Part shown: in pieces, positions 1-33,617 of the stretch | Position numbering within the stretch: position 1 is the first letter of the stretch | How the letters are laid out: each line of letters opens with the position of its first letter | IMG/VR virus record: IMGVR_UViG_3300043568_000201 | Span: 1 to 33,617 of that record | Source: a virus | Strand: one strand, 5' to 3' | DNA: 33,617 nucleotides | The notes under the pieces: model-generated | Told to the model about the DNA's origin: nothing | Database searches by the model: none | The model's input: the letters and a program-made list of their open reading frames with translations, nothing else | Made by a program: the position numbers and the translations under genes

Positions 1-127
1 ACTCAAATAGCAATGATTAATGCTTATGCAGCTCAAGCTAAAGCAACACTAAAACGCACCAATATGAAGCCAATGGCATCAGCTCAGTTTGCAGATGCAA
101 TGTTATCTAGCAGACAAAAAGATGCTG
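1..127. repeat. Left copy of 127-bp terminal direct repeat (circular overlap)
   Basis: These 127 bases are repeated exactly at 33491-33617. The gene open at the right end continues in frame after base 127, so the repeat is best read as the assembly overlap of a circular (or circularly permuted) molecule, not as two genomic copies. The length of 127 is also a common maximum k-mer in short-read assemblers, which supports this reading. A true short direct terminal repeat cannot be excluded from sequence alone. Confidence 0.9.
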
Positions 128-159
128 GTTGGATTCTCAATGGTGGTTTCTTTAGATAA
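1..159 (+). CDS. C-terminal end of gp4-like neck protein (continues from 32453-33617)
   Basis: This frame is open from base 1 and stops at TAA 157-159. Its first 42 codons duplicate the end of the gene at 32453-33617. On the circle, 1165 nt from 32453 to 33617 plus 32 nt from 128 to 159 make exactly 399 codons, a 398-residue protein. The tail ends in the residues WILNGGFFR. It is followed 9 nt later by the gp10-like gene, the same gp4-gp10 order as in P22. It is partial here only because the circle was opened inside it. Confidence 0.9.
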   Translation, partial: TQIAMINAYAAQAKATLKRTNMKPMASAQFADAMLSSRQKDAGWILNGGFFR

Positions 160-168
160 GGCTAGAAA

Positions 169-2298
169 ATGGCTGATTTTGGCTTTGTTGGTGCAGCTTA
201 TGAAGCTCCTTCCATCTATCAAGATGCACAGGAGTGCATAAACTTTAGACCTGAAATTGATCCTACCCTTCCTTCAGGTGCTAGACAAGTTATAGCTCTT
301 TATCCAACCCCAGGCTTAACTAATGTCGTAACCTTACAAAACGCTCAACAAGTAAGGGGAATGAGAACTGTTTCAGGCGGTGATTATTTAGTTGCTGTAT
401 GTGGGCCTTATGTCTATGTAATGGGATCAACTTTTACTCCCACAATTGTTGGTCAGTTAAATAGCTCAACTGGTCAAGTCGGAATTACAGATAATGGACT
501 AAATGTTTATATCGTAGATGGGTCTAATCGTTACACTTGGCGCATTTCTAATCCAGCTTCTGCGGTATTTCAAGGAACAATTAGCGGAACTACTCTTACT
601 GTAACTTTGTTGCAAAGCGGAACAATAGCAGCAGGACAATCTTTATTTGGTATTGGAATATCGAATCAAACAGTTATAACTGGTGGATCAGGAACATCTT
701 GGACTATTAATCAAAGCCATACAATTGCCTCTCCAATTCAAATGAACTCAGCAACTGTTGGAGCTGTAATAACAGCAGATATGTCAGGAACAACTTTGAC
801 TGTTTCTGCTGTTTCTAGTGGAACTTTGTATGCAGGTCAAACCATAACAGGATCTACAGTAACGGCTAAAACAATTATTACGGCTTTGGGTAGCGGAACT
901 GTTTTAAGTGAAACCATAGCTTCAGGTGGAACTGGTTACGCTGTAAATGAAAATATTACTGTTTTGGGCGGTGTTTATGGATCTAGTCCAGCTACTTATA
1001 CAGTTACATCAATAGGCGGTTCAGGAGCTGTTACAGGACTTACAAGAACTTTTTCAGGTCAATACACTTCTGTTCCTGCTAATGATGTATCAACTTCATC
1101 AGATGGTTCAGGAACTGGTTTAACCCTTACTTTGACATTTGGAACAGGAACTGGATCAACTGGTAACTATGTCATAAACAACAGTCAAACTGTTACTTCT
1201 AGAACCATGTATGGCTTAAATTTTAGTGAACTTCCTTCCACAGATGGAGCTTTTACTGGTGGCTCTGTAGTTGATATTGTTGATAACTACTTTATTTATA
1301 ACAGACCTGATACTCAGCAATACGCTGCCTCTGATGTTCTTTCTCCAATTACTTATGGTCTTTCATTTGCTTCTAAATTTACAGGGCCTGATGATCTTGT
1401 TTCATTAATAGTAGATCATGGTCAGATTTACTTATTAGGTGAAAAAACCTCTGAAGTTTGGGCTGATGTAGGAACTTTTCCATTTCCTTTCCAAAGAATA
1501 CCTGGCGCTTCTTCTCAACATGGGATAGCAGCTCAATTTTCAATGGCTCGATTTGGCAATTCTTTTGCTTATGTGTCTAGAAATGATCGTGGTCAAGCCG
1601 TTATTGTGCAAATGAATGGCTATTTCCCACAGCGTATTTCTACTCATGCTGTTGAAAACACCTTAGTAAATCAAACTATTAGTGATGCTATAGCTTACAC
1701 ATATCAACTTGAAGGACATGAGTGTTATGTTGTTACTTTTCCAAGCCTTGAATTGACATGGGTTTATGATGGAGCAACTCAGCTTTGGCATAAGTGGCTT
1801 TGGACTGATAACCAAAACAATTACAAGCGACATAGATCAAACTGTGGAGCTTTGTTTCAAAATCAATTTTTGGTAGGTGATTACGAAAATGGGCAAATTT
1901 ATCGATTAGATCCTACTAATTACACAGACAATGGTAATCACATTAGAAGAATGAGAAGATGCCCTCATTTGGTATCTGACTTTCAACGGCAATATTTTGA
2001 TGAATTGCAGATTCAGTTTCAGCCTGGTGTAGGTTTGCAAGGTATTGAAACTTTTCCTCTAGGCGATAACGATATAGGTATAAACCCTCAAGCCATGTTG
2101 CGGTGGTCAAATGATGGTGGATCTACTTGGTCAAATGAACATTGGGCTGGAATTGGTAAGGTTGGTAAATATCAAAATCGTATTATTTGGCGCAGATTGG
2201 GATGGTCAAGAGATCGAATTTTTGAAGTAGTTGTTACAGATCCAATTAAAGCTGTGATTGTTTCGGCTAACCTAAAAGCATCTGTAGGGGAAAACTAA
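169..2298 (+). CDS. P22 gp10-like tail hub / packaged-DNA stabilisation protein with inserted beta modules
   Basis: This 709-residue protein is recognised as a member of the P22 gp10 family, which sits under the portal and gp4 ring and closes the neck after packaging. The N-terminus (FVGAAYEAPS, NFRPEIDP, LYPTPGL, residues 6-50) and the C-terminal region with many aromatic beta strands (residues 345-709) are family-like. P22 gp10 is about 470 residues, so this one is much longer. The excess is residues 133-343: a module of the form SGTTLTVT...SG...AGQ...SQT (134-186), then a second copy (about 203-342) that is itself interrupted at 243-324 by a GGTGYAVN-type module. The start ATG follows AAGG by 7 nt. 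It sits between gp4-like and ejection genes, as in P22. The family call is from memory of motifs, not a search. Confidence 0.75.
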   Translation: MADFGFVGAAYEAPSIYQDAQECINFRPEIDPTLPSGARQVIALYPTPGLTNVVTLQNAQQVRGMRTVSGGDYLVAVCGPYVYVMGSTFTPTIVGQLNSSTGQVGITDNGLNVYIVDGSNRYTWRISNPASAVFQGTISGTTLTVTLLQSGTIAAGQSLFGIGISNQTVITGGSGTSWTINQSHTIASPIQMNSATVGAVITADMSGTTLTVSAVSSGTLYAGQTITGSTVTAKTIITALGSGTVLSETIASGGTGYAVNENITVLGGVYGSSPATYTVTSIGGSGAVTGLTRTFSGQYTSVPANDVSTSSDGSGTGLTLTLTFGTGTGSTGNYVINNSQTVTSRTMYGLNFSELPSTDGAFTGGSVVDIVDNYFIYNRPDTQQYAASDVLSPITYGLSFASKFTGPDDLVSLIVDHGQIYLLGEKTSEVWADVGTFPFPFQRIPGASSQHGIAAQFSMARFGNSFAYVSRNDRGQAVIVQMNGYFPQRISTHAVENTLVNQTISDAIAYTYQLEGHECYVVTFPSLELTWVYDGATQLWHKWLWTDNQNNYKRHRSNCGALFQNQFLVGDYENGQIYRLDPTNYTDNGNHIRRMRRCPHLVSDFQRQYFDELQIQFQPGVGLQGIETFPLGDNDIGINPQAMLRWSNDGGSTWSNEHWAGIGKVGKYQNRIIWRRLGWSRDRIFEVVVTDPIKAVIVSANLKASVGEN

Positions 2299-2537
2299 TG
2301 GCAAATCAAATATGGGGGCCAAGCCAAGACAACCCATTTCCTCAAACAGATTTTATGGATGAACAAACCAAAAGACCAACTAGAGCTTGGCAAGTATGGT
2401 TTTTAAATCTATTAAATTTCACTAAAATTTCACCTTCAGCAACTGCTGGAAGTGCTGTTTTACCAGCTAATCCAGTTGGATTTATTGAAATGACAATAAA
2501 CGGCAAGATTTACAAAGTGCCTTATTACAATGTCTAA
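2298..2537 (+). CDS. Small conserved phage protein of unknown function
   Basis: 79 residues. The start ATG shares a base with the upstream stop (TAATG), so translation is probably coupled to the gp10-like gene. The N-terminus is hydrophilic with a Trp/Phe-rich patch (WQVWFLNLLN, residues 32-41), and the C-terminus ends in a beta-hairpin-like segment (INGKIYKVPYYNV). I do not recognise a domain. Similar short proteins with a C-terminal INGK.Y.IPYY pattern occur beside neck genes of other podophages (recalled, not checked), so a small virion or fibre-attachment role is possible. Confidence 0.7.
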   Translation: MANQIWGPSQDNPFPQTDFMDEQTKRPTRAWQVWFLNLLNFTKISPSATAGSAVLPANPVGFIEMTINGKIYKVPYYNV

Positions 2538-3363
2538 TATACAAGTCATAACTGAAGAAAAAGTGCAAAGCCTAGAAAAGCACTTTTTGCAAGAAAAACA
2601 AACTGATTGTCCTGTAACTCATCATTTTGCTCCTAACATTTACATCCGAGAAGTTAGGATTCCAGCAGGAACATTTTCTATAGGGCATTATCAAAAAACT
2701 GAGCATTTAAACATCATGTTGGCTGGTAGAGTAACTATGGTCAATGAAGATGGATCTCATACAGAATTGGTAGCTCCACAGACATTTGTAGCCAAGGCTG
2801 GCAGAAAAATAGGTTATATCCATGAAGATATGATTTGGCAGAATGTTTATGCAACTAGCGAAACAGATATAGAAAAGCTAGAAGATATGTTTTTGTTAAA
2901 AAGCATGACATGGCAAGATCACCAAAACTCACAAAAACTGTTGCTTACCTTAGATCATTCTTCTGATATTGCGGATTATTATTTGGCTATAGCTGAATTT
3001 GGTTTTGACCATGAAACTGTTCGCAAACAGACTGAAAATACAGACGATCAGATTCCAATGCCTTTTGGTAACTATAAGTTTATGGTTGCTAATTCTAGAA
3101 TTGATGGAAAAGGTGTATTTGCTACTGGAAACTTTAAAGAAGGAGAAGTTATAGCTCCTGCAAGAATAAATGGCAAAAGAACTCCTGTTGGCAGATATAC
3201 AAATCATTCAAAAAATGCTAACGGAATTATGGTTTTGAGAGATAATAATGACATTGATTTAGTGGCAAAAAAGGCTATAAATGGATGTCATGGGGGTAAT
3301 TTAGGCGAAGAAATTACTATCGATTATCGGCAAGCCTTGAGTCTAGCAATAAGGAGAGATTAA
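2530..3363 (+). CDS. Cupin-SET fusion protein, putative protein lysine methyltransferase
   Basis: 277 residues in two parts. Residues about 36-108 look like a single-domain cupin: beta strands around IPAGTFSIGHYQKTEHLN (44-61, with His53 and His59 as possible metal ligands) and LVAPQTFVAKAG. Residues 183-270 carry the SET hallmarks in order: GKGVFAT (193-199), RYTNHS (222-227, the NHS motif that shapes the AdoMet pocket) and EEITIDY (260-266, with the catalytic-type Tyr266). SET domains transfer methyl groups from AdoMet to protein lysines. The target is unknown; a capsid, tail or host protein are all possible. The gene overlaps the preceding stop by 8 nt and lies inside the neck/ejection operon, so it is expected to be expressed late. 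No post-SET cysteines are visible. The SET call is firm on motifs, the cupin call less so. Confidence 0.8.
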   Translation: MSNIQVITEEKVQSLEKHFLQEKQTDCPVTHHFAPNIYIREVRIPAGTFSIGHYQKTEHLNIMLAGRVTMVNEDGSHTELVAPQTFVAKAGRKIGYIHEDMIWQNVYATSETDIEKLEDMFLLKSMTWQDHQNSQKLLLTLDHSSDIADYYLAIAEFGFDHETVRKQTENTDDQIPMPFGNYKFMVANSRIDGKGVFATGNFKEGEVIAPARINGKRTPVGRYTNHSKNANGIMVLRDNNDIDLVAKKAINGCHGGNLGEEITIDYRQALSLAIRRD

Positions 3364-4089
3364 ATGTCAGGAGTCGCAACAGCAATTGCAGTTGGCACAG
3401 TAGCTAGTGGATATATGCAAGGTCAAGCAGCTAAAAGTGCTGCAAGAACTCAAGCTGATGCTACAGCTAGAGCGCAAGATCAATTATTGGCAGCAGGACA
3501 ACAAGCCAAAGAATTTTATACTCCTTATTCTACAGCAGGAGAAATTGCTCTTAGCAAAATGTCCACAGATCCTTATTTTACTCAACAATTTACAAATAAA
3601 GATTTAAACGCTTATTTAGCACCAGGCTATGAATTTAGATTAGGTCAAGGTCAAAGAGCTAATTTAATGGCTTCTAATGCAAGTGGTGGAGCTGTAAGCG
3701 GTAATGCTTTGCGTAGCCTACAAGACTATACGCAAAACTTTGCTTCAGGCGAATATGCTAATGCTTTTAATCAGTTTCAGGCTCAACGAGGCAATATTTT
3801 CTCTAATTTAAGGGAAATTGCTAACTTTGGATTAACAGCAGCTACTGGTCAAGCTAACGCAACTATTGGAACAGGAACTAATGTTGCAAGTTTGACATCA
3901 GCATTAGGAAACGCACAAGCTGCTTCTCAAATAGCTCAAGGCAATATTTATGGAAATACAATCCAAGGAGTAGCAAACGCTGGATCTTATTATCTTATGA
4001 ATAGGGGTGGAGGCGGTCAGCTTCCTCAACAATCTATGCAACCAAATGCAACTGGTAGCAATATTGTGAACCCAATTGCCGTAGCTTAA
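3364..4089 (+). CDS. Ejection (pilot) protein, P22 gp7-like
   Basis: 241 residues, Ala/Gly/Gln-rich. It begins with a Gly/Ala-rich segment (residues 2-22, GVATAIAVGTVASGYMQGQA), followed by a long polar helix with Ala-Gln repeats and a conserved-looking block PGYEFRLGQGQ near residue 87. This pattern matches the DNA-transfer proteins of P22 and BcepC6B-like podophages, which are packaged in the head and ejected to build the DNA conduit. It is the first of three consecutive ejection-type genes, the usual gp7-gp20-gp16 arrangement. It starts just after the SET gene stop, with GGAGAG upstream. The identification is from composition, order and recalled similarity. Confidence 0.7.
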   Translation: MSGVATAIAVGTVASGYMQGQAAKSAARTQADATARAQDQLLAAGQQAKEFYTPYSTAGEIALSKMSTDPYFTQQFTNKDLNAYLAPGYEFRLGQGQRANLMASNASGGAVSGNALRSLQDYTQNFASGEYANAFNQFQAQRGNIFSNLREIANFGLTAATGQANATIGTGTNVASLTSALGNAQAASQIAQGNIYGNTIQGVANAGSYYLMNRGGGGQLPQQSMQPNATGSNIVNPIAVA

Positions 4090-4099
4090 AGGAATCACT

Positions 4100-5416
4100 A
4101 TGCCAGCACTAAGCACTTTACCTAACCCAAGTATTTATGGAACTGTTGAAGCACAAAAACCTATGTCTATTCAAGAAATGGTTAATCTTGGAAGAACTTC
4201 TACTGCCTTACAAAAAGAAAAGGCTTTGTTGCCTTCAGCAATTGAAGCAGGACAAGCTCAAGCAAAAACAGCTACCATTCAAGCAAATACTGCTGAATTA
4301 GATAATGCTTTAAGACATACAACACAAGTTACTCAAAGTATTCAAGGTTTACTTACAAAACCTGATTTAACTTCAGATGACATTGTTGCATCTGTTAAGG
4401 AAAACGCTAAAAGGATGAAAACTCCTGATAATGCGGTCAATCAAGCATTGTCTAATTTGCCTGTAAATGGCTCACCAACTCAATTAAGAGAATGGTTAGC
4501 AATGAGTTTAGCTAAAACTTTAAATGCTCAAACTCAGCTTGAAAAAGTTTATCCTGGCGGTGTATTGCCTTCTCAGTTGCCTCAAGGCGGTTATCAGACA
4601 AATGTGCAAGGAACTGAAACTAATGTTCCTTCCGCAACTTCTACTACAGCTCCTAAAACTGGTGTTCAACCTCAAGATATGAGCCAACCAGTTAAGACTG
4701 ATTTAAGTAAACCAGTTCCTTTGTCTTATCCTATAAGGCAAGCTGGTCAAGCCTATACAGCACTTCCACAAGAGGAAGATGAGCGTAAACTTGGAACTTC
4801 TTCTAAAACAGCTTTAATTGCTAGGCAGTCTGAACTTCCTGCTTCTCGCAGAAATGTGGATGAAGTTATTAAAAAAGCTATGGAGCTTGAAAAATCTGCT
4901 TTATTGCCAACTTCAGGAGTTTTGGGTTCTTTTGAAAGAAACTTATCTACATTCTTAGGAACTGAACAAGGTATTCGTTACAAAGAATTGTCTAAAGACT
5001 TAGCTAACGCTGCTATTGCTAATATCAAAGCAACTGGCGGTTCTATGGATACTGTTGCAGGACAGCAATTACAAAGAATGGCAAATGGAGATGAAACATA
5101 TCCTCCTAAAGTATTAATTGAAATTGCTCGTAGAACTCAAGCAGACATGACAGCTCTTGACTCAAAAGCGACAGCAATTAAAAAATTCTCTGACAAGTTC
5201 GGAGATCAAAACTTAAAGTCATTTGAGCAAATGTGGTCTAAAAATGCTGATCCTAAGATATTCCAAGCAATGAATATCTTTAATGATCCAAGAATGACCA
5301 AAGAAGAAAAAGCAAAAGCTAGAGATGAATTATTAGGAACTGATAAAAATCAACTAAAGATTTTTAATGAGCAATACAATAACATCAGAAGATTAGAGCA
5401 AACAGGAACTCTGTAA
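4100..5416 (+). CDS. Ejection (pilot) protein, second of three
   Basis: 438 residues. The N-terminal third is helical and Gln/Ala-rich (SAIEAGQAQAKTATIQAN, residues 46-63). A disordered Pro/Thr/Gln linker covers about 155-225, and the C-terminal half is helical and charged (residues 240-438). There are no enzymatic motifs. The start ATG follows AAAGGA by 6 nt. The stop overlaps the next start (TAATG). Size and place correspond to P22 gp20 (about 470 residues), the middle ejection protein, but sequence similarity to gp20 itself cannot be claimed. Confidence 0.6.
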   Translation: MPALSTLPNPSIYGTVEAQKPMSIQEMVNLGRTSTALQKEKALLPSAIEAGQAQAKTATIQANTAELDNALRHTTQVTQSIQGLLTKPDLTSDDIVASVKENAKRMKTPDNAVNQALSNLPVNGSPTQLREWLAMSLAKTLNAQTQLEKVYPGGVLPSQLPQGGYQTNVQGTETNVPSATSTTAPKTGVQPQDMSQPVKTDLSKPVPLSYPIRQAGQAYTALPQEEDERKLGTSSKTALIARQSELPASRRNVDEVIKKAMELEKSALLPTSGVLGSFERNLSTFLGTEQGIRYKELSKDLANAAIANIKATGGSMDTVAGQQLQRMANGDETYPPKVLIEIARRTQADMTALDSKATAIKKFSDKFGDQNLKSFEQMWSKNADPKIFQAMNIFNDPRMTKEEKAKARDELLGTDKNQLKIFNEQYNNIRRLEQTGTL

Positions 5417-7950
5417 TGGATGATTTTGGTCAATTCTTAATGGGTGGACAGGCAAAACCTAGTCCACAAGCTAATCCTGTTGGCGGTGTCAATCAATATA
5501 ATGTTGGCAATCTAAGACCAGTTGGATCATCTACAGGCTTTCAACAACCTTCTAGCTATGAAGAAGGTATTAAAGCTCTAGATGACAATCTTAGAGTTTA
5601 TGGAACAAAGCATGGCATTAATACTCTAAGAGGAGTTATTAGTCGCTATGCTCCTCCTCAAGATAAAAACGATACTGAAAGCTATATTAATTTTGTAGCT
5701 CAAAAAACTGGATTAAAACCTGATCAAGAAATAGACCTTTCTAATCCTGCTGTTCGTCATGTGATTAGTGGCCCTATAATTTTGATGGAAAAAGGTGGAA
5801 AAAACATTTTTGGTGGTAAATCAGCAGTTGCTCAAACAACTGCTCAACCATCTGCAAAAGAAGCAACAGATGATTTCAGTAGTTTTTTGATGGGTGGCAA
5901 AGCAGAGCCTAGCAAAGAAAAGGCTCAAGAAAAACCAAAACGAGTTGATGTTTACGCACAAAAAGTTAAGTCTATATCTCCCATTGAAGAAGGTAAAAAT
6001 GTAGTCAAAGGATTAGCTTCTCTTGCTGATATAGCTTTGGAAGCTGTTCCTTCTGCTGCTGGTCAAGTTGTCTATGCTGGTGGCAGAGCATTAGGTCAAA
6101 CTCCTGAACAAGCTACTAAGACAGCTCAAAAGGTATCAGGAGCTGTTCCTACATTTGGAAAAACCTTTGGCATTACTGAAGATCCTGCTTACAAACAAGA
6201 AGCAACTCGCAGAATCATGGGTCAGATTGGTGAATACATTGGCGAAAGTGCTGATGTTATTTCTCAAAAAACAGGCATACCCAAGCAAGATGTGGAGAAT
6301 ATGCTTGGCACATTAGGAATGGGTGTTGGCGCTAAATTACCATCTGCAAAAGGTGGTGCAATGAAGATTCAAGAACAGTTTGAAAAGCGTTTTCCAAAGA
6401 TGGAACAAGCTCCTACAACTGCTCCAGTTGCGCCTACAACCACTCCTGCAATGACAGGAGTTGGAGCTGCTAAAGTTGAAATCAACCCTTACGCAGGAAA
6501 GATTACTGGTGAAGAATCAGCCAGGGGTCAATATCCTGTAGTTAAATTATCTAAGATTAAGCAAGATGTTCCTGTTACAGAACAGCAACTTAGATCACAA
6601 ATTGCTAACGAAATATTGGGTGATAGTGGTCAAGTTCGTAGCGGTGTTATTACTGGTAACGAAAACACTTTACGACAAGAATATACAGAAGCTCGATCAG
6701 CCAATCCAACTCCAAGAAGCGAGATCTTGAAAAAACAAATTGCTGATGAGCAAAATGCTTTAACTCGTTATGCTGAAAAGCGTGTTGAGGCAACAGGAGC
6801 TAGTAAAAATTTACCATCTGATTATGAGCGTGGTCAGCTCATGAATGATGCTATTGCTGGAGATGATGGTCTTACAGGATTCTTAAAACAGCAAAAACAA
6901 GCTCTTTTTGATGAAGCTCGTAATAAAGTAGGTGATAACCCTATACAAACAGATTCTGTGAATCAGTTATTACAAAACAAACAATTTAGAGCTAGTCTAG
7001 GTTTAAGAGGCAATGAAGGTGTTGCTAAGAGTGCAGAACAATTAATTGAATTAGCTAAAACTGTTGGTTTTGAGGATCGAGCAGGAAATATATTGCCTCC
7101 TAACAGTATTGCCTCTTGGAAAGCCGTAAGAGAGGCTTTAAACGCTGAATGGACTAGAGATAATGCCTCAACAATAGCCAAGATTAATAATGCTATTGAC
7201 CAAGATATTGCCAAAGCTGGCGGTCAAGATTTGTATAAGAAAGCTGACAATCTTCATAAAGCTGAAAAGAAAATATTTGAATCTAAAGGCATTAAAACCC
7301 TTTTTGGTGATGTAGATCCTAATGGTGTGCAAACTGCAACTAATTTTGAAGCTATTCCTAAAAAGCTCAATTCAATGCCTGTCGATCAATGGAAGCACAT
7401 TTACGACACCTATGATGAAATTTCTAAAGGCAGAGTTCGTGGAGCTGGATTTGACTTAGAAATTACTCCTGAGTTAATGCAGTATGCAGAAGCTGCCAAG
7501 GCTGAAATGCGAGGCGCTTTGGCTAGAGAAATATTTCAAGCTGGTGGCGGTAAAGCAGGAGTATGGAATCAAAACTCGGTAAACAATCTTCTTAATAATC
7601 CAATCAGATCTAAAAAGATTGAACACGCTTTTTCTCCTGAAGAACAAAGAGCTTTCCATACCTTAAATTACGCTGGTCATATTATGCCTGGAGTCCATTC
7701 GTATGAAGGCGCAGCTCTGCAAGCACAAAGAGTTAGCAAATTTGCAGAAAAACTTCCTATGATTGGAAGGGAAGTTGGAGCTGTAACTCGTGTTCCATTT
7801 GGAGCAACGATTGGTGAAAAGGTAGGAGAAAAAGCAGCCTTGTTTACTATTGGTAAATCTGAGAAAAAACAAGCTCAGAAGTTGCAAGAAGAAATGGCTA
7901 AAAATGCTCAAAAAGGCAAAACTAATCTTAAAGACATAGGTAAGGAATAA
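5416..7950 (+). CDS. Large ejection protein with N-terminal lysozyme-like domain
   Basis: 844 residues, the largest of the ejection trio and the positional equivalent of P22 gp16. Residues about 26-130 hold a domain seen in phage virion peptidoglycan-degrading proteins: NVGNLRP (29-35), GFQQPSSYEEGIKALDDNL (41-59), LRGVISRYAPP (71-81) and NDTESYINFVAQKTG (85-99). Such a domain would open the murein for DNA entry. A short motif occurs twice, at residues 2-15 (DDFGQFLMGGQAKP) and 152-165 (DDFSSFLMGGKAEP), flanking this domain. Residues 200-300 contain Ala/Gly-rich helices, and the rest is long, charged and helical. No clear catalytic Glu can be assigned by eye. Translation is coupled to the upstream gene. 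Confidence 0.65.
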   Translation: MDDFGQFLMGGQAKPSPQANPVGGVNQYNVGNLRPVGSSTGFQQPSSYEEGIKALDDNLRVYGTKHGINTLRGVISRYAPPQDKNDTESYINFVAQKTGLKPDQEIDLSNPAVRHVISGPIILMEKGGKNIFGGKSAVAQTTAQPSAKEATDDFSSFLMGGKAEPSKEKAQEKPKRVDVYAQKVKSISPIEEGKNVVKGLASLADIALEAVPSAAGQVVYAGGRALGQTPEQATKTAQKVSGAVPTFGKTFGITEDPAYKQEATRRIMGQIGEYIGESADVISQKTGIPKQDVENMLGTLGMGVGAKLPSAKGGAMKIQEQFEKRFPKMEQAPTTAPVAPTTTPAMTGVGAAKVEINPYAGKITGEESARGQYPVVKLSKIKQDVPVTEQQLRSQIANEILGDSGQVRSGVITGNENTLRQEYTEARSANPTPRSEILKKQIADEQNALTRYAEKRVEATGASKNLPSDYERGQLMNDAIAGDDGLTGFLKQQKQALFDEARNKVGDNPIQTDSVNQLLQNKQFRASLGLRGNEGVAKSAEQLIELAKTVGFEDRAGNILPPNSIASWKAVREALNAEWTRDNASTIAKINNAIDQDIAKAGGQDLYKKADNLHKAEKKIFESKGIKTLFGDVDPNGVQTATNFEAIPKKLNSMPVDQWKHIYDTYDEISKGRVRGAGFDLEITPELMQYAEAAKAEMRGALAREIFQAGGGKAGVWNQNSVNNLLNNPIRSKKIEHAFSPEEQRAFHTLNYAGHIMPGVHSYEGAALQAQRVSKFAEKLPMIGREVGAVTRVPFGATIGEKVGEKAALFTIGKSEKKQAQKLQEEMAKNAQKGKTNLKDIGKE

Positions 7951-7952
7951 TT

Positions 7953-8672
7953 ATGGCATCAGTTCTTTTATCCCCATACGGAGTTGGTCAGCAATTCTTT
8001 GATGACAATGGTGTTCCTTTAGCTGGTGGATTAATTTATACCTACCAAGCAGGATCTTCTACTCCATTAGTAACCTACACAGACAATGGTGGAACTATAG
8101 CTAATGCCAATCCTATTGTTTTGGATGCTTCAGGTAGAACTCCACAGCAAATTTGGCTACTTACTGGGTTTTCTTATAAATTTGTTCTTCAAAATTCTGA
8201 TGCAGTCTTAATACAAACTTTAGACAATATTTATCCTATTCTTCAAAATGCACCAGCTTCAGCTCCTGTTGTTCCAAGCGGTTGCATTTTATTATGGTCA
8301 GGATCTACTGGTTCTATTCCTGCTGGTTGGTATTTATGCAATGGAGCAAATGGAACTCCTGACTTACGAGATCGTTTTATTGTAGGAGCTGGTAACACTT
8401 ATGCTGTAAATGCTACTGGTGGATCAGCAGACGCTATAGTTGTAACTCATACGCATACAATTACAGATCCTGGTCATGACCATAGTATTCAAGGAAATCT
8501 TGCTGGAACTACTGCATATAATGGATTTGGCCCTGGCGGTCAAATTTATGGTGGAGCTACTGTTAATACTTCTACAGAAACAACAGGAATTACTGTTAAT
8601 AATGCTGGTGTAAGCGGAACTAACGCTAATCTGCCTCCTTACTATGCTCTTGCTTACATTATGAAGGCTTAG
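7953..8672 (+). CDS. Phage tail fibre protein with collar domain
   Basis: 239 residues. The N-terminal part (residues 1-95) has the pattern of a fibre/tailspike head-binding domain: QQFFDDNGVPLAGGLIYTYQ, then PIVLDASGRTPQQIWL. The C-terminal part starts with VPSGCILLWSG and AGWYLCNGANGTPDLRDRF, the typical phage tail-collar signature, followed by a His-rich THTHTITDPGHDHS strand that in related fibres coordinates metal ions along the trimer axis. It is therefore probably a short receptor-binding or accessory fibre. It ends 1 nt before the next gene. Confidence in the collar domain is high; which fibre it is remains open. Confidence 0.8.
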   Translation: MASVLLSPYGVGQQFFDDNGVPLAGGLIYTYQAGSSTPLVTYTDNGGTIANANPIVLDASGRTPQQIWLLTGFSYKFVLQNSDAVLIQTLDNIYPILQNAPASAPVVPSGCILLWSGSTGSIPAGWYLCNGANGTPDLRDRFIVGAGNTYAVNATGGSADAIVVTHTHTITDPGHDHSIQGNLAGTTAYNGFGPGGQIYGGATVNTSTETTGITVNNAGVSGTNANLPPYYALAYIMKA

Positions 8673-8673
8673 T

Positions 8674-8904
8674 ATGTCATTCGAGCTAGATCCTGTTAAA
8701 TACGGAGTCCTTTGGAATACTGTAGAAAACAACGAAAAAAAACTAGAAGAAATGTCTAAAAAAATAGACAAGCTAGAGAGTTCTATAGAACAATTAGTCA
8801 AACTTGTAAACCAATCAAGAGGCGCTTTGTGGATGGGATTGGGAATTTTATCGGTCATTAGCGGAGTAATTGGCTTTGTGGGGAGTTACTTTTCAGGAAA
8901 ATGA
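8674..8904 (+). CDS. Small coiled-coil membrane protein (possible holin partner)
   Basis: 76 residues. Residues 17-46 form an amphipathic coiled coil (NNEKKLEEMSKKIDKLESSI...). Residues about 51-72 are a single hydrophobic segment (ALWMGLGILSVISGVIGFVG), followed by a short polar tail. This architecture resembles XhlA-type haemolysin/holin accessory proteins. It is the first gene of the lysis cluster, one base after the collar fibre stop. It could instead be a spanin-like or antiholin component. Confidence 0.6.
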   Translation: MSFELDPVKYGVLWNTVENNEKKLEEMSKKIDKLESSIEQLVKLVNQSRGALWMGLGILSVISGVIGFVGSYFSGK

Positions 8905-8910
8905 AAATGT

Positions 8911-9357
8911 ATGTCAGACCAATTCGGATTTTTGGAAGGAGCAAAATCTCTTAGTTCCTCCCTAAACGCTAGTCGAGATGTAAGCAAAGAGCTTTCTAAA
9001 AGCATTTCTGATACACAAAAAGAAGCAACCGATTTAGCAGTTCAACGCAATTTAGATAGGCGCAGGGAACTAAAAGAAAACGAAATTCGTAAGGAGCTGT
9101 TCCTTAAAAAAGTGTTGATGCAATGGGAACATGAGGAACAAGTTAGACGAGAAGAAACAAGATTAAGAGCAGAGTTTTTAAAGAAATATGGTCAAAGGTG
9201 GGTAGAAGTTGAAGCCTTAAAAGCCAAATTAGAAAAACAAGAAAAAGAGTTGCAAAAGGAATTTAATAAAGATTTACGCAAAGCCCAAGTTGCTCAATTT
9301 TGGTGCTTTGTAGTCGCAGGATATATAGCTTATTACTTAGTATGGGGAAGTAAATAA
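8911..9357 (+). CDS. Coiled-coil protein with C-terminal membrane anchor, lysis cluster
   Basis: 148 residues. Residues 15-125 are almost entirely charged helix, rich in Lys, Glu and Arg, and likely coiled coil. Residues about 129-145 (FWCFVVAGYIAYYLVWG) form one C-terminal membrane segment. I do not recognise the family. The place between a coiled-coil membrane protein and the holin suggests a lysis-timing or membrane role. The Shine-Dalgarno sequence is weak (AGGAAAA about 14 nt upstream), which may keep expression low. The stop overlaps the holin start (TAATG). Confidence 0.6.
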   Translation: MSDQFGFLEGAKSLSSSLNASRDVSKELSKSISDTQKEATDLAVQRNLDRRRELKENEIRKELFLKKVLMQWEHEEQVRREETRLRAEFLKKYGQRWVEVEALKAKLEKQEKELQKEFNKDLRKAQVAQFWCFVVAGYIAYYLVWGSK

Positions 9358-9860
9358 TGGAAACATTACTTGGAATACTTAAAGGAGTTGCTCCTGTTTT
9401 GGCTACAGCCGTTGCAGGGCCAGCAGGAGGAGCTGCTGTTGGTTGGATAGCCTCAAAACTAGGCATTGATGATGCAACTGTAGAAGGAGTAACTAAGGCT
9501 CTTACTGGTGATCCTGAAATGGCTTTAAAGCTCAAAGAACTAGACCTTGAATATGCTAAGTTAGAAGTCCAAGATCGAGATTCTGCAAGACAAGCCTATG
9601 CTCAAGTTGCTACCTCGGAATACGCTACTAAGCTCGATAAAGTTGTTGTTCCTGTTTTAGCTTTGGGAGTTGTCGGATTAGCGTTTACCCTTATAGCGAT
9701 TTTAATGTTTGTTAATACTCCACAAGATCAGCAACAAATTATTATTTTTGCTCTAGGTTTTATTACCTCTGCTGCTGGTCAAGTCCTATCTTTTTATTTT
9801 GGTTCTAGCCAAGGTTCTAAGGACAAGACAGAAGAAATTAAAGGAATGTTGCGGAAATGA
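9357..9860 (+). CDS. Holin, 3-TM gene-transfer-agent type
   Basis: 167 residues with three hydrophobic segments: residues about 10-33 (Ala/Gly-rich), 93-115 (VVVPVLALGVVGLAFTLIAI) and 121-146 (QIIIFALGFITSAAGQVLSF). The middle loop has the ELDLEYAKLEVQDRDSARQA block (60-79) that I associate with the 3-TM holin family first described in gene transfer agents (GTA_holin_3TM). Holins permeabilise the inner membrane to release endolysin. The stop codon overlaps the endolysin start (ATGA), so the two are translationally coupled. Confidence 0.8.
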   Translation: METLLGILKGVAPVLATAVAGPAGGAAVGWIASKLGIDDATVEGVTKALTGDPEMALKLKELDLEYAKLEVQDRDSARQAYAQVATSEYATKLDKVVVPVLALGVVGLAFTLIAILMFVNTPQDQQQIIIFALGFITSAAGQVLSFYFGSSQGSKDKTEEIKGMLRK

Positions 9861-10453
9861 TTGAAGCTCAACTTTTATCTTTAGGCATTGAAGGCAAATG
9901 GCTTGAGCCTTTATTAAAAACCTTTGAGAAATACGAAATAAACACTCCTACAAGACAAGCTGCTTTTATTGGTCAATGTGGGCATGAATCGGCTAACTTC
10001 AAAACTCTAGAAGAAAACCTGAATTATTCGGCTAAAGGGCTAATGGCAACATGGCCTAGCCGATTTCCAAGCCTAGAAGTAGCTACTCAATTTGAACGAA
10101 ATCCTGAAAAGATAGCCAATAAGGTTTATGGTGGCAGAGCTGATCTAGGTAATACTGAAGATGGGGATGGTTGGCGCTTTCATGGTAGGGGTCTAATACA
10201 GCTCACAGGAAGGGCAAATTACACAGTATGCGGTCTAGCCCTAGACAGACCATTTGCGGATCAACCTGAGCTTGTTTTACAGCCTGAGAACGCTACCTTG
10301 TCTGCTGGATGGTTTTGGAACAAAAGAGGTCTAAATGCTTTAGCCGATTCTGAGGATTGGACTACCATGACTCGAAGAATTAATGGTGGAACAATAGGTT
10401 TGCAAGATAGAATTAACAAGATCCATAAAGCTATGGATATTTTAGGAGCGTAA
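9857..10453 (+). CDS. Endolysin, glycoside hydrolase family 19 (chitinase-like)
   Basis: 198 residues spanning one GH19 domain. Typical blocks are AAFIGQCGHESANFKTLEEN (35-54, Glu44 as likely catalytic acid), NLNYSAKGL, NKVYGGRADLGNTEDGDGWR (88-107), FHGRGLIQLTGRANY (108-122) and SAGWFW. These enzymes cleave murein glycan in Gram-negative hosts. There is no signal peptide, which fits export through the holin. ATGA overlap with the holin gene. Confidence 0.9.
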   Translation: MIEAQLLSLGIEGKWLEPLLKTFEKYEINTPTRQAAFIGQCGHESANFKTLEENLNYSAKGLMATWPSRFPSLEVATQFERNPEKIANKVYGGRADLGNTEDGDGWRFHGRGLIQLTGRANYTVCGLALDRPFADQPELVLQPENATLSAGWFWNKRGLNALADSEDWTTMTRRINGGTIGLQDRINKIHKAMDILGA

Positions 10454-10455
10454 AA

Positions 10456-10653
10456 ATGGCAGATAAATTTTATAAAGAAACCAAAAAGCATGAAAAGCGT
10501 GAAGAATCGCAAATGATTAAATTGCGTAACGCTGTCTATGAATTTGGCAAAGAGCTAAAGAAGCATGAATCTAAGCCTATGAGTAAGGCACATCCTGAGT
10601 CTAAGAAATCAGACCAAAAGGATGCGCCATTACCTAATATGCGGAAATACTAA
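10456..10653 (+). CDS. Small basic hypothetical protein, last rightward gene
   Basis: 65 residues, very hydrophilic and Lys-rich (KETKKHEKREESQMIKLRN, then a Ser/Lys/Pro-rich tail). A good GGAG lies 6 nt before the start. Its TAA stop (10651-10653) overlaps by two bases the stop codon of the convergent minus-strand gene. No domain recognised. Confidence 0.6.
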   Translation: MADKFYKETKKHEKREESQMIKLRNAVYEFGKELKKHESKPMSKAHPESKKSDQKDAPLPNMRKY

Positions 10654-10841
10654 GAATTACGGATTAAAGTCCTTACTTCTTCCAAAGTTTTAAGTCTGCT
10701 GTATTGCCAAGCTATAGTCCAAATTTGTAGAGCTGCTTTATTTGGTTCAAAACAACTTGGAAAGGTATCAAAAAAAGCCTGTTCGCAATCATCTTCAGGT
10801 ATGGGGATTTTCCCTGCAAAGGGAACATCTTCATAGTTCAT
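10650..10841 (-). CDS. Hypothetical protein, last gene of the leftward operon
   Basis: 63 residues, acidic N-terminal half (PIPEDDCEQAFFDTF) and a helical C-terminus with WTIAWQYSRL. The start is in an ATGA overlap with the upstream gene and has AGGA a few bases before it. No family recognised. It ends head-to-head with the lysis-side gene, with no room for a terminator. Confidence 0.6.
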   Translation of the reverse strand: MNYEDVPFAGKIPIPEDDCEQAFFDTFPSCFEPNKAALQIWTIAWQYSRLKTLEEVRTLIRNS

Positions 10842-11038
10842 TTGATCCTCGCTACTTTTGCTTTTCTTAAAACTTGTTCATATTGCTGTTTAGCCTCATC
10901 ATCCAGTTTACGCAACGGAAGATTTTGCCAGTAAGACCATTTGTCTTTGTATTCTTGAAGCTCTGATGGAGGAGTCCAACCTTTTAATCTCCATCTAATC
11001 GTAATATCAGTTCCGCTTACAGTCCAAATATGCTCCAT
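10838..11038 (-). CDS. Hypothetical small protein
   Basis: 66 residues from the ATG at 11038, chosen over an in-frame start at 11107 because GGAGA lies 4-5 nt upstream of it and the longer frame would run through the secreted-peptide gene at 11047-11175. The sequence has beta-like ITIRWRLKGWTPPSELQ followed by a charged helix. In other phages, short proteins with W...GWxPPSE patterns occur in early regions, but I cannot assign a function. Confidence 0.6.
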   Translation of the reverse strand: MEHIWTVSGTDITIRWRLKGWTPPSELQEYKDKWSYWQNLPLRKLDDEAKQQYEQVLRKAKVARIK

Positions 11039-11046
11039 AGAATCTC

Positions 11047-11175
11047 CTATCGGCAAATAGTTACCCATTGACATCCTGCTGGCCCACAAACATATTGTTG
11101 CCAACAATTAGCGTATTGAGCAGATACATAACCAACAATAAAAAACGCTCCTACTGCTACTAATGCTTTTTTCAT
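11047..11175 (-). CDS. Secreted four-cysteine micro-peptide (42 aa)
   Basis: ATG at 11175 is preceded by AAGGAGAAATC, an excellent Shine-Dalgarno at 6 nt spacing; TAG at 11049-11047. The 42-residue product starts MKKALVAVGAFFIVGYVSA, a classic signal peptide with likely cleavage after Ala19. The mature 23 residues carry four cysteines (Cys24, Cys30, Cys35, Cys41) and four aromatic or Trp residues, so two disulphides are likely in the periplasm. It lies between a lipoprotein gene (10 nt upstream) and a small hypothetical gene. Function unknown; an exported early peptide could act on the envelope, on receptor access or on host peptidoglycan enzymes. It is too short for most ORF callers. Confidence 0.75.
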   Translation of the reverse strand: MKKALVAVGAFFIVGYVSAQYANCWQQYVCGPAGCQWVTICR

Positions 11176-11184
11176 GATTTCTCC

Positions 11185-11451
11185 TTAATGGTATCTATGT
11201 TTTGGCATACAAGTTACTTCAACAGGAATATCAGTTGTAAAGCCATTAATGGAGCGCTTAGTTGTTATTACTACAGCTCTAAGACCAGCTCCTTCACATT
11301 CTGTAACTCCATTGATAACTTCATTCCTAGTTAAAGCAGCAACTTGCTTGTCTAATATTAACTGTTGCGAAGGTGCTTGGCTATAGACAGTTGGATTACT
11401 GGAACAAGCAAATAAAAACCCACAAATTAACACTAACAATATTTTTTTCAT
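11185..11451 (-). CDS. Putative outer-membrane lipoprotein
   Basis: 88 residues from ATG 11451. A GTG lies directly before it (GTGATG) and either could serve; ATG has the better distance from AGGAGG. The signal peptide MKKILLVLICGFLFAC ends in a lipobox (LFAC, Cys16), and Ser17-Ser18 follow, which in Enterobacteria favours outer-membrane sorting. The mature part is beta-rich and has two further Cys. It could be an early superinfection-exclusion lipoprotein (as known for T5 Llp) or, less likely from its place, an Rz1-like spanin. The role is inference. Confidence 0.65.
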   Translation of the reverse strand: MKKILLVLICGFLFACSSNPTVYSQAPSQQLILDKQVAALTRNEVINGVTECEGAGLRAVVITTKRSINGFTTDIPVEVTCMPKHRYH

Positions 11452-11460
11452 CACTCCTCC

Positions 11461-11703
11461 TTAGAATGGAATATCTTCCTCTAACTTATCAAGTGGCTTG
11501 GAATCAGCTTTATCTTCAGGAACATTTAGGTAAGCAAGAACAGCTCCTTCTTTGAAAGCAAAGATTGGCAATGACTCCAACTTCAACATCAGCCCATGTT
11601 TTGTTTCCATTACAACTCCAATAGATTGATAGCGCTTTTTCATCTTTCCATCATCACCTTGAAATTCCGATACTGCTGCTTTTACAAAATATTTAATTGC
11701 CAT
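11461..11703 (-). CDS. Small protein with SSB-like acidic tip, recombination operon
   Basis: 80 residues. The N-terminal two thirds look beta-rich (AIKYFVKAAV, YQSIGVVMETKHGLMLKLES), and the C-terminus ends KLEEDIPF, closely like the DDDIPF tip of bacterial SSB that recruits repair enzymes. It overlaps the exonuclease gene by 11 nt. An ssDNA-binding OB-like protein working with the exonuclease and annealing protein is the best guess; the length is less than half that of normal SSB, so the call is tentative. Confidence 0.55.
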   Translation of the reverse strand: MAIKYFVKAAVSEFQGDDGKMKKRYQSIGVVMETKHGLMLKLESLPIFAFKEGAVLAYLNVPEDKADSKPLDKLEEDIPF

Positions 11704-12340
11704 TTCGTTTCTCCATAAGATCTACTTCCACTTCTACTTCGCTCAAAAATTGCTTAACTTCTTTTTCGATTTCAGCTATCAATTCTTCATCTCGATTGAT
11801 TCTTACTATTAGGAGCTGACTTCTTTCAGGCATACGAGGATCAAACGATACAAAGTCGCACCATTTAGCTCCTGTAACTGACATCTGAGATTGCATCTGA
11901 ATAATGTATTTTTGAGGCGGTTCATTAGCCTTTATATAGCTCCAATGGGTAGCAGAATTAGGGCATTTAATTTCGATCAAGCCTTCCCCTACAACTCCAT
12001 CAGGAGAACAACCAAAGTTCTTAATTGTGGGGTGATCTACAAAAGCAATTTGATCCACAAAGTTGCCTGTCGTAACTTCATAAGCAACCCTAGCTTGTGG
12101 TTCTGTTTGAGTTCCCCATTCCATAGCTGGACTGTTGTAAGATTCCTCTATGGTCTTTGTAACTCGTTGCAAGGCAAGCTCAATCAGATAGTTTCCTCGG
12201 CTGGCTGATGGGCCTGTTTTTGTCTTTGAAAGTATGTCAGCAACTCTAGAGGCGGTAACTTTTCCAAGTCGAAGCTGATGCCATTCCTCAGTTCCTTGTT
12301 GTATCGCTGCAATACGATCTTCTGTCGTGAAGGTAGTCAT
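11693..12340 (-). CDS. YqaJ/lambda-type 5'-3' exonuclease (viral recombinase nuclease)
   Basis: 215 residues with the order of motifs expected of the YqaJ family: GTEEWHQLRLGKVTASRVAD (16-35), AMEWGTQTEPQARVAYE, SPDGVVGEGLIEIKCP (catalytic Asp and the Glu-x-Lys of the PD-(D/E)xK fold, around residues 113-127) and YIIQMQSQM. Such enzymes digest one strand of duplex ends so that an annealing protein can pair the exposed strand. The partner annealing protein lies upstream in the same operon. The start overlaps the stop of a 30-residue membrane peptide (ATGA). Confidence 0.9.
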   Translation of the reverse strand: MTTFTTEDRIAAIQQGTEEWHQLRLGKVTASRVADILSKTKTGPSASRGNYLIELALQRVTKTIEESYNSPAMEWGTQTEPQARVAYEVTTGNFVDQIAFVDHPTIKNFGCSPDGVVGEGLIEIKCPNSATHWSYIKANEPPQKYIIQMQSQMSVTGAKWCDFVSFDPRMPERSQLLIVRINRDEELIAEIEKEVKQFLSEVEVEVDLMEKRNGN

Positions 12341-12429
12341 TTATCCATCCAAATATAAAAAAGAACAATTCCAATAAAGATCCAACAAGCAAGTCCAGTT
12401 AAAGCTAAAAATGTGATTAAAAGTGTCAT
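12337..12429 (-). CDS. Single-span membrane micro-peptide (30 aa)
   Basis: ATG at 12429, TGA at 12339-12337, the latter overlapping the exonuclease start (ATGA). The product is 30 residues and almost wholly one hydrophobic span (LLITFLALTGLACWIFIGIV, residues 3-22) with MDK at the end. The Shine-Dalgarno is weak (GAGA), but both ends are in overlapping stop-start junctions, which supports real translation. Function unknown. Confidence 0.55.
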   Translation of the reverse strand: MTLLITFLALTGLACWIFIGIVLFYIWMDK

Positions 12430-12506
12430 TTTTTTCTCGCTTGTTTTTCTCTCTCTAAAATTGAATCAAACAGCTCTTTAAGCTCCCAGTTCTGCTTTTT
12501 TGGCAT
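12426..12506 (-). CDS. Possible 26-aa charged peptide bridging two genes
   Basis: This frame runs from ATG 12506, inside the end of the annealing-protein gene, to a TGA that overlaps the start of the 30-residue membrane peptide. The product is charged and helical (ELKELFDSILEREKQARKK at its end). No convincing Shine-Dalgarno precedes the ATG. It may be translated by coupling, or it may only be a frame through which ribosomes reach the next start. Confidence 0.3.
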   Translation of the reverse strand: MPKKQNWELKELFDSILEREKQARKK

Positions 12507-13014
12507 CTTTGGCAGAGGCAATTTTTGATACTGCTGATTTGTCTTTGGATAAGGTGTTATAGGCATTTTTATAGACATCTTTGAGTAGCTCCATAGAATC
12601 ACAGTTGGAAATAGCCTCAACCCATTTATCGGCTTCAGCGCTTAAATCTACTTCTTCTTCATCAGGAATATCTTCACCAGCATAGATATACAGACCTAGA
12701 CCATGCAGAGCTATAGCCTTAGCCAGGCAACGCTGCATAGCTGTATTGACCTGAAAAGCATCAGGATTAGGAATGGCTTTGTTCATGTTCATAACTGGTA
12801 ACTGAGCTGTCATGGTTTTGCCAAAAGCTGTTACCGAGCAAAAGACCATCAGGGTTTCGTTGAAATAGACTGGTTCTTTGTATTCCCAAGTAGCAGTTGC
12901 ATCAAGCTGTAGTAGCTGATCCACAGCCCAAGCCCAAGATAGGTAGGTGAATTTACCTTTCTTTTCTGTGTGTTCATTGACATTGATTGTTCTAATTTCT
13001 TGATATGTTTTCAT
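12478..13014 (-). CDS. Single-strand annealing protein, DUF1071/Sak3-like
   Basis: 178 residues from ATG 13014; a GTG directly upstream (GTGATG) is an alternative. The sequence has the family pattern I know for DUF1071 (Sak3) phage recombinases: NVNEHTEKKGKFTYLSWAWA (near residues 11-30), LPVMNMNKAIPNPDAFQVNT and MQRCLAKAIALHGLGLYIYAGEDIP, followed by a variable acidic tail. These proteins bind ssDNA and promote annealing. It shares an operon with the YqaJ-type exonuclease, the usual two-gene recombination pair. Confidence 0.8.
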   Translation of the reverse strand: MKTYQEIRTINVNEHTEKKGKFTYLSWAWAVDQLLQLDATATWEYKEPVYFNETLMVFCSVTAFGKTMTAQLPVMNMNKAIPNPDAFQVNTAMQRCLAKAIALHGLGLYIYAGEDIPDEEEVDLSAEADKWVEAISNCDSMELLKDVYKNAYNTLSKDKSAVSKIASAKDAKKAELGA

Positions 13015-13026
13015 CACTTTTCCTTT

Positions 13027-13314
13027 TTAATATTCACCAGTAACTCGGCTAGTAGCCCAGTTTTCATAGTATTCAAACGACATATTCCACAGCTTTCTAC
13101 CTAGAGCTTCAAAATCTCTTTTCTCTAACATTTCTTCTAAAGCCTCTATGTCATCTTTGTTTTGATGAGCTGCAAATGCTTCACAAAAGTTATTCCATTT
13201 ATTAGGATTAAATTCATCATCTTTCATCAGCTCTGCAACTTCATGCTGAAGCTCGTCAGAATCCATGTAATCATCTTCAGGCTCATAGTAAGCATCATGT
13301 CTAGACATACCCAT
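13027..13314 (-). CDS. Acidic hypothetical protein
   Basis: 95 residues from ATG 13314. This start was chosen over an in-frame start at 13401 because AGGAGG lies 6 nt before it and because the upstream part is occupied by the 35-residue membrane peptide in another frame. The protein is strongly acidic at the N-terminus (EPEDDYMDSDELQHEVAEL) and helical. No domain recognised; an early host-interaction or DNA-mimic role cannot be judged. Confidence 0.65.
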   Translation of the reverse strand: MGMSRHDAYYEPEDDYMDSDELQHEVAELMKDDEFNPNKWNNFCEAFAAHQNKDDIEALEEMLEKRDFEALGRKLWNMSFEYYENWATSRVTGEY

Positions 13315-13421
13315 TAGAAGCCTCCTGTTCTGTAGATATAGACAAGAGCAAGGAAGATTCCGATAGTCGCTCCCATAAGCCAGGAGGCTAAGACTTCCCA
13401 TAATTTAGGTTCTTTTTGCAT
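13314..13421 (-). CDS. Single-span membrane micro-peptide (35 aa)
   Basis: ATG at 13421 is preceded by AAGGAAATTGT, a good ribosome site. The stop TAA shares a base with the next start (TAATG). The 35-residue product is MQKEPKLWEVLAS, then a hydrophobic span of about 18 residues (LMGATIGIFLALVYIY), then RTGGF. A charged N-terminus with one span and a short tail suggests an inner-membrane peptide. Function unknown. Confidence 0.65.
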   Translation of the reverse strand: MQKEPKLWEVLASWLMGATIGIFLALVYIYRTGGF

Positions 13422-13439
13422 ACAATTTCCTTTTATCAC

Positions 13440-13628
13440 TTATCTAAAATCATTAAAAATTGCTTGTTTAATTGCATTGCGAATAGTTGTCATTCTGTTA
13501 TCTACCCAACGGCCATCAGGCAAATAACACATGATTCCAGTTTTAGACCATATAGCTGTATGGCCTGATTGAAATTTATAAAAAATTTCAGAGCCTTGTT
13601 TTTGGCTTGCTGATTCGATAATTTTCAT
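13440..13628 (-). CDS. Hypothetical protein, first gene of the leftward operon
   Basis: 62 residues with beta-like segments SEIFYKFQSGHTAIW and CYLPDGRWVDN and a helical C-terminus (TTIRNAIKQAIFNDF). GGGAAA lies about 8 nt upstream of the ATG. It is the promoter-proximal gene of the minus-strand operon, so is probably made first after infection. No family recognised. Confidence 0.6.
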   Translation of the reverse strand: MKIIESASQKQGSEIFYKFQSGHTAIWSKTGIMCYLPDGRWVDNRMTTIRNAIKQAIFNDFR

Positions 13629-13675
13629 ATTTACTTTCCCTTCATCACTTGGTTAAAAATTACTGCATAGGTGTA

Positions 13676-13702
13676 ACTATACAGCAAAATGACAGGTTGC
13701 AA
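13676..13702 (-). promoter_or_regulatory. Candidate leftward early promoter
   Basis: On the minus strand, TTGCAA (13702-13697) and TATAGT (13681-13676) stand 15 bp apart, upstream of the leftward operon. The -35 half overlaps the perfect palindrome GTTGCAAC (13696-13703), which could be a regulator site. Spacing is short of the 17-bp optimum. Confidence 0.4.
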
Positions 13703-13733
13703 CAGTTTTATTTCATTATTTTCTAAGTGCTTT

Positions 13734-13747
13734 CCCTAATTTAAGGG
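13734..13747. promoter_or_regulatory. Operator-like imperfect dyad
   Basis: CCCTAATTTAAGGG has outer arms CCCT/AGGG with a symmetric A/T pair inside. It lies directly upstream of the candidate rightward promoter and next to the gene for a helix-turn-helix regulator. No second copy with the same arms was seen in the region, so an operator role is a guess. Confidence 0.25.
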
Positions 13748-13749
13748 TT

Positions 13750-13777
13750 TTGCATTGTTTTCCTTTTGGTATATGAT
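13750..13777 (+). promoter_or_regulatory. Candidate rightward early promoter
   Basis: TTGCAT (13750-13755) and TATGAT (13772-13777) with a 16-bp spacer, 27 bp upstream of the regulator start codon. The -10 matches the sigma70 consensus in five of six positions; the -35 is weak, as expected for a regulated promoter. Confidence 0.45.
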
Positions 13778-13804
13778 TTAGCCTGTTTCTTACGAAAGGA
13801 TAAT

Positions 13805-14005
13805 ATGAAACCATTTGACGAATTAAAGTTGGAATTTGGAGTATTGGCAAACCTGGCAAAGCCTTTAGGAGTAAGGGAAAACGCAATTTACCAATGGTCT
13901 AAACGAGGCAAAATCCCAGTAAAACACATCAGAACTCTGATAGAGCTGTCGGAAGGCAGATTGACCAAAGAAATGCTTAGACCTGACTTGTTTTCCAAGG
14001 AGTAA
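13805..14005 (+). CDS. Cro/YdaS-like helix-turn-helix regulator
   Basis: 66 residues from ATG 13805, preceded by AAAGGA at good spacing; the longer in-frame start at 13766 would overlap the promoter. The sequence LANLAKPLGVRENAIYQWSK (residues 14-33) is a helix-turn-helix, followed by GKIPVKHIRTLIEL and the LRPDLF block typical of YdaS/Cro-type phage regulators. It probably binds the divergent region just upstream. It is the only transcription regulator I can see; no CI-type repressor with a cleavage domain is present. Confidence 0.75.
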   Translation: MKPFDELKLEFGVLANLAKPLGVRENAIYQWSKRGKIPVKHIRTLIELSEGRLTKEMLRPDLFSKE

Positions 14006-14007
14006 CA

Positions 14008-14778
14008 ATGAATTTTTACCCTTTTCACATAGGGGATTATTTGAGTCATACCTCCCATCTATCGGATGAGGAAGATCTGACTTACAGGCGCATGATTGAC
14101 CTTTATTACCAAACTGAAGAACCCTTTACTGATACGGCTAAATTGGCTCGTAAGGTCAGGTCTAGCTTTGAAATAGTGGGTAGTTTGCTCCATGAGTTCT
14201 TTGTTTTTGAAGATGGTGCTTGGCATAACAAACGAGCTGATGTGGAAATAGCCAAATACAAAGCTATGAAAGATGGGGGTCGCAAAGGCGCAGCATTAAG
14301 GTGGCATAAGGGTAGCGATAACTCCCCTAATACCCCCCCTATACCCCTCCCTAATCACTCCCTAATGCCAACCAAGAACCAAGAACCAAGAACCAAGAAC
14401 CAAATAAAAACTATACCCACTCCTAGCGGAGTGAGTGTTGATCTTTGGAATGATTTTTTGGTTTACAGGAAACGGCTCAAAGCTCCAGTAACGGATCGAG
14501 TGCTTGCAAGATTGGTCAAAGAGGCTGAACTAGCCAAAATGCCTTTGGATCAGGTCTTAGAAACCATCATTTTTAAGGGATGGAGATCATTTGAGGCTTC
14601 TTGGATCACTCAAACGGCTCAGAAAGCCTCAGAAATGCCTCTAGGAAGCGATAAACAGATTGAGGAGGCATACAGGGTCGAATGTGGCGCAGATCCTCGC
14701 CTAGCTCGTTTTAACAGCTATTACGAAATGAAGCAGTTCATCCTCAACCACAGAGATAAGAAAAGGCAAGCAGCATGA
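14008..14778 (+). CDS. DUF1376-type phage replication protein
   Basis: 256 residues. The N-terminus matches the DUF1376 family: NFYPFHIGDYLSHTSHLSDE (2-21), YRRMIDLYYQTEEPF and VGSLLHEFF, followed by GGRKGAALRWH. A Pro/Asn-rich linker (about residues 103-137) encodes the DNA repeats listed separately. The C-terminal part (LWNDFLVYRKRLKAPVTDRV, then FKGWRSFEASWI) resembles the tail of phage replication initiators. DUF1376 proteins sit at the place of lambda O in many phages. It follows the regulator by 2 nt and would be expressed early. Confidence 0.75.
   Translation: MNFYPFHIGDYLSHTSHLSDEEDLTYRRMIDLYYQTEEPFTDTAKLARKVRSSFEIVGSLLHEFFVFEDGAWHNKRADVEIAKYKAMKDGGRKGAALRWHKGSDNSPNTPPIPLPNHSLMPTKNQEPRTKNQIKTIPTPSGVSVDLWNDFLVYRKRLKAPVTDRVLARLVKEAELAKMPLDQVLETIIFKGWRSFEASWITQTAQKASEMPLGSDKQIEEAYRVECGADPRLARFNSYYEMKQFILNHRDKKRQAA
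14325..14402 (+). repeat. Heptamer repeats, candidate replication origin
   Basis: Three CCCTAAT heptamers (14325, 14349, 14360) in a C-rich tract are followed by 4.6 head-to-tail copies of ACCAAGA (14371-14402) and an A-rich stretch. All lie in the linker of the DUF1376 gene. Iterons inside the initiator gene are the lambda arrangement. No origin activity can be shown from sequence alone. Confidence 0.45.
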
Positions 14779-14927
14779 TCTATTTCATTTATGACGAAGA
14801 TGGGTTGATTCGCCAGGTCAAAAGCAGAACTGAGGCTCAATACCTTGTTTCGCTAAGACCTGATTGGAAGATTGTGGCTAAAAAGGTTAAAAAACCCATA
14901 TTTAAATTCGAGGAGGCTTTGTTTTGA
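14775..14927 (+). CDS. Small hypothetical protein (50 aa)
   Basis: ATG 14775 overlaps the stop of the DUF1376 gene (ATGA); TGA at 14925-14927 overlaps the TTG start of the methyltransferase. The 50-residue product has IYFIYDEDGLIRQV, then SLRPDWKIVAKKVKKP, a plausible small alpha/beta protein. Tight coupling on both sides supports translation. Function unknown. Confidence 0.6.
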   Translation: MIYFIYDEDGLIRQVKSRTEAQYLVSLRPDWKIVAKKVKKPIFKFEEALF

Positions 14928-15763
14928 ATGAGTTGGCTCTTTTCGCAGGTGCTGGTGGAGGAATACTTGGAGGACATTTGCTTGGATGGAGAACAGTATG
15001 CGCTGTTGAATGGGAAGCCTATCCAGCAAGCGTATTGCTCGCAAGACAAAATGATGGACTTTTGCCGAGTTTCCCAATTTGGGATGATGTTCAAACCTTT
15101 GATGGAAAGCCTTGGAGAGGAATTGTTGATGTTGTATCAGGAGGATTTCCATGCCAAGACATCTCAGCAGCAGGAAGGGGGGGGGGAATCGAGGCAGAAC
15201 GATCAGGAATGTGGAAAGAAATGGCGAGAATCATTGGCGAAGTTAGACCCAAATACGCTTTTGTGGAAAATTCCCCAATGCTCACTACTAGAGGACTTGG
15301 AACAGTCCTTAGAGATTTGGCCCAAATGGGGTTCGATGCGGAATGGGGAGTGCTTTCCGCAGCCGATGTTGGCGCAAATCACCATAGACAAAGAATTTGG
15401 ATTGTTGGAAAAAACACCAAACAATGTGAATTTTTTCCATACACCAAATACAACAGGAATAGATGGGGGAAGCAACAGCCGAAAAGCTCTGAAAAAAAGA
15501 ATATTTCCGACACCAAATGCGGAAGATTGGAAAAACAGAGGAAATTTGAGCAACCCATCAATCCAAAGAAGATTAGAAATTGGCAAACAAATTTCATTGA
15601 GTATGGTGGTTCATCCGACATCTGGAAATTTGAACCCAAATTGGACAGAGTGGTTGATGGGATGGCCGATAGGGTGGACAGACTTAAAGCCATTGGAAAT
15701 GGACAAGTTCCCCTTTGTGCAGCAACAGCATGGAATTTGCTCAGAAAACGAATAGATGAATGA
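14924..15763 (+). CDS. DNA (cytosine-5) methyltransferase
   Basis: 279 residues from TTG 14924, which lies 7 nt after GAGGAGG. All core C5-methyltransferase motifs are present in order: LFAGAGGGILGG (motif I, 6-17), GGFPCQDIS with catalytic Cys77 (IV), VENS with Glu115 (VI), RQRIWIVG (VIII, 155-162) and IGNGQVP (X, 257-263). The target-recognition region (about 165-235) is short. It would methylate cytosine in phage DNA, most likely against host restriction; no partner endonuclease is adjacent. A second frame, shifted by +1, is open over nearly the whole gene, and a run of ten G (15177-15186) lies just after motif IV. The reading given here needs exactly this number of G or one differing by three. 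Confidence 0.9.
   Translation: MNELALFAGAGGGILGGHLLGWRTVCAVEWEAYPASVLLARQNDGLLPSFPIWDDVQTFDGKPWRGIVDVVSGGFPCQDISAAGRGGGIEAERSGMWKEMARIIGEVRPKYAFVENSPMLTTRGLGTVLRDLAQMGFDAEWGVLSAADVGANHHRQRIWIVGKNTKQCEFFPYTKYNRNRWGKQQPKSSEKKNISDTKCGRLEKQRKFEQPINPKKIRNWQTNFIEYGGSSDIWKFEPKLDRVVDGMADRVDRLKAIGNGQVPLCAATAWNLLRKRIDE
14928..15755 (+). CDS. Second long frame fully overlapping the methyltransferase gene (+1)
   Basis: 275 codons without a stop from ATG 14928, 11 nt after the same GAGGAGG. The product starts MSWLFSQVLVEEYLED and has recognisable blocks: LLWKIPQCSLLEDLEQSLEI, PKWGSMRNGECF, RGNLSNPSIQRRLEIGKQ and, near the end, LNPNWTEWLMGWPIGWTDLK. I recall phage proteins in databases that begin MSWLFS and carry the WLMGWPIGWT block, annotated as methyltransferase-like; this could not be checked. 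Either the frame encodes a true second protein, or it is kept open because both frames are under constraint in this family, or it is reached by frameshifting. Trp-rich composition is unlike neighbouring proteins. Confidence 0.45.
   Translation: MSWLFSQVLVEEYLEDICLDGEQYALLNGKPIQQAYCSQDKMMDFCRVSQFGMMFKPLMESLGEELLMLYQEDFHAKTSQQQEGGGESRQNDQECGKKWRESLAKLDPNTLLWKIPQCSLLEDLEQSLEIWPKWGSMRNGECFPQPMLAQITIDKEFGLLEKTPNNVNFFHTPNTTGIDGGSNSRKALKKRIFPTPNAEDWKNRGNLSNPSIQRRLEIGKQISLSMVVHPTSGNLNPNWTEWLMGWPIGWTDLKPLEMDKFPFVQQQHGICSENE
15177..15186 (+). repeat. G10 homopolymer inside the methyltransferase overlap
   Basis: Ten consecutive G in an AT-rich genome, encoding part of Gly-rich residues 85-88 just after catalytic motif IV. 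Loss of one G would join the methyltransferase N-terminus to the +1 frame; gain of one G would join the N-terminus of the +1 frame to the methyltransferase C-terminus. The tract could be a slippage site or partly a sequencing error. Confidence 0.8.
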
Positions 15764-15941
15764 GGAAAAGTATCGGCATCAATGCGCTGTTCGGCAACTA
15801 ATTAAGTGGCGCAGGATATGGGGTTTAAAGGTTTTTAGAGAGTATCTAAAAAAACATAAGTTTCATGTGAAACTTTTAAGGGATTTTGAAGATCAATGGT
15901 TGAAAGGAAATAGAGCTGATGAAAAAGGAGAATGGAAATGA
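15756..15941 (+). CDS. Small basic hypothetical protein downstream of the methyltransferase
   Basis: 61 residues, basic, with RHQCAVRQLIKWRRIWGLKV (7-26) and an acidic-basic tail ending GEWK. It overlaps the methyltransferase stop by 8 nt and starts right after the stop of the +1 frame, so translation is probably coupled. Short proteins with RRQCEVR and QWxxGNR patterns occur beside phage methyltransferases (recalled). Function unknown. Confidence 0.6.
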   Translation: MNEEKYRHQCAVRQLIKWRRIWGLKVFREYLKKHKFHVKLLRDFEDQWLKGNRADEKGEWK

Positions 15942-16270
15942 ACTTAAATCAACTAAATGAGAACCGAGTAGAGGAGGCTTTAATAAAGCTGTCTATGTCA
16001 GATGAGAACCATGCTCGCTGGTATGGTGAGCTGAAATTTCTTGAGGAAGGTCTAAAACAAGCTGAAAGTCATGCCTTTTTACTTGCGGAAGGAACAGTAG
16101 CTGAAAGAACAGCCATAGCCAAATCTAGCGAAACTTACGCAAAAGCGGTCAAAGCATGGACTGATGCGCTGACAAATTACAAAAAAATAGACAATGAGCG
16201 AAATCATGAGATCCGAATCATTGAGATTTGGAGAACTTTGTCAAGCAACAGAAGGCAGGGAAATATATGA
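15938..16270 (+). CDS. Helical hypothetical protein
   Basis: 110 residues from ATG 15938, chosen because AAGGAG lies 7 nt upstream; the ATG at 15932 is too close to it. The protein is helical and charged (KFLEEGLKQAESHAFLLAEG, SSETYAKAVKAWTDAL). No enzyme motif. The stop is in an ATGA overlap with the TGT/DpdA-like gene. Confidence 0.6.
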   Translation: MNLNQLNENRVEEALIKLSMSDENHARWYGELKFLEEGLKQAESHAFLLAEGTVAERTAIAKSSETYAKAVKAWTDALTNYKKIDNERNHEIRIIEIWRTLSSNRRQGNI

Positions 16271-17004
16271 TTCATTATCATGGGCTTCCTATAACTCCTA
16301 CTACAGTTGCTAATTATGCGGTGCAAGCTGGTCATGCTTTTGTTTCGTTTGCACATTCTGACCAAGTGGGAACAGCGATTGATCTAGCTCAATCTTTTGC
16401 TTTAGACAATGGTGCTTTTAGTGCTTGGAAGTCAGGAAAACCAGTTAAAGATTGGACTGATTTTTATGATTGGGCCTTAAATCTTAAAAAAGTTCCATCT
16501 TGTGATTTCGCTGTTATTCCTGATGTTATTGATGGAACAGAAGATGACAATGATGCCTTATTAAAAGATTGCCCTTTGCCGTATTGGTTTGGTTCTCCAG
16601 TTTGGCATTTGCATGAATCCTTAGAAAGACTTGAGCAGTTAGCAAATACCTATGTTCGTGTTTGTTTAGGAAGTTCAGGAGAATATTCCACAGTTGGTAG
16701 CAATATTTGGTGGGCTAGGATGGGAGCTGCTATGAGAGTTGTATGTGATGACATGGGAAGGCCAATCTGTAAGTTGCATGGTCTTAGGATGCTCGATCCT
16801 GGCATTTTTACTAAATTTCCTTTTAGTTCAACAGACAGCACCAATATAGGAAGAAATGTAGGAATTGATAAACATTGGAAAAACGGAAATTACCCTCCTC
16901 CAACTAAAGAAGCTAGAGCGCAAGTAATGAGAGCAAGAATTGAAGCTCACAATGCTCCTGCTACTTGGAATTTTGTGCAAATTGAACAGGAAGGATTATT
17001 TTGA
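16267..17004 (+). CDS. TGT/DpdA-like TIM-barrel enzyme (putative 7-deazaguanine transglycosylase)
   Basis: 245 residues from ATG 16267, with AGGG upstream and ATGA overlap. Motifs that recall the tRNA-guanine transglycosylase/DpdA superfamily are LDNGAFSAW (46-54), CDFAVIPDVIDG (79-90, possible catalytic Asp), GSPVWHLHE (109-117), RVCLGSSG (131-138), KLHGLRML (169-176) and SSTDSTNIGRN (187-197). TGT swaps guanine for preQ1 in tRNA; DpdA does so with preQ0 in DNA. The usual TGT zinc motif is not evident, which fits short phage DpdA-like forms better than true TGT. It is followed directly by a QueD-like gene, which supports a 7-deazaguanine role. The assignment needs structure comparison. Confidence 0.55.
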   Translation: MIHYHGLPITPTTVANYAVQAGHAFVSFAHSDQVGTAIDLAQSFALDNGAFSAWKSGKPVKDWTDFYDWALNLKKVPSCDFAVIPDVIDGTEDDNDALLKDCPLPYWFGSPVWHLHESLERLEQLANTYVRVCLGSSGEYSTVGSNIWWARMGAAMRVVCDDMGRPICKLHGLRMLDPGIFTKFPFSSTDSTNIGRNVGIDKHWKNGNYPPPTKEARAQVMRARIEAHNAPATWNFVQIEQEGLF

Positions 17005-17372
17005 AACTTACTCAAACTTTCTTTTTTGATGCAGCTCATACCCTTGATAGAACAGTAAATGTTTATGACCATTTAAAGTCTAAAAATATTCATGGTCATA
17101 CCTATCATGCAAGTATTTCGATTCAAGGAAAGCTAGGAGAAAACGGCATGATTAGAGATTTTGGAGATATTAAACATTCTGTAGATGCCATTAAATATGC
17201 TTTGGATCATGAATTTCTTAACAATGTTCCTGATCTTGGTATCCCTACTTTAGAAAATTTATGTCTTTTTATTGCAAAAAGGCTGCATAACATTGATGGT
17301 CTTTGTGAAGTTTCAGTTGAACGAAAAGCATCAGGCGATAAATGCACTTTAATTATTGAAGGAAATATATGA
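17001..17372 (+). CDS. QueD/6-pyruvoyltetrahydropterin synthase-like protein
   Basis: 123 residues from a TTG start 5 nt after AAGGA. QueD makes carboxytetrahydropterin on the way to preQ0. Family residues seen are FDAAH (9-13, His13), HGHTYH (31-36, zinc His31 and His33), RDFGDIK (52-58), LDHEFLNN (68-75, His70), PTLENL and Glu107. The catalytic Cys normally four residues before HGH is replaced by Ser27, so activity may be altered. The coding region overlaps the DpdA-like gene by 4 nt, so they form one unit. Confidence 0.75.
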   Translation: MKLTQTFFFDAAHTLDRTVNVYDHLKSKNIHGHTYHASISIQGKLGENGMIRDFGDIKHSVDAIKYALDHEFLNNVPDLGIPTLENLCLFIAKRLHNIDGLCEVSVERKASGDKCTLIIEGNI

Positions 17373-17533
17373 ACGATTACGGATTACCACTCTTAGTTTT
17401 AAGACGATTGAGCAAAGACTATGAAAAGGCTATGTTAGAAAGAAATCCTAGCAAAGCCTATCAAATAGCCCATGATTTAGTCGAAATGGCACTCAAACTC
17501 CAAGACATTGCTAATGAAAATCAAAAAGTTTGA
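17369..17533 (+). CDS. Small helical hypothetical protein (54 aa)
   Basis: ATG 17369 overlaps the QueD-like stop (ATGA) and GGAA lies 5-6 nt before it. The 54-residue product is a single helical protein (LLVLRRLSKDYEKAMLERNP, then AYQIAHDLVEMALKLQDIAN). It overlaps the next gene by 20 nt. No family recognised. Confidence 0.6.
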   Translation: MNDYGLPLLVLRRLSKDYEKAMLERNPSKAYQIAHDLVEMALKLQDIANENQKV

Positions 17534-17942
17534 TCAAATTCTGCATGACCAATACGATCCTCCAGCTCGCAAAGCTGTGTCGGATTGGATAAAAATGAAA
17601 TGGGGTCTTGATGCCAAAGACAATCCTGATATTTATGGAACTGATCTGATTGTTTACCGAAATGGTGAACCAGTAGGCTTTGCAGAAGTAGAAGTTAGGT
17701 CTTGGTTTCCAAGCTGCCCATATCCTACTATCCATGTGCCTGTTCGTAAAAAGCATATGCTTGAAGCGCCTAAGACTTTGTTCTTTGCACTTACCCAAAA
17801 CATGACTCATGCTTACTGGATCAAAGGTGAAAAGGCTTTAAGTCATCCACAATGGCAAATGAAAGACGATACAAAAGACGAGCTTTACTATGATGTTCCA
17901 ATAAAATTGTTTAAATTCGTGGACTTAACAGAGCCTTTTTAA
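17514..17942 (+). CDS. Hypothetical protein, possibly PD-(D/E)xK-like
   Basis: 142 residues from ATG 17514 (a TTG two codons upstream is an alternative). The core TDLIVYRNGEPVGFAEVEVR (43-62) has an Asp followed by a beta hairpin and ExE, as in restriction-endonuclease-like folds (Asp44, Glu58, Glu60), but no Lys is in the normal place. It is followed by HNH and VRR-NUC nuclease genes. A degenerate or variant nuclease is possible; the evidence is weak. Confidence 0.5.
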   Translation: MKIKKFDQILHDQYDPPARKAVSDWIKMKWGLDAKDNPDIYGTDLIVYRNGEPVGFAEVEVRSWFPSCPYPTIHVPVRKKHMLEAPKTLFFALTQNMTHAYWIKGEKALSHPQWQMKDDTKDELYYDVPIKLFKFVDLTEPF

Positions 17943-18229
17943 TGACCAAAGCTGAAAAAGAAAAATATGCTCAACTCGCAAGGCTTGGATGTATTTTGTG
18001 CAGACAGAACGATATAAAGAATATGGATGACTCACCAGTTGAGATTCACCATATAAGGCGCTTTGGTCAGACTAGGAACAGCTCTGAGTCAATTCCACTC
18101 TGTATGTGGCATCACAGGCTAGGAAATCATTCGGTGCATAGCTTAGGACACAAAGGATTCACTAAATATTGGGGTCTGTCTGAGGAGGATCTCTTGGAAA
18201 AAACAAAGGAATTGCTTGAGTTACGCTAA
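17942..18229 (+). CDS. Ref-like HNH nuclease
   Basis: 95 residues. CILCR (17-21) supplies part of a zinc knuckle, EIHHIRRFGQTR (34-45) is the His-His core of the HNH motif, and PLCMWHHRLGNHSVHSLGHKGF (52-73) completes it. This matches the Ref family (RecA-dependent nuclease of phage P1) and related phage HNH proteins. Such enzymes cut DNA during recombination. The start shares one base with the upstream stop. Confidence 0.8.
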   Translation: MTKAEKEKYAQLARLGCILCRQNDIKNMDDSPVEIHHIRRFGQTRNSSESIPLCMWHHRLGNHSVHSLGHKGFTKYWGLSEEDLLEKTKELLELR

Positions 18230-18506
18230 AAGAACTGACAATAACCATTCAGAAATTGTCAAAACATTACGGCAACTAGGATGCTCTGTTTTTGATACAA
18301 GCAGAGTCGCAGGAGGGTTTCCAGATCTCGTAGTAGGAAAAAATAAAATCACTTGTTTAGTTGAAATTAAGCAAAGTGAAAAAAGTAAATACACCTCAGC
18401 TCAAGAACTTTTTATGATGAACTGGAGAGGATCAGCAGTTGTTCGAATTAATGATGTTGATGGTGCAATTCGTTTAGTTAAACTACTTGACAACCATAGT
18501 GGATAA
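18216..18506 (+). CDS. VRR-NUC domain nuclease
   Basis: 96 residues from TTG 18216, which lies 5 nt after AAAGGA and overlaps the HNH gene by 14 nt. The motif order GGFPDLVVG (33-41), CLVEIKQSEKSKYTSAQELF (47-66) and WRGSAVVRI matches the VRR-NUC/PD-(D/E)xK family (Asp37, Glu50, Lys52), found in Holliday-junction or flap nucleases and in phages. Likely role: processing of branched phage DNA before packaging. Confidence 0.8.
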   Translation: MSYAKRTDNNHSEIVKTLRQLGCSVFDTSRVAGGFPDLVVGKNKITCLVEIKQSEKSKYTSAQELFMMNWRGSAVVRINDVDGAIRLVKLLDNHSG

Positions 18507-18549
18507 GCGAAAATAAAGCCTCTAATCCCATTTCTATAGGAGAAATAAC

Positions 18550-18756
18550 ATGGGCAAAATGGATTCTATGAGTGGAGTTCCTTCTACTACTGGCGCTAAA
18601 GCTCCAGCTAAAGCAGCTTCATCTGATAAAACTGGTGAGCGCATGGTTAAGCGCAACAATGGTGTAGGCATGGGTATGGAAGATGCTACTGGCAAAGACA
18701 AGCTCTTTAATACTGGTCGCACAGCAGGAGTTTGCTACACTCACAAGCGTGGTTAA
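18550..18756 (+). CDS. Small Ala/Lys/Gly-rich hypothetical protein
   Basis: 68 residues, low complexity and basic, with STTGAKAPAKAASSDKTGER in the middle and VCYTHKRG at the end. TAGGAG precedes the ATG at 7 nt. This is a gene with its own leader after 43 nt of spacer. No family recognised; possibly nucleic-acid binding on composition. Confidence 0.6.
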   Translation: MGKMDSMSGVPSTTGAKAPAKAASSDKTGERMVKRNNGVGMGMEDATGKDKLFNTGRTAGVCYTHKRG

Positions 18757-18761
18757 AAAGC

Positions 18762-18795
18762 GAAATCCCCTAGCGTGAAGGTTCTAGGGGATTTC
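18762..18795. terminator. 12-bp perfect hairpin between genes
   Basis: GAAATCCCCTAG (18762-18773) pairs perfectly with CTAGGGGATTTC (18784-18795) around a 10-nt loop. On the plus strand no T-run follows; on the minus strand the stem is followed by GCTTTTT, the form of an intrinsic terminator. It may thus stop leftward transcripts, or act on the plus strand as an RNA-processing or attenuation element. Confidence 0.6.
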
Positions 18796-18822
18796 TAACC
18801 AAGCAACTATCGGAGAAGTTGA

Positions 18823-19113
18823 ATGGCTGATTTAAATTCTAAAGAGAGCTGTAATTCCTGTATATATTTTCTTTCTCAAGAAAATGACTTTATGGGGAGT
18901 TGCAGAAGATTCCCTACATTCCAAAACAGGCATGGAACTGAATGGTGTGGGGAATTTGTCGTTGTTCCTCCAAATCCTGTCTTTGAAACAATGATTCAGG
19001 ATATTGAAATTGCCATTGAAACTGATCCCAAAGAGAAACGAAAGCGGATCATGGAAGAAGCAGGATTAATTCAACCAAAGCCTAGAGGCAGACCAAAAAA
19101 GGTGGTCGAATGA
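18823..19113 (+). CDS. Cys-rich small protein with AT-hook-like tail
   Basis: 96 residues. Four cysteines (CNSC at 10-13, then GSCRRFP, then WCGEF) could bind one zinc or iron ion. The C-terminus has PKPRGRPKK, an AT-hook-like DNA-binding element (core RGRP). GGAG lies 7 nt upstream of the ATG. The role is unknown; a DNA-binding regulator or packaging accessory is conceivable. ATGA overlap with the next gene. Confidence 0.6.
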   Translation: MADLNSKESCNSCIYFLSQENDFMGSCRRFPTFQNRHGTEWCGEFVVVPPNPVFETMIQDIEIAIETDPKEKRKRIMEEAGLIQPKPRGRPKKVVE

Positions 19114-19418
19114 AGCTCAAACCTCTAGCAGATAAGATCGTTGTAAAGCCTCAAGAACGGCTAAAAAGCTCCATCATTGAAGTCGTAATGTCAGAGCAAC
19201 CCAATATGGGAACTGTCGTAGCAGTAGGAGAAGGCAAACTCATTAAAGGTCGCAGACAAGAAATGCCTGTAGCCGTTGGTGATTTTGTTCGCTATGGAAC
19301 AATGGGAACTGACGAATACCTTAAATATTTTGAATACATTGAAGATGGTGAGTGTTATTTGGTCATGAGTTGGCAAGATGTCTGCTTTATTGAGGAGAAA
19401 TCAGATGCAATGGCTTGA
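19110..19418 (+). CDS. GroES-like co-chaperonin
   Basis: 102 residues with the Cpn10 pattern: LKPLADKIVVKPQ (3-15), a loop region with SSIIEVV in place of the usual GGIVL mobile loop (20-26), MGTVVAVGEGK (32-42), VAVGDFVRYG and YLVMSWQDVCFIEE. Phage co-chaperonins such as T4 gp31 replace GroES to fold the coat protein in the host GroEL. Its place shortly before terminase and coat genes fits. Length is normal for GroES (about 97). Confidence 0.75.
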   Translation: MKLKPLADKIVVKPQERLKSSIIEVVMSEQPNMGTVVAVGEGKLIKGRRQEMPVAVGDFVRYGTMGTDEYLKYFEYIEDGECYLVMSWQDVCFIEEKSDAMA

Positions 19419-19671
19419 AATTATTACAGTTTTTCTTTTTGGTGTAATAGTTAGTATTATTTTTGACAAGATTTGGAAAAATCACAGACGAAAGGATCAA
19501 GAAATGGTAACTAAACCTGGCTTATATGCCAATATCCATGCGAAGCAGGAGCGTATTGCAAAGCAAAAAGCTGAAGGCAAACCAGTTGAAAAGATGCGTA
19601 AGCCTGGCACTAAAGGCGCTCCAACAGCAGCAGCTTTCAAGGCAGCAGCTAAAACAGCGAAGAAGAAATAA
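19405..19671 (+). CDS. Membrane-anchored basic protein (possible fusion)
   Basis: 88 residues from ATG 19405, preceded by GAGGAG at 7 nt. Residues 2-21 are one hydrophobic segment (QWLEIITVFLFGVIVSIIFD), followed by a basic KNHRRKDQE. Then MVTKPGLYANIHAKQERI (34-51) starts a Lys/Ala-rich module that I recall as a stand-alone phage protein. An internal ATG (19504) with AAGGAT upstream could yield this module alone. The gene overlaps the GroES-like gene by 14 nt. Confidence 0.55.
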   Translation: MQWLEIITVFLFGVIVSIIFDKIWKNHRRKDQEMVTKPGLYANIHAKQERIAKQKAEGKPVEKMRKPGTKGAPTAAAFKAAAKTAKKK

Positions 19672-19673
19672 TC

Positions 19674-19952
19674 ATGGCTACCAAAAAACATGACAAACCC
19701 ATTCCTCGCAAAACGACAGGAAAAGACAAGACTTATAACCCTACAGAAAAGGGAGCTGGAATGACAGCTAAAGGTCGAGCTGAATACAACGCTAAGAACA
19801 ATGCGAATCTAAAGCCTCCTGCTCCAAATCCTAAGACCAAAGCTGATGCTGGTAGAAAAGCCTCGTTTTGTGCAAGGATGGAAGGAGTTGTCAAAAAAGC
19901 GAAAGGCCCTGCTGAACGAGCCAAAGCATCACTTAAGAACTGGAACTGCTAA
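19674..19952 (+). CDS. Basic small protein, DUF6321-like
   Basis: 92 residues, strongly basic: KPIPRKTTGKDKTYNPTEKG, GMTAKGRAEYNAKNNANLKP (29-48), and KASFCARMEGVVKKAKGP (63-80), ending NWNC. The SFCARM core and the TAKGRAxYN block match my memory of DUF6321 phage proteins of unknown function. It lies 2 nt after the previous gene. Confidence 0.6.
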   Translation: MATKKHDKPIPRKTTGKDKTYNPTEKGAGMTAKGRAEYNAKNNANLKPPAPNPKTKADAGRKASFCARMEGVVKKAKGPAERAKASLKNWNC

Positions 19953-20102
19953 ATGCCTCTGAAAAAATCATCTTCCCCAAAAGCATTTGAATCTAATTTG
20001 AAAGCTGAGTTGAAAGCAGGAAAGCCAAAAGCTCAAGCTCTCGCTATCGCCTATTCTGTTAAACGAGAAGCATCAAAGAAACCAAGTAAAGGAAAAAAAT
20101 GA
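19953..20102 (+). CDS. Basic small protein (49 aa)
   Basis: ATG 19953 directly follows the stop of the preceding gene; TGA overlaps the next start (ATGA). The product is Lys/Ala/Ser-rich, with SNLKAELKAGKPKAQALAIA (14-33) and a KKPSKGKK tail. The pattern resembles short phage proteins of the type SNIxxxxxxGxPxxQAxAIA. It could bind DNA or the head interior; function unknown. Confidence 0.6.
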   Translation: MPLKKSSSPKAFESNLKAELKAGKPKAQALAIAYSVKREASKKPSKGKK

Positions 20103-20311
20103 GCATTACATTAAAAGACTTAGAAATCAAAGATGTAGAATTTATTTTGGCAGCTCTCTCTAAAGGAGAATATAGCCTTGTTTCCCCTTTAATTGATAAG
20201 ATCAAAGTTCAAGCTATTCCTCAAGCTCATGCCATTATGCAAGCGGAAGCAGATGCAAAAGCTCAAGAATTGGTAGAGAATACGGAAAAGACTACTGAAG
20301 AAGCAAAATGA
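20099..20311 (+). CDS. Small hypothetical protein before the terminase
   Basis: 70 residues with an N-terminal ITLKDLEIKDVEFILAALSK segment, a helical Ala/Gln/Glu-rich middle and an acidic tail. AAAGGA lies 6 nt upstream. Short proteins of this type often precede small terminases in podophages. No function known. Confidence 0.6.
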   Translation: MSITLKDLEIKDVEFILAALSKGEYSLVSPLIDKIKVQAIPQAHAIMQAEADAKAQELVENTEKTTEEAK

Positions 20312-20727
20312 GTGAAACAGCAAATCCTGTAGGCAGACCAACGCAATACGATCCTTCCTTTTGTGAGAAGGCTATCGAGCTTGGATCTAAGGGTAAATCC
20401 TTAGAACAGATCTCAGGAGCATTGGGCATTACTTACAGGACTTTGTGTAATTGGCGAGATGAACATGAAGAATTTTTTCATGCCTTGGAGGAAGCCAAGA
20501 TCAGAGAGCTAATTTGGTGGGAAGAACACGCTCAAGCCTACCTTGTGGAGCATAAGGATGGGGATCGTTTGAATGTGGGTCTATGGTCTAGATCAATGGC
20601 AGCGAGATTCCCTAAGAAGTATTCAGAGCGTATCAAGCAAGAGCTAACTGGAGCTGAAGGCGCTCCATTGCTTAAAGGTGTAGAGATTAGCTTTGTAGAG
20701 CCTAATGCAAGCCGATCAGAAGATTAA
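20308..20727 (+). CDS. Terminase small subunit
   Basis: 139 residues. A helix-turn-helix lies in residues 30-52 (KSLEQISGALGITYRTLCNW), preceded by GRPTQYDPSFCEKAIELG, a typical start of phage small terminases. The subunit binds pac/cos DNA and recruits the large subunit. It overlaps the upstream gene by 4 nt and the large subunit gene by 23 nt. No clear packaging site is recognisable. Confidence 0.75.
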   Translation: MSETANPVGRPTQYDPSFCEKAIELGSKGKSLEQISGALGITYRTLCNWRDEHEEFFHALEEAKIRELIWWEEHAQAYLVEHKDGDRLNVGLWSRSMAARFPKKYSERIKQELTGAEGAPLLKGVEISFVEPNASRSED

Positions 20728-21991
20728 GGATGCAGTTTCTAGGATAAGATTTCCTAAGAAATTTGAGGCACTTTTCCAACCTGAAAAGACTCGCTATCGC
20801 ATATTTTATGGTGGGCGAGGAGGCGCTAAGTCATGGTGCTTTGCTAGAGCGCTATTAGCCAAAGGCACTAAAGATCCTATGCGTATTCTATGCGCCAGGG
20901 AATTTCAGACCAGTATTAAGGACTCTGTTCACAAGCTCTTGTCAGACCAAATCTATGTTTTAGGCATGGAGTCCTTTTATGAGATTACTCAGACAACTAT
21001 ACGAGGCATCAATGGAACTGAGTTCATCTTTGCAGGGATCAAGAACAATACCAACAATATCAAGTCCATAGAAGGTATCGATATTTGTTGGGTAGAAGAA
21101 GCTCAATCTGTATCGGCAAATAGCTGGAATGTGCTGATTCCTACCATTCGTAAGCAAAACTCAGAAATTTGGGTCAGCTTCAATCCTGAGTTGCCTACAG
21201 ACGAAACATGGAAACGATTTGTGGAGAATCCTCCTGAAAGCTCTGTAGTCGTAAAAGTGAACTGGAACGACAATCCTTGGTTTCCTGAAACCCTTAATTT
21301 GGAGCGCTTATCCCTTAAATCTAGGGATTTGGCAGCCTATAACAATGTGTGGGAAGGCACTACAAGGAACACAGTTGATGGAGCTGTCTTTGGTAAGGAA
21401 ATGGATCAGGCTGAGTTGGAAGGTCGAATTACCAATGTTCCCTATGATCCATCCAAGCCTTGTCATGCGATTTTTGACCTTGGTTGGGCAGACAATACAG
21501 CTTGCTGGATTATTCAATATGTAGGATTTGACATTCGAGTGCTGAGATATTTTGAGGATAACCAAAAGACCATTCAGCATTATTTGAGCCTAATGCAAAC
21601 ATTTGGTTACATTTATGACACCATTTGGCTACCTCATGATGCTGCTGCCAAGTCATTAGGAACAGGAAAGTCTATTGAGGAAATTGTCAGAGCGACAGGA
21701 TTAAAAGTTCAGATCCTTGACCGAGTTCCTGTAACAGACTCAATAAACGCTGCAAGAACAATATTCCCAAGATGTTATTTTGATAGAAAAAATACAGAAG
21801 AAGGTTTAAACTGTTTAAGACATTATCGCTATGATGTTGATGAGCATGGAACTTTTAGCCAAAAGCCGTTACATGACATTTATTCGCATGGCGCTGATGC
21901 TTGGCGATATATTGGATTAATGGTGAACGAGCCTAAGAAAAGGCAACCAGTTAAACAAACTTATGCTCCTTATGGGAGTTGGATGGGATAG
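20705..21991 (+). CDS. Terminase large subunit (PBSX/Terminase_3 type)
   Basis: 428 residues. The ATPase has an atypical Walker A, GGRGGAKS (36-43), and a Walker B region GIDICWVEEAQS. The nuclease domain shows IFDLGWADNTACW, LPHDAAAKSLGTGKS and HGADAWRY, with acidic residues expected for the RNase-H-like fold. This is the packaging motor, docking on the portal. The enzyme type matches phages that package from pac or cos sites of concatemers; which of these applies cannot be told. Confidence 0.9.
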   Translation: MQADQKIKDAVSRIRFPKKFEALFQPEKTRYRIFYGGRGGAKSWCFARALLAKGTKDPMRILCAREFQTSIKDSVHKLLSDQIYVLGMESFYEITQTTIRGINGTEFIFAGIKNNTNNIKSIEGIDICWVEEAQSVSANSWNVLIPTIRKQNSEIWVSFNPELPTDETWKRFVENPPESSVVVKVNWNDNPWFPETLNLERLSLKSRDLAAYNNVWEGTTRNTVDGAVFGKEMDQAELEGRITNVPYDPSKPCHAIFDLGWADNTACWIIQYVGFDIRVLRYFEDNQKTIQHYLSLMQTFGYIYDTIWLPHDAAAKSLGTGKSIEEIVRATGLKVQILDRVPVTDSINAARTIFPRCYFDRKNTEEGLNCLRHYRYDVDEHGTFSQKPLHDIYSHGADAWRYIGLMVNEPKKRQPVKQTYAPYGSWMG

Positions 21992-21993
21992 AT

Positions 21994-24222
21994 ATGGCAG
22001 ATTATCAAAATCAAGATACTGGCGAAGATAGTCGCATTAATGAAGCTAAAAAGTTTCTCGATCTTTGCAATACTGTTGATTCTAATAATCGAGCTGAAGC
22101 TCTTGATGATGTAAGGTTTTGTGCAGGAGATCAATGGCCTGTAGATGTGCAAAACAGCCGAGTCTTAGAATCTAGACCTTGCTTGACGATTAATAAGGTA
22201 GATGCCTATGTTCGTCAAATCTGTAACCAAATCAGACAGCAAAGACCTCGCATTAAAGTGCAAGGCATGAACAATGAAGCAGATGCCAAGTTAGCTGAGA
22301 TTCTGAGTGGTGTTTGCAGACACATTGAATATCAATCCTCTGCTGATGTCGCTTATGACACAGCCGTTGAATATGCGGTCAAGATGGGATGGGGTTATTT
22401 CCGAATCATGACCGATTACATTTCTGATGATTCCTTTGAACAGGAAATCTACATTAGACCAATCGACAATCCTTTTACAGTCTATTTTGATCCTAATTCA
22501 CAGCTTCCTGATGGATCGGATGCAGAGCGTTGTTTGATTACTACTGTAGTCAGCAAGAAAACATTCAGAGCTATGTATCCTGGCAAAGATGATGGTCAGG
22601 GATTTAATAATCGTGGAACTGGTGATTCAGATGCAGAATGGGTAACTAAGGAAGATGTTCGCATTGCCGAATATTTTTACACAGTCAAAACTCCTTCCAA
22701 ATTAGTGCTTCTGTCAGATGGAACAAGCGTTTATCAAGACGAATTGCCTAGTGAAGAAGCATTAGCAGAAGCTGGAATCACCATTATTGAGCGCAGAGAT
22801 ACCTACAAAAAGCAAATTAAATGGTGCAAAGTAACGGCTATGGAAGTCCTTGAAGAAGGGGATTGGGCCGGTAAATACATTCCAGTTATTCCTGTTTATG
22901 GTCAATCTTGCATAGTTGATGCAAAGCACAAGAAATTTGGCTTGGTTCGCATGGCTAAAGATCCACAGCGTATGTATAACTACTGGACTACAGCTTTGAC
23001 TGAATCAGTTGCTCTTGCTCCCAAAGCCAAATGGTTATTGGCAGAGGGTCAAGACGAAGGACATGAGCAAGAGTGGAATCAAGCCAATATTAAGGCTATG
23101 CCTGTATTGCGTTACAAGCAAACAGATACAGAAGGCAGAATAGCACCAGCTCCTACTCGTTTACAACCTGAGCCTCCTCCTGCTGGTATCGTTACAGCCA
23201 CTCAAGGCATGAGTAATGACTTGATGACTGTCGTAGGTATCTATGATCCAAGTCAGCTCCCACAAGGAAATATCTCAGGAAAGGCTTTAGCTGGTCAGCA
23301 ACAGCAAGTCGATATGGTGAACTTCCACTATTACGACAATCTGACTCGCTCTATTGCCTACTGTGGTCGCATCATTCTTGACCTGATTCCTAAGATTTAC
23401 GATACAGAGCGTGTCATGCGAATTATCGGAGCTGACGAAAAGCCTGAAATCGTTACCCTAAATCAGCGAGTAACGGATGAGCAAGGAGTTGAGCGAATCC
23501 TTAATGATGTATCTGTTGGTCGTTATGATGTAGTGATGGATACAGGCCCTGGCTTCTCAACTAAGAGAACCGAAGCTGTCGAAAACATGATGACTTTGCT
23601 TGCTGCTGATCCTAATTTAATGGCAACTGCTGGTGATCTAATCTTCCGTAACATGGACTTCCCTGGCGCTGAGATTATTGCTGATCGATTAGCTGCTGCA
23701 AACCCACTTGCTCAAATTGACGAGAAATCAGATGTTCCTCCTCAAGTTCAGATGCAGTTGGCACAATCTCAACAGACAATTCAGCAATTACAGCAACAGA
23801 ATCAAATGTTGGCTATGGACATCAAATATGGCGCAACTATGCAACAAGCCAAAGAAGATGCTCATACCAAGCGCACTCTTATGGAAACTACTGCTAGAGC
23901 CTATAACACTCAGACAATGGCAGAAGTTAGGGTCAATGACCAAAATACTAGGTCAATTACGAGCCAAAACAAGACTGAGATTGATGCGATTGTTAAGCTA
24001 CTTATCGCCAATCTTGACACAAGACAACTGGAAGCTGAAATTGAGCGTAGGAATGAGGAGCAATTTGCCTATGCTAGGGAAGCTGCTAGGGATATAGGAC
24101 ATGAGCCTAATCCCCTAACTGGTCAGCCTCAAACCAATATTCCTATGCCTCCACAGCAACCAGTTCTAGAACCTATGCAACCTCAACCAATGCAACAACC
24201 TATGCCACAAGGAGTCCAATAA
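21994..24222 (+). CDS. Portal protein, P22-like
   Basis: 742 residues from ATG 21994; the in-frame ATG at 21979 is less likely because it lies within the terminase end. The protein matches the P22-type portal family: FLDLCNTVDSNNRAEALDDV, FCAGDQWP, NQIRQQRPRIKVQG and VKMGWGYFRIMTDY near the N-terminus; SGKALAGQQQQVDM and a Gln-rich helical barrel at the C-terminus. P22 gp1 is 725 residues, so length agrees. It forms the dodecameric DNA entry ring, next to the terminase. Confidence 0.85.
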   Translation: MADYQNQDTGEDSRINEAKKFLDLCNTVDSNNRAEALDDVRFCAGDQWPVDVQNSRVLESRPCLTINKVDAYVRQICNQIRQQRPRIKVQGMNNEADAKLAEILSGVCRHIEYQSSADVAYDTAVEYAVKMGWGYFRIMTDYISDDSFEQEIYIRPIDNPFTVYFDPNSQLPDGSDAERCLITTVVSKKTFRAMYPGKDDGQGFNNRGTGDSDAEWVTKEDVRIAEYFYTVKTPSKLVLLSDGTSVYQDELPSEEALAEAGITIIERRDTYKKQIKWCKVTAMEVLEEGDWAGKYIPVIPVYGQSCIVDAKHKKFGLVRMAKDPQRMYNYWTTALTESVALAPKAKWLLAEGQDEGHEQEWNQANIKAMPVLRYKQTDTEGRIAPAPTRLQPEPPPAGIVTATQGMSNDLMTVVGIYDPSQLPQGNISGKALAGQQQQVDMVNFHYYDNLTRSIAYCGRIILDLIPKIYDTERVMRIIGADEKPEIVTLNQRVTDEQGVERILNDVSVGRYDVVMDTGPGFSTKRTEAVENMMTLLAADPNLMATAGDLIFRNMDFPGAEIIADRLAAANPLAQIDEKSDVPPQVQMQLAQSQQTIQQLQQQNQMLAMDIKYGATMQQAKEDAHTKRTLMETTARAYNTQTMAEVRVNDQNTRSITSQNKTEIDAIVKLLIANLDTRQLEAEIERRNEEQFAYAREAARDIGHEPNPLTGQPQTNIPMPPQQPVLEPMQPQPMQQPMPQGVQ

Positions 24223-24626
24223 TGCCTTTAGTAACTAGCGAAAACAGAGAGCAATTCATCAAGTCAGAAATGGCTAAAAAGGCTGGAAAGCCTAAATATG
24301 ATGAGCCTGATTACGACAAAATGAGTCCTGGCGCTAAAGAATTAGCGCTTCATGCTGATAACGATCAACATTTGTATCGCTCAAGTCATATTCCTATTGT
24401 CAAAAACTTACAAAAGAAAATGAAAAAAGGTGAATACGAGCAAGACAAGGCTCGTAAGTTATGGGGATACCATGCTGATCGAGCAGCTCAGTCGTATCAC
24501 AAAGAGCATGGAACTCCTGATACACCTTGGCACAAAATGTTTTCTCCAGCAGAACGCAAAGAAGCAGCTCATCATTTTGAGAGTGTTCATAGAGAACAAG
24601 TTGAAGATGATTCAAACTTTAAATAA
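24222..24626 (+). CDS. Hypothetical head-module protein
   Basis: 134 residues, charged and His-rich (ALHADNDQHLYRSSH, EAAHHFESVHREQVEDD). The start shares a base with the portal stop (TAATG). It sits between portal and scaffold, where podophages often carry a small accessory protein. No enzymatic motif; a minor structural or packaging role is likely. Confidence 0.65.
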   Translation: MPLVTSENREQFIKSEMAKKAGKPKYDEPDYDKMSPGAKELALHADNDQHLYRSSHIPIVKNLQKKMKKGEYEQDKARKLWGYHADRAAQSYHKEHGTPDTPWHKMFSPAERKEAAHHFESVHREQVEDDSNFK

Positions 24627-24628
24627 TA

Positions 24629-24691
24629 TTGTTTTAAATAAGTTTTAGTGGTAAAAATGAACTGTTGTAAACCTACCAATGGGATCATTGG
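24629..24691 (+). promoter_or_regulatory. Candidate promoter and short hairpin before the scaffold gene
   Basis: TTGTTT (24629-24634) and TAAAAA (24652-24657) are 17 bp apart, with TGG right before the -10, an extended -10 form. Downstream, CCAATG and CATTGG (24676-24681, 24686-24691) form a hairpin with a GGAT loop just ahead of the scaffold ribosome site. This is the largest gap in the head module and may raise scaffold and coat expression. Confidence 0.35.
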
Positions 24692-24713
24692 GTAAAAATC
24701 TTGAGGATTACTC

Positions 24714-25673
24714 ATGTCAGAAGCACAAGCTGTAGAACAGCCAAAAACGGCTGGAAATGTAGTAACAAGTGAAAATTTAGCTGAATGGACTATGAATCGT
24801 CTTGGTTTAGCTACCGAGGAAGCTCCTGTTGAGGCTGAAGCAGTTGAGGAAACTCCTGAGTCAGAGCCGATAGTTGAAGCTGAAGGTGAGAGTGAACAAG
24901 AATCAGAGCCTGAAGCGAAAGTAACAGAGGAACGGAAACAAAATCCTAAACTCGAAAAGCGGTTTTCAGAGCTAACTAAAGCTCGTAAATTGGCAGAAGA
25001 AAACGCTGCCAAGGCACAAGCTGAAAAAGAGGCTTTGGAAGCTAGACTTAGGGAATACGAAGAAAGGAACGCTCCACAGCAAAAAGTGGAAGATCCAATC
25101 GGAGCAGAACCTAGGGCAGACCAGTTTGATGATGCTTTTGAATATGCAAAGGCTTTAGCAGAATGGTCAGCAGAAAAAGCGTTATATGATAGGGATCAGC
25201 AAGAAGCATTTCGCAGAGCTGAAGAAGAACGCTCTAAAGTCCTAAAGACTTGGAGTGAGAAACTTGAGAAAGCAAAGCCTCATTTAGCTGATTTTGATGA
25301 TATTGTTGAATCTACTAAAGTCGTTGTAAGCAACGAAGTTAGAGATGCAATTATTGAATCAGATGTTGGCCCTGAGATTCTTTATCACCTAGCTAGTCTA
25401 GATGAGGAAGAAGCTGAGAAGTTCCAATCATTGCCTGTTCATAGAGCTTTGAGAGAAATTGGGAAATTGGAGGCTAGATTTGAGAAGCAAGCAATTGCTC
25501 AAGAAGAAAAGCCTATAAGTAAGCCTGTTGCTCAGAAGTCTAAAGCTCCTGCTCCTCTCAGTCCTTTAAAGGCTACTGGAAGTGCAATGGAAACACCTAT
25601 TGGCTCAGATGGTGAGTTTCATGGGTCTTACCAAGCATGGAAAGCAGCTCGTAAGGCAGGGAAGATCAGGTAA
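24714..25673 (+). CDS. Scaffold protein
   Basis: 319 residues. The N-terminal third is very acidic (VEAEAVEETPESEPIVEAEG), then a long coiled coil (about 75-125), and the C-terminus is basic (KAARKAGKIR), the helix-loop-helix type end that in P22 scaffold contacts the coat. It lies directly before the coat gene, as in P22. Identification is by composition, length (P22 gp8 is 303) and place. GAGG lies 7 nt upstream. Confidence 0.75.
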   Translation: MSEAQAVEQPKTAGNVVTSENLAEWTMNRLGLATEEAPVEAEAVEETPESEPIVEAEGESEQESEPEAKVTEERKQNPKLEKRFSELTKARKLAEENAAKAQAEKEALEARLREYEERNAPQQKVEDPIGAEPRADQFDDAFEYAKALAEWSAEKALYDRDQQEAFRRAEEERSKVLKTWSEKLEKAKPHLADFDDIVESTKVVVSNEVRDAIIESDVGPEILYHLASLDEEEAEKFQSLPVHRALREIGKLEARFEKQAIAQEEKPISKPVAQKSKAPAPLSPLKATGSAMETPIGSDGEFHGSYQAWKAARKAGKIR

Positions 25674-25703
25674 ACCCTAATTTCTTTTTAAGGAAAAGAG
25701 AAA

Positions 25704-26933
25704 ATGAGTAATACCTTATTAACCATTAGCAAGATCACCAACGAAGCGTTGATGGTCTTGGAAAACGAATTAACTTTTACCTCTGAAGTAGATCGTAACT
25801 ATGACGATCAGTTCGCTGTAGTCGGTGCAAAGATTGGTAACACAGTCAATGTTCGCAGACCTGGTCGCTTCATTGGAACGACAGGCCCTGCCTTGAATGT
25901 TGAAGATTTCAACGAAACTTCAGTTCCTGTAACCCTCTCAACCCAGTTCCATGTGGACACACAGTTCACTACTCAGGATTTGGCATTGAGCTTGGATATG
26001 TTCTCTGATCGTGTTTTGAAGCCAGCAGTTGCTGCTATCGCCAACAAGATTGACCTTGATGGTTTAACAATGGCTAAAAATGCTACTTACAACACAGTCG
26101 GAACTGCTGGAACTCCTCCAACTGGTCTTATCACCTTCTTGAACGCTGGTGCTTACCTTGATTCTGAAGGCGCTCCTCGTGATGGTCGTAGATCTTGCAT
26201 CATTGATCCATTCTCAAGCGCAACGATTGTTGATAGCTTGAAAGGTCTTTTTGTTCCACAAGAAGCCATTGGTGAGCAATATCGCAAAGGCTTGATGGGT
26301 CGAGATTCTGCTGGTATGAACTGGAAGATGGATCAGAACGTGGTCAATCAAACCTATGGCAATTTCGCAGGAACAGCTACAGTCAATGTAACTACAGCAA
26401 CTGGTTTCTTGACTAGCGGTTGGGCTTCCAATGCCAACATTACCTTGACTTTGACTAATACTGTTAGCTTGAACCAAGGTGATACCTTTACGATTGCTGG
26501 TGTTTATGGTGTAAACCCACAAAATCGTCAGTCTTACGGCAAACTGCGTAATTTCGTAGTTAATACTGCTGTTAGTGGAACTGGTGGAACTATTACTGTC
26601 AATGTATCTCCTGCTCCTATTTCTGCTGGTCAGTTCCAAAACATCAGCGTAACTAGCTCAGGCGCACAAGCAGTAACTTTCTTTAACAGCACAGGTGTTA
26701 CCAGCCCACAAAATATCATCATGCACAGAAATGCGTTTACTCTCGCAGTAGCGGATCTTGAGTTGCCTGAAGGTGTTCATTTTGCTGGTCGTGCAAGCGA
26801 CAAAGAAATCGGTCTGTCTATGCGTGTGGTTCGTCAATACACCATCAACAATGACTCGATTCCTACTCGTCTAGATGTTCTCTATGGTTGGGCCCCACTC
26901 TATCCTGAGTTGGCTTGCCGTATTGCATCTTAA
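25704..26933 (+). CDS. Major capsid protein, P22 coat-like
   Basis: 409 residues (P22 gp5: 430). The N-terminal part matches the P22 coat family: ITNEALMVLENELTFTSEVD, KIGNTVNVRRPGRF, STQFHVDTQFTTQDLALSLD and DRVLKPAVAAIANKIDLDGL. A Thr/Val/Gly-rich middle part (about 222-330) corresponds to the inserted I-domain. HK97-like fold expected. AAGGAAAAGAG precedes the start. The codon choice here is richer in C-ending codons than in neighbouring genes, as expected for the most highly expressed protein. Confidence 0.9.
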   Translation: MSNTLLTISKITNEALMVLENELTFTSEVDRNYDDQFAVVGAKIGNTVNVRRPGRFIGTTGPALNVEDFNETSVPVTLSTQFHVDTQFTTQDLALSLDMFSDRVLKPAVAAIANKIDLDGLTMAKNATYNTVGTAGTPPTGLITFLNAGAYLDSEGAPRDGRRSCIIDPFSSATIVDSLKGLFVPQEAIGEQYRKGLMGRDSAGMNWKMDQNVVNQTYGNFAGTATVNVTTATGFLTSGWASNANITLTLTNTVSLNQGDTFTIAGVYGVNPQNRQSYGKLRNFVVNTAVSGTGGTITVNVSPAPISAGQFQNISVTSSGAQAVTFFNSTGVTSPQNIIMHRNAFTLAVADLELPEGVHFAGRASDKEIGLSMRVVRQYTINNDSIPTRLDVLYGWAPLYPELACRIAS

Positions 26934-26960
26934 TTAATTGGATAAAGAAAGGAACTAATT

Positions 26961-27194
26961 ATGTCTAATCCAGGCCCAGCATCAACAGTATCAGCAGTCT
27001 ATCTATTCAACGGCAATGCAGCCGATGGTGTAGCTCTAGGTGTAGCTGGTGGTAAAGTAGGCTTTTATGGCGAAACTCCAGTAGTGCAAGCAGCAGCGAT
27101 TACAACGATTGCTACTAACGCAACTGGAACAGCAATTTCTACAGCAGTTAATGACATCATTACTGCATTGAAGAACATTGGTGTAACAGCCTAA
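26961..27194 (+). CDS. Small capsid-associated (decoration or head-fibre type) protein
   Basis: 77 residues, Ala/Gly/Thr-rich. The block GKVGFYGETPVVQAAAIT (30-47) and the C-terminal ALKNIGVTA resemble the tip of phage head fibres and short decoration proteins. It directly follows the coat gene with its own AAAGGAAC ribosome site and precedes a terminator, so it belongs to the capsid transcript. Call is by pattern only. Confidence 0.65.
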   Translation: MSNPGPASTVSAVYLFNGNAADGVALGVAGGKVGFYGETPVVQAAAITTIATNATGTAISTAVNDIITALKNIGVTA

Positions 27195-27209
27195 TCATGT
27201 TGTAAATCA

Positions 27210-27239
27210 AAGCTCACTCCCAAAAGGGGTGGGCTTTTT
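27210..27239 (+). terminator. Rho-independent terminator after the capsid genes
   Basis: AAGCTCACTCC pairs with GGGGTGGGCTT over about 11 bp with two G-U pairs, around a short CAAAA loop, and is followed by TTTTT (to 27239). It separates the capsid genes from the glycosyltransferase and fibres. Confidence 0.85.
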
Positions 27240-27257
27240 CTTTTGTGAAGGGAAGAA

Positions 27258-27917
27258 ATGCACATCACTATCGCTATTCCAGCCTATACAGGCTCAGTTT
27301 ATATGGCAACTATGAGATCTTTGGTAAACGATCTTGTAATGCTTGTTTCTAGGGGGGATACATTTACCCTTATTGATGACATTGGAAGTGCTTACATAGC
27401 GGATTGTCGAGGCGCTATAGCCTCTAATTTTTTAAAAACAGAATCCGATTGTTTAGTTTTTGTCGATTCGGATGTAGCTTGGGAAAAAGGCGCTCTTTTA
27501 AGGCTTGTAGATCATCCTGTTGATTTAGTTGGTGGAATATATCCATATCGAGTTGATAACTTAGGATTTCCAATTAAATACCTAGATAAACCTGAACTTT
27601 GGGCTGATCCTGAAACTGGCTTGCTAGAAGTAGCTGCCATTCCTACTGGATTTATGAAAATTAGTCGTAATTGCTTAGAGCAAATGGTCAAAGCCTATCC
27701 TGAACAATACTTTCATGATGGAGCTAAAGACAATTTGTTTTATGACTTATTTGCTCATATTGCTGATGGTGATAAGAAATACGGAGAGGATTATTCTTTC
27801 TGTTTTAGATGGAGCAAATTAGGAGGTAAGGTTTGGTGTGATCCTGAAATTAAAATGGGTCATACAGGAACTAAAACTTTTGTTGGTCATTTCGGAGATT
27901 GGCTAAGAAATCGTTAA
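27258..27917 (+). CDS. Glycosyltransferase, GT-A fold
   Basis: 219 residues. The start ITIAIPAYTGSVYMATMRSL (3-22) is the usual nucleotide-sugar binding beginning of GT-A enzymes, and CLVFVDSDVAWEKGAL (72-87) carries the DxD-type metal motif (Asp77-Ser-Asp79). A later GEDYSFCFRWSKLG block is typical for GT-A acceptor-side motifs. It would transfer a sugar from a nucleotide sugar, target unknown: capsid or fibre protein, or DNA. It has its own ribosome site (AAGGGAAG) after the capsid terminator. Confidence 0.75.
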   Translation: MHITIAIPAYTGSVYMATMRSLVNDLVMLVSRGDTFTLIDDIGSAYIADCRGAIASNFLKTESDCLVFVDSDVAWEKGALLRLVDHPVDLVGGIYPYRVDNLGFPIKYLDKPELWADPETGLLEVAAIPTGFMKISRNCLEQMVKAYPEQYFHDGAKDNLFYDLFAHIADGDKKYGEDYSFCFRWSKLGGKVWCDPEIKMGHTGTKTFVGHFGDWLRNR

Positions 27918-27922
27918 TATTA

Positions 27923-27950
27923 TTGAATATTTACAAAAAAATAGGATAAT
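27923..27950 (+). promoter_or_regulatory. Candidate promoter for the fibre genes
   Basis: TTGAAT (27923-27928) and GATAAT (27945-27950) are 16 bp apart, in the AT-rich gap between the glycosyltransferase and the first small fibre gene. The -10 fits sigma70 in five of six positions. Plausible but unproven. Confidence 0.45.
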
Positions 27951-27987
27951 GAGGTAGTAGTCCAACCCTCTTTGCAAAGGAAAAAAA

Positions 27988-28218
27988 ATGACTTCAAATA
28001 CCAAAGCCGTAGGTGTAGCTTACGCAGATCCCAAATTAGACAGCATTACTCTAGCAACTGGTTTAGTTGAAATTCTATCCCTTGATATTGCTATTACTGA
28101 CAATGTAACCACTACTACAGCTCCTGCTAACAGCCTAGCCGTTACTTCTAACGCTACTGGAACTGGCAAATTGTGGATGTCTGATGGTTCTAAATGGCAA
28201 CAGCTTGCTGCTATCTAA
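27988..28218 (+). CDS. Small structural-type protein
   Basis: 76 residues, Thr/Ala/Asn-rich beta pattern (VTTTTAPANSLAVTSNATGT), with the C-terminal KLWMSDGSKWQQL, a block common at the ends of phage fibre-related proteins. AAAGGAAAA precedes the ATG. Likely a minor virion protein of the fibre module; no firm family. Confidence 0.55.
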   Translation: MTSNTKAVGVAYADPKLDSITLATGLVEILSLDIAITDNVTTTTAPANSLAVTSNATGTGKLWMSDGSKWQQLAAI

Positions 28219-28227
28219 GGACAAATC

Positions 28228-28578
28228 ATGTCTAATACTATCGTTTTGCGATTACAAGCGCAGACAACGGCATTATCGGTAGGAGCTACAGCTCATGCTG
28301 CTGTTACTGTTTCTTCAGTAGGCAATAATCAGGTCAATTACGCAGCATTTTTAAATGCTGGAGCTAATTCAGTTGCCATTGAGATTTCTCCAATAGGAGT
28401 TACTGCTACTACAGCAACACTTCCTGTTGATGGAACAAATGGTTCTTTTGTATTGCCTCCTTTGATGACTCAACCAATTGTTTTGGCAACTCCAGCAAAT
28501 AACTTCCAAGTATCTGCTATCGGTTCTGCTACAGGCCCTGCTCTTGTATATATAACTCCAGTAGGGAATCAGTCTTAA
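28228..28578 (+). CDS. Small beta-rich structural-type protein
   Basis: 116 residues, beta-rich and low in charge (LRLQAQTTALSVGATAHAAV; VNYAAFLNAGANSVAIEISP), ending VYITPVGNQS. The spacing and place suggest a minor head or fibre protein. Similar short Ser/Thr/Ala-rich proteins precede fibre genes in related phages. No specific family. Confidence 0.55.
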   Translation: MSNTIVLRLQAQTTALSVGATAHAAVTVSSVGNNQVNYAAFLNAGANSVAIEISPIGVTATTATLPVDGTNGSFVLPPLMTQPIVLATPANNFQVSAIGSATGPALVYITPVGNQS

Positions 28579-28596
28579 AAATTTAAAGGATGCTGT

Positions 28597-31500
28597 ATGG
28601 CTAATCCCCCAGTAACATCTGTTCAGAATTTACTTCCTGTCCAGGCTTATTTTGATGTTGAAGGTAATTTTCAAACTTTTATTGGTCAGGGTCAGCCATT
28701 TTATGCGACAGTAGATCCTCAACAATCAGGTCTTAACATTACCAATAGCACCATTAATAGCACTACTATTGGTGTTACAAGTCCTGCTGTTGGTTACTTT
28801 ACTTCAGGATATGTATCTGTTGCTCCTACAACTGCAACAGGAATAGCCAATAAACAATATGTGGATTATTACGCTGCTGGTCTAAGTTGGAAACAACCAG
28901 TTAAAGCAGCTTCCCTTTCCAATATTGCATCTCTTTCAGGTTTTCAAACAATTGATACAGTTCCATTAACTGATGGAGATCGAGTTTTGGTAAAAGACCA
29001 AAGTCTTTCCAAAAACAATGGCATTTATGTAGTTCGATCAGGAGCTTGGGAATACGCTGTAGGAGCTGATAATTGGGAAGAATATGTTGGTGCTATTGTC
29101 TTTGTGGAAGAAGGTTCACAAGCCTATTCTGCATGGTATAGCCTAGCTCAAGAAGGTGGAACTCTTGGAGTTACAGCTCTAGATTGGGCAAATTTCAGCG
29201 TATCTTCTACATACAGCGCAGGAACTGGATTAACTCTTTCTGCTGGTGTATTTAGCATTACAAATACTGGTGTTATCAATGCAACTTATGGCTCTGCAAC
29301 TGCTTCTGCGGTTATCGCTGTAAATGCACAAGGTCAAATCACTTCTGCAAGCAATTCAACAATTACTCCAGCCGTAGGATCAATTACTGGTCTAGGAACT
29401 GGTGTAGCTACTGCATTAGCGGTCAATGTTGGTTCTTCAGGCTCTGTTCTTGTAAATGGTGGAGCGCTAGGAACACCAACTTCAGGTGATTTCAGCTCAG
29501 GCACATTTACATGGCCTACCTTTAATCAAAATACAACAGGAACTGCTGCTGGTTTATCTGCAACTCTAGCAATTGCTAGTGGTGGAACTGGTCAAACTAC
29601 AGCTTCTGCTGCGTTTAATGCGCTTTCTCCTATTACAACTACTGGTGATTTAATCATTGGTAATGGAACAAATAGCGCAACTCGTCTAGCGATTGGTTCT
29701 AATAATACAGTTCTGACATCCAATGGAACTACTGCTTCATGGGTAGCTGGAACATCTTTTATGGTTTACCCTGGCGCAGGAATACCAAATTCAACTGGTT
29801 CTGCATGGGGAACAAGCTATTCAACGACAGGATCAGGAACAGTTGTCGCTTTGGCAACAAATCCAACTTTATATAACCCCAATATTGATGTCATTGATTT
29901 TGATACAGCTTATGCAACGGCTTTAACTGCTGGTCAGCTTGGTTGGGATTTAACCAATAATTCTTTAGCTTATGGAATGACAGGCGGTAATATTACTCAA
30001 CATATTGGTGAAGATCAATATTTGTATATAAAAGCAAGCGCCACTATTACCAAAGGTCAAGTGATTATGTTCACAGGATCTGTTGGAGCTTCAGGAATAT
30101 TAACAGGAGCTCCAGCTACAGGATTAACTGATGGAACTTACATTATTGGTGTAGCTGCTGAATCTATTGCTAACAATGCTTTTGGTTTTGTTCAAACTTT
30201 TGGAGTTTTAACTAATGTAAATACTGCATCATTTAATGATGGAGATATTCTTTGGTATGATCCATCCGTTACTGGAGGATTAACAGCAACTAAACCATCA
30301 GCTCCAAATATAAAAGCTCAAGTTGCTGCTTGTAATAAAGGCGGTTCTGCTGGTGGCGGTGTTATTACTGTAAGAGTAAATGCTGGTTCTTCATTAGGAG
30401 GAACAGACTCAAATGTTCAAATTACTTCTCCAACTGGCGGTCAAATATTAAGTTATAACCAAACAGGACAATATTGGTCAAATATTAATTTGACAGCAGG
30501 AACAGGCATCAGCATTACTCCTACTACTGGAGGAGCGATAACGATTGCTAATACTGTAACTGGTGGAATAACCATTACAGACGATACAACCACTAACGCA
30601 ACTCGTTATTTAACCTTTACAAGCGCTACAAGCGGAACAATTACTGGTGAAAATGTAAGCTCTACCAAGCTCCAATATAACCCTTCTACTGGATTATTAA
30701 CTTCTACTGCATTTAGTGGTTCAGGTGCAAGTTTGACTTCTTTAAGCGCTAGTAATATATCTAGCGGAACTTTATCGGTAGCTAATGGTGGAACTGGACA
30801 AACATCATTAACAGCAAATAATGTTGTTTTAGGAAATGGAACATCAGCAGTTCAATTTGTTGCGCCAGGAACAACAGGAAATGTTCTTACTTCTAATGGA
30901 ACTACATGGACAAGCCAAGCAATTAGCACAGGAATATCAGTTACTGCTTTAATTGTTGCTGGCGGTGGTGGTGGCGGTTCTAGTGGAACTGGTGGAGGTG
31001 GTGGAGGTGGTGGACTTACTTCTAGCTCTCTTTCACTTACTGCTGGTGCAGTTTATTACATTACTGTTGGTGCAGGTGGAACTGCTGGATCGTATGGTAG
31101 TAGCATAGCACCTACTATTGGTGGAACATCAAGCATTGTTGCTGACACTCTTAACGCTAGTCGAATAGGCGGTGGTAGAGGAGGATATTGGGATATTGGA
31201 GATGGTGGTAGCGGTGGATCAGGTGGCGGTGGTGTTGGCTTTGGTAATGCTGGCGGTTCAGGAACAGTCGGACAAGGCAATAATGGAGGTGCTGGAACTT
31301 CAGGAGGTTCTGCATATGGCTCAGGAGGAGGTGGAGGAGCTGGTGGTGTAGGAGGTGCTGGAACAACTACTACTGGAGGTGCTGGAGGTGTCGGAGCAAT
31401 CACTACTTTAATTACCACAGCACAAGCAACATCTGCCTCTGTTGGACAAGTGGTTAGTAGTTCTGTTTACTTTGCTGGCGGTGGTGGTGGTGGTCGTTAT

Positions 31501-31782
31501 TTTGCTGCTGGTGGTCTTGGTGGAAGCGGTGGTGGTGGAAATGCTGGTCAAAGTAGCGGTGCTGCTGGTATAGCTGGAACTGTTAATACTGGAGGTGGCG
31601 GTGGAGGCGGTTGTTCTAATGGCTCTAACCTTCCTGATGGTGGAGCTGGTGGATCAGGTGTTGTATTACTTTCTATACCAACTAGTTCATATACTGGAAC
31701 AACATCAGGATCTCCAACAGTAGTAACAAACGGCTCTAACACAGTATTGATTTTCAAATCATCAGGCACATATACGGCTTAA
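28597..31782 (+). CDS. Large tail fibre with polyglycine-rich tip
   Basis: 1061 residues. The N-terminus (residues 1-60) should anchor to the virion; NKQYVDYYAAGLSWKQPVKA (88-107) and VKDQSLSKNNGIYVV are common fibre blocks. Two repeat units of the form ASGGTGQTT...LIIGNG...VLTSNGTTASW occur (about 327-386 and 728-778). From about residue 785, VTALIVAGGGGGGSSGTGGG begins a glycine-rich domain to about 1020, of the polyglycine-II kind used as receptor tips, and a short beta end (VLIFKSSGTYTA) closes it. It is the probable receptor-binding protein. AAAGGA precedes the start. Confidence 0.8.
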   Translation: MANPPVTSVQNLLPVQAYFDVEGNFQTFIGQGQPFYATVDPQQSGLNITNSTINSTTIGVTSPAVGYFTSGYVSVAPTTATGIANKQYVDYYAAGLSWKQPVKAASLSNIASLSGFQTIDTVPLTDGDRVLVKDQSLSKNNGIYVVRSGAWEYAVGADNWEEYVGAIVFVEEGSQAYSAWYSLAQEGGTLGVTALDWANFSVSSTYSAGTGLTLSAGVFSITNTGVINATYGSATASAVIAVNAQGQITSASNSTITPAVGSITGLGTGVATALAVNVGSSGSVLVNGGALGTPTSGDFSSGTFTWPTFNQNTTGTAAGLSATLAIASGGTGQTTASAAFNALSPITTTGDLIIGNGTNSATRLAIGSNNTVLTSNGTTASWVAGTSFMVYPGAGIPNSTGSAWGTSYSTTGSGTVVALATNPTLYNPNIDVIDFDTAYATALTAGQLGWDLTNNSLAYGMTGGNITQHIGEDQYLYIKASATITKGQVIMFTGSVGASGILTGAPATGLTDGTYIIGVAAESIANNAFGFVQTFGVLTNVNTASFNDGDILWYDPSVTGGLTATKPSAPNIKAQVAACNKGGSAGGGVITVRVNAGSSLGGTDSNVQITSPTGGQILSYNQTGQYWSNINLTAGTGISITPTTGGAITIANTVTGGITITDDTTTNATRYLTFTSATSGTITGENVSSTKLQYNPSTGLLTSTAFSGSGASLTSLSASNISSGTLSVANGGTGQTSLTANNVVLGNGTSAVQFVAPGTTGNVLTSNGTTWTSQAISTGISVTALIVAGGGGGGSSGTGGGGGGGGLTSSSLSLTAGAVYYITVGAGGTAGSYGSSIAPTIGGTSSIVADTLNASRIGGGRGGYWDIGDGGSGGSGGGGVGFGNAGGSGTVGQGNNGGAGTSGGSAYGSGGGGGAGGVGGAGTTTTGGAGGVGAITTLITTAQATSASVGQVVSSSVYFAGGGGGGRYFAAGGLGGSGGGGNAGQSSGAAGIAGTVNTGGGGGGGCSNGSNLPDGGAGGSGVVLLSIPTSSYTGTTSGSPTVVTNGSNTVLIFKSSGTYTA

Positions 31783-31791
31783 GGAATAAAT

Positions 31792-32136
31792 ATGGCACAT
31801 TTTGCAAAAGTAAGAGATGGTGTTGTAGTGCAAGTCATTGTCGCTGAACCTGAATTTTTTGATACTTTTGTTGATACAAGTCCTGGTCAATGGATACAAA
31901 CATCCTATAACACACATGGAAATCAACACAAACTTGGTGGAACTCCATTAAGAGGAAATTATGCTGGTGTTGGTTATATCTATGACGCAACAAATGATGT
32001 GTTTTATGCACCAAAACCTTATGCAAGTTGGACATTAAATCAATCTACTTGGTTGTGGGAAGCGCCAACCCCATATCCTAATGATGAAAAAATTTATAAA
32101 TGGGATGAACCAACTACTTCTTGGGTAGAGGTATGA
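31792..32136 (+). CDS. Conserved aquatic-phage protein next to tail fibre
   Basis: 114 residues. The pattern MAHFAKVRDGVVVQVIVA, GQWIQTSYN, GVGYIYDATNDVFYAPKPY and SWxLNQSTWLW resembles proteins that follow fibre genes in cyanophages and other aquatic phages (recalled). A role as fibre accessory or chaperone is possible. AAGGAATAA precedes the ATG, 9 nt after the fibre stop. Confidence 0.65.
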   Translation: MAHFAKVRDGVVVQVIVAEPEFFDTFVDTSPGQWIQTSYNTHGNQHKLGGTPLRGNYAGVGYIYDATNDVFYAPKPYASWTLNQSTWLWEAPTPYPNDEKIYKWDEPTTSWVEV

Positions 32137-32441
32137 TTAATTACACTTGGTCAATTTTAGAAGTTTTTGGAAATCAAACGATTGAAAAAGTTCGTTATTT
32201 ATTAAAGGCACAAGATGAAACAAATACTGTCGAAACTGAAGGCTATCATTCTTTTTCTGAAGGAACAGTTGTCAAACCTTATGCAGAAATTAAAGAAGAA
32301 GATTTAATTCGTTGGTTAGATCAAGACACTACCAAAGATGAAATAAACATCATAAAATTGAATTTAGATAGACAATTAGAATTGTTAAAAAGTAGTGATA
32401 AAGCTGATTTTCCTTGGTTAGCTAATACATTCACTATTTAA
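32133..32441 (+). CDS. Conserved phage protein with N-terminal INYTW (DUF7936-like)
   Basis: 102 residues from ATG 32133, which overlaps the preceding stop (ATGA). [20 protein letters not shown] (2-21) and the acidic [13 protein letters not shown] block resemble a conserved aquatic-phage protein that also follows fibre genes. Function unknown; the pair with the preceding gene suggests a joint role, perhaps in fibre folding or attachment. Confidence 0.6.
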
Positions 32442-32452
32442 TAGGAGCTACT

Positions 32453-33617
32453 ATGGCAAAGCCAATTGACATAATTTCAAGAGCATTAAAGGATATTGGC
32501 GCTTTAGAAGCTGGAGAGCAACCTACAGCCGATTCTGCTAGAGATGCTTTTGAGATGATGAATGACCTCATAGACCAATGGTCTAACGAGGATATGATGG
32601 TTTTTAACATTACAGAAATCATTTTTCCTGTCATAGCTGGTCAAGTGCAATATACGATAGGCCCTGATCCATCTACTGCTAACTTTATTGGCTCAAACTT
32701 TACAGGAACTTTTTCAGGTAATGTTTTGACAGTTACTGGTATTAATTCAGGAGCTGTAGCTCAAGGTCAGTATTTAAGTTGTCAAGGAATTACTAGCGGA
32801 ACTCGCATTGTTCGTAATCTGACAGGAGCTGGCGGTAATGTAAACGAGCAAGGAACTTACCTTTTAAACATTACTCAGCCCACTCAAACTCCTGTATTTA
32901 CTGGTTCAATCTCAGGAACAACCCTAACTGTTACAGCTATGACTTCAGGCGCTGTCAATGTAGGCTCTGTTATTAGTGGAACTGGAGTAACGGCAGGAAC
33001 AACGATTTCAGCTCTAATTTCAGGAACTGGTGGAGTTGGAACTTACACAGTAAGCGCTTCACAGACTGTAGCCTCTACAACCATAACAGGCACTATTGTT
33101 CCTTCTACCATTACTGCTTACTATCAAAAGCCATTAGGTATTGATAGTGCTTATGTAAGGATTAATACTAATTCCAATGGTATGCCAATTCTTAATGGTG
33201 GCTTGGATTACCAAATGGCAGTTCTAGCTTTAGATAACTACAACTCGATTGGTCTTAAAACTTTGTCAGGGCCTTGGCCTAAAGCCGTATATTTCAATCC
33301 AAATGAGCAATCAGGAAATATATTTTTATGGCCTAACCCTTCACAAGGCGAAGTCCATTTATTTGCTCAGACCATATTTAGCAATTACGGCACTATGTAT
33401 GACGATATAGTTCTTCCACAAGGCTATTCAATGGCTCTTAGATGGTGCTTGGCAGAGCGTTTGATGCCTATGTATGGCAAAGCATCAGCTACTCAAATAG
33501 CAATGATTAATGCTTATGCAGCTCAAGCTAAAGCAACACTAAAACGCACCAATATGAAGCCAATGGCATCAGCTCAGTTTGCAGATGCAATGTTATCTAG
33601 CAGACAAAAAGATGCTG
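32453..33617 (+). CDS. P22 gp4-like neck protein with inserted beta modules (continues at 128-159)
   Basis: This frame starts at ATG 32453 (AGGAG 7 nt upstream) and is open to the end; across the junction it ends at 159, giving 398 residues. The N-terminus [20 protein letters not shown] (2-21) and [17 protein letters not shown] (31-47) match P22 gp4, the tail accessory factor that first binds the portal. P22 gp4 is 166 residues. The excess is largely residues 82-215, two tandem copies of a Thr/Gly/Ser beta module ([36 protein letters not shown]) also found in the gp10-like protein. The rest ([13 protein letters not shown] to WILNGGFFR) returns to family-like sequence. Confidence 0.8.
33491..33617. 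repeat. Right copy of 127-bp terminal direct repeat
   Basis: Identical to 1-127. It lies inside the 3' part of the gp4-like neck gene. Removing one copy gives a 33,490 bp circle and an uninterrupted 1197-nt gene. Confidence 0.9.

Follow-up and report, generated by a model that had tools for sequence, protein, structure and literature searches.

Genes and features at the locus

The window, that is the whole 33,617-nt stretch of viral DNA analysed here, carries an exact direct terminal repeat of 127 bases (positions 1-127 and 33491-33617), from which a whole genome of about 33.5 kb, assembled as a circle, is the probable reading. The gene under study encodes a two-domain protein composed of a cupin, a helical linker and a SET domain, and lies downstream of a head-closure gene and a small ORF and upstream of a gp7-like ejection gene (Table 1). 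This is the place among neck and ejection genes that had been assigned to it in an earlier note made from the sequence letters. A chance or spurious open reading frame was excluded by the dN/dS values, the profile matches and the structural model presented below.

Table 1. Coordinates of the fusion gene, its parts and its neighbours in the window
Feature	Position	Strand	Description and basis
Head-closure Hc3 / P22 gp10-like gene	169..2298	+	phrog_578, 1.1e-97
Small 79-aa ORF	2298..2537	+	Conserved upstream neighbour; without family match
Cupin-SET fusion gene	2530..3363	+	277 aa; ATG start; 8-nt overlap with the small upstream ORF
Cupin (double-stranded beta-helix)	2599..2901	+	About residues 24-124; VIA-align and phrog_12032/phrog_24280
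Helical linker	2905..3057	+	Residues 126-176; AlphaFold2 model; conserved with the SET domain
Minimal SET domain	3058..3342	+	About residues 177-271; Pfam SET, profile matches to MLL1/vSET/EZH2, structure alignment
GxG (G193, G195), AdoMet-site motif of SET	3106..3114	+	Invariant in 68/68
RTxxGR (R217-R222), at the usual I-SET place	3178..3195	+	R217, T218, G221 and R222 invariant in 68/68
NHS motif (N225, H226)	3202..3210	+	N225 and H226 invariant in 68/68
EEITIDY	3307..3327	+	Y266 aligned with the Tyr of E-L-T-x-D-Y in solved SETs (MLL1 alignment)
AAGGAG Shine-Dalgarno of the downstream ejection gene	3351..3356	+	Within the last codons of the fusion; sequence
P22 gp7 / T7 gp14-like 'DNA ejection' protein (ej7)	3364..4089	+	phrog_598, 2.1e-27
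Second ejection-gene slot (P22 gp20 / T7 gp15-like)	4100..5416	+	Position only; without family match; order as in PMC8954989
Third ejection-gene slot (P22 gp16 / T7 gp16-like), 844 aa	5416..7950	+	phrog_873, phrog_2276 and phrog_7182 (endolysin / tail injection transglycosylase)

In PHROGs, the fusion protein matched phrog_34170 over residues 3-271 (1.1e-91), and its N-terminal half matched phrog_12032 (4e-35) and phrog_24280 (5e-29). The AlphaFold2 model of the whole fusion, for which the input was 68 sequences from the window and from IMG/VR loci, had a pLDDT of 91.5 and a pTM of 0.87.

Elsewhere in the window, a cytosine-5 DNA methyltransferase is encoded at 14924-15763 on the plus strand (Pfam DNA_methylase, 2.1e-32), and a second open frame of 275 aa, shifted relative to it (14928-15755, plus strand), runs along the whole methyltransferase and matches phrog_1008 and phrog_26627. 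In 80 related IMG/VR loci, which were chosen by the second frame itself, there were 1-3 stops per methylase region in this frame compared with 6.6 expected from synonymous shuffling (p <= 0.05 in 74 of the 80). In the window and in three annotated phages, 2, 0, 39 and 1 of 2000 shuffles reached the length of the frame's longest open run. AlphaFold2 gave no confident fold for the second-frame protein (pLDDT 47). From these sequence patterns, the second frame is possibly a conserved overlapping gene. A further gene at 16228-17004 matches phrog_887, labelled queuine tRNA-ribosyltransferase (9.8e-71), and is followed by a PTPS/QueD-like gene at 17001-17372 (4.8e-24); the pair may belong to a 7-deazaguanine pathway, perhaps for DNA modification.

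The cupin and a minimal SET domain

The earlier note had described the N-terminal fusion partner as cupin-like, and this description held. For the cupin, the single-sequence Pfam score was below the cut-off (Cupin_2, 12.4 bits); it did match the two PHROGs families named above, and residues 24-124 of the AlphaFold2 model were superposed on the solved cupins PpnP, DddK and ectoine synthase with Z scores of 9-10 (VIA-align). The metal site is incomplete, with motif 1 reading H53/Q55/H59 and the motif-2 His replaced by I94, a position that is I, V or A in nearly the whole family. A classical metallo-cupin (HxH..E and a motif-2 His) was therefore excluded, and the H/Q/H motif 1 together with the absent motif-2 His makes a classical metal enzyme unlikely. 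The linker is modelled as two helices, at residues 126-156 and 161-169, and a helical linker also precedes the stand-alone SET of a bacterial locus described below (L271).

The C-terminal part is a genuine SET domain, with a motif match far beyond chance. The motifs which had been judged convincing from the letters are present at residues 193-198 (GKGVFA), 222-227 (RYTNHS) and 260-266 (EEITIDY). Pfam SET (PF00856) scored 23.9 bits in the window protein, above the gathering score of 22.4, with an alignment that spans residues 219-266 only and a single-sequence E value of 5.6e-5. The Pfam cut-off was exceeded by 10 of the 12 carriers or SET ORFs tested, the two below it being phage P26218 (16.3 bits) and locus L241, which was just under (22.3 bits). 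When a 12-row SET-only family profile was compared with solved structures, MLL1 (3.8e-7), PBCV-1 vSET (1.3e-5) and also EZH2 were matched, and a 68-row profile of full-length relatives reached MLL1 at 5.6e-10. Searches of the PDB with the single fusion or cupin sequence, or with a cupin-only profile, returned noise only; the PDB relatives were reachable only through the SET profile and the model.

The structural comparison was concordant. Residues 177-267 of the model were aligned on MLL1 with a Z score of 10.5 (79-85 residues, 1.9-2.1 Å), and residues 181-266 on vSET with a Z score of 9.8 (80 residues, 2.0 Å, 34% identity; both VIA-align); EZH2 was also among the matches of the SET part (Z ~10, ~2 Å). 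Both halves of the SET fold were recovered within residues 177-271, with Z scores of 9.8-10.5 on MLL1, vSET and EZH2 that describe a fold alignment and not the threading of the knot. In a library of viral structures, the best matches were uncharacterised phage cupins and, from an uncultured phage, a protein of 263 aa recorded as 'SET domain containing protein'. Structure prediction and comparison with SET and cupin folds, as proposed in the earlier note, thus recovered both folds; a model lacking the SET fold was not obtained.

Ten residues (G193, G195, R217, T218, G221, R222, N225, H226, N231 and E261) were invariant in all 68 homologues, and Y266, the catalytic-type Tyr, was invariant in all 67 sequences that reach its column. 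At position 264, which aligns with the F/Y-switch position known from other SET enzymes, 64 sequences carry I or V. A GCxGG loop stands ahead of EEITIDY in many family members.

The I-SET segment, which normally aids substrate binding and helps to form the substrate groove, is nearly gone: about 9 residues separate GEVIA from VGRYTNH, compared with about 44 in MLL1. It is short in all family members and in the stand-alone phage SETs, and the invariant RTxxGR occupies its place. The post-SET region is absent from the fusion protein. I-SET is variable among SET proteins and is not required by Pfam, and the domain is a variant SET despite the missing segment. The identification as SET in the earlier note stands, with the amendment that the domain is not canonical and is optional on a resident phage cupin. 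The term eukaryotic-type survives as a label only; SET proteins also occur in phages, in archaea (Methanosarcina acetivorans, in a control search) and in large DNA viruses.

Spread, gene slot and modularity

This SET was present in 8 of 50,697 annotated phage records, which represent P26218, zth2-2, PH1 and three Manatee Spring records, and two of its carriers are cultured (Rhodoferax phage P26218 and Pseudoalteromonas phage PH1). In IMG/VR, 413 stretches were related to the fusion. The view that SET enzymes are rare in phages was therefore correct for annotated records and not for environmental ones. A collection of 128 distinct fusions was assembled from the best-matching IMG/VR loci of four scans and from annotated phage loci. 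Against close relatives, dN/dS was 0.05-0.12 for the whole gene, 0.03-0.09 for the linker and 0.05-0.18 for the SET part (close pairs). The fusion is common to hundreds of mostly environmental phages and is maintained by selection.

A plain scan of bacterial genomes for the fusion found no copies, and a profile scan of bacterial assemblies found six loci, four with the fusion and two (L271 and L272) with a separate SET ORF. On the chromosome of Paraburkholderia ferrariae (L272:7671-9118), cupin and SET are encoded as two ORFs with a 4-nt overlap, in surroundings near integrase-like genes that look like a prophage or satellite element. In Comamonadaceae bacterium ALPHA2B (L271:7854-8420), a SET of the same type stands alone, with the helical linker and without the cupin, in a prophage-like region.

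The gp7-like ejection gene was directly downstream in 109 of the 128 distinct fusions; in the others, the fusion was at a contig edge or the neighbour was unrecognised by the search. The nearest upstream neighbour was the small ORF of the 79-aa type in 60 of the 128. For 102 of the 109 downstream genes a Shine-Dalgarno-like site was found, every time within the cupin-SET ORF, and the downstream start codon was located between 3 nt past the fusion stop and 37 nt ahead of it, apart from a single case 127 nt ahead. This arrangement accounts for the C-terminal tails that recur in the fusion (IRRD and CQE). Tight gene packing is common in phage operons, and the coupling therefore has supporting weight only.

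Among P22-like phages, VvAW1, BA3, Vibrio 234P9, 1.039, ctkAd229 and Amaethon have a cupin-only relative in this slot; in T7-like phages (Krylovirinae and VAC_51) such a relative is encoded at the corresponding place, behind the tail tube genes (tail tubular B in Krylovirinae). In Alteromonas phage H4/4 the cupin is elsewhere, ahead of the portal gene. In the model phages the slot holds P22 gp14, annotated under head morphogenesis, and T7 gp13, annotated as an internal virion protein. A review of ejection proteins treats P22 gp7 and T7 gp14, which is ejected first, as equivalents (PMC8954989). Cobaviruses encode a GNAT-type enzyme beside their internal virion genes, and it has been regarded as the equivalent of T7 gp13 (PMC6775973); an enzyme fold at this position is thus not without precedent.

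Within the fusion, the cupin is the resident and the SET an optional module that was gained or lost repeatedly. On a cupin-only tree the SET label required at least six changes, an exact count being soft with some long branches, and a single clade of all SET carriers was rejected (AU test, p = 2.35e-5). The clearest pair consists of a SET-bearing relative (L192) and Thalassomonas phage BA3, which is without SET; the two have collinear genes, with coat proteins 76%, Hc3 68%, ejection proteins 67% and cupins 71-74% identical. A Pfam search of the BA3, VvAW1 and 1.039.O genomes found a SET domain nowhere. With six or more gains or losses of the SET while the cupin was kept, assembly in itself does not depend on the SET. 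This optional state argues against an essential assembly step and would be compatible with an accessory role, either in tuning the ejection proteins or on the host after delivery.

Possible function and relation to known systems

The explanation that we favour, tentatively and at somewhat less than even odds, is that a morphogenesis protein carries the SET as an optional, AdoMet-dependent lysine methyltransferase, with virion proteins as the likely targets. The cupin would be the small phage morphogenesis protein of the slot just ahead of the first ejection-protein gene, and the minimal C-terminal SET the enzyme module that it bears. Judging from the conserved residues, the SET may transfer methyl groups to protein lysines from AdoMet, late in infection. 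The fusion would be translated just ahead of the first ejection protein, and the cupin would keep the SET beside its targets, most likely virion proteins of the neck or the ejection set.

Among these, the lysine-rich second and third ejection proteins (7.8% and 9.0% lysine, respectively) may be better candidate targets than ej7 (1.7%). No conserved lysine column was present in the ej7 alignment, the best being K in 49% of the SET-bearing phages and the same in those without SET. Some conserved lysines do occur in the second and third ejection proteins, K14 and K843 of the third being found in all sequences present, but the sample consisted of about 20 near relatives, all with SET, and gives no hint of a target.

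Whether the SET is catalytic bears on this explanation first. The invariance of G193, G195, N225, H226, E261 and Y266 is expected if catalysis is retained; with I-SET almost absent and no post-SET, activity is not assured. The fold might instead have been kept as a structural or peptide/AdoMet-binding module in the assembly of the neck or ejection proteins. The near loss of I-SET and the missing post-SET would be compatible with this, as would the invariance of R217, T218 and R222, which are not classical catalytic residues, and the incomplete metal site of the cupin, which suggests a structural use of an enzyme fold. However, no change is seen at GxG, NH, Glu or the catalytic-type Tyr across 67-68 sequences that diverge down to 28% identity, and Y266 is not needed for a purely structural use; we consider a non-catalytic SET unlikely.

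The same low likelihood is given to the fusion as an injected effector, which would enter the virion and then the host together with the ejection proteins, and whose SET would methylate host proteins early, in take-over or counter-defence. Such delivery would suit a gene that adjoins, and is translationally coupled to, that of the protein ejected first, the repeated gain and loss of the SET with retention of the cupin is typical of accessory anti-host functions, and small stand-alone SETs are found in a non-structural region of other phages (P-SSM7 and Kolga). However, delivery does not need fusion to a cupin, and there was no match to a PADLOC defence model, though counter-defence would not be listed there.

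A component of the tail tip or short fibre, an adhesin with the SET as a passenger, is more doubtful still. PHROGs labels phrog_12032 'short tail fiber protein' and phrog_24280 'tail fiber adhesin', and the record of Shewanella phage X14 names its cupin 'putative structural protein', but these labels were made by homology and no experiment behind them was found. The authors of the VvAW1 genome gave the protein only as hypothetical PHA00672 (PMC3558961), and its size and gene position suit a morphogenesis factor and not a trimeric fibre. Finally, a joint cupin and SET small-molecule enzyme unrelated to protein methylation, to which the nearest solved cupin folds might point, being small-molecule enzymes such as PpnP, DddK and ectoine synthase, is highly improbable, as a shared fold shows no function and both metal motifs are altered or lost in the family as described above.

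If the favoured tethered methyltransferase is set beside its host-directed variant, the broader proposal is that a widespread podovirus group uses a minimal, I-SET-less SET, borne on a morphogenesis cupin, to methylate lysines in its own ejection or neck proteins, or in host proteins after ejection; we regard this as plausible though short of probable. If true, virion assembly or genome delivery would gain a new kind of post-translational modification, and RTxxGR would mark a distinct phage class of SET enzymes. If the enzyme is active, this stripped SET would show how little of the fold suffices. Protein lysine methylation has been little explored in phage assembly, and here a histone-methyltransferase fold is kept by selection in many phage lineages, one gene ahead of the protein that is first to exit the capsid. 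The presence and absence of the SET on a collinear operon (L192 and BA3) make its role testable by comparison and by point mutation.

The sequence family itself was already known, as it is contained in PHROGs without a function. Phrog_34170 (PH1 gp49 and P26218 gp30) is the same full-length two-domain fusion (PH1 protein, 2.9e-155), likewise encoded just before the ejection gene in both phages; it is listed as of unknown function with no SET or cupin assignment, and the window protein is about 28-52% identical to it. One record was labelled 'PBCV-1 histone H3-Lys 27 methyltransferase structure'. In the literature search, no paper on a cupin-SET fusion was found, nor an account of its domain architecture, of the form without I-SET, of the constant gene slot or of the repeated gain and loss; the 'SET domain' matches in papers on crAssphage and phage tails were immunoglobulin I-set/C2-set domains instead.

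Position is what the fusion appears to share with P22 gp14 (DUF2824) and T7 gp13 (PF11090), each a small protein directly ahead of the first ejection gene. Homology was not found, as each of them matches only its own Pfam family and the fusion matches neither; T7 gp13 gave only a faint GNAT-like match (E 0.39). The PHA00672/phrog_12032 cupins of BA3, VvAW1 and 1.039.O are homologous to the cupin of the fusion and occupy the same slot, but have no SET. Short SETs of about 100 aa with RTPxG...NHS like that of the fusion are encoded by Prochlorococcus phage P-SSM7 (gp204) and Pelagibacter phage Kolga (gp27); unlike the fusion, they are without a cupin and do not adjoin ejection genes. From these sequences, the short RTPxG...NHS SET may be a phage-wide form. 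A stand-alone SET is also annotated in S. maltophilia phage Ps15 (ORF62; PMC9025141). Compared with PBCV-1 vSET (A612L) and MLL1/KMT2A, the fusion shares the SET fold, GxG, NHS and the Tyr of the C-terminal motif, and differs from both in having RTxxGR in place of I-SET, no post-SET and an attached cupin.

Follow-up and report, generated by a model that had tools for sequence, protein, structure and literature searches.

Two overlapping genes in one phage methyltransferase locus: dual coding and a likely split enzyme

How can one stretch of viral DNA hold two long proteins in different reading frames, and what would the second do for the first? The question is raised by an IMG/VR virus record of 33,617 bases, analysed over its whole length (G000, hereafter the window), in which a C5-cytosine methyltransferase gene, alpha, is overlapped almost from end to end by a second open frame, beta, in the +1 register.

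Layout of the locus

An earlier note on this DNA had described two open frames of 279 and 275 codons, overlapping over 828 nt, offset by 4 nt and placed behind a shared ribosome site, and all of these coordinates are confirmed. The beta ATG lies 4 nt downstream of the alpha TTG, and the Shine-Dalgarno-like GAGGAGG is separated from the first by 11 nt and from the second by 7 nt. The features of the locus are as follows, the Shine-Dalgarno-like site and the alpha motifs being read from the sequence:

14775-14927, + strand: 50-aa open reading frame upstream of alpha; its TGA stop overlaps the alpha start as TTGA
14910-14916, + strand: Shine-Dalgarno-like GAGGAGG, common to both starts
14924-15763, + strand: alpha, 279 aa, TTG start; C5-cytosine methyltransferase catalytic subunit
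14928-15755, + strand: beta, 275 aa, ATG start, +1 frame; probable subunit for the target recognition domain (TRD) and motif IX
14939-14962, + strand: alpha motif I, LFAGAGGG
15140-15166, + strand: alpha motif IV with the catalytic PCQ, GGFPCQDIS
15177-15186, + strand: run of ten G, inside both frames; possible slippage site
15254-15274, + strand: alpha motif VI, ENS
15380-15406, + strand: alpha motif VIII, HHRQRIWIV
15504-15533, + strand: beta PTP module, FPTPNAEDWK; resembles a TL motif, about 40 aa ahead of the motif IX-like block
15630-15683, + strand: beta motif IX-like block, LNPNWTEWLMGWPIGWTD; a match in register, statistically not significant
15680-15712, + strand: alpha motif X, RLKAIGNGQVP

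Because the TGA of the 50-aa frame overlaps the alpha start, translational coupling between the two is possible. Read along the DNA and across the two frames, the order is motifs I-VIII, a variable region, the motif IX-like block and motif X. The Trp-rich block that the earlier note set opposite motif X is indeed present, though it is placed immediately 5' of that motif, with a 4-nt overlap. The ten-G run is the only run of G or C above 7 in the window. Elsewhere in the window, at 16228-17372, lie a queuine tRNA-ribosyltransferase-like gene (PHROG 887, E=1e-70) and then a QueD-like gene; beside a methyltransferase, they possibly belong to a 7-deazaguanine DNA modification pathway.

Selection on both reading frames

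Synonymous shuffles and fourfold divergence rule out a chance open frame. When the codons of the window's alpha are shuffled so that enzyme sequence and codon usage are preserved, the +1 frame acquires a mean of 4.5 stops, and none of 300 shuffles is stop-free. Across 75 homologues the beta frame contains no stop at all, where synonymous shuffles of alpha lead one to expect about 4.8 in each sequence. The IMG/VR scan gives 80 loci, and in almost all of them the two frames run uninterrupted over their full length. The 4-nt offset between the alpha and beta starts is kept in 78 of the 79 homologous pairs that could be measured (IMG/VR loci, the window and four phage records), mostly in the context RTGAATGAGY, and most GTDB prophage loci have the same offset and open frames too. 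At five loci (L010, L066, L096, L099 and L105) the position of the alpha start reads TTA, a non-start codon, and the beta ATG is retained.

Fourfold sites diverge by 12-24% within the overlap, whereas in flanking genes that align well the figure is 31-83% (Fisher p from 4e-4 to 2e-7); the overlap of a distant homologue (L022) reaches 26%. Within the overlap, third codon positions change only slightly more than first positions. Methyltransferases without beta show a fourfold divergence of 58-72% and +1 stops at the expected number. The test of synonymous change among homologues that the earlier note proposed was thus run, and dual coding passed it: stops in the +1 frame with normal synonymous variation in the enzyme, the pattern that counts against it, are not found, and synonymous change in the enzyme frame is strongly reduced. 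The overlap is true dual coding, with purifying selection on both frames.

This selection is unevenly shared. Opposite alpha motifs I-VIII both proteins are conserved, alpha (identity 0.76-0.92) more than beta (0.60-0.77). At beta 158-230, identity is 0.24-0.34 in alpha and 0.43-0.48 in beta, where the third codon positions of beta are the most changeable; conservation of both proteins returns at beta 231-268, with identities of 0.74 and 0.73. The constraint can thus be seen to pass from both frames to beta alone, and then back to both. Alpha is essentially unconstrained in the middle segment, where only beta is selected, and this stretch of alpha is the expected position of the target recognition domain.

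Could the +1 frame still be a by-product that codes for nothing and merely reflects the conserved enzyme and its codon bias? Conservation of alpha is by itself enough to give some similarity to beta, and for this reason beta-profile scores were compared with those of shuffled versions. Shuffled alpha genes do retain part of the score (null means 0.6-153 bits), so the similarity is partly passive. Yet in each of 25 diverse loci the observed score is above that of every one of the 60 shuffles; phage 5093 exceeds its shuffles narrowly (29 versus a maximum of 27 bits). Passive similarity is therefore real but insufficient as a full account of beta. The absence of stops, the suppressed fourfold change and the beta-only constraint in the variable region also speak against a by-product, to which we give almost no credence.

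A catalytic frame without motif IX, and its partner

Alpha carries motifs I, IV (PCQ), VI (ENV/ENS), VIII and X of C5-cytosine methyltransferases, and it matches PHROG 363 (E=4e-64) and PF00145 (E=2e-32). It had been credited with all core motifs, which proves too generous: motif IX is not visible in alpha, the PF00145 match covers only residues 4-226 and stops ahead of that motif, and the alignment with HhaI reaches residues 4-183, i.e. motifs I-VIII alone. Motif IX and a target recognition domain are thus not found together in the alpha chain. In the AlphaFold model of alpha the catalytic core is confident and residues 176-251, in the stretch that alpha does not conserve, are disordered (models were built from window, IMG/VR and GTDB rows only); Foldseek finds that the core resembles M.HaeIII (E=1.6e-11). 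In ten host genomes, picked because they hold a beta and containing a few near-duplicate loci, so that the counts are not fully independent, 13 of 13 full-length PF00145 methyltransferases are without beta, and all 14 of those whose match ends before the TRD and motif IX have a +1 beta.

Beta matches PHROG 1008 (E=7e-25) and PHROG 26627 (E=1e-13), and sequence searches of Pfam, NCBIfam and PDB return no significant match to it. Its AlphaFold model, built for beta alone, is poor (pLDDT 53) and has no PDB match. Residues 235-252 (LNPNWTEWLMGWPIGWTD) are spaced like motif IX of normal enzymes (LTPRECARLMGF), and the best local profile alignment between beta and normal methyltransferases falls on motif IX in register, at a level that is not significant (hhalign P=0.57). 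Alpha-beta-alpha chimeras score no better against the normal-enzyme profile than shuffled segments do, and their Pfam match likewise ends ahead of motif IX. PTP modules, of which there are one to four per beta protein and more in longer betas, precede the motif IX-like block in 74 of 76 beta proteins versus 7% of shuffles; the strict TL pattern is satisfied by only 2 of 76 beta homologues. Beta probably carries target recognition and motif IX.

We consider it likely that the locus encodes a split, heterodimeric two-subunit C5 methyltransferase of the M.EcoHK31I type, with target recognition and motif IX in beta. One ribosome site would serve two starts 4 nt apart on one message. The alpha frame would give the catalytic subunit, with SAM binding, the catalytic PCQ, ENS and motifs VIII and X, and the +1 frame would give a partner supplying the target-recognition region and the motif IX that is absent from alpha. 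We infer that the two would then assemble and methylate phage DNA, protection from host restriction being the simplest role.

The same partner could be a true overlapping gene with another job, encoding an accessory, regulatory or anti-restriction protein instead of a recognition subunit. In streptococcal phages a constrained beta-core frame faces a complete methyltransferase: in MM1, fourfold changes amount to 10/48 opposite the +1 frame ORF14 and 23/44 elsewhere (p=0.002). Since the beta-core frames of MM1 and 5093 lie opposite methyltransferases that have their own motif IX, the beta core must do something besides supplying this motif, and no known fold or Pfam family resembles beta at a significant level. 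Against a non-recognition role, alpha is without motif IX wherever a long beta is present in the sampled genomes, and the variable region with its PTP modules sits where the TRD belongs. Moreover, beta is found away from alpha only as a few broken, partial or edge-of-alignment matches, the same being true of the one match outside the +1 register (L135), and among all the loci gathered none convincingly has beta alone or in frame with a methyltransferase core. We regard a non-recognition beta as unlikely.

The order of the motifs allows another reading, in which frameshifting or slippage yields a single enzyme that passes from alpha into the beta frame for the TRD and motif IX and returns to alpha for motif X. 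The sequence I-VIII, variable region, IX-like block and X is preserved across the two frames, and G-runs of 7-11 recur near beta codon 84, some also at about codon 199. In five IMG/VR or GTDB homologues (L038, L046, L048, L059 and L133) the frames are exchanged at or next to such a run, and in L048 a one-G change at the position of the window's ten-G site swaps them; these exchanges may reflect slippage, phase variation or assembly error. Such an enzyme would however depend on shifting twice, once in each direction, G-runs are absent from most homologues, and in beta both the N-terminus and an ATG of its own are conserved, all of which make it very unlikely. L038, L046 and L059 show the parts of the locus naturally rearranged: past the G-run, motifs I-VIII are joined in frame to the motif IX-like block, and motif X falls in the third frame.

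Returning to the split two-subunit enzyme, the conserved DNA order suggests how it may have arisen, namely by a move of a normal enzyme's recognition segment into the +1 frame in place. A broader picture can be proposed, tentatively and at somewhat less than even confidence: the recognition half moved in place to +1, each frame is constrained where the other is free, beta forms a large and mostly unannotated family of phages, prophages and plasmids, and slippage at G-runs might switch beta on and off.

Breadth of the family and comparison with known systems

Searches with the beta profile find it in at least 24 of 398 genomes of one phylum and at least 18 of 295 of one family, both minimum figures with 6-8 candidates scored per genome. 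Among 253 beta matches, 252 are in the +1 register to an overlapping alpha, with 216 loci having a beta match; they include Mycobacterium, Bacteroides, Nostoc, Paenibacillus and enterobacterial elements. In E. coli strains the relatives lie within prophages and are annotated as a single gene. By tblastn, matches spanning 95% or more of beta occur in phages of Acinetobacter, Salmonella, Pseudomonas, Klebsiella, Vibrio and Microcystis. In the Microcystis phage Mel-JY01, an annotated PD-(D/E)XK nuclease gene directly follows the alpha/beta locus (L086, 2363-3259) and is a possible restriction partner.

Phages and prophages thus carry the alpha/beta arrangement widely, for the most part under the annotation of a single gene, and many of their “solo” cytosine methyltransferases may amount to half an enzyme whose partner is concealed in +1. 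This has consequences for methylome prediction, for the cloning of phage methyltransferases and for gene calling, and recoding or codon-optimising alpha would destroy beta. The locus also offers long dual coding in a compact, natural form, and because the passage of constraint between frames is visible in it, models of overlapping-gene evolution become testable on hundreds of homologues. The local finding is explained; it is the generality of the arrangement and the role of beta that make it of interest.

In M.EcoHK31I the beta gene is nested in alpha in a different frame, and the window likewise has two genes overlapping in different frames. M.EcoHK31I is a two-polypeptide YGGCCR C5 methyltransferase (Lee, Kam and Shaw 1995, cited in PMC3404938); as described in PMC3404938, its large subunit contains motifs I-VIII and X, only motif IX is in the small one, and the predicted TRD is assigned to the large subunit. 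Like that large subunit, alpha has motifs I-VIII and X without motif IX. Unlike in M.EcoHK31I, beta starts only 4 nt after alpha and covers nearly all of it, and selection in the variable region, which acts on the beta frame alone, places target recognition in beta. The comparison is with the published description of M.EcoHK31I. M.AquI, also described in PMC3404938, is another naturally split C5 methyltransferase, as the window's enzyme would be, and its small subunit carries motif IX.

The earlier note held dual coding of this extent to be rare in DNA phages. Instead, hundreds of methyltransferase loci from phages and prophages share the arrangement, and comparable overlaps had already been published or annotated for phages of streptococci and of Paenibacillus. 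In S. thermophilus phages of the 5093 group, C5 methyltransferase genes overlap totally in different frames (PMC5601072), a paper which cites phage MM1 and a streptococcal transposon for such an overlap; one record of Streptococcus phage MM1 calls the products alpha and beta subunits. At both the MM1 locus (L232, 7480-8637) and the 5093 locus (L231, 6067-7026) a homologous +1 beta protein lies opposite the phage methyltransferase, with beta-profile matches to MM1 ORF14 (E=2e-14) and to the 5093 +1 frame (E=2e-10). These frames match about beta positions 57-160 (64-157 for ORF14). Unlike in the window, the streptococcal alpha is a full enzyme that includes motif IX (PF00145 1-321), and the streptococcal beta is only about 141 aa long, without the C-terminal region. 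The beta core seems to have accompanied C5 methyltransferases for a long time, and to this core the window's long beta seems to add a C-terminal region where alpha lacks one. In Paenibacillus phage Shelly, gp56 (the “g55 internal gene” of the gp55/gp56 pair) is also in +1 and matches beta 60-246, but it starts 184 nt inside alpha and not at a shared start.

Mycobacteriophage methylases, too, can conceal a second protein in a different frame, the out-of-frame HNH endonuclease of ShiLan (PMC11855218). Unlike beta, this is a homing insertion, in the third frame and in some phages only, whereas beta extends along the enzyme and contains no recognised HNH domain. The window locus is therefore not unprecedented, as the two-polypeptide M.EcoHK31I and the published streptococcal phage overlaps precede it. 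What is new is that the overlap is nearly complete and its starts are coupled, that constraint is handed over between the frames, and that the hidden beta family is so broad.
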